In this document: one piece after another, positions 1-35,524 of the stretch | Numbering within the stretch: position 1 is the stretch's first letter | Layout: every line of letters begins with the position of its first letter | From: a virus | DNA: 35,524 nt | IMG/VR virus record: IMGVR_UViG_3300014913_000038 | Coordinates: 1-35,524 of that record | Direction: 5' to 3' (one strand) | The notes under the pieces: model-generated | Seen by the model: only the letters and a program-made list of their open reading frames with translations | What the model was told of the DNA's origin: nothing | Database searches by the model: none | Made by a program: the position numbers and the translations under genes

Positions 1-643
1 CCTGACCGTCGCTGTTGCTGTCTCCGTCTTGAGGTTGCCCGCTTCCAGGCATCGGCAGTGGGATGCCGTAGACTTCGATGATGGCGTTGCCTCCCCCGTC
101 GGTCTCTTGCTTGTTGGGGTCGTAGCCGTCCCCTTTGCACTTGTCGATGAGCATGGCCAGGTATTCTTCGAACGACTTGCTCTTGGGGAAGCCCCAGGGC
201 TCGTTTTCGGGGAACTGCAAGTGTTTTTTGTGCTCGCGGAAGTTGGCGAGCTCCACGAGTGAGCGCAGTGCTATGTCGTTGGCCGCGAAGTCTTGCGCAA
301 TGTTGATGAGGGGGAAGAGTTGGTTCCACTGGTAGTTGTTGGCGCTGCAGATTTGCTTCATGTGCAGGCTGCGCTCGATGTGCGATAGGACGATGTGCAC
401 GGCTTCGTGGATGACGACCATGATGCGCAGCGGCATCGGGATTTTGCTGAAGAATTCCGGGTCCCAGAGGAACATGAATTTCCCTTCACGAGTGAGGGAG
501 ACCGCGGCGGTACCGATGCCGGGAGCCGCACGACGGCCACAGCCGTTCAGGATGCGGCCCCAGAAGTTGTTTCCACCTCGGGGCGAACAGGCCCACTGGA
601 GTACCTGAGAAAGAGCTTCTGCGGGGTTTTCTGCGCTTTGCAT
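1..643 (-). CDS. Putative metallopeptidase, DUF2201-type (partial, C-terminus outside window)
   Basis: The ORF starts with ATG at 643, seven bases after a strong AGGAGG (651-656), and runs off the left edge after about 214 codons. The protein has a zinc-protease signature HEAVHIVLSH (HExxH with a further His), followed by INIAQDFAANDIAL, which resembles the 'NiAaDyvVN' segment of the DUF2201 N-terminal putative metallopeptidase family. In that family the C-terminal half is usually a von Willebrand A-like domain and the gene usually sits beside a MoxR AAA+ ATPase. Here such an ATPase is at 2830-4080 on the same strand. Codon use is markedly rich in C or G at third positions, like the ATPase and unlike the two plus-strand genes between them. 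The VWA half cannot be seen, so the two-domain architecture is inferred. The end near the window edge is Gly/Gln/Asp-rich and looks like a linker. Confidence 0.72.
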   Translation of the reverse strand, partial: MQSAENPAEALSQVLQWACSPRGGNNFWGRILNGCGRRAAPGIGTAAVSLTREGKFMFLWDPEFFSKIPMPLRIMVVIHEAVHIVLSHIERSLHMKQICSANNYQWNQLFPLINIAQDFAANDIALRSLVELANFREHKKHLQFPENEPWGFPKSKSFEEYLAMLIDKCKGDGYDPNKQETDGGGNAIIEVYGIPLPMPGSGQPQDGDSNSDGQ

Positions 644-666
644 TCCGTTGCCTCCTAACGTATAAT
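638..666 (+). promoter_or_regulatory. Candidate sigma70-type promoter for the 705-2455 gene pair
   Basis: A perfect TATAAT lies at 661-666. A weak -35 match, TTGCAT (638-643), lies 17 bases upstream and overlaps the start codon of the divergent metallopeptidase gene. A start near 673 would give a leader of about 32 nt before the ATG at 705, which is preceded by GAGGGA. Which sigma factor (host or phage) would use it is unknown. Confidence 0.45.
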
Positions 667-704
667 TGGTTGTGTTTCACTACCCCAGAGGTTGAGGGAC
701 AGAT

Positions 705-1712
705 ATGACAACTATTCCGTATGACCAAACATGTGATCCTGGATACTCGCATCTTCGAGTGGTGCTGGACCGCTTCCCTGAGCTCAAGGAAGTGGCCAAG
801 ACCGCCAACATCGATGACAACGAGTTTTCGAATCTTCCGGACGACTCTTTTGCATGGCCTGGAAAGCGTCGTTATCCTCTCCACACGCGAGAACACACTG
901 CACTCTCTTTAGGTTATCGTAAGTTGGCAGGCGCGGTGCCAACTGAGGTAGACCAGATGTTGGAGAAGGCAGCGTCCGTGTATGAGATCGATCCCTCGAT
1001 CTTTGAGGTCTCCGAGGCTGAAAAAACAGCGTCGGAGGAACGTTACGTTTTCCCAGAAAAACAGCGATTCCTGGTGAAAACAGCTGAGGATGTGAAGCTT
1101 GCGGAGCAACGCATCCGGGAAGTATACCCCCAGCTCACTGTTGAAGATCGTGCTGAAGGTTTGTTCAATCTCTGCAAGTTCGCAGAGGAATTGGGTGTTA
1201 CACTATCTCCTTCTACCGAGAAACTAGCGGGATTTACGCTGACCAGTACTCGAAAGCTCAAGGACTGGTTGGAGGCGCGTCAAGAGGTTACTCGAGGTCG
1301 AGTTTACGGAGACGCGTTTGCCAAGTTGGCTGAATCCCTGGAGGGTGTCGCTCCTGAAATTCATGATCGGACGTTCCAGGTTGAATTGGCTTCCGCGATT
1401 CACGAGCTTGACAAGGAGGCAGGGATTACCAATCTCTATGGGCGTAAGCTCCCTGATCCTATCCAGACGGTATTCAATTCGGAGAAGCTAGCAGCGAATA
1501 CTTTGGAGTTCGGTACCGGTATGATGCTGGATAAGAACAAGCTCGCGGCTCTTCCTCTTTCATTTTGGAAGGACCTCTTGGGGGACAGCATAGCAGCTGA
1601 AATTTCCAGTGATGGTGAAACCGTCAATCCTGAGGCTCTGATGCATCTGCTCCCCACGTTACCCGCTGACGTCAAAGCCATCGCACAGAAGCAACTAGCG
1701 TCGTACGTATGA
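705..1712 (+). CDS. Unknown phage protein, possibly virion or head associated
   Basis: 335 residues starting at an ATG with GAGGGA seven bases upstream. I do not recognise a defined family. Residues about 48-75 contain SFAWPGKRRYPLHTREHT, a pattern (FAxP..R.YPIxxxxH) that I associate with a small domain found in phage protease, capsid and structural proteins, so a morphogenesis role is possible. The rest is predicted to be mostly helical and soluble, with repeated KLA/KEAG-like helix ends (AKLAESL, LDKEAG, SEKLAAN). It contains two cysteines and no obvious membrane segment or signal peptide. It overlaps the next gene by four bases (ATGA), which implies translational coupling. The pair sits as a plus-strand island between minus-strand genes that look like one metallopeptidase/MoxR module, and codon use is less GC-biased than in those neighbours. 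Confidence 0.6.
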   Translation: MTTIPYDQTCDPGYSHLRVVLDRFPELKEVAKTANIDDNEFSNLPDDSFAWPGKRRYPLHTREHTALSLGYRKLAGAVPTEVDQMLEKAASVYEIDPSIFEVSEAEKTASEERYVFPEKQRFLVKTAEDVKLAEQRIREVYPQLTVEDRAEGLFNLCKFAEELGVTLSPSTEKLAGFTLTSTRKLKDWLEARQEVTRGRVYGDAFAKLAESLEGVAPEIHDRTFQVELASAIHELDKEAGITNLYGRKLPDPIQTVFNSEKLAANTLEFGTGMMLDKNKLAALPLSFWKDLLGDSIAAEISSDGETVNPEALMHLLPTLPADVKAIAQKQLASYV

Positions 1713-2455
1713 TTGAAGCTTTGGAAAAACTGGGGAGTAGCATCTCAGCTATCCCTGAGTCCCTTCCTGAAACGTCCCGAATTCGTTCTATAGAGTTTCT
1801 AAAGAACGCGGACGATAGTCGGTGTGCTGCGGTATTGTACGCGGCTGCGCGGAACGCTTACAGTTTGGGTTTGCTGTCCTGGGAACCTGAAACTATCTGG
1901 CTTACGATGGAAAAGGATGGCATTGACCTGGGACTTGTGAGTCGAGACAAGTTGCTGGCAGTTAACGCTCTCATTGTTAATCCGCAATTCTATTGGGACC
2001 ACCTCGTATTTGAGAACACAGTGCACGCGTTCGTGGGGAACATCAGCAATCCTGACGTAATACAGGAGTGCCATCCCTCGGAGATGGCATGGACTGTGTA
2101 CGAGGCTGACGTAGTGCGAGGGATGGACCCAGAAGGCAAGGGCGATGCCGAGTTTGATGAGGATGTGCAGCAGTACATCGCTGTTTGCCTGAAGCGAGCA
2201 GGCTTCATTTGCGCGCCAGTAAACCTGGAATTCGCGGAGGATAACCTCGTAGAGCTCCAGCCAGATGAGTCAAAAAATTTACGAAAAGAAGTTCAAGATG
2301 CTTGGGCGAAGTTGGATAAGGGGGCCCTCCGGAATACCCAGTTCGCGGAGGACCCCCTCGGAGTGAACTTGTCTCGGCTCGCAGGAACCTACGTTTACGT
2401 AGAGGACCTCGCGAAATCCATGGGACAGGACTTCCTGGAGCTCAAGGGAGTTTGA
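1709..2455 (+). CDS. Unknown protein, translationally coupled to the upstream gene
   Basis: 248 residues. The ATG overlaps the stop of the 705 gene in an ATGA junction, so it is very likely expressed from the same mRNA. No family is recognised. The N-terminus (MIEALEKLGSSISAIPESL) is helical. The middle contains an acidic stretch (DPEGKGDAEFDEDVQQYI) and the protein looks globular, acidic and soluble, without membrane segments. Its last 14 bases overlap the 3' end of the convergent gene 2442-2828, so no terminator fits between them. Context suggests a partner of the 335-residue protein. I can propose no biochemical activity. Confidence 0.55.
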   Translation: MIEALEKLGSSISAIPESLPETSRIRSIEFLKNADDSRCAAVLYAAARNAYSLGLLSWEPETIWLTMEKDGIDLGLVSRDKLLAVNALIVNPQFYWDHLVFENTVHAFVGNISNPDVIQECHPSEMAWTVYEADVVRGMDPEGKGDAEFDEDVQQYIAVCLKRAGFICAPVNLEFAEDNLVELQPDESKNLRKEVQDAWAKLDKGALRNTQFAEDPLGVNLSRLAGTYVYVEDLAKSMGQDFLELKGV

Positions 2456-2828
2456 ACTCTGGAGTGATTTCCAGCCCCATGTCCGGCAGGCTGCGACGTC
2501 CTTTATCCGTTAGGATGTTCAGGTCTACCCAAGCGTCGGTCTCCTGCAGAGCCCGAGACAAGTCTGCGAGGTAGTCGTTGCAATTCAGCTTCTGCGCGAG
2601 CGGACGCAACGCGCGCTGAACGTAGATGCGTTCATAGACCGGCAGGATGAGGAGGAGCGTGATGAGTTCGTACATCACGTCCTCCACGGGGGGCGCCTTC
2701 TCGAACACGTCCTTGAGGGCGGTGAGGCATTGCATGCGACGTTTTATCAGCTGGGTTTCGGCTTTTACGGGATCGTCAGCGTAGTCCGCGTGACTGAGGA
2801 CCCCCGCGAGTTCCAGTAGTCGTGACAT
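2442..2828 (-). CDS. Small helical protein downstream of the MoxR ATPase
   Basis: 128 residues on the minus strand, starting one base after the stop of the MoxR-like ATPase. GGGGGAG lies five to six bases before the ATG, inside the end of the ATPase gene. The sequence is largely helical with a hydrophobic central helix (ELITLLLILPVYERIYVQRAL) that is flanked by charged residues and reads more like a buried helix than a transmembrane anchor. No family is recognised. Tight coupling to the ATPase suggests a partner or adaptor in that module. Codon use matches the ATPase. Confidence 0.62.
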   Translation of the reverse strand: MSRLLELAGVLSHADYADDPVKAETQLIKRRMQCLTALKDVFEKAPPVEDVMYELITLLLILPVYERIYVQRALRPLAQKLNCNDYLADLSRALQETDAWVDLNILTDKGRRSLPDMGLEITPEFKLP

Positions 2829-2829
2829 A

Positions 2830-4080
2830 TCAGCTCCCCCTCAAGGCGCGCTCGACTTCCGTCTGGGCGTCGTCCAAGCTCGTGTGGATTTTGATCCAGT
2901 TCTTGTGTGTCTGGACGTGCCGCATCAGATCGAAGAGGTAGTCCTTGGCGTTCGCCTCGTCGGCGTACTTCTTGAGCTGCGAAAGGACGCTGACGCGCAT
3001 CTCATTCGGCAGATCTTCGAGGTACATGACGAAGTTCCCCGCCGTGACCTCGACGTCGGGTTGCAGGCTGAACATGTAGGTGAGGACGTTGACGTTGAGT
3101 TCGGTGATCTTTTCCTGCTCGGACTTGTTGAGGAGGAGCCGCACCGGCTTCCGCGCCATCTTCTTGTAGTTCAGCACCACGTCCTCCGCCCGGACGGCCG
3201 TGCGGTTGTCTTTGAGGTGCTCGACGAGCTGGGTACCCATGTGGATACCGACCGAGGCCGCGAAACGGCAGAGTGCGAACTCGTTGTCCAGCGGCTTGTG
3301 CATCTTCTCGAGCATGTAAGCATCGAGAGAGATGGTTTGCACCGTGGCCGGACACATATACTGCTTGCCCTCTCCCTGCGCCTTCTTGTCGTACAGGTTC
3401 TTGGGGTACTGTACGATGAAGTCCAGGACGCCCTCGTGGCACGGACGGCTTTTGCCGTCGTCGAAGCACTGCCGGTCGCTCATGTGGAACTGATCGCTCG
3501 AAGCGTGCGCGACCCAGTCCTTGAACGACTCTAGCGCGAAAAACCACTTCAGACGGCGGCGAAGTGCAGCGTTGTTTTCGATCTGCGTGACAGCGTACTG
3601 CGCCGTTGCCGGGTTCATCAACGCGATGACGATGGCCTCGTCCGGGAGGACGTAGTTGAACATTCTCCGGTCTTCGATGAGCGAGAAGAACATGGCGATG
3701 CTGTGCTGGAGACCCTGGTTGATCTCCTCGAACAGCATGATGGACTTCTCGCCTTTCTTGGGGAACACCGACGGAACAAGAAGATCGAAGTAGCCTTCGG
3801 GCGAATCCTTGGTGCTCGGGATGCCGGTGCCCACGAGGCCGTAATGCGCGGTGCGGATGTCGTAGATGCTCGCGCCCTCTTCGCGGGCGATCTCCGCGAT
3901 GATCTGGGACTTTCCGATGCCCGCTTCTCCGACGATGCAGATGGCGCCGCGGTGTTGTCGGGTCTTCCAGGTGAGCAGAATCTGGTCCTTGATCTCCGCG
4001 ATGGTGGCGCGCGGGATGTCGTACTTGTCCGCGTAATGAAGTTTCTTACCTGCTTCTTCTTCTTGCCTGCCTCTTGCCAT
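2830..4080 (-). CDS. MoxR-type AAA+ ATPase
   Basis: 416 residues. Walker A is GEAGIGKS (51-58). Walker B is IMLFEEIN (114-121), a MoxR-like 'FxDEIN' variant with Glu-Glu. Sensor 1 is in ALMNP (153-157), followed by an arginine-rich finger segment (RRR, 174-176). MoxR ATPases act as chaperone-like motors that remodel partner proteins, commonly VWA-domain or metallopeptidase/VWA proteins. The DUF2201-type metallopeptidase at 1-643 is the likely client. The start is supported by AGAGAGG seven bases upstream. The start codon is only 20 bases from the divergent terminase start. GC-rich third positions set it apart from the terminase and the 705-2455 pair. The ATPase call is firm; the phage function is not known. 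Confidence 0.85.
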   Translation of the reverse strand: MARGRQEEEAGKKLHYADKYDIPRATIAEIKDQILLTWKTRQHRGAICIVGEAGIGKSQIIAEIAREEGASIYDIRTAHYGLVGTGIPSTKDSPEGYFDLLVPSVFPKKGEKSIMLFEEINQGLQHSIAMFFSLIEDRRMFNYVLPDEAIVIALMNPATAQYAVTQIENNAALRRRLKWFFALESFKDWVAHASSDQFHMSDRQCFDDGKSRPCHEGVLDFIVQYPKNLYDKKAQGEGKQYMCPATVQTISLDAYMLEKMHKPLDNEFALCRFAASVGIHMGTQLVEHLKDNRTAVRAEDVVLNYKKMARKPVRLLLNKSEQEKITELNVNVLTYMFSLQPDVEVTAGNFVMYLEDLPNEMRVSVLSQLKKYADEANAKDYLFDLMRHVQTHKNWIKIHTSLDDAQTEVERALRGS

Positions 4081-4100
4081 GTTGGTAACCTCTCTTTGTT

Positions 4101-5699
4101 ATGAGCAACTCCCGCTCTACATCATTATCCGTCGTCGCTGAAGCCTGGATTCAGCTTGACGGAAAGGATTTTCGGTTAATGGACTGGCCGATGCACCGCG
4201 CTTTCTACGACGGGCGTTATCGACGAACTTTGTTTAAAACTGCGCGCCAGGTCGCGAAGTCTACTACGTTAGCGAATTTCTCCATCATCGAGTGCAGTCT
4301 TATACCACACTTCTCCACCATGTTTGTTAGCCCTTCCAAAGAGCAGACAACGCGATTTTCGAATACTCGTATCGGAAAGACTATGCGGTACTCTCCGATC
4401 ATTAACGAACAGTTCTTACGTACAGATCTTGCAGACCGTGTTTTCCATAAACAGTTTACGAATGGTAGCGAGATGCTCTTTACCTACGGTTGTGATGATG
4501 CTGAGCGTTTACGTGGCCCGTCTACTGACCGCAATATGTATGACGAGGTTCAGGATATTCTTTACGACCCGGTCATCACAGTGGGTAATGAGACTATGGC
4601 CGAATCGGATTACGCTTTTGAGACTTACGCTGGAACTCCTAAGACGATGGAGAATACCATCCAATATCTCTGGGAGCTCAGTACCCGGAGTGAGTGGGTA
4701 ATGAAGTGCGACGGGTGTGGTAGTCACGTTTTTGTGGATAGTGAAAAGTGCCTAGGTAAGTATGGACCAGTTTGTCCGAAGTGTAAGCACTACTTGAATC
4801 CGTTTACAGGTCAGTGGATCGACATGGTTCCCAGTAAGAAATTGCAGGGATTTCACATCAGTCAACCGATGATGCCCCGTAACGTTCCCTTAGCTATGCG
4901 TTCCGCTGGTAGGTCGAGTGCTGAGGTTAAACAGGCAGAGTTGCGCTGGGAGCGTATCCTGCAGAAGTTTGAAGAGACGCCCCTATCTACTTTCCGTAAT
5001 GAGGTTCTGGGCGTCTCAGATGAGATTGGTAGTCGGCTCTTGTCGCAGGAGGAGCTCGAGTCGCTTTGTACGGGGGATCCTCTGCAACAGTTCCCAGATC
5101 GTAAAGCCCTTCAAGGAATTACGCAGATTGTCGCCGGAGCTGACTGGTCGGGGGGCGGCACGACAGGCGTCTCACGTACTGTTCTTTGGATCTGGGGTTG
5201 GCGTCCGGTTGACCAGAAACTCATAACCTTGTTTTACAAGGTATACCCTGGTACTAACCCGGTGACTGCCGTAGAAGAAATCGCGCTGGTCTGTAAGCAG
5301 TATCAAGTGTCGATGTTCTGTGGAGATGCTGGAGAGGGCGCGCTGGCTAACGACCTCATGCGTACTCATCTCGGGCATCACCGGGTAATCCAAGTGCAGT
5401 ATGGGATGCAGGCTAAGGCACTTAAGTTCAATCAGGTAGACCGTTATACGGGTGATCGTACCACCCTGATCGATAATTACTTCATGATGCTGAAGCAAAA
5501 GAAAATAGAGTTTGGTCCCCTGGCGGAGATGCGTGTTGCTATCAACGACATCCTTAACGAGTACGAAGACGTTACACACACGGACCGAAAGGTGTGGCGC
5601 CACTCCCCGCAGAAGCCCGATGACTGTTTGCATGCGGGCCTCTTTGGGTGGTTGGCGTGGAAGATAATCAATAAAGACTTCAAATTCTGGCAAGAGTAG
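4101..5699 (+). CDS. terL: Terminase large subunit (DNA packaging ATPase-nuclease)
   Basis: 532 residues. The N-terminal ATPase has a variant Walker A, ARQVAKST (48-55), and Walker B RNMYDEVQ (144-151). A four-cysteine zinc-ribbon-like insert follows (C203, C206, C225, C228). The C-terminal RNase H-like nuclease supplies acidic residues in GADWSGG (D348), CGDAGEG (D409) and KPDDCLHAG (D507/D508). The protein packages phage DNA through the portal and cuts concatemers; the portal is at 22037. No strong ribosome-binding site precedes the ATG, and only 20 bases separate it from the start of the divergent MoxR gene, so its promoter must lie inside that gene. No small terminase is recognisable in the window. 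The stop codon itself begins the structured region that follows. Confidence 0.92.
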   Translation: MSNSRSTSLSVVAEAWIQLDGKDFRLMDWPMHRAFYDGRYRRTLFKTARQVAKSTTLANFSIIECSLIPHFSTMFVSPSKEQTTRFSNTRIGKTMRYSPIINEQFLRTDLADRVFHKQFTNGSEMLFTYGCDDAERLRGPSTDRNMYDEVQDILYDPVITVGNETMAESDYAFETYAGTPKTMENTIQYLWELSTRSEWVMKCDGCGSHVFVDSEKCLGKYGPVCPKCKHYLNPFTGQWIDMVPSKKLQGFHISQPMMPRNVPLAMRSAGRSSAEVKQAELRWERILQKFEETPLSTFRNEVLGVSDEIGSRLLSQEELESLCTGDPLQQFPDRKALQGITQIVAGADWSGGGTTGVSRTVLWIWGWRPVDQKLITLFYKVYPGTNPVTAVEEIALVCKQYQVSMFCGDAGEGALANDLMRTHLGHHRVIQVQYGMQAKALKFNQVDRYTGDRTTLIDNYFMMLKQKKIEFGPLAEMRVAINDILNEYEDVTHTDRKVWRHSPQKPDDCLHAGLFGWLAWKIINKDFKFWQE

Positions 5700-5808
5700 T
5701 GCTGCTATCCTTTCGCTGGTCGCTTACCAGCAGAGAGTGCCTCGTGTATGTAACACGAAACTCTCCGGCGTGTAGCACGCCGTAGGAGTGGGTTCTCCTT
5801 CCAGCACT
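5698..5808. ncRNA. Structured module 1: five-way-junction (cloverleaf-like) fold
   Basis: A perfect 7-bp closing stem (AGTGCTG 5698-5704 with CAGCACT 5802-5808) encloses four consecutive hairpins: 5715-5720/5726-5731, 5733-5738/5760-5765 extended by 5742-5747/5753-5758, 5766-5772/5776-5782, and 5784-5788/5795-5799. The layout resembles a class II tRNA. However, it is about 111 nt, has a 10-nt gap after the closing stem, lacks a proper T-loop and is followed by GAAAAA, so I do not call it a tRNA. Confidence 0.5.
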
Positions 5809-5814
5809 GAAAAA

Positions 5815-5944
5815 GGTACTGCTGTGTTCCTCCTGTAACTCTGAAGGCTTGGCCAGAGTTACAGAAGAACGCCGTTTTAGTGGCCCCTGAACTCGCCGAA
5901 GTTTTTCGGCGAGTTCCCTGGGCCGATTACTGATTCTCAGATCG
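5815..5944. ncRNA. Structured module 2: two long perfect hairpins
   Basis: After GGTACTG (5815-5821) there is an 11-bp stem (5833-5843 with 5854-5864). A 12-bp stem follows (5889-5900 with 5905-5916, loop GTTT), sitting inside an outer GGCCC/GGGCC helix (5882-5886 with 5920-5924). A short bipartite hairpin (CGAT..CTGA/TCAG..ATCG, 5924-5944) leads to the next GGTACTG word. Confidence 0.5.
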
Positions 5945-6045
5945 GTACTGCTGTGAGTCCCCGTAGCCCGGCCCTAGCCGAGGTTGATGTACAAGGTCCG
6001 ATGAGTACATCATCCTCAGAGAGGGCTCGGGCTACCAGTGGATCT
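5939..6045. ncRNA. Structured module 3: long bulged hairpin
   Basis: The main stem GTAGCCCG (5963-5970) pairs with CGGGCTAC (6028-6035) and continues through a one-base bulge into GCCCT/AGGGC. An inner stem GATGTAC (5986-5992) pairs with GTACATC (6005-6011). AGATC (5939-5943) can pair with GATCT (6041-6045), closing the module and competing with the last hairpin of module 2. Such mutually exclusive pairing could act as a switch, but this is inference. Confidence 0.45.
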
Positions 6046-6047
6046 CA

Positions 6048-6230
6048 GGTACTGCTAGCGTAATGGAGTCACTTCCTCCGCTGCATGTCTCGAGCTGCGT
6101 GACAACGTAGTTGTAACGCGCCGAGCATGTCGGCGGAGGTATGTGAAGCCATTTGCCAAGCCAGCCGCAGTCGTTACCTGTTGGGAGAGTAGCTCCCCCT
6201 CTCTTCCTGCAAAACAAAGAATCCAGTACC
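6048..6230. ncRNA. Structured module 4: extended hairpin closed by GGTACTG/CAGTACC
   Basis: GGTACTG (6048-6054) can pair perfectly with CAGTACC (6224-6230). Inside is a rod-like hairpin from 6064 to 6151: TCAC/GTGA, CCTCCGC/GCGGAGG (6075-6081 with 6133-6139), CATG-CTCG/CGAGCATG, GCGT/ACGC and ACAAC/GTTGT with loop GTA, interrupted only by small bulges. A further small hairpin GGGAG/CTCCC lies at 6183-6197. Confidence 0.45.
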
Positions 6231-6245
6231 ATTCACTTTTACCTG

Positions 6246-9218
6246 TTATTGTGCGAGCTTTTCGAAATCACTTTTGATCTCGTGCTCGAGGTAATCGTCT
6301 CCGCTCACTTCGGTTTCTTGGACGCTTCCACTTAAGTATTTATCCACATCGCTTAGCTGACCGTATGATGGGCCGACTTCTACGTCCCACAAGAAGGGGA
6401 CAGGCAACCAGCGATACTGGTCGTTAACTCGTTTAACCCCGTGCTCTGTGATGAAATCCGGCATCTGAGAAACGTACTTCTTAGGGATCTCCGCAACCAA
6501 TGAGTCATGTACTGTAATGAGGAGGTTGCCCTCGAAGTCCCGACGAATAGGTTCATCGACAGCGTTCAGAACGCGCATAATGATCTCAGAGCTTGTGCTC
6601 TGGATCAGCATGTTGACAGCTTGACGCTCAGCCTTGTTCCGCATCTTGAAGGTCATGCCCCGGAGGTTGAACCTCCGACGACGCCCGAAGAACGTTTCTA
6701 CACACCCGAGATACTGCACCTTTTCCTTGGTGCGTGAGATGTACTCGGGGATGGTGGGGAACATTTTGAACAGGGAGTCGATGATGGCAGCGGCCTGCGC
6801 TTCGGGGATCCCGACGATCCCCGCGATCTTTTTGGGGGCCGCGCCATAGAGAATACCGAATACGACTCGCTTGATGTTGCTACGCAGTTTCCCGAGTTGC
6901 TGCCCGTAAGCTACGTCTGGACCAGGGTTCTTGTCAGTTCCGACGTAGTATCCGCGCTTCTGGAAGTCCTCATAGCTCCAGTCGTGCACGTCATCAATTC
7001 CAACAAGCTGAAGAACGCCTGCGCGGTCACCTGCACTAACGCCGTCTAGAATCGTTGCGGGGTTGAGCACCATCGAAGAAAAGTAGCTGTGGGGGTCGAG
7101 GCCCTCGTTGAGGGCGGTGATCAGGTTCTTGTCGCGGCTGTAGGCCGCGTAAATTCGCACCTCCGCAGCTTTGGCGTCTGCGTTCATGATGACCTGGCTA
7201 TCCGGGTCTGTGGGTATGAAGCAGCGTTTGATGTTGTGATTGCCGATCTTCTTGGGGATGTTCTGCATGTTCTCGTCTACGGACGAGAGCCTCCCCGTAG
7301 CAGTGCCGTGAATCTTGAAATTCGTATGCATCCGACCATCTTCTTCGCTCAGGACCATGATGTTCTCGACGAACGTGTCCCGAGCTTTGGTCAACGCGCG
7401 GTATTTCAAGAGCGTATCGGAGAACCGACAGTCGTACTGGTTCTTGAGCACACGGAGGAATTTAGCGTTTGTAGAAATGAGCCCGGTGTCGGTGTAGGGG
7501 ATGTCGTCTTCCGGCACAACGCCGGTATGGCATACTGGTTCGTGAGTTTCGGGGTGCAAGTACCCGGCACCGAAGAGAATCTTTCGAAGTTGCGCCACAC
7601 TTTTAGGATTGAAATCTTGGTCTCCCAGAGTACGTGGAGGAATCATTCCCAACAGCTCGATCTTGTACTCAAGCATAGACGTGTCCATCTTCTCTGCGAG
7701 GTCGAGCACGTAGGGACGATCTACGCGCATTCCAACTTCTTCCATTCGGGCAAGCGTGCGCGTTACCGGTAGGAGTTGCTGGAACATCAGGTCTTTCAGG
7801 GGTTCAGCAGCTTTCGTCCCGGGAGCGGAAAGGATCTGGAAGTAGCGGTTGGTGCCGAGCTTCTTACGGCGAGCGTTGAGGTTGTGTTGCTCATCAATCA
7901 TTCTCTTACGCTGAAGAAGTGCTAGTTGCCGCGTAACATCGGCGTCAATGGCTCCGTAAACATGAAGATGTTTAAGAGGTACAAACCCGAAACCGAAGTC
8001 TTCTGACATTTTTTTGGCCGCACCTGTGAGCTTAGGTGCATCAGGATCTCCAGGAGGGAGCGAGGCTTTGTGTTCAGCTACTCGCTTTTTGTTGATAGCT
8101 TGTAGCTCATCTTCGTAACCGCCATATTGTGGAAGAAAGCTTTGTGTCATCGACTTCAAGTCGTAGTAGCCCTTCTTGGCTTCTGCGAGCAGGTGCTCTC
8201 CGAGCATCGTATCCCATGCTAGGTGTTCCACATCCCACCCTTTACGACGTAAAACCTTGAGGTCGAATTTAGCATTATGGAACGCTTTGGGCTTGGGACA
8301 GCTCAGGAGCTGCTGAATATACGGAGCAACTTGTGCGAGGGTTAGCGGACTCTCTGCGTGTTCTACCGGGATCGATGCCGCCTTTCCCGGACCCCAGGAA
8401 AACACGAACGACAGCATTCGAAGTTTTTCCAGGTGGGGGTAGAGCGTATTGGTTTCAGTATCTACTGAAATCAGGTGTTTCTCGGGGTCGCGTCCGTCCG
8501 TAGAGTATTCGATCACCTCCTCTATGAGTTTGCGTACCGCATTCTCGGATTTGGGAAAGCGGTAGTCTTTGATGATCATGTCCGTTGTCATCGTGGTATG
8601 CACTGCTTTACCGTCTCGGGCTTTGCATACTGCATCCAGAAACTGCTGGACTTGCCGCATGAAGATTTCATGATGCTCGGGATTGGCTGCTAACTGCCGC
8701 TTGGAGAGCGACGGCATTACGATCACGCGACGCCCCCCAACGTGCGTATCCAACATCCGTCCCTGCACTTTTTTGTACCCGGAAACTTTGATTCCAAGAG
8801 ACTGTAACACGGCAGGTCCAAGCGCAAAAACCATGATGGGCATTCGCGTATGTGCAGATTTCAATAGTTCAGGATGAAAGAGTTTGGAACAGGCTTCTCG
8901 CATCACCTTAAGCGGTTTATCTACGGAACAACGAACCGCATACGTAAAGCGTCCCTGCAGTTGTCGGTATTTGGAGGTAGTAGTTTGAAGGTCCGCAAAG
9001 GAGCGTTTGATAATCTTCTCAACGTCAAAGCCCCACGGAGTGTGCTGATAAGTCGAGTTGGACACCCCAGGAACGTAAGGGGACTCGGCTACGCAGAAGT
9101 AGTGAACACCCTCCTGCGCGCCGGTTCCTTCGAGATAATGTGCTTGCTGATACAGCGGGCATTCAGAGCATTTCTCTCCCTGCCACGCATTCTGTCCGCA
9201 AAGATTGCAGTTGAGCAT
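6246..9218 (-). CDS. polA: Family A DNA polymerase with 3'-5' exonuclease and UDG-like N-terminal domain
   Basis: 990 residues. Residues 1-200 begin with two CxxC knuckles (C4, C7, C17, C20) and resemble the uracil-DNA glycosylase superfamily (CVAESPYVPG near 42-51, a late VIVMPSLSKRQLAANP segment), but the catalytic GEAPG and HPS motifs are degenerate. The exonuclease has DTE (253-255), NAKFD (315-319) and YGAIDAD (421-427). The polymerase has TATGRLSS (639-646), motif A around D681 (NADAKAAEVR), motif B RSNIKRVVFGILYG (779-792) and motif C VHDS (903-906). All key catalytic residues of the exonuclease and polymerase are present, so it should be an active replicative polymerase with proofreading. 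UDG-like/Pol I fusions are, from memory, known in SPO1-like phages. It starts three bases after the primase-helicase stop, with a GGGGGTG ribosome site. Confidence 0.95.
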   Translation of the reverse strand: MLNCNLCGQNAWQGEKCSECPLYQQAHYLEGTGAQEGVHYFCVAESPYVPGVSNSTYQHTPWGFDVEKIIKRSFADLQTTTSKYRQLQGRFTYAVRCSVDKPLKVMREACSKLFHPELLKSAHTRMPIMVFALGPAVLQSLGIKVSGYKKVQGRMLDTHVGGRRVIVMPSLSKRQLAANPEHHEIFMRQVQQFLDAVCKARDGKAVHTTMTTDMIIKDYRFPKSENAVRKLIEEVIEYSTDGRDPEKHLISVDTETNTLYPHLEKLRMLSFVFSWGPGKAASIPVEHAESPLTLAQVAPYIQQLLSCPKPKAFHNAKFDLKVLRRKGWDVEHLAWDTMLGEHLLAEAKKGYYDLKSMTQSFLPQYGGYEDELQAINKKRVAEHKASLPPGDPDAPKLTGAAKKMSEDFGFGFVPLKHLHVYGAIDADVTRQLALLQRKRMIDEQHNLNARRKKLGTNRYFQILSAPGTKAAEPLKDLMFQQLLPVTRTLARMEEVGMRVDRPYVLDLAEKMDTSMLEYKIELLGMIPPRTLGDQDFNPKSVAQLRKILFGAGYLHPETHEPVCHTGVVPEDDIPYTDTGLISTNAKFLRVLKNQYDCRFSDTLLKYRALTKARDTFVENIMVLSEEDGRMHTNFKIHGTATGRLSSVDENMQNIPKKIGNHNIKRCFIPTDPDSQVIMNADAKAAEVRIYAAYSRDKNLITALNEGLDPHSYFSSMVLNPATILDGVSAGDRAGVLQLVGIDDVHDWSYEDFQKRGYYVGTDKNPGPDVAYGQQLGKLRSNIKRVVFGILYGAAPKKIAGIVGIPEAQAAAIIDSLFKMFPTIPEYISRTKEKVQYLGCVETFFGRRRRFNLRGMTFKMRNKAERQAVNMLIQSTSSEIIMRVLNAVDEPIRRDFEGNLLITVHDSLVAEIPKKYVSQMPDFITEHGVKRVNDQYRWLPVPFLWDVEVGPSYGQLSDVDKYLSGSVQETEVSGDDYLEHEIKSDFEKLAQ

Positions 9219-9221
9219 GGT

Positions 9222-12200
9222 TCACCCCCAGTCATCATATTCTTCAAGTTGTTCTTGAATTTCTTCTTCAGTTTTATCGGAATCGGTAGAGGCAGCTGGA
9301 GCCGCAGGCTGGGAACTCTCGTTGAGCCACGGATGTGCATGAAAAGCGACCACATCCTCTACAGAGATATTGGCACCCATGAAGGGTGCAGCACGTTGGA
9401 TCATTCCGCTGTTCTTGATCTCCTCGGGTGTGAGCGCTAGGCGGTGACGCTCAAGGGTGTCTCGGACTCGGACTTCCGGGGCGTTTCGCATAGGGTGGTT
9501 GGGTGGGATAAGCACAGGCATTGCTTGTCCCAGCAAGACCATGACATTCTTTGTCGCATCATCGTAGTATACGCCGCAAGAGTGGGTATTAACCTCAGAA
9601 CGTGTTGCGCTGGAGCCAAGAAGGGTTGCTACGGATACTTTCCGTTTTTCGTCGAACATGAATAGTGCCCCATTATTGAACATCGCGCCCAGTAAGCTAC
9701 TGGACTCGTTGACGGTAGATGCTCGGTGAATTGTCGTCGCATTTTTCTCCACAAACTCTCGGAAAAAGGTTTGCCAATCACGTCCCAGGTATTTGAGGAG
9801 CGCCATAGCTCCGAAAAGTGCGGAAGCGTAGCGCCACTCTACTTGGAAAGGCAGAAGGGCGTTGAGTTCCACAAACTGCTTCTTGATCTCCCGATAATGC
9901 ATCAGAATTTCAGGTACGTGAGGGTACAACCCCACGGCAATCTGGCGAGACATTTCTTGAATCCGAGCTTCTCCGAATTCTTTGACCAGGATATTTTCCG
10001 GGCTGTTGCGCGAGGTGATCTTCTTCATCTCGACAATCAGTAGCCGGTTGAGATCCTGTGGACGCTCAGCTCCGGTAATGCCTGCGAGGATAACGGGGTG
10101 TCGGTGTTGTGTGACACGAGAGCCCCGCCCATCCTTGAAAGCAGTGACGCGTCGTGATTGTTCCGACACGAGTCCTCGGATCATTTCCATGACAGTTCGG
10201 ACATGCTCGCTCTTGTTACCGTCGAATTCAAACTCATCGAGACAAAGGAGGCGTGAATCGCAGTGGGTTGCTGCAATGACCCCCGCAGCTGTGAAGTTTT
10301 CGATACCCTGGGAACACAGTACTAGACGGATAGCGGGAGATGAGTGCCCACAAAACGCGGACATCAGCGTGGATTTACCGGAGTGAGTTTCACCGGTTAT
10401 GAACATCAGCATCTGGCGGTCGAACGCGTTCATGATCGGGAAGATGAGGGTTTGCGCTGCAAGAAGTGTCGGCATGATGTCGTGTGTGGCGAATTGGAAT
10501 CCGATGTCGAAGAACCTTTCAAGGTCGGTAAGGAGAGGCCCAACCTCTATGTCTTTAGCCGTCTCGAGAACTTTCGGAGTGAGTCCTCCAGGATACCAGG
10601 GAGTCGTATCTTCCTGTACGTTAGAGAGTCCGAGATCGAAGAGAATTCCATCATGATAGGGGCCATCCAAGTGGTTATAGATAGGTTCTCCAGTATCGCT
10701 ACGCTCAATGTGGACTACGTCCTTTCCACATACTACGTACTCGCGAGTGGTTCCGTCGAGCTTCTTAACCGTATGATATCCCTGACGCAGAGTCGAAGTG
10801 GACGTGAGATCCGGTACGCCATTGGCCATATCGAGACACGCTTCCTTCAAATAGTAGCGGACAGCAGTGTCTGCGCGTCGACGGGCTTGACCTTCTAATT
10901 CGTTAGGGTCGTCCATGAAGGCAGGGAACCCAACCTCGTTTCGGACGAACTGCAGGAGATTTCCCGTAGTAGGCGCAAGCTCCTGTGCGAGTGACTGTTC
11001 ACTGTCGAGCTTGATGCGGCGATATTCGCGTGCGCGCTTGGCGTAGAGGAGTAGCCACCGATTGCCGCCTTCCAGCTTAGTAGCCAAGGTAGCAAAGTGG
11101 TCATTGAGTGCGTCGGTGCAACGGAGAATAAATCCCGCTTCGGAATCCTCGCTGGAAGCAATCTCTCGTTTCAAAATAGGAATAGTAATTTCATCGTAGA
11201 GATTGGCGATTTCCTGTGCGTACTTTTCGATATCGTGGCGATGCCGGAGACAGCCGCCCATAGTAGCCGCGACGTCCACCATCATACGGTAATCGCGTTC
11301 GGGGAGGTTGTCGATGGCGACAACTGCTAGTTCAGCCGCCCACTGCCACGCAGGTATAAACGTCTTGGAAGGATTCTTCCAGAGTTGTTCTTCAACCTTA
11401 TCAATTCCGTGTTGGAGGACTGCCTCATCGAGATCTCCGGAGGGGACGAGTGCATCCCAGCCGGTAAAGATTTTCACACGTAAGTTTCGGATCTTTGTCA
11501 TCCAGTTACGAACAACAACGTCTCCACCTGAGGCTCCCTTATTAGGGGAGTCGCCAATCATGTATGCGCCGGTAAGACCCGCCGCTTTGAAGATAGGCTC
11601 GATGTGGGCAGAGCCCCCCTTACCCCCGACAGAGAACAGCGGGAAATTTGGCATTCCTCTTTTTAGGGAGTACGCCATGTACGTCATGACGTCCATTTCC
11701 CCTTCTGTCAGGTAGGCCCATTCGCTCATTGTTTTAGGATCGAGCAGCGTTTGGTAAGGTTTCCAACCCAGGCCGTACATCCCAAGAAGATCCTCGTATT
11801 CATCCAAGGGCATCACAATATCCTTGGGATCATTGTTGTTGGGTCCTCGAATTTTGAGACGTGCGATTTCCGTTGGAGTGGCGTGCAGAGGCCAGACGAC
11901 TCCACCAACCACGAACTGTGCGCTGAAAGAATCCGTCAGGTAGTTGATGGCGTTGTCCGTAACGTCCTCGGGAGGTGCGGGACTGCGTTTAGTGTCAATA
12001 TCCCACGCGCCCTTGGCTTTCTTGTAATCCGATACGAGGAGGCGCCCGAGTTCCGTTAGCGGAGGCATGACTCCTACGGGCAGTGCGTGCAAAACGTCTG
12101 TTGGTACTTTTCGGTCATTGGCGAGCCAGTCCACAGCTTTCTTAGCGTATGGGTACTTAGACGGATTAGCGATGGTGTCGCACATCACCTGGTTACATAC

Positions 12201-12623
12201 GCGCATAATTGCTTGCTTGGTGTTCTGGTTGGTCTTCTGTGCGCGGAGCTCTTCGATAGCTTTCCGCGGCAGGAAATTCAGGTGGTATCTTTCGTTGAGT
12301 AATTGAACGGCATCGGCGTCTGTGCCGTCCATCAGAAGAGCAAGAAGCTCTATAGGATTGGAAGTATAGTACTCACACCCAAAGCACTTCGCGTATCCCT
12401 TGGCGGTAAATACGAAAAATGATGCAGTGGTATCCGCATGTTTAGGGTGGGGACATAGACATTTCAGGGTAGTGTCCCCTGCAAATTCGATGTTGGACTC
12501 GCGCTTGAAACTGTTGAAGAATTCGTACCAGTCCCGAGGCGACACCGTATCCCAGATCTTCCAGATCTGGTCCCTGGTAATGCCTCGTTTCTTACCCTTC
12601 TTCTTCTTCCTTTCCGCAGGCAT
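9222..12623 (-). CDS. Primase-helicase (zinc-finger/Toprim primase fused to AAA+ helicase)
   Basis: 1,133 residues from ATG 12623. A lysine-rich N-terminus is followed by a DnaG-like zinc finger (C57, H62, C80, C83, with CPHPKHADTTASF and CFGC) and a Toprim domain with the catalytic Glu in TEGEMDV (E307) and the DxD-like GDSPNKGASGGD (D358...D368). After a long linker comes an AAA+ helicase with Walker A GETHSGKS (744-751) and Walker B LLCLDEFEF (D796, E797). It would unwind DNA and lay down primers for the polymerase encoded immediately downstream. I prefer this ATG, which has AGGGAG about 13 bases upstream. An in-frame GTG at 12695 would add 24 residues but has no ribosome site and overlaps the upstream nuclease gene by 104 rather than 32 bases. 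The C-terminus is acidic (EEEIQEQLEEYDDWG). Confidence 0.9.
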   Translation of the reverse strand: MPAERKKKKGKKRGITRDQIWKIWDTVSPRDWYEFFNSFKRESNIEFAGDTTLKCLCPHPKHADTTASFFVFTAKGYAKCFGCEYYTSNPIELLALLMDGTDADAVQLLNERYHLNFLPRKAIEELRAQKTNQNTKQAIMRVCNQVMCDTIANPSKYPYAKKAVDWLANDRKVPTDVLHALPVGVMPPLTELGRLLVSDYKKAKGAWDIDTKRSPAPPEDVTDNAINYLTDSFSAQFVVGGVVWPLHATPTEIARLKIRGPNNNDPKDIVMPLDEYEDLLGMYGLGWKPYQTLLDPKTMSEWAYLTEGEMDVMTYMAYSLKRGMPNFPLFSVGGKGGSAHIEPIFKAAGLTGAYMIGDSPNKGASGGDVVVRNWMTKIRNLRVKIFTGWDALVPSGDLDEAVLQHGIDKVEEQLWKNPSKTFIPAWQWAAELAVVAIDNLPERDYRMMVDVAATMGGCLRHRHDIEKYAQEIANLYDEITIPILKREIASSEDSEAGFILRCTDALNDHFATLATKLEGGNRWLLLYAKRAREYRRIKLDSEQSLAQELAPTTGNLLQFVRNEVGFPAFMDDPNELEGQARRRADTAVRYYLKEACLDMANGVPDLTSTSTLRQGYHTVKKLDGTTREYVVCGKDVVHIERSDTGEPIYNHLDGPYHDGILFDLGLSNVQEDTTPWYPGGLTPKVLETAKDIEVGPLLTDLERFFDIGFQFATHDIMPTLLAAQTLIFPIMNAFDRQMLMFITGETHSGKSTLMSAFCGHSSPAIRLVLCSQGIENFTAAGVIAATHCDSRLLCLDEFEFDGNKSEHVRTVMEMIRGLVSEQSRRVTAFKDGRGSRVTQHRHPVILAGITGAERPQDLNRLLIVEMKKITSRNSPENILVKEFGEARIQEMSRQIAVGLYPHVPEILMHYREIKKQFVELNALLPFQVEWRYASALFGAMALLKYLGRDWQTFFREFVEKNATTIHRASTVNESSSLLGAMFNNGALFMFDEKRKVSVATLLGSSATRSEVNTHSCGVYYDDATKNVMVLLGQAMPVLIPPNHPMRNAPEVRVRDTLERHRLALTPEEIKNSGMIQRAAPFMGANISVEDVVAFHAHPWLNESSQPAAPAASTDSDKTEEEIQEQLEEYDDWG

Positions 12624-13419
12624 TGTCTGTGTCGCTCCCTTGACTGAACTCTGGACACACTGACTGGTGATCACACCATGGGCACAGCGGTCCACGCCTA
12701 GTCTGTTTGAAGTTATCTGCCGTCTTTTCTACAGACTTATTCAACCACTTGATCAGTTGCTCCTGGAACGGCTGAATGTCTGCGATGTCTCGAGACTTCT
12801 TGGACAACTCGATGTAATCCTCCTTAGTCCAATGAATGCCGACGCGACCCCGAGTCAGGGTCTTGAGAGCGGCCTTAATGAGAAGGAGGTAACAATCGAA
12901 CTGTTTTTCGTAGTAGTGAAGGGACCGGCGCTTCCCTGTCTTGTGATCGAGTACGATGACGTGTCCTCGATCTTTGGGAAAAAGCGCCAAGTCCACCACG
13001 CCACGGAAGAACACCTTATCCCCGAAAAATTTGGTAGGCTTTCCTTCGAGGGTGACACCGAGCTTGCGCTCGATCCACGTGTCTTGGATATTATGCCTAT
13101 CCTGGTAACGCCCAAGCTTTCCGATGAAGTTTTCTGCGGCGAAGCGCATCTCCTCCACTCGGTCGATCTCGTTGGACGTCATGTCTGCGTATTTTTCCCG
13201 TGCAGCTTCGTACGCGAGATTCCAATTGCGACCAGAGATCATGAACTCCAGTATAGTGTGAACAGCCTGACCCACCAAGGCGTCGGCGTTGGGCGTACCG
13301 CGCTTACGTTTTTCAACGTAGGTGAGAAAGAATCTGTAAGGACACTGAGCTGCGGTTTCCGCCTTGGAGTAAGACCATGGCGCATGCTCGAGAACGAATT
13401 TTGACGGTTTGATACTCAT
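12592..13419 (-). CDS. RecB/Cas4-like PD-(D/E)XK nuclease with probable Fe-S cluster
   Basis: 275 residues. N-terminal SYSKAETAAQCPYRF holds the first cluster cysteine (C26). VGQAVH follows (H54), then GVVDLALF (D143) and VIVLDHKTGK (D158, K160), which form the nuclease core. QFDCYLLL matches the RecB Q..Y motif, and C-terminal PLCPWCDHQSVCPEF supplies C246, C249 and C255. This one-plus-three cysteine layout is the iron-sulphur signature of AddB/Cas4-type exonucleases. It lies between the SSB-like protein and the primase-helicase, suggesting DNA end processing during replication or recombination. The start at 13419 lacks a normal ribosome site: the preceding bases are a terminator-like hairpin and U-tract. 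No CRISPR array is in the window. Confidence 0.88.
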   Translation of the reverse strand: MSIKPSKFVLEHAPWSYSKAETAAQCPYRFFLTYVEKRKRGTPNADALVGQAVHTILEFMISGRNWNLAYEAAREKYADMTSNEIDRVEEMRFAAENFIGKLGRYQDRHNIQDTWIERKLGVTLEGKPTKFFGDKVFFRGVVDLALFPKDRGHVIVLDHKTGKRRSLHYYEKQFDCYLLLIKAALKTLTRGRVGIHWTKEDYIELSKKSRDIADIQPFQEQLIKWLNKSVEKTADNFKQTRRGPLCPWCDHQSVCPEFSQGSDTDNACGKEEEEG

Positions 13420-13424
13420 GATCT

Positions 13425-13456
13425 AAAAAAGTGAGGGGGCCGTTAGCCCCCCCTCC
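13425..13456 (-). terminator. Rho-independent-type terminator or attenuator after the SSB-like gene
   Basis: Read on the minus strand, a G-run/C-run hairpin (GAGGGGG...CCCCCTC) is followed by CACTTTTTTAG. It lies after the stop of the SSB-like gene (13471) and ends only five bases before the nuclease start codon at 13419. It may terminate part of the transcripts, or act in translation by bringing the GGAGGGG of its own 5' arm near the start codon. Confidence 0.7.
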
Positions 13457-13470
13457 CTTCCCCCTTTGCG

Positions 13471-14448
13471 CTAGACGTTGTCTTCGAAATCGTCGTAGTC
13501 CTTGGTGTCGTCATCGTCACCGTCGCCACCACCGGAGGTAGCAGGACCGTCACCCTCGACATCGGCAGCATCGTTATAAATGCGACCGAGGCCGGGAAGG
13601 ATGAAGTCATGCTCTGCCATGGCGCAGAGTGCCGCGCATAACTCCATCAGCGCAGTAGGAACCGTTTCCTCGAGCGGCTCGACTTTCATTACGTGCCATT
13701 TGATTTTGGAACCACCAGAGCCTTGGCGCTCGCTGGCCGTGATCTGGTAGAACTGCTGCCAGGGCACCAGATTCTTAGCTGCAAACTTAGCAAGTTGGCG
13801 ACCAGAACTTTCCGACGTGCGCGAAAAGCGTACAAGGATGATATCGTCCATGTCTTTTGGCAGCATGAATGCCACGACGTCATCGTTGCAATTGGTCTTT
13901 TCTCCGTCGCGCCAGGGGCGTTGCGGACAGGTAGCGCAGGTTCCGTATTTCGAGCCAACTTCTCGGTCCATCGAGGTGCACAACGGAGCGTTGCGCGCAT
14001 CATCGGCACCGGGCCACATGGTGCGACCTTGCCACAAGGCGAGGACCGTGCCGACGAACTTCTCTCCAACGTTCTGTTTGGTTGTCAGGTAGAAGTGCCC
14101 CACACGACAGTTGTCAGGACGGTTGGGATCGTTGCCGGAACCTTGATACAGCCGCAGTTCGGTAAGCTGAGGCCGCTGGTCTGCCAGGTACAACCCTGGG
14201 CGGTTGGGATCCATCTTCTTCATGAGTGTCGCAACTTGATCCCGATAATCGTCCGGAATGTCGTTTACGATAGCCACGAGCTCATTCAGGGTTGGGCGCA
14301 CTACTCGTTCCAATTGGGCTCGGAACTTCTCAACGAAGCGCGGATGCTTGACCTGTTGAGCAAGGTCTAGGAGCACCGGCGACTTAATCGTCTCAGCGAG
14401 TGCGGTGTTGTCGGCTTTGGCGAGTTGGGTTTCTTGCTTGTCGCTCAT
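13471..14448 (-). CDS. Putative single-stranded DNA-binding protein with zinc finger and acidic tail
   Basis: 325 residues. The middle has a zinc-binding pattern (C157, C171, C174, C187; APLCTSMD...CATCP...NC) seen in phage replication accessory proteins. The last 30 or so residues are a strongly acidic tail (GDGDDDDTKDYDDFEDNV) like those that SSB and gp2.5-type proteins use to bind polymerase and primase. It is the first gene of the replication operon, ahead of the nuclease, primase-helicase and polymerase, and is expected to be abundant. AAGGAG lies eight bases before the ATG. The OB fold cannot be verified by eye, so the function is inferred from the acidic tail and position. A recombination mediator is an alternative. 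Confidence 0.62.
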   Translation of the reverse strand: MSDKQETQLAKADNTALAETIKSPVLLDLAQQVKHPRFVEKFRAQLERVVRPTLNELVAIVNDIPDDYRDQVATLMKKMDPNRPGLYLADQRPQLTELRLYQGSGNDPNRPDNCRVGHFYLTTKQNVGEKFVGTVLALWQGRTMWPGADDARNAPLCTSMDREVGSKYGTCATCPQRPWRDGEKTNCNDDVVAFMLPKDMDDIILVRFSRTSESSGRQLAKFAAKNLVPWQQFYQITASERQGSGGSKIKWHVMKVEPLEETVPTALMELCAALCAMAEHDFILPGLGRIYNDAADVEGDGPATSGGGDGDDDDTKDYDDFEDNV

Positions 14449-14469
14449 CCTTTTTTCTCCTTTGGGTGT

Positions 14470-14502
14470 CTAGCGACGCTTACGTCTGTCTAGGGTACTC
14501 AT
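14470..14502 (-). CDS. Possible 10-residue basic leader peptide upstream of the SSB-like gene
   Basis: A perfect AGGAGG (14509-14514) sits six bases before an ATG that opens MSTLDRRKRR followed by TAG. It lies in the leader of the SSB-like mRNA, 22 bases before that start codon. Five of ten residues are Arg or Lys. It could be a regulatory leader peptide or a decoy start. Expression is unproven; the only support is the strong, well-spaced ribosome site. Confidence 0.35.
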   Translation of the reverse strand: MSTLDRRKRR

Positions 14503-14527
14503 GAGGGTCCTCCTTGGCGGTCTACCC

Positions 14528-14562
14528 ACAGTATTTGATGGGCGTGGACAAATCAATACAAA
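14528..14562. promoter_or_regulatory. Candidate divergent promoters between the SSB-like and sigma genes
   Basis: Minus strand: TTGATT (14556-14551), 17-base spacer, TACTGT (14533-14528), pointing to the SSB-like operon. Plus strand: TTGATG (14535-14540), 16-base spacer, TACAAA (14557-14562), pointing to the sigma gene. The two overlap, so they would compete. Matches are moderate (3-4 of 6 bases per box). This is the only sizeable space upstream of either gene. Confidence 0.3.
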
Positions 14563-14606
14563 TCTGACAATATCGTGAAATGACGGTAGTTATGAAGGAG
14601 CGTACA

Positions 14607-15641
14607 ATGGAGTCTGTTAGCGCATTTGAAGATCGAACATTCAAAACGTACTATGACGACTTGGGGAAACATGCAGTTCTAACCCCCAAAGAAGAGCGGG
14701 AGCTTTTAAAACGTTACAACACGTGTCCACACTGTAATGAACGTATCCCTCACAAAGTCAAACGAGAATACTGTACGGAATGCGGGGCCCCAGCGCCGAA
14801 AGACACCGATTACCGCTTAACTCTTTGTACCCAATGTAATGAAAAATTTGAGACGTATTACGCCCCTCCTTACTGCTTGAAGTGTGGTAAAAGTCGAGAC
14901 CTAAATGCGCGTGAGCGCATTATTACCAGTAATTTACGTTTTGTTGTTCGCATGGCCAAGTCAATCACTAAGGATCCTTATCGTATTCAACAATTGATTT
15001 CTGCAGGAAATGTCGGGCTCCTGATCGCTATAGATAAGTTCGATATCGATCAAGGAACCCGATTTCTTACTTACGCAGCCCATTGGATTCGTAAGGAAAT
15101 GTTTGATGAGATTCAGAGCAGCAGCCTTGTACACGTACCCTCGCACAAGCAGAAGTCACATCGAAAAGCCCAGAAGAATGGAGTTTTCGTATGTAGACAT
15201 TGTAACTTGCGGATTGAAGGAGATCAAGACCCACAAACTATCCCTGCGTGCACAAGCGCGGACAGTCACGAGTTCCTTCCTTCCGATGAAGTTGAGACGT
15301 TGAACGTCACTGTTCCTCTCGAATCTAAGGGTATGTCGGTTACGCTTTCCGAGGACATAGACACAGAAGAAGATGTAATCGACGCATCCGTCGCAGAACT
15401 TATACGAGATATTCTTGCGCGTATTCCTATGAGGGAACGCGATAAGTTTATCCTGTTGCAGTATTACGATATCGCAGAACAATCCCGACGCACAGCATCT
15501 AAGAGTCTTCATCAGCTTGCAGTACTCGCTGATATCACACCGGAACGCGTGCGTCAGATCAAGGAACGACTATTAAAAGAAGTGAAACTAGAACTGCGAC
15601 GGATGTCGATTACGGAGTTGGGAGACCTCTGTGTAATGTGA
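14607..15641 (+). CDS. Sigma-70 family RNA polymerase sigma factor with zinc-ribbon insertions
   Basis: 344 residues from ATG 14607, chosen because AAGGAG lies six bases upstream; an in-frame ATG at 14580 has no such site. Region 1.2-like TPKEERELLKRY is followed by two four-cysteine ribbons (C40, C43, C56, C59 and C74, C77, C90, C93). Regions 2.1-2.4 follow (NLRFVVRMAKS, LISAGNVGLLIAIDKFD, TRFLTYAAHWIRKEM, VHVPSH). A third cysteine pair (C196, C199, with C215) lies between regions 2 and 4. Region 4 (about 262-332) has a helix-turn-helix ending in TPERVRQIKERLLKEV. It should direct RNA polymerase, most simply the phage enzyme encoded at 24585-34641, to phage promoters. Zinc ribbons inside a sigma factor are unusual. 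It is convergent with the ParB-like gene, with one base between the stops. Confidence 0.88.
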   Translation: MESVSAFEDRTFKTYYDDLGKHAVLTPKEERELLKRYNTCPHCNERIPHKVKREYCTECGAPAPKDTDYRLTLCTQCNEKFETYYAPPYCLKCGKSRDLNARERIITSNLRFVVRMAKSITKDPYRIQQLISAGNVGLLIAIDKFDIDQGTRFLTYAAHWIRKEMFDEIQSSSLVHVPSHKQKSHRKAQKNGVFVCRHCNLRIEGDQDPQTIPACTSADSHEFLPSDEVETLNVTVPLESKGMSVTLSEDIDTEEDVIDASVAELIRDILARIPMRERDKFILLQYYDIAEQSRRTASKSLHQLAVLADITPERVRQIKERLLKEVKLELRRMSITELGDLCVM

Positions 15642-15642
15642 G

Positions 15643-16749
15643 CTACTCTTTGAGGCCAGACGCCAGCTCCAGTCCGTGGAGCACACCCTTCAAAAATTGC
15701 TTGGTCTTGTCGGAGGTAGCGCGAGCCAGCCGCTCAGAGTGTCCGTTGAGGTACGCTACGAGCTCCGTCTTGTTAGCGGGACGGATATCAGTCTTACGAT
15801 TTTCGTAAGTTGGTATCGCCGTTTCGGGACGCCCAGGGCTTTTCTTGGGCTCTGCTTCTTTGGCGTCCTTGCTGCTTTTTGCGTCTTTCTTACCGGTGGT
15901 CGTCTCTTTGGCTTTCTGCGCTGCAGCTTTCTCCTTTTGGCGTTGTGTGTAGCGATCCAAGTACGCTTTGGTCTTGGTATCAGCCTCTTGCGCGCTCAGG
16001 CCCTTGCTCACCATTTGCTCGAAAAGACGGAAGAAGAATGTGGAGTGTTCTTCCTCGTTTACTTTGCAAAGTACCCGGGCCTGGGACATGGAGATCACAT
16101 CCTTGGCGATGGTCTTCTGTACGGAGCTGTCCAGGTCCAGCAACGTGAGGTGTTGCGAAACATGACCTTCCGACACTCCACAAGCCCGAGCGATTCCACG
16201 GTTGTTCATACCGCCATCAATGAGTTCCGAAAACGCCTTGGCGATCTCCATGGGGTTGTGGCCTTCACGGTTGATGTTGGCCACCAAGGATTTGGTGTAC
16301 ATTTCCGTATCGTTACCGTCGGTAAATGTGACCACCGCTTCCTTGACCTTCAGATCTTGCATCGCCATATAGCGACGACGCCCATCTACCAGGAGGTACT
16401 TGCCCTTCTTGGTCGGGTGCGGGTTGACCACCAAGGCTACGATCTGCCCAATGGTCTTCAGGGATGTTGTGAGCGACCCCAGATTACCGGGTTTTTCACG
16501 GTTCCACTTGTCCGGCAACTCGATATCTGAAAGTGCTACCGTAAAGTTCTTGGATACTTCGGTGGATCCTTTTTGGGGGCTGGGCGCCTTTTTGGGCTTG
16601 GGAGTGTTTTTCTTCTTCTTTTCTTGTGTCTTCTTTGCACTCTGGTCAGTCACAGCTTCCTCCTTTTGCTTTTGCTGACTCTTGTTAGCTTCCTCAGGCA
16701 CTGTCGGCTCCTGAGACGTGGGGGCAGTTGTTTCTTGGGTTTCAGACAT
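15643..16749 (-). CDS. ParB-like DNA-binding protein
   Basis: 368 residues from ATG 16749 (AGGAG eight bases upstream; an in-frame GTG nine bases earlier would overlap that site). The first 65 residues are a disordered Lys/Thr/Pro tract. A ParB N-terminal domain follows with LLVDGRRRYMAM (GRRR 123-126) and NREGHNPMEIA (160-170), the nucleotide-binding and 'NPxE' boxes of Spo0J/ParB/KorB proteins, then a helix-turn-helix (about 182-203, NNRGIARACGVSEGHVSQHL). The C-terminal part is Lys/Ala-rich and then helical. ParB proteins bind parS sites and slide on DNA as CTP-dependent clamps; phage versions serve plasmid-prophage partition or regulation. No ParA and no repeated parS-like palindrome were noticed, so a non-partition role is possible. 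It is the last gene of the second minus-strand operon. Confidence 0.85.
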   Translation of the reverse strand: MSETQETTAPTSQEPTVPEEANKSQQKQKEEAVTDQSAKKTQEKKKKNTPKPKKAPSPQKGSTEVSKNFTVALSDIELPDKWNREKPGNLGSLTTSLKTIGQIVALVVNPHPTKKGKYLLVDGRRRYMAMQDLKVKEAVVTFTDGNDTEMYTKSLVANINREGHNPMEIAKAFSELIDGGMNNRGIARACGVSEGHVSQHLTLLDLDSSVQKTIAKDVISMSQARVLCKVNEEEHSTFFFRLFEQMVSKGLSAQEADTKTKAYLDRYTQRQKEKAAAQKAKETTTGKKDAKSSKDAKEAEPKKSPGRPETAIPTYENRKTDIRPANKTELVAYLNGHSERLARATSDKTKQFLKGVLHGLELASGLKE

Positions 16750-16770
16750 GGCGGTCACTCCTGTTGAGAG

Positions 16771-17061
16771 CTAGTCGAAATACTCGAGCTCTCTTAAAAG
16801 AGCCTGCTTATCAATGCGGTGCAGGCTTAACTCGTCGGGTGGAACACCCTCTAGGATTTCTCCTATGGTATGGAATAACTCTACAGACTGGGGGAACAGG
16901 CTCTCTTCACTGTTGTAAGCGATGAAGTAGAGCGCTCTCAGCGTTCGGAGCTTCTGTTCGACGGTGGTACGGTCGACTCGAAGGGTCGACTTCCGCACTG
17001 CGGACAGACCAGCACGCCTGTGTCGTTTTTGTCTCTGAGTCGATTTCCGCATTCCGGACAT
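16771..17061 (-). CDS. Small unknown protein (start uncertain)
   Basis: The open frame allows up to 96 residues, but its first third overlaps the zinc-ribbon gene in another frame and looks like a basic artefact. The part from about residue 30 (TTVEQKLRTLRALYF...LLRELEYFD) is protein-like, helical and acidic. A GTG at 16998 would give 75 residues, and a start nearer the zinc-ribbon stop (16938) is also possible; none has a clear ribosome site. It lies 21 bases upstream of the ParB-like start. No family is recognised. Confidence 0.45.
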   Translation of the reverse strand: MSGMRKSTQRQKRHRRAGLSAVRKSTLRVDRTTVEQKLRTLRALYFIAYNSEESLFPQSVELFHTIGEILEGVPPDELSLHRIDKQALLRELEYFD

Positions 17062-17123
17062 CTCGCGTCGTTGTTACTTGCAGTTTTCTCTTCAGCGTCC
17101 TGGTCTACTCCGTACTTTTCCAT
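16938..17123 (-). CDS. Small zinc-ribbon protein
   Basis: 61 residues from the ATG at 17123, which shares its A with the stop of the upstream gene (TGATG), so the two are translationally coupled. Residues C22, C25, C40 and C43 (CPECG...VCPQCG) form a rubredoxin-like zinc knuckle pair. The N-terminus is acidic and polar, the C-terminus short and Ser/Pro-rich. Such proteins are usually adaptors that touch nucleic acid or larger enzymes; the specific role is unknown. Confidence 0.65.
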   Translation of the reverse strand: MEKYGVDQDAEEKTASNNDARCPECGNRLRDKNDTGVLVCPQCGSRPFESTVPPSNRSSER

Positions 17124-17464
17124 CACTCGTCTTTCTTTTTGCCTCGAGGTACCCGGTGGATATCGCCAACCAGGGCTTTCACGCGATTGAGGCAGCCACT
17201 CTTGTTGCGCTTTTTCTCTACGTCAGGCCCGCAAAGCTTGCCGAGAGCTTTTACTTCGAAGCGGTATTCGCCGTCGTCATCCTGGAAACGGACCAACGTA
17301 ATGATCTCGGGTAGGGGATCTTGGAGATCATTTGCGAATTGCTCAACCTTCGCAATGACGGCTTTGATCGCAGTTTCTTCTTCGATCTTTTGCGTCATCA
17401 GCTGGGGGTCAGCCGGAACTTTGACTGATTTCCCACATCTACTGCAAACTTCGTTCAGTTCCAT
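17123..17464 (-). CDS. Small four-cysteine protein of unknown function
   Basis: 113 residues from ATG 17464, which has AAGGAG eight bases upstream; an in-frame extension to 17503 would enter the amidase gene and lacks a ribosome site. CSRCG (C7, C10) and C78 plus C91 in LCGPDVEKKRNKSGC could bind one metal ion across the fold. The region between them (IITLVRFQDDDGEYRFEVKAL) looks like beta strands. No family is recognised. It is coupled to the downstream zinc-ribbon gene. Confidence 0.6.
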   Translation of the reverse strand: MELNEVCSRCGKSVKVPADPQLMTQKIEEETAIKAVIAKVEQFANDLQDPLPEIITLVRFQDDDGEYRFEVKALGKLCGPDVEKKRNKSGCLNRVKALVGDIHRVPRGKKKDE

Positions 17465-17469
17465 GGCGA

Positions 17470-18666
17470 TCACTCCTTCTCGTAATGTTTGAGGGCTGCG
17501 CACGTACGCGGCCCGGGGATGCCGTCTACGGCAAGAGCGTCAGTGCTCGAGTGTTTTATGTTGTAAACCGTTTGGAATTTGGCGACTGCGTTTTTAGTCC
17601 GGGGACCAAATCTATCGTCGACTTCCACACGGAAACCACAACGATTCAAGTACTCTTGAACTTCACGAATTGACATCATTTCTTGTGTGTCATCGTCCAC
17701 GTCATCATCATGTGTAGGATGGTCATGTCCGTACTCGGGATTCTGATCTTCTATGTCCAGCTCGATGGCTTCGGCTTCCGTGATCGTTCCGTCTTTCACA
17801 GCGAGGGCGAACTTGGATAGGAACGAGTATTGCGATACAGGAAACGCGTCATGTGCAGCATCGTTGACATCTTTGAAAGGCCAAAGAGGACCCATGTCCA
17901 ACTTCGTCTTCCTCCACTCCTGGTGCTGACTGAAGCGTGCCCGGTCGATTTTACCGGGTAAAGCTGCAAGGATGATACGCTTGAGCAGAATGTTGTACTT
18001 GATTTGCGACGCCGTGAACGGCTGCAGAATCTTGGCACCACGGAAGTTGAATGGGAGCCTCGTAGGGGGGAGGTCCGCGACAAGCTGTGGGGGGACTTCT
18101 TGGGTGTAGTCCTTAGGCCAATAGTAGAACTTGCCGTTCTTTTCTTTGATTGTACCGCAATTCACCATTTCGATACTGATGGAGTCTTTATTACGTTTAC
18201 GTTCATGCCACGCTCCATGCATGAGCGGGATGATGTAAAATGGATAACCTTCGTAGCCAAGCACGAAGTGCGTAGACGCACCATTGTAACGCAGTTTACC
18301 GCGACGTTTAGATTTCTTCGCACTGAACCAACTCAAAGTAGACCAGCGAGAAACCCCGGAAGTGTAATGGTCAATCCACCACAGGTCTTCCAGATCCACC
18401 AGCCGATTTTTGGTCAATTGCTTTGTCGGGTAGACTTTGGCGAGTGCTTTATTATGTTCTCGAATGCGGCGGTGAGAGTCGATGAAGAGGGCGTCCAGAG
18501 CTTCGATGGCTTCTCTTTGGTTGAGACGTTGGTAATCGGCCTTCTCGAAGGTCTCTTGAACTTTGGTTTGTGCGGCTCCGCCTTCCTCTTCCACAAGTTT
18601 CCAGAACTCCTTATCAGACAGCTTGGCGAAGTCACGTAGCCCCAGTTCTGTTGTTTCTTCACTCAT
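17470..18666 (-). CDS. N-acetylmuramoyl-L-alanine amidase endolysin with C-terminal peptidoglycan-binding domain
   Basis: 398 residues. About 90 N-terminal helical residues of unknown role are followed by an Amidase_2-like zinc amidase: WIDHYTSG (H100), STHFVLGYEGYPFYIIPL, WHERKRNKDSISIEMVN (E166) and HQEWRKTKLDMGP (H248, with D257). An Asp-rich linker (about 302-326) leads to a PG_binding_1-like domain (331-390: MSIREVQEYLNRCGFRVEVDDRFGPRT...VDGIPGPRT). It would cleave the amide bond between muramic acid and L-Ala to lyse the host, or help entry. The ATG at 18666 overlaps the upstream nuclease stop (ATGA) and has GAGGG seven bases before it. No signal peptide is seen, so a holin would be needed. 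Its place among replication genes is unusual. Confidence 0.85.
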   Translation of the reverse strand: MSEETTELGLRDFAKLSDKEFWKLVEEEGGAAQTKVQETFEKADYQRLNQREAIEALDALFIDSHRRIREHNKALAKVYPTKQLTKNRLVDLEDLWWIDHYTSGVSRWSTLSWFSAKKSKRRGKLRYNGASTHFVLGYEGYPFYIIPLMHGAWHERKRNKDSISIEMVNCGTIKEKNGKFYYWPKDYTQEVPPQLVADLPPTRLPFNFRGAKILQPFTASQIKYNILLKRIILAALPGKIDRARFSQHQEWRKTKLDMGPLWPFKDVNDAAHDAFPVSQYSFLSKFALAVKDGTITEAEAIELDIEDQNPEYGHDHPTHDDDVDDDTQEMMSIREVQEYLNRCGFRVEVDDRFGPRTKNAVAKFQTVYNIKHSSTDALAVDGIPGPRTCAALKHYEKE

Positions 18667-19520
18667 TTTGGCCCTCGGCATCTTTCGTAGTAGCCGCAAA
18701 AGCGCGGAGTGCAGACCCAGTCCGTGGGGCTACACCGAGGAAAGATTCCCTTTTTAATAAGGTGAACCACTTCCTCCAGGTCTTCTTCAAAGTTCTTAGC
18801 ATCCCGCGGTGTCCTTAACGATCTTTCCTGAACGTAACGAGTACCGCTCTTCTGGTCAAGCAGAAAGTCAACGCGGACACGCGGAATTCCTTTAACATGC
18901 GCGTAAAGTGTTAGTTGTGTGTCATTTCGCAACTTTGTTGCTTGCCATTTACGCCCAGTGAACTTGAGGTCGGCTACTACTTCAGTTACGAGAGGCCCTT
19001 CTCCGTTGGTCAAAACATCCTTTTCACGATCAAGCATAACCTCATCAATGAGGTCGATAAACCCTACCATCGGAACAGTTCCGACGTTTACTGCAAAGCC
19101 TTCCTCTACGGCCTTCGGGCGTAGGAGGGGTGTAGACTGGGCGTGGTAAACTCGAAAATGTGCAAGAGTGATATCTTTGATGCGGTCTGGCTTGGAGTCT
19201 CCCCAGTCTTCGATATTTTCTTTCATACGGTCGAATGTGTCTGACACCGCAGCTTCAGCTTGCGCCAGTGGAAGGGGTGTTCCATGTTCGATAGTGTGTC
19301 GGTGCGTTTTCTCTGCGCCAACATGGATAACAGAACCTTGGGTCATAGCGATACCCGGAGGCTGTGTAATCCCCAAGATATGGCGGTACTCATACTGTCG
19401 TGGACACCGTTGATACATGCCAAACTGGGAGTGCGAGAAGTACTCTCGGTTGGGCAGTCCTGAATCGCCAAATCCCGCAGGAACCTTAACTTTTTTTCCG
19501 TGAATATCTAACTCAGGCAT
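18663..19520 (-). CDS. Second RecB/Cas4-like PD-(D/E)XK nuclease
   Basis: 285 residues. SHSQFGMYQRCPRQYEY carries C39. TQGSVIHVG (H66), VGFIDLIDEV (D156), VVADLKFTGRK (D184, K186) and TQLTLYAHV make the nuclease core. The C-terminal cysteines C263, C270, C275 and C281 complete a probable iron-sulphur site. It is a distant paralogue of the protein at 12592-13419, with the same order of motifs. The start codon overlaps the previous stop (TAATG) and the end overlaps the amidase start (ATGA). Close to the SNF2 helicase gene, it may provide the nuclease part of a recombination or DNA-processing pair. Confidence 0.85.
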   Translation of the reverse strand: MPELDIHGKKVKVPAGFGDSGLPNREYFSHSQFGMYQRCPRQYEYRHILGITQPPGIAMTQGSVIHVGAEKTHRHTIEHGTPLPLAQAEAAVSDTFDRMKENIEDWGDSKPDRIKDITLAHFRVYHAQSTPLLRPKAVEEGFAVNVGTVPMVGFIDLIDEVMLDREKDVLTNGEGPLVTEVVADLKFTGRKWQATKLRNDTQLTLYAHVKGIPRVRVDFLLDQKSGTRYVQERSLRTPRDAKNFEEDLEEVVHLIKKGIFPRCSPTDWVCTPRFCGYYERCRGPK

Positions 19521-19924
19521 TACAGTTGCTCCTTACCTCTCTGTGTGGGTGGTGGTGTCCGGTCGGACTCATTAGGACGTAAAGCTCGACCTGCCGAAGC
19601 ATGCTTGGCGACGCTTCCGGTATCGGGAGGCATACCCGCAAGCCCGGTGCTGGCCTTTTTGATGTCATCCATCGACAAGAGAGGAGAATCATCGGCGCTG
19701 GGAGAGTCTCCTAATGGTTCTTCTTCAGGAGTTTCGTTGTTCGCCGGTGCTTCAGGTTTACCACGTAAAACAGGTTTCTTCTTTTTCCCTAGATAACGTT
19801 CTGCGTTGGAGATTGTTACGGTGAACGGATCCTTCGCGACTATCATATCCTGAGGATCGATCTCCACGCCTAATGCTTCTCCAAGCATGCGTTTTACGTC
19901 ATCTTCTTTCAGTACGATATCCAT
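19520..19924 (-). CDS. Small unknown protein between the SNF2 helicase and nuclease genes
   Basis: 134 residues from the ATG at 19924, which overlaps the helicase stop (TAATG); GGAGG lies seven bases upstream. About 45 N-terminal residues (MDIVLKEDDVKRMLGEALGV...NAERYLGKKKK) look folded. The remainder is rich in Pro, Glu, Ser and Asp and is probably disordered. No family is recognised. Position suggests an accessory factor of the helicase or nuclease. Confidence 0.55.
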   Translation of the reverse strand: MDIVLKEDDVKRMLGEALGVEIDPQDMIVAKDPFTVTISNAERYLGKKKKPVLRGKPEAPANNETPEEEPLGDSPSADDSPLLSMDDIKKASTGLAGMPPDTGSVAKHASAGRALRPNESDRTPPPTQRGKEQL

Positions 19925-21975
19925 TAACTTTCCTCCGTGTCCTCTCCGAGATGGACGACTCCGACTTTGGTGATTCTTTTCTTTGCTTCGCGACCCAAAA
20001 TACAACCATCAGTCCACGGGTCAATTTTCTCTTTAACGCATGTAGGATATTGCACACAGAGCATACAGTTAACGTGCTTAGTCAGGGAGGATGAGATGTC
20101 CTGCTTAGACTGCAGTGCTGCAATCTGCTGAGTCTCTACAGTCTTGCGCGCACAAAAGTGGTAAATGACCGTCTTCTCGGTTTGACCGATACGGTAGTTG
20201 CGGTTTCGGGACTGTAGCCAATCCTCCAGAGACCAGCTCCTCGAGTAGTAAATCGTGTACTTAGCCGCGGTCAATGTAACTGAAATACCCGTCTTGATCT
20301 GCCCCAGAAATACGCGGCATTCGGAATCTCCTTGAAAAGTGTCTTCCATTTCCGACATCTTTTTAGAGTTGCTGCCGTCAACTCGTACGTATCCGAGCTT
20401 CTTTTTTACTAGCAGACCTTCAATATCGTCTAATTCAGCTTCGAAGTTCGCCCACACAATAACTTTAGCTTTAGGGTTTTCCCGAAGGTCATCTAGGAAC
20501 TCTTCGAGCATGTTGAGCTTGGGGTTTGTGGCGTAACGTAGAGTTTCGCGCTCTGACTGAGCCGCATCCAAAATGCAGAGGGGCGAGCCTGGGTGAATGC
20601 CTTGCGCAACACACTTGCGAAGATTTGGGCAACTGTCACAGAGATTCTCTCCACCCTTGGGGGAGTAGAAAAACCCGCTGCAGATTTGTAGGAGCTTGTT
20701 AAGGCGAATCGCACCGTTCTGCAGTTCCAGGGGTTCTGTGTTTGGGCGGTCAATGACCATCTGCTCCACTGCTTGGTTGTAGTCATGGAGCTGCGCCTTG
20801 GTGAGGTCAAAATAAATTGTCTCGGTTGTGCGCTCAGGAAGGTCCACACAGTCGTCAAGTTCTCTGCGGTCGGAAATTCCAGTGACTACTTTGTTGAGAG
20901 TATCTAGCTTCTTATACCCCACAACTACGTGTTTATTCCATTGAGAATAAACTACATACTTGTTACAGAATTTCTGGTAGTCGTACGGCAACACATATGG
21001 AGCTAGGAACTTGAGTTGGGGATAGAGGTCTCGTGGATCACCGAGGCTGAGAGTACCACTGAGAAGATATCTGCGGGGAAACTTCGCAGCGAGACGCATA
21101 CAGATCTTAGTGCGCTGACTTTTGATGTGCTTTATGCGGTGAGACTCATCCGCGACTATAACACTACATCCTAGTTGAGTGATCCACTGAAGAGAACCGT
21201 GGGCGAGCTCTCGTGCTTCCTTGCCTATCTCTTTGGCAGAGCGTCCTTTTAGCCATTCTTTAGCCAGGCGTAGCTGAATGGCGGGGTCGTTTAGGTGTAT
21301 CAATGCTCGCTTTAACGAATCAGGAGGAGTGTATCCTCGCTGCTCGGCTACGAGCTTCATGACTTTGGGTGCGATGGACGGCATTCCATGAAGTCGTGCG
21401 GTATCGTAGGTAACTATGAATACATCAGCACTATCGTGATCGTTCAAGATTCGTAATTTCTTTCCGCGAGACCCCAACATAGCGAGAGGAGATAATCCGC
21501 GGTCCGTATGCTTGCGCACTTCTTTTTCCCAGTTTCGCGAAGCTACAAGAGGGCAGAGTACCAGCACCTTTTCTCCTAGGAGGTAGGCCAGGTCAATTAT
21601 GGGCTTTGTTTTTCCGGTCCCCATCTCCCACTGAAGAATGTACCGGTAGTTGTGAAGCAGCTTTCCGAGCCCTATTGCTTGGTGTTCGTAGTTCTTGAAC
21701 GGTCCTGGGAGCTTAACTTGGCTAGCGTATTCGATCCAGTCGGCTTCCGTTTTCAAAGTGTCGACCCATGCTTGAGCTTCAGGAGAAAACTCGAGGGGTT
21801 TATAGACTTTACCGAGGTCATGTAGTACTCTCTCGACAAATGGAGGAAATGCAGGAAAACGCCAATGAGTTTTGGACCTGTCGAGGGTGCCTCCGAAGAC
21901 CCTGCCTCCCGTAGACGTGGGGTCTTCCACAGTGAATACGGGGGTTCCGTTTATGGAATTGAGGCCGATCTTCAT
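19924..21975 (-). CDS. SNF2-family superfamily 2 helicase/translocase with two Cys4 modules
   Basis: 683 residues. Motif I is EMGTGKTKP (GTGKT 119-123), motif II is VADESHRIK (DESH 276-279), motif III is LLSGTLS (305-310), and motif VI is QSRNRNYRIGQT (588-599), the SWI2/SNF2 form. Two insertions carry cysteines with identical spacing, C-x2-C-x5-C-x11-C: C446/449/455/467 between the two RecA-like lobes, and C637/640/646/658 near the C-terminus. SNF2 proteins translocate on duplex DNA and remodel or unwind; phage versions act in replication or recombination. It heads the second minus-strand operon, with GGAG eight bases before the ATG. It is divergent from the portal gene across 61 bases. Confidence 0.9.
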   Translation of the reverse strand: MKIGLNSINGTPVFTVEDPTSTGGRVFGGTLDRSKTHWRFPAFPPFVERVLHDLGKVYKPLEFSPEAQAWVDTLKTEADWIEYASQVKLPGPFKNYEHQAIGLGKLLHNYRYILQWEMGTGKTKPIIDLAYLLGEKVLVLCPLVASRNWEKEVRKHTDRGLSPLAMLGSRGKKLRILNDHDSADVFIVTYDTARLHGMPSIAPKVMKLVAEQRGYTPPDSLKRALIHLNDPAIQLRLAKEWLKGRSAKEIGKEARELAHGSLQWITQLGCSVIVADESHRIKHIKSQRTKICMRLAAKFPRRYLLSGTLSLGDPRDLYPQLKFLAPYVLPYDYQKFCNKYVVYSQWNKHVVVGYKKLDTLNKVVTGISDRRELDDCVDLPERTTETIYFDLTKAQLHDYNQAVEQMVIDRPNTEPLELQNGAIRLNKLLQICSGFFYSPKGGENLCDSCPNLRKCVAQGIHPGSPLCILDAAQSERETLRYATNPKLNMLEEFLDDLRENPKAKVIVWANFEAELDDIEGLLVKKKLGYVRVDGSNSKKMSEMEDTFQGDSECRVFLGQIKTGISVTLTAAKYTIYYSRSWSLEDWLQSRNRNYRIGQTEKTVIYHFCARKTVETQQIAALQSKQDISSSLTKHVNCMLCVQYPTCVKEKIDPWTDGCILGREAKKRITKVGVVHLGEDTEES

Positions 21976-22036
21976 AGTGATTACTCCAATTTTGGGCTAT
22001 GATTCTGTAGCGCGTTTGATGTAGGAGAGGCACGTC

Positions 22037-23776
22037 ATGGCGAATGATTTCAATGTTTCAGACCCTTACATGTTTAAGGGTATGCGTGATACAGCCCCGC
22101 ACACCAATCCTTACCACACTTATAGCCAGGTTTACAGTCCTCGGCGTCTTAAAGAGCTGTTTAAGTGGTGTGAGTATCTCTTCTACAACTCTGCCCACAT
22201 CTACGCTGCTCTGCGAAAGTTCGGGGAGTACCCGATTACTGAGATTCTTTATGATACGCCGAATGAGGCGTTGAAGGTCCGACACAAAAATTTACTGGAG
22301 AAGGTAATTCACGTTCGTGAGCTGTTGATCGAGATGACGCTGGACAAGTACGTGTACGGAAATGCCTTTCTATCCATGTACCAACCCTTCATCCGTTATC
22401 TGAAATGCCCGAAGTGTAAGACCCTCACCAACATCCAGAACTTGGATTACAAGTATGGTTACGCATCTCTCAAGTTCACTTACCGTTGTCCAGCATGCCG
22501 TACAGAAGTGACCGCGACTGAAAAGGAAATCGAAGATCGAAAACTGTCGGTAAGTAGGCGTATCAATTTCATTCGCTGGGACCCCAAGCATATGGACATC
22601 GACTTCAACCCGCTCACAGGGGCGTCGGTGTACTATTATACAATCCCTCAGATGCTAGTTGACGGCGTTCAGAAGGGCCATAAGTTCGTAATCGACAGCA
22701 TGCCTGTTGGATTCTTGAAAGCGATTAAGAAAAAGAAACAGTTCAAGTTCGCTCCAGGCTATATCTTCCACATGAAGGTCGGGGGGCCTGCTGGGATTAA
22801 TCCGCAGTGGGGTCTCCCACCGCTTCTTTCTACGCTGCAGCTATTTCACTACGCCGCCATTTTGCGTAAGGCAAACGAAGCTATCGCGCTTGACCACCTA
22901 ACGCCTTTCCGTATTGTCCACCCGGCACAACAAAGCGGAAATGCCGACCCTGTTACAACTATCAGTTTGGAAGAATGGAAAACCAAACTTAAAGATCACT
23001 TCAAGCAGTGGCGTGTTGATCCGCTACATGTGATGTTCGCTCCTATACCCATCGGAATGACGCAGATTGGCGGTCAGGGACGTGCCCTTCTGACTCTCGG
23101 TGAAGTTCAAGAGGCTGAGAAGAACATTGTTGCAGCGTTGGGAATCCCCATGGAATTTCTCTATGGGGGCCTGACAAAGAGCGGAATGGAAGCAACCCTG
23201 CGCCTCATCGAGAACCAACTCGAAACGCACGTCAATGACCTCAATGACTGCATGCAGTGGATCGACGATAGCTGTTCCAAATTCCTCGGTTATGCGAAGC
23301 TACAGGTAGAGCTCGCGCCGTTCCGCATGATTGACGACCAGTATCAGAAGCAGGTAATGATGCAGCTCTACCAGTCTGGAATGCAGATGGGCAGGCGCAT
23401 CATTTCCGATCAGACGATGGCAGAGCAAAATAGCATCGACCTTGATCAGGAAGAGGAACGTATTAAACAAGAAGAACTCGATGCCGTACGTCGAGATGCT
23501 GAACTGCAGATTGAAGTCAAACAACTCCAGAACAACATGGCGAAGCAGATTCAAATGGAGTCACAGCAAACTGGTGGGATGGGGTATGACCAACAGCAAA
23601 TCATTGGGCAAGCTGATCAAATAGTACAGGAATGGATGTCTATGGACGACGGTGGTCGACGTAGCGCAATGGATTCACTATTGAAAGAAGACCTAGTACT
23701 CTATTCAGTTGCGATGATGCGTTGGGAACAGATGACTCGTGGCAAAGGTGGACAGTCGCAAGAGGGGATGATGTAA
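22037..23776 (+). CDS. Portal protein with internal zinc ribbon
   Basis: 579 residues. Typical portal features are YVYGNAFLSMYQP (about 105-117), a RWDPKHMDIDFNP strand, the stem/crown-type WGLPPLLSTLQLFHYAAILRKANEAIALD, and LTLGEVQEAEKNIVAALGIPMEFLYGG. The C-terminal third is helical and Gln/Met-rich. Residues C124, C127, C151 and C154 form a zinc ribbon inserted in the wing region. The portal is the dodecameric ring at one head vertex through which the terminase (4101-5699) pumps DNA. AGGAG lies nine bases before the ATG. It starts the long plus-strand block and ends one base before the next gene. Confidence 0.85.
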   Translation: MANDFNVSDPYMFKGMRDTAPHTNPYHTYSQVYSPRRLKELFKWCEYLFYNSAHIYAALRKFGEYPITEILYDTPNEALKVRHKNLLEKVIHVRELLIEMTLDKYVYGNAFLSMYQPFIRYLKCPKCKTLTNIQNLDYKYGYASLKFTYRCPACRTEVTATEKEIEDRKLSVSRRINFIRWDPKHMDIDFNPLTGASVYYYTIPQMLVDGVQKGHKFVIDSMPVGFLKAIKKKKQFKFAPGYIFHMKVGGPAGINPQWGLPPLLSTLQLFHYAAILRKANEAIALDHLTPFRIVHPAQQSGNADPVTTISLEEWKTKLKDHFKQWRVDPLHVMFAPIPIGMTQIGGQGRALLTLGEVQEAEKNIVAALGIPMEFLYGGLTKSGMEATLRLIENQLETHVNDLNDCMQWIDDSCSKFLGYAKLQVELAPFRMIDDQYQKQVMMQLYQSGMQMGRRIISDQTMAEQNSIDLDQEEERIKQEELDAVRRDAELQIEVKQLQNNMAKQIQMESQQTGGMGYDQQQIIGQADQIVQEWMSMDDGGRRSAMDSLLKEDLVLYSVAMMRWEQMTRGKGGQSQEGMM

Positions 23777-23777
23777 G

Positions 23778-24359
23778 ATGGCTATGGATAAGCGAGACGA
23801 GAGCGTCATAAACTTGCTTCAAGGGGCCCGGGCGGAACCTCCCCGCATGTCAGCCGAGACTGAACTTCCTACTCTTTTTGGAGCACCGCGTAAAGAAGAT
23901 CCCCTTATCGCTAAAGACATCGAAGATCTTCAACCGGGTCGGAAGGTCCGGATGGTCAGCTTTACCAAGACGTTTATCTTGTGGCGCCCGTGGGAAAAGT
24001 GTGACCGATGCAAGGCAATGTTGGCTGAAGAACGGATTAAACTTCCTGAAGTAGGTGACTGGACTTGTCCACATGTTCAGGTGGTGGACTATAAAGAAGT
24101 AAAAGACAAGACACTCCGAGGGGAAGGGCTGAAAGAGTTTGAAGAGCACTTCCAGCTCCACGATGGTACGCGTTGCGTGCAATTTTCGTGGCTTGAAACC
24201 GATCCTGAGTATCTTGAAGAAATGAAGAAGAAAGCCGAAGAGGCGACTAAGAATCGAGTATACCCCCCTAACCCCGAGGCGGCGTTCGCGGCTCCTTTAA
24301 ACGGAGACGCGGAGGAGTCTCCGGACCAAAAAGAGACCCCAGAACCCGAAGAATCCTGA
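23778..24359 (+). CDS. Small zinc-binding phage protein of unknown function
   Basis: 193 residues immediately after the portal gene. C75, C78, C97 and H99 (KCDRCKA...WTCPHV) could bind zinc, and the surrounding region (VRMVSFTKTFILWRPW, DGTRCVQFSWLETD) looks like a beta-rich fold. The C-terminus is a disordered Pro/Glu tail (ESPDQKETPEPEES). Position suggests a head or connector assembly role, but this is inference from order only. No strong ribosome site; translation is probably coupled to the portal gene. Confidence 0.55.
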   Translation: MAMDKRDESVINLLQGARAEPPRMSAETELPTLFGAPRKEDPLIAKDIEDLQPGRKVRMVSFTKTFILWRPWEKCDRCKAMLAEERIKLPEVGDWTCPHVQVVDYKEVKDKTLRGEGLKEFEEHFQLHDGTRCVQFSWLETDPEYLEEMKKKAEEATKNRVYPPNPEAAFAAPLNGDAEESPDQKETPEPEES

Positions 24360-24386
24360 GGTCTCGAGTGGCGTCGACGTTTGGGG

Positions 24387-24443
24387 TCAGTATCGAATCC
24401 GCTTGAGAGATTTAAAAAACTCCCAAAGCAGCTCGATGATCAC
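24387..24443 (-). CDS. Possible 18-residue amphipathic peptide (very uncertain)
   Basis: A GTG start overlaps the stop of the tiny ORF at 24440-24478 (GTGA). It would encode MIIELLWEFFKSLKRIRY, a hydrophobic then basic helix. It lies antisense in the 225-base gap between the zinc protein and RNA polymerase genes. Its protein-like character and coupling are the only evidence. Confidence 0.15.
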   Translation of the reverse strand: MIIELLWEFFKSLKRIRY

Positions 24444-24478
24444 CCCAGGCCGCTCACCTGTCTCTTGAGCAACGACAT
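24440..24478 (-). CDS. Possible 12-residue peptide with strong ribosome site (very uncertain)
   Basis: AAGGAGG sits five bases before an ATG on the minus strand and would initiate MSLLKRQVSGLG, whose stop overlaps the next tiny ORF. It may equally be a chance match. The rest of the 24360-24584 gap shows a promoter-like -10 box near 24559 and no other gene. Confidence 0.18.
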   Translation of the reverse strand: MSLLKRQVSGLG

Positions 24479-24558
24479 TGTCACCTCCTTGGAAAGAATC
24501 CTCTTGTCGTCCACGTATTCTTTTACCAAAATGGATTCTCGATTCTGAATTGGTGCTC

Positions 24559-24564
24559 TATACT
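24559..24564 (+). promoter_or_regulatory. Candidate -10 box upstream of the RNA polymerase gene
   Basis: TATACT lies 20 bases before the ATG at 24585, which has a clear CGGAGGAG ribosome site. No good -35 box sits at 16-18 bases upstream, so it is either a weak promoter or one read by a different sigma factor, for example the phage sigma at 14607. Confidence 0.28.
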
Positions 24565-24584
24565 TAGAAAAGTTCGGAGGAGAC

Positions 24585-27500
24585 ATGGCCAAGCTGACCC
24601 CGCTCATGATCGGGCCTGACGAGAGGCGCGAACTTATTCGCCAGAAAGTTATGGAAGGACTCCAAGAGTCGTTCCCTATCCAGTCGCGTAATAAGACTAT
24701 TGAAGTAGATGACCTTCAAGTCACAGGGAAGGACTACAGTCCTTCAGCTCAGAAGAAGGCCATCCTTACAGGTGACTCGCTGTTCGAATCAGTGAAGGGC
24801 ACCGTACGCATGAAGGACAAGGACGGGAAGGTCATCGATGAGATGAAGAACTTCACGCTTGTCCGAGTGCCGTATTTTACCCCCCGGCACACCTTCATCA
24901 TCGGGGGGAATGAACACTCCATGTCCAATATGGTACGACGGAAACCTGGGGTATACTCGCGTAAACGTGCCAACGGAATTCTAGAAGCCGGGTTCAATAC
25001 CCTGGGGGGATCGAACTTCAAGATTAGCATGGACCCAGCCAAGGGGCAGCCTCAACTTGAATACTACTCGACCAAGATCCCTCTCTACCCCATTTTGAGA
25101 CGTTCCGGAATGTCGCACGATCAAATTGCGAAGTCCTGGGGATCAAAGTTGGCAGACGCAAATGCCAAGGCGCTGGAAAAGAAGGGGGATAAGTACGTAG
25201 ATAAACTCTACAAGAAGGAAGTTCCCTCTTACGCCCGAGATGATTCCAAGTCTGCGACTGAGAAGATGCGAGAAATCGCGGAACGTTACCGTAACGCCAA
25301 GATGGATCCGGAAGTGAACCAGCAGACTATCGGAAAGCCCCACGCGTACGTGTCTCCGGATAGCCTTTTGGATGCGTCTTCGAAAGTCCTGAAGATTTTC
25401 AACAACCAGGCGGAGGTTGACGATCAGGACAACTTAGGGTTCAAAACGATTCTCTCGGTGGACGACTTCTTTAAGGAGCGTATCAAGCTCCATGCTAGAG
25501 AGGTCGCGAAGAAGGCCGCGATCAAGATGGAGTCAACCCCGAACCTGAAGAAAGCGATGCCCTCAGGGCCGTTCACCAAGGACCTTTTGAAGTTCATTTC
25601 CAGTACGACATTGTCGTCGATTCCTGACCAGACCAACCCCGTCGATTTGATCGACGCGGCAATGCGCGTGACATCTCTTGGTGAAGGCGGGATCTCTACG
25701 GAAAGGGCGATCCCCATTGAAGCGCGCCAGACTCACGTTACGCAGATGGGGGCGCTGGACCCCATCCGAACACCGGAGTCCATGCGTGCTGGAATCGACA
25801 TCCGGGCGGCCGTTACGGCACAGAAAGACCCGAAGGGGGACATCTATGTCCCCGTTTACGACGTAAAAACTCGGCGTGAAAAGTATGTCAAAGCTGGAGA
25901 CCTCCAAAACTCCGTGGTGATGTTCCCGAACCAGCCCTCCAAAGGACGCGTAGACGTTGTTGATCAGGGAGTTGTACGCCGCGTACCCTTCTCGAAAGTG
26001 GATTACCAGATTCCTCATCAGTCGAGGATGTATAGCCCCACTACCAACCTCATCCCATTCCTGGAGTCTGCGCAGGGAAACCGCGCAGTCATGGGCTCGA
26101 AGATGCAGGTGCAGGCACTGTCGTTGGTGGATCGTGAGGCGCCTTATGTACAGGTTGCGACTCCGTCGGGTAAGTCATTTGAGAACATGATTGGGCGCAT
26201 CATCAATCCTCATGCTCCAGTGTCGGGAGTAGTGAAGAAGATCGACGATGACTATATTTATCTGCAACCTGACGGGGAGAAACGGGCTGCGAAGGGCGAT
26301 CTTATCAAGGTGCCCTACGATAAGAACTTCCCGCTAGCCGCGAAGACGTACTTGAATCACGACTTGGAAGTGAAAAAAGGGGATCGCGTAAAGGCTAACC
26401 AGCGACTGGGTGACTCTAATTTCACTCGAGGGGGTACCCTCGCGCTGGGAAAAAATATGAGCGTCGCGTTCATGCCGTACTATGGCGCGAACTCCAACGA
26501 TGCGGTCGTTGTGAGTGAGGATGCGGCTAAGAAGTTAACGTCTGAGCGTATGTACAAGATCGTGGTTTCCAAAGACCCTGACCTTACGTTCAGCGCGAAT
26601 AAGCATAAGACCTACTATGGGCACAATTACACAAAGGACCAGTACAAACCTATCGATAAGGACGGAGTTGTCGCTCCTGGTACTAAGCTGCTTCCAGGAG
26701 ATCCTGTTATAGTAGGGGTTCGAAAGACCGAGCTTTCCCCTGATGACTTGATTCTGGGGAAGCTGCACAAGTCTCTGGCACAACCCCATCGTGAGTTCAA
26801 GCAGGGGTGGGATCACGACCACGAAGGTGAGGTAGTGGACGTGGTGAAGACACCCAAGCGCATCACCCTCACAGTTAAGACGAAAGAGCCTGCGGGAATC
26901 GGAGATAAGATCGCTGGGCGATACGGTAACAAAGGAGTTATCTCAGAGATCGTTCCAACTGACCAAATGGTGCAGGACGAGGCTGGAAAGCCCATCGACG
27001 TACTCATGACTTCTGCGGGGGTGGTTTCGCGTATCAACCCGAGCCAGATTATCGAGACGGCAGTCGGGAAGGTCGTGGAGAAGACGGGCAAGCCGATAGT
27101 GGTCGAAAACTTTCAGGACCGTGACAATGTCAAGTGGGCGAAAGACCTCCTAAAGAAGCACGGGGTGAAAGACAAGGAGACGGTTTACGACCCCCGGTCC
27201 GGGAAGAAGATCCCTAAGGTTTTTGTGGGGCGTCAATACCTCTATAAGCTCTTCAAAACGACCGACAACAACTACAGTGCGAGGAGTACGGGCTCTTATG
27301 ATATGAATCTCCAGCCCACCCGCGGAGGTACGCAGGGCTCTAAGCGTGTTGGTAGGATGGAATTCGATGCGTTAGTTGGACACAATGCTCGAAATATCCT
27401 ACGTGAAGCAGCAACGGTGAAGAGTCAGAAGAACGATGAATTTTGGCGGGGAGTACAACTTGGACAAACTCCCCAGGAGCCCAAGTCTACTTTTGCCTAC

Positions 27501-30500
27501 GACAAATTTTTGGGGATGCTTACGGGTGCGGGTGTTAGAGTACGGCGTGACGGTAGCCGCCTGACCTTAGGGCCGCTTACCGATAAAGATGTCTTGGAGA
27601 TGTCAGCAGGAGAGGTGAAAGACGCCAAAATTGTTCGAGCCAAAGATTTGCGTCCTGAAGCAGGAGGTCTTTTTGATCCCGGCGTAACCGGCGGCTTACG
27701 CGGTACACGATGGTCACATGTTGACCTAGCTGAACCTGTTATCAATCCGGTCTTCAAAGAACCAGTGCGCCGTCTTTTGGGCATGACGAATGCGCAGCTC
27801 ACAGAGACCCTCAAAGAAAAGGGTGCCGCGCATATTCAGAAGCAGCTCAAGAAAATCGACCTGGACGAGAAAGAGAAGTCTCTCCTCAAGCAGATGAAGG
27901 GGCGTAAGGCTGATCAGCTGGACAACGAGATCAAACAGGTCAAATACATCCGGGCACTCCGGGACGTAGGGGTGACACCCGACAAAGCATACATTGTAAG
28001 CAAAGTCCCAGTAGTGCCTCCTGTGATGCGCCCTGTCGTGCCGGGCCAGGGAGGAACGCAGATCATCTACGGTGACGCTAATCCGCTGTACCAGGACCTT
28101 ATTTACATTAACAACCAAATGAAAGAGGTCAAGAATCCGAAAACTCCCACTCCGCCAGGAGAGGAAGCACGTTTGCGTCCTGCATTACAACAAGCGGTTG
28201 GTGCCGTGTATGGAACGGATGAGCCTGCTACTGCGAAATCTAAAGCACGTAAGCATAAGGGCTTCCTTACCTACATCTCTGGAGTGGGGGGTCCGAAGCA
28301 CGGGTTCTTCCAATCAAAGCTCATGGTACGCTCTCAAGACATGGCTGGGCGCGGTACCATCGTGCCCGACAGTACTCTTGGAGTGGACGAAATCGGAGTT
28401 CCGAAAGAGATGCTCTGGGGGATGTACGACAAGTTCGTTGTACGGCGTCTCGTGCAGCAAGGGTTCCCGGCAGTTCAGGCCAAACAGATGGTCGAAAAGC
28501 GCCACATGGCTGCAGAAGAAGCTCTCCGCAGAGAAGTGCAAGAGCGCCCGGTGCTCATGAACCGCGCTCCAACACTGCATCGTTATAACATCGTCGGTGC
28601 GAAACCTGTACCGGTGCCCGGGCGTACTATCCGCGTGAACCCGTTCGTTGAGGCGGGAATGAACGCAGATTACGACGGCGATAGTTCAATTACCGATGTA
28701 ATTGTGAGGATAACAAAGCCCATAAATATCAATACGTTGCCCATTAGAGTAAGTGATATCCGAAACCGAAGCAGGGAGAACGCGCTAAATGCGAATTACG
28801 GTATTGGCAGCCTTCTGCCTGAAGGGTACTATAACCTCCATCTGCGGGACTTCCCTCGTACCAAGGAGGTTACCGTGAAGGATAATAAAGAAATCTACAA
28901 GGTGCCTGAAGGAGTTCAAGTATTCGGATTCAGCAGTAGGGAGCAGTCCGTCATATTGTGCGACGTCACAGAATTCTCCGTCCACCACAACCTAGAGATT
29001 ATCCTAGTTACTACTGAGAGCGGACGTACTGCGCAGGTGTCCAAAGATGATAGTATGTTCGGGCTCAACCCCATTACGTTTGAGTTGGAGCGTTTCAGTG
29101 GTCCGGAACACTCAGATTGGGCTATTCCAAGGCCCTCGAGATTACGCTGTAAAGATATTCCCGCCGTAGACAAGGTGTATGTTCCGATTGTACGAGATAT
29201 CAGAGAATTTTCTGACGACACTCTAGAGATACCTCTTAATGAGGACACTGGTTGGTTGCTAGGCGCAGTTGTAGGCGACGGCTGGATTACTTACCGGTCG
29301 GATTCTGGCCTGCCAAGGGCGAGTGCTGTTGGTATTGCTAGTGTCGATCCTAGTATACAGAACAAGTTCAAACGTACTCTTACCTCGCTTGCGGAAGGTA
29401 AAGAACCTATTACATTTAAGCTCTACGAAAATAATCACAAGTATGAGGGACACACTTGTCATTCTGAAAAACTCCATATGTATGGATCGGGACTGGCTAC
29501 GGCCCTTGGTGAAGTTTTCCAGCACACTACGGGTGCGGCCAACAAGCACCTTCCCGACGTGTTTACAAACGCTCCTCGGGAGTTTTTGATTGGGTTGCTA
29601 GCCGGACTCTTGGATACCGACGGTACCGTTAGTATCGTAAAGGCCAAAGCAAAAAAACAACCTCAGGTTGTTGTCCACTACACTACTATCTCACCTCGAC
29701 TGGCAGATGAGGTAGCGACACTCGGCCTTCTTCTGGGAGTAAAAACTAAGGTACATACGGCAAAGCGTAAAACGTCGGCGGACAATAAAGAATACCAAGT
29801 GCATTTCAGCACGCCAGACCTGAAGTCTATCGCAAAGGAGTTGCCTTGTGCTGTCCAATATAAGAGAGACAACCTGAAAACACTGGCTTCTTGGGACTTT
29901 AGTCTGAAGACAATTTCGTCCAAGACAGACCGCGTTCCTCTTCCTTCTAATCTGGTTGCTCCTCTTAAAAAACTAGTAGGTCCCGTTAGGAAAAAAGAGT
30001 GGGATACACTTTCTGATGAGAAGGTTTCGGCGTTGCGCAAGCGAGAGAGTATTCATGTTATTCTTAGTAAGGCGAAACGTACAGGGAAGATAGGAAGATC
30101 GACTCTGGAGGATCTTATCGAAATCTACGGAAGAGAGACCGTAGCTAAAGTGACGTCTCCCAAATGGCTAGAGTTGGTTACTAACCCCTACATCATTTGG
30201 GATTGGATAAAAGACATCACCCCCATAGAAGGCCGTCACACCGCTTGGGACCTTACAGTTCCAGATGGCAACACGTTTATGACGTCAAATCAGCTCATTG
30301 TGTACGACACCATGCAGCTCCACGTTCCGGTGGGGCCTAAGGCCGTACAGGAGGCGAAAGACATTACGCTCTCCAACCTTCTTTTTGGCGATAAATCCAA
30401 GAGCGACCTGTTGGTGTTTCCGCAGCACGAGGCGATCATGGGTATTCACCACGCGTCTCGGATGGATGATAAGAACAAGACAGTGAAGAAGTTCAAGACG

Positions 30501-30572
30501 AAGGCCGACGCTATTGCTGCGTACAAGCGCGGTGATATCAGTTTAGGGACGCGAGTAAAAATTGGAGGATGA
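24585..30572 (+). CDS. RNA polymerase beta fused to N-terminal beta', interrupted by an intein
   Basis: 1,995 residues. Beta motifs in order: FIIGGNEHSMSNMVRRKPGV (about 104-123), DPIRTPES (about 392-399), LIPFLESAQGNRAVMGSKMQ (about 490-509), AFMPYYGANSNDAVVVSE and GDKIAGRYGNKG (773-784), ending near 948 with MEFDALVGHNARNILREAAT. Beta' starts around 1000 (SAGEV...EAGGLFDP) and continues with KVPVVPPVMRPVV, ISGVGGPKHGFFQSKLM and VLMNRAPTLHR (1323-1333) to the catalytic NADYDGD (1360-1366). The intein occupies 1367-1908. The extein resumes with TMQLHVPVG and ends after FPQHEAIMGIHH and KRGDISLGTRV. No N-terminal beta' zinc site exists; the whole 1,453-residue extein has no cysteine. The rest of beta' is at 32842. 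CGGAGGAG precedes the ATG. Confidence 0.95.
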   Translation: MAKLTPLMIGPDERRELIRQKVMEGLQESFPIQSRNKTIEVDDLQVTGKDYSPSAQKKAILTGDSLFESVKGTVRMKDKDGKVIDEMKNFTLVRVPYFTPRHTFIIGGNEHSMSNMVRRKPGVYSRKRANGILEAGFNTLGGSNFKISMDPAKGQPQLEYYSTKIPLYPILRRSGMSHDQIAKSWGSKLADANAKALEKKGDKYVDKLYKKEVPSYARDDSKSATEKMREIAERYRNAKMDPEVNQQTIGKPHAYVSPDSLLDASSKVLKIFNNQAEVDDQDNLGFKTILSVDDFFKERIKLHAREVAKKAAIKMESTPNLKKAMPSGPFTKDLLKFISSTTLSSIPDQTNPVDLIDAAMRVTSLGEGGISTERAIPIEARQTHVTQMGALDPIRTPESMRAGIDIRAAVTAQKDPKGDIYVPVYDVKTRREKYVKAGDLQNSVVMFPNQPSKGRVDVVDQGVVRRVPFSKVDYQIPHQSRMYSPTTNLIPFLESAQGNRAVMGSKMQVQALSLVDREAPYVQVATPSGKSFENMIGRIINPHAPVSGVVKKIDDDYIYLQPDGEKRAAKGDLIKVPYDKNFPLAAKTYLNHDLEVKKGDRVKANQRLGDSNFTRGGTLALGKNMSVAFMPYYGANSNDAVVVSEDAAKKLTSERMYKIVVSKDPDLTFSANKHKTYYGHNYTKDQYKPIDKDGVVAPGTKLLPGDPVIVGVRKTELSPDDLILGKLHKSLAQPHREFKQGWDHDHEGEVVDVVKTPKRITLTVKTKEPAGIGDKIAGRYGNKGVISEIVPTDQMVQDEAGKPIDVLMTSAGVVSRINPSQIIETAVGKVVEKTGKPIVVENFQDRDNVKWAKDLLKKHGVKDKETVYDPRSGKKIPKVFVGRQYLYKLFKTTDNNYSARSTGSYDMNLQPTRGGTQGSKRVGRMEFDALVGHNARNILREAATVKSQKNDEFWRGVQLGQTPQEPKSTFAYDKFLGMLTGAGVRVRRDGSRLTLGPLTDKDVLEMSAGEVKDAKIVRAKDLRPEAGGLFDPGVTGGLRGTRWSHVDLAEPVINPVFKEPVRRLLGMTNAQLTETLKEKGAAHIQKQLKKIDLDEKEKSLLKQMKGRKADQLDNEIKQVKYIRALRDVGVTPDKAYIVSKVPVVPPVMRPVVPGQGGTQIIYGDANPLYQDLIYINNQMKEVKNPKTPTPPGEEARLRPALQQAVGAVYGTDEPATAKSKARKHKGFLTYISGVGGPKHGFFQSKLMVRSQDMAGRGTIVPDSTLGVDEIGVPKEMLWGMYDKFVVRRLVQQGFPAVQAKQMVEKRHMAAEEALRREVQERPVLMNRAPTLHRYNIVGAKPVPVPGRTIRVNPFVEAGMNADYDGDSSITDVIVRITKPININTLPIRVSDIRNRSRENALNANYGIGSLLPEGYYNLHLRDFPRTKEVTVKDNKEIYKVPEGVQVFGFSSREQSVILCDVTEFSVHHNLEIILVTTESGRTAQVSKDDSMFGLNPITFELERFSGPEHSDWAIPRPSRLRCKDIPAVDKVYVPIVRDIREFSDDTLEIPLNEDTGWLLGAVVGDGWITYRSDSGLPRASAVGIASVDPSIQNKFKRTLTSLAEGKEPITFKLYENNHKYEGHTCHSEKLHMYGSGLATALGEVFQHTTGAANKHLPDVFTNAPREFLIGLLAGLLDTDGTVSIVKAKAKKQPQVVVHYTTISPRLADEVATLGLLLGVKTKVHTAKRKTSADNKEYQVHFSTPDLKSIAKELPCAVQYKRDNLKTLASWDFSLKTISSKTDRVPLPSNLVAPLKKLVGPVRKKEWDTLSDEKVSALRKRESIHVILSKAKRTGKIGRSTLEDLIEIYGRETVAKVTSPKWLELVTNPYIIWDWIKDITPIEGRHTAWDLTVPDGNTFMTSNQLIVYDTMQLHVPVGPKAVQEAKDITLSNLLFGDKSKSDLLVFPQHEAIMGIHHASRMDDKNKTVKKFKTKADAIAAYKRGDISLGTRVKIGG
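28683..30308 (+). other. LAGLIDADG intein inside the RNA polymerase catalytic loop
   Basis: 542 codons inserted between D1366 of NADYDGD and T1909 of TMQLHVPV, exactly inside the metal-binding loop that all cellular beta' subunits share. The N-terminal residue is Ser. The two homing-endonuclease motifs are intact: WLLGAVVGDGW (about 1557-1567) and LLAGLLDTDGTV (about 1671-1682). The C-terminal block reads AWDLTVPDGNTFMTSNQ and ends in Tyr-Asp before the +1 Thr. The usual His-Asn end and the block B His (here SKDDS) are replaced. Splicing is needed to restore the polymerase active site. Codon use is visibly more A/T-rich than in the flanking gene, as expected for a mobile element. Confidence 0.88.
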
Positions 30573-30603
30573 GGGATGTGCACATTTTTTGAAGAAGGGT
30601 ATC
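30541..30603 (+). repeat. 63-bp direct repeat, copy 1
   Basis: It spans the last codons and stop of the RNA polymerase ORF and the start of the next gene (MCTFFEEGY). It is 61/63 identical to 30954-31016, 413 bases away. It includes the ribosome site TTGGAGG. Confidence 0.95.
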
Positions 30604-30959
30604 GAGGAACGTTCGAGAAACTCGGCCTCCTCACGCTTATCCCTACGAGCCGTGAGTCCGCAAAAGATTTCGGAGTGGGTGCGTTGAAAGGTTCTGGTAT
30701 CGGGGCGGCAGGGGGTGCTGCATTAGGAGGTATAGTGGGGTTGATTGCAAGGGCTGTGAAGCGGCGTAGAGGCGTACCTCTCCCTAAGGGTATGCCTCTC
30801 GCAGCCTTAGGATTATTGAAAGGTACCATTGGTGGCGGTGTAGGGGGAGGGTTAGTGGGAGCAAATGTAGGACTCATCAGGGGAGACCTTAAACGCAAAA
30901 GGGAAAGGGCAGAACAGTTAGAAAAGTTAAGACAGCTGCGTGAGACCCCCAAAGTTTAG
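30576..30959 (+). CDS. Small glycine-zipper membrane-active protein
   Basis: 127 residues. The N-terminal tag MCTFFEEGYRGTFEKLG is followed by two glycine-zipper hydrophobic segments: GVGALKGSGIGAAGGAALGG with the following IVGLIA (about 33-58), and AALGLLKGTIGGGVGGG with the following LVGANVGLI (about 75-100). They are separated by a basic loop (RAVKRRRG), and the protein ends in a charged helix (RGDLKRKRERAEQLEKLRQL). Glycine zippers pack tightly in membranes and occur in pore-forming and injected proteins, so a membrane-inserting role, perhaps an ejection protein, is inferred. A holin is an alternative. GGAGG from the duplicated repeat precedes the ATG. Its stop lies inside the second repeat copy. 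Confidence 0.7.
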   Translation: MCTFFEEGYRGTFEKLGLLTLIPTSRESAKDFGVGALKGSGIGAAGGAALGGIVGLIARAVKRRRGVPLPKGMPLAALGLLKGTIGGGVGGGLVGANVGLIRGDLKRKRERAEQLEKLRQLRETPKV

Positions 30960-31016
30960 GGACGCGAGTAAAAATTGGAGGATGAGAGATGCGCACATTT
31001 TTTGAAGAAGGGTATC
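30954..31016 (+). repeat. 63-bp direct repeat, copy 2
   Basis: Same as 30541-30603 except two bases. Here the RNA polymerase-derived half supplies the stop codon of the upstream gene (GTT TAG) and the GGAGG ribosome site of the downstream gene (MRTFFEEGY). The gene 30576-30959 lies between the copies. Confidence 0.95.

Positions 31017-35524: not shown

What the first reader, a model, noticed from the sequence alone, without database searches (positions are those of the whole stretch)
5698..6230. A 530-nt gene-free region built of four large hairpin modules: possible new phage structured RNA
Seen: between convergent terL and polA there is no ORF but several long stems, including an exact 12-bp stem (5889-5900/5905-5916), an 11-bp stem (5833-5843/5854-5864), a bulged 8+5-bp stem (5963/6035) and a rod of nearly 90 nt (6064-6151). 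Three GGTACTGCT words and one AGTGCTGCT start the modules at intervals of about 103-130 nt. Bulges and internal loops are interspersed with paired segments, and no U-tracts follow, so simple terminators explain it poorly. Large ornate RNAs (for example GOLLD and ROOL) are known from phages, so a new class is plausible. Inference: abundant noncoding RNA, or a structured late-mRNA end. A DNA-level role (packaging or recombination site) is an alternative.
Basis: partly seen in the sequence, partly recalled or inferred. Interest (0 to 1): 0.82.

Follow-up and report, generated by a model that had tools for sequence, protein, structure and literature searches.

The report
Phage retron RNA array
The gene-free gap of this large phage appears to be a natural array of retron RNAs, templates from which a reverse transcriptase encoded elsewhere in the same phage would make small branched single-stranded DNAs; such arrays served by one distant enzyme are not a described form of retron.

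Summary
The structure is real: the gap folds far better than shuffles (z -11 to -12) and its modules recur, with strong covariation, in many related phages. On the minus (polA-sense) strand each module has retron anatomy: a variable 7-17 bp a1/a2 stem, an invariant G right after a1 (branch nucleotide), two small hairpins of which one carries a G-YWA-C triloop (msr), a long variable hairpin (msd), then invariant AG-a2. The window holds one complete unit (5808-5698) and one a1/msr (6230-6183) followed by three msd/a2 units. A single retron-type reverse transcriptase lies in a conserved operon a few kb from terL in all 15 genomes compared, and in a contig of nearly the same virus (L001); it falls just outside this window. 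Its predicted fold matches 17 retron RT chains before any other RT. Two relatives without the RT have no modules. Units also occur at other intergenic sites, nearly always co-directional with the upstream gene. New here: one RT serving dispersed ncRNA arrays, and one msr with several alternative msd/a2 units. msDNA production and function are untested.

The parts
6224..6230 (-). a1 of the array ncRNA (ncRNA-sense GGTACTG)
   Evidence: pairs with CAGTACC copies; stem covaries in relatives
6223..6223 (-). putative priming (branch) guanosine, directly after a1
   Evidence: invariant C on the plus strand; CT/C signature 71 hits against a mean of 5.4 for the other combinations
6202..6220 (-). msr hairpin P4
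   Evidence: fold of window:6048-6230:-
6183..6199 (-). msr hairpin P3 with triloop G(CUA)C on the ncRNA strand
   Evidence: GTWRC triloop enrichment in the gaps
6055..6182 (-). msd unit nearest the msr (long imperfect hairpin); ends AG before a2
   Evidence: as DNA z -5.7
6048..6054 (-). a2 copy 1
   Evidence: exact complement of a1 preceded by AG
5951..6047 (-). msd unit 2
5944..5950 (-). a2 copy 2
5822..5943 (-). msd unit 3 (contains the 11-bp and 12-bp stems); this unit is precisely absent from the near-identical virus contig L001
5815..5821 (-). a2 copy 3, followed by U5 (5814-5810) on the ncRNA strand
5802..5808 (-). a1 of the second, complete ncRNA (AGTGCTG)
5801..5801 (-). putative priming guanosine of the second ncRNA
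5784..5799 (-). msr hairpin P4 of the second ncRNA
5766..5782 (-). msr hairpin P3 of the second ncRNA, G(CUA)C triloop
5705..5765 (-). msd of the second ncRNA (two hairpins), ends AG
5698..5704 (-). a2 of the second ncRNA; overlaps the terL stop codon
4101..5699 (+). terL, converging on the array
   Evidence: PHROG 675 E 1.1e-45
6246..9218 (-). DNA polymerase gene, co-directional with and directly upstream of the ncRNA array
   Evidence: PHROG 17 E 1.4e-113

Best explanation
The gap is a retron noncoding-RNA array on the minus strand, transcribed through from polA. Each ncRNA has a1 - G - two msr hairpins - msd hairpin(s) - AG - a2. A retron-type RT encoded in trans a few kb from terL would bind the msr (the triloop hairpin P3 being the likely recognition element), prime from the 2'-OH of the invariant G held in place by the a1:a2 stem, and copy the msd starting at the invariant G next to a2, giving msDNAs that begin 5'-CT and fold into the hairpins seen on the plus strand. 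In the array ncRNA, a1 can pair with any of three a2 copies, so one msr could template several alternative msDNAs. Shown: the anatomy, covariation, RT identity, synteny and co-occurrence. Inferred: transcription, priming, alternative a2 use and msDNA production. The biological role (my guess: msDNAs as decoys or sponges for host ssDNA-sensing defences, or a phage-carried exclusion system with the neighbouring VWA protein) is not established.
For: Modules in many relatives, with outer stems of unrelated sequence that covary (covariation score 1.20 against 0.23 shuffled and at most 0.18 for slid controls, 12 of 13 pairs with two-sided changes, partly by selection). GTWRC triloop hairpins are concentrated in the gaps (48 in 50 kb) and are not among the commonest triloops of 742 kb of flanks. 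The CT/C signature, i.e. priming G plus AG-a2, has 71 hits against a mean of 5.4 for the other 47 combinations. RT: 14 of 14 relatives first tested, then further records and the L001 contig of almost the same virus; same operon in 15/15 genomes. RT is retron-type by PADLOC, NCBIfam, PDB sequence and fold: the top 17 PDB chains are all retron RTs. Two RT-negative relatives have 0 strict modules. The ncRNA strand is co-directional with the upstream gene in 18 of 26 clusters by automatic calls; 6 of the other 8 lie in the terL-polA gap, where the upstream gene is polA. C(GNA)G triloops: 8 on the would-be msDNA strand, 0 on the other. Published retron features match: priming G ending a1, msr loops of 3-10 nt, RT region Y binding a stem with a 3-nt loop (PMC6868368), msDNA starting with dC in Eco8 (PMC12887533).
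Against: The RT lies outside the window and several kb from the ncRNA, unlike classical retrons. The two retron RT signature motifs are altered (NAxxH to A/SxxxH, VTG to M/LLG), and NCBIfam scores stay below curated cut-offs. Rfam msr (RF00170) did not match, but its control rang nowhere. Helices show no preference for G-U over other mismatches (6 GT, 5 AC, 31 other), whereas tRNAs of the same phages do; the retron review says msd stems usually contain wobble pairs, so selection on a DNA product explains this only partly. 79 bacterial loci with RT relatives showed no enrichment of the same triloop. A few RT-positive genomes (G008, G023) and the contig G009 have no detectable module. No expression or msDNA data.
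Confidence: 0.86

Rival explanations
1. New class of large structured phage ncRNA (GOLLD/ROOL-like) on the plus strand, acting as RNA.
For: Very stable fold; conserved multi-branched modules; plus-strand energy is lower than minus in most relatives.
Against: No Rfam match. No wobble preference. No GNRA/UNCG enrichment on either strand. Outside the terL-polA gap the plus form is antisense to its neighbours. The RT correlation would be unexplained.
Confidence: 0.05
2. DNA-level site: folded ssDNA or cruciform serving recombination, replication or packaging (attC-like or IS200/IS605-like).
For: Perfect Watson-Crick stems with variable sequence, triloops including C(GNA)G, exact loss of one unit between direct repeats.
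Against: No tyrosine recombinase or Y1 transposase in 15 records; RT present instead; orientation tied to transcription; the priming-G / AG-a2 signature.
Confidence: 0.05
3. Bidirectional terminator or protective 3' UTR for the convergent terL and polA genes.
For: Sits between convergent stop codons; U5 after the last a2 on the minus strand.
Against: Far more elaborate than a terminator; units also lie between co-directional genes and beside tRNAs; several relatives have terL directly abutting or overlapping polA with no element; a separate classical terminator-like hairpin follows a cluster in G006 (read by eye).
Confidence: 0.04

Closest known systems
Bacterial retrons (closest solved RTs Ec86, Eco2/Ec67, Eco7/Ec78; closest PADLOC classes RT_XIII and RT_III-A)
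   Same: a1/a2 stem, G directly after a1, small-loop msr hairpins, long msd hairpin, retron-type RT with YADD
   Different: RT several kb away and in trans; several ncRNAs per genome in tandem, nested or dispersed; one msr followed by 2-5 msd/a2 units; altered NAxxH and VTG motifs; a Cys/His insertion in most of these RTs; RT is syntenic in the whole phage group
Retron-Nex1 (Ne160) repeats in Nannocystis exedens (Lampson and Rice 1997, as cited in PMC6868368)
   Same: repeated msr/msd sequences with no RT within a kilobase
   Different: chromosomal duplicates as described there; here unrelated a1/a2 and msd sequences under strong covariation, in phages, with a conserved RT
Engineered retron arrays (own knowledge)
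   Same: several msd donors served by one RT
   Different: man-made; here natural
GOLLD / ROOL ornate RNAs
   Same: large structured phage-associated RNA
   Different: no sequence/structure match; retron anatomy and an RT instead

Membership tests
Retron | Inverted repeats a1/a2 pairing the two ends of the ncRNA | tested here: met
   7-17 bp stems, covarying in 51 distinct elements
Retron | Conserved priming G at the end of a1 (most often TAGC) | tested here: met
   invariant G by signature; context TAGC/CAGC in some elements, TGGA/TAGA/CGGA in most; priming itself not shown
Retron | msr hairpins with small loops, then a long msd hairpin | tested here: met
Retron | Retron-clade reverse transcriptase | tested here: met
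   in relatives and in the L001 contig, not within the window itself
Retron | RT motifs NAxxH and VTG | tested here: inconclusive
   His and Gly kept, other residues changed; known retrons also vary (PMC6868368)
Retron | ncRNA in one cassette with the RT | tested here: not met
   RT about 6 kb from terL, in trans; a property of classical cassettes rather than of the reaction
Retron | msDNA with 2'-5' branch | not testable with these tools
   needs experiment
GOLLD/ROOL or other Rfam RNA | covariance-model match | tested here: not met
Integron attC / IS200-IS605 hairpin sites | tyrosine recombinase or Y1 transposase present | tested here: not met
   0 of 15 records
Intrinsic terminator | single GC-rich hairpin followed by a U-tract | tested here: not met
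   multi-hairpin modules; only the last a2 is followed by U5

The most novel reading that the evidence does not exclude
A clade of large phages carries a core trans-acting retron RT that serves natural arrays of ncRNAs, including ncRNAs in which one msr/a1 can use any of several a2 copies, so a phage makes a changing repertoire of structured ssDNAs during infection, for instance as counter-defence decoys.
Probability: 0.5. Interest if true: 0.92.

Novelty: new variant of a known kind. Interest (0 to 1): 0.86.

Why it matters
Retrons are known mainly as bacterial anti-phage systems with one ncRNA next to one RT. Here the RT is a syntenic gene of large phages and its predicted templates are dispersed, tandem, nested and multi-msd. 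If true, phages use reverse transcription to make sets of structured ssDNAs, the opposite side of the arms race from retron defence. It would also offer natural counterparts of the multi-donor retron arrays built for genome editing, and a way to find msr recognition rules from many naturally varied ncRNAs that share one RT type.

Tried and rejected
Rfam and GOLLD/ROOL: no match. BLASTn against phage isolates: none. First wobble tests were noisy, repeated on strong helices only. GC-skew/origin idea: no consistent link. Mobile-element reading (attC, IS605) dropped. N4-type hairpin promoters were considered and dropped because the conserved outer stem and priming-G signature are not part of them (own knowledge). 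DGR or DRT type of RT: lower in HMM and fold rankings than retron. Same triloop upstream of 79 bacterial RT relatives: not enriched, one example in L379.

Full report
Observation. The gap between terL (stop 5697-5699) and polA (stop 6246-6248) has no gene of 80 aa or more and folds much better than shuffles on both strands (z -11.4 and -12.4). Rfam gives nothing.

Relatives. The window terL found 21 loci in IMG/VR and an alignment of relatives found 80. In many of them the terL-polA gap is filled with modules; in others terL abuts or overlaps polA. The contig L001 is nearly the same virus (terL 100%, gap 98.8-99.2%) and lacks exactly one unit between 12-bp repeats.

Anatomy. Triloop hairpins of the form G-TWR-C (plus strand) are concentrated in the gaps: 48 with stems of 6 bp or more in 50 kb of gaps; none of these loops is among the commonest in 742 kb of flanks. 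Around them an outer stem of 7-17 bp with unrelated sequence in each module can be found. Requiring only the hairpin and a 7-bp stem, the 5' strand is followed by CT and the 3' strand preceded by C in 71 cases, against a mean of 5.4 for each of the other 47 combinations (a few of the 71 are the same place seen in two overlapping loci, 63 are unique). On an excised alignment of 51 elements, 12 of 13 pairs change on both sides, covariation score 1.20 against 0.23 in shuffles and at most 0.18 in slid controls; stems were selected as exact matches, so percent paired is 100 by construction, but the variety of pair types is not. Folds show a four- or five-way junction.

Strand and molecule. In strong helices (45 against 0.7 in shuffles) mismatches are 6 GT, 5 AC and 31 other, unlike tRNA stems of the same phages (27 GU, 1 AC, 3 other in acceptor stems). 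Loops are triloops, with C(GNA)G on the plus strand only (8 against 0) and no GNRA or UNCG enrichment. This first pointed to a DNA-level element. Modules also occur elsewhere in relatives, on the strand opposite to neighbouring genes if read as plus, hence co-directional if read as minus: 18 of 26 clusters by automatic calls, and 6 of the remaining 8 lie in the terL-polA gap, where the upstream gene is polA (that correction is my reading of the coordinates).

Reverse transcriptase. Screens for tyrosine recombinases and Y1 transposases were empty, but all 14 relatives in the set (all records except the truncated window) had one RVT_1 gene. The L001 contig of nearly the same virus has it; by its spacing to terL it would lie about 1.6-2.8 kb left of the window start. 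It sits in the same operon in 15 of 15 genomes compared: VWA/DUF2201 protein, a 215-aa protein (found in 13), RT, a 470-aa protein. PADLOC, NCBIfam and PDB sequence searches place it with retron RTs, below NCBIfam's curated cut-offs. A ColabFold model of the L001-contig RT from 19 sequences (pLDDT 87) has as its first 17 PDB matches retron RT chains only (Ec86 E 7.9e-19), ahead of group II, DRT and DGR enzymes. The signature motifs are modified. In a larger, often truncated set 19 of 32 records have the RT, two of them below the cut-off. Two large RT-negative relatives, G018 and G044, have no strict module. Some RT-positive genomes lack detectable modules (G008, G023); G009, not tested for the RT, also has none; G003 has two with a GTATC loop.

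Reading as a retron. On the minus strand the order is a1, invariant G, hairpin P4, hairpin P3 with G-YWA-C loop, long variable hairpins, AG, a2. Published retron anatomy is the same: a G at the end of a1 primes synthesis, msr hairpins have loops of 3-10 nt, RT region Y binds an msr stem with a three-base loop, and the msd is a long hairpin (PMC6868368); Eco8 msDNA starts with dC on the branch G (PMC12887533), as the invariant CT predicts here. The plus strand would be the msDNA strand, which fits the C(GNA)G loops and the lack of wobble preference; the review's statement that msd stems usually contain wobbles is a discordance.

Array form. The window has one complete ncRNA (5808-5698) and one a1/msr (6230-6183) followed by three msd/a2 units (a2 at 6054-6048, 5950-5944, 5821-5815), the last followed by U5. 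Others: four in L002, three in L011, two in L008, five in L067; nested and tandem complete units occur in L007, L009, L051 and G021. Searches of the open-access library found no natural array of this kind; the nearest precedent is the msr/msd repeats of Nannocystis cited in PMC6868368. The library lacks most subscription papers, so novelty is stated for what was searched.

Limits. No expression or msDNA data; the role is unknown. The link rests on anatomy, co-occurrence and RT identity. The genomes are fragments, so absence of RT or module in a record is weak evidence.

Noticed in passing
window 24585-30572 and 32842-34641: Phage-encoded multi-subunit RNA polymerase: a fused Rpb2+Rpb1-like protein with a LAGLIDADG domain and a separate Rpb1 domain 5 piece, with a LigD primase-polymerase/phosphoesterase-like gene (31210-32841) between them.
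   Followed up: no
window 35377-35524: 33-bp tandem repeat (4.5 copies, 98% match) in what appears to be a coding region running off the window end.
   Followed up: no
L225 2146-6969 (G001) and syntenic loci: The RT is always in an operon with a VWA/DUF2201 protein and unknown proteins (215 and 470 aa); an AAA ATPase (window 2830-4080) is a syntenic neighbour, reminiscent of MoxR-VWA pairs.
   Followed up: partly
L235 about 12505-12555; L294; L218 about 4980-5030: A similar AT-rich motif GTTAAANTCTGTTAACG(T) before the gene next to module clusters in three relatives, perhaps a phage promoter; compared by eye only.
   Followed up: no
L344 (QMZE01000001.1): A GTDB contig titled Archaeoglobales archaeon MAG has the same length (78,677) as phage contig IMGVR 3300014914_000004, probably a mis-binned phage.
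   Followed up: no
L253 4134-10724; L235 15829-16207: Relatives carry a tmRNA and, in G017, a cluster of about 38 tRNAs; some modules lie near tRNA or tmRNA genes.
   Followed up: partly
L379 about 1915-2110: An Exilibacterium MAG contig has, upstream of its RT match, an ncRNA of the same plan with a GTAAC triloop hairpin and a 13-bp a1/a2.
   Followed up: partly
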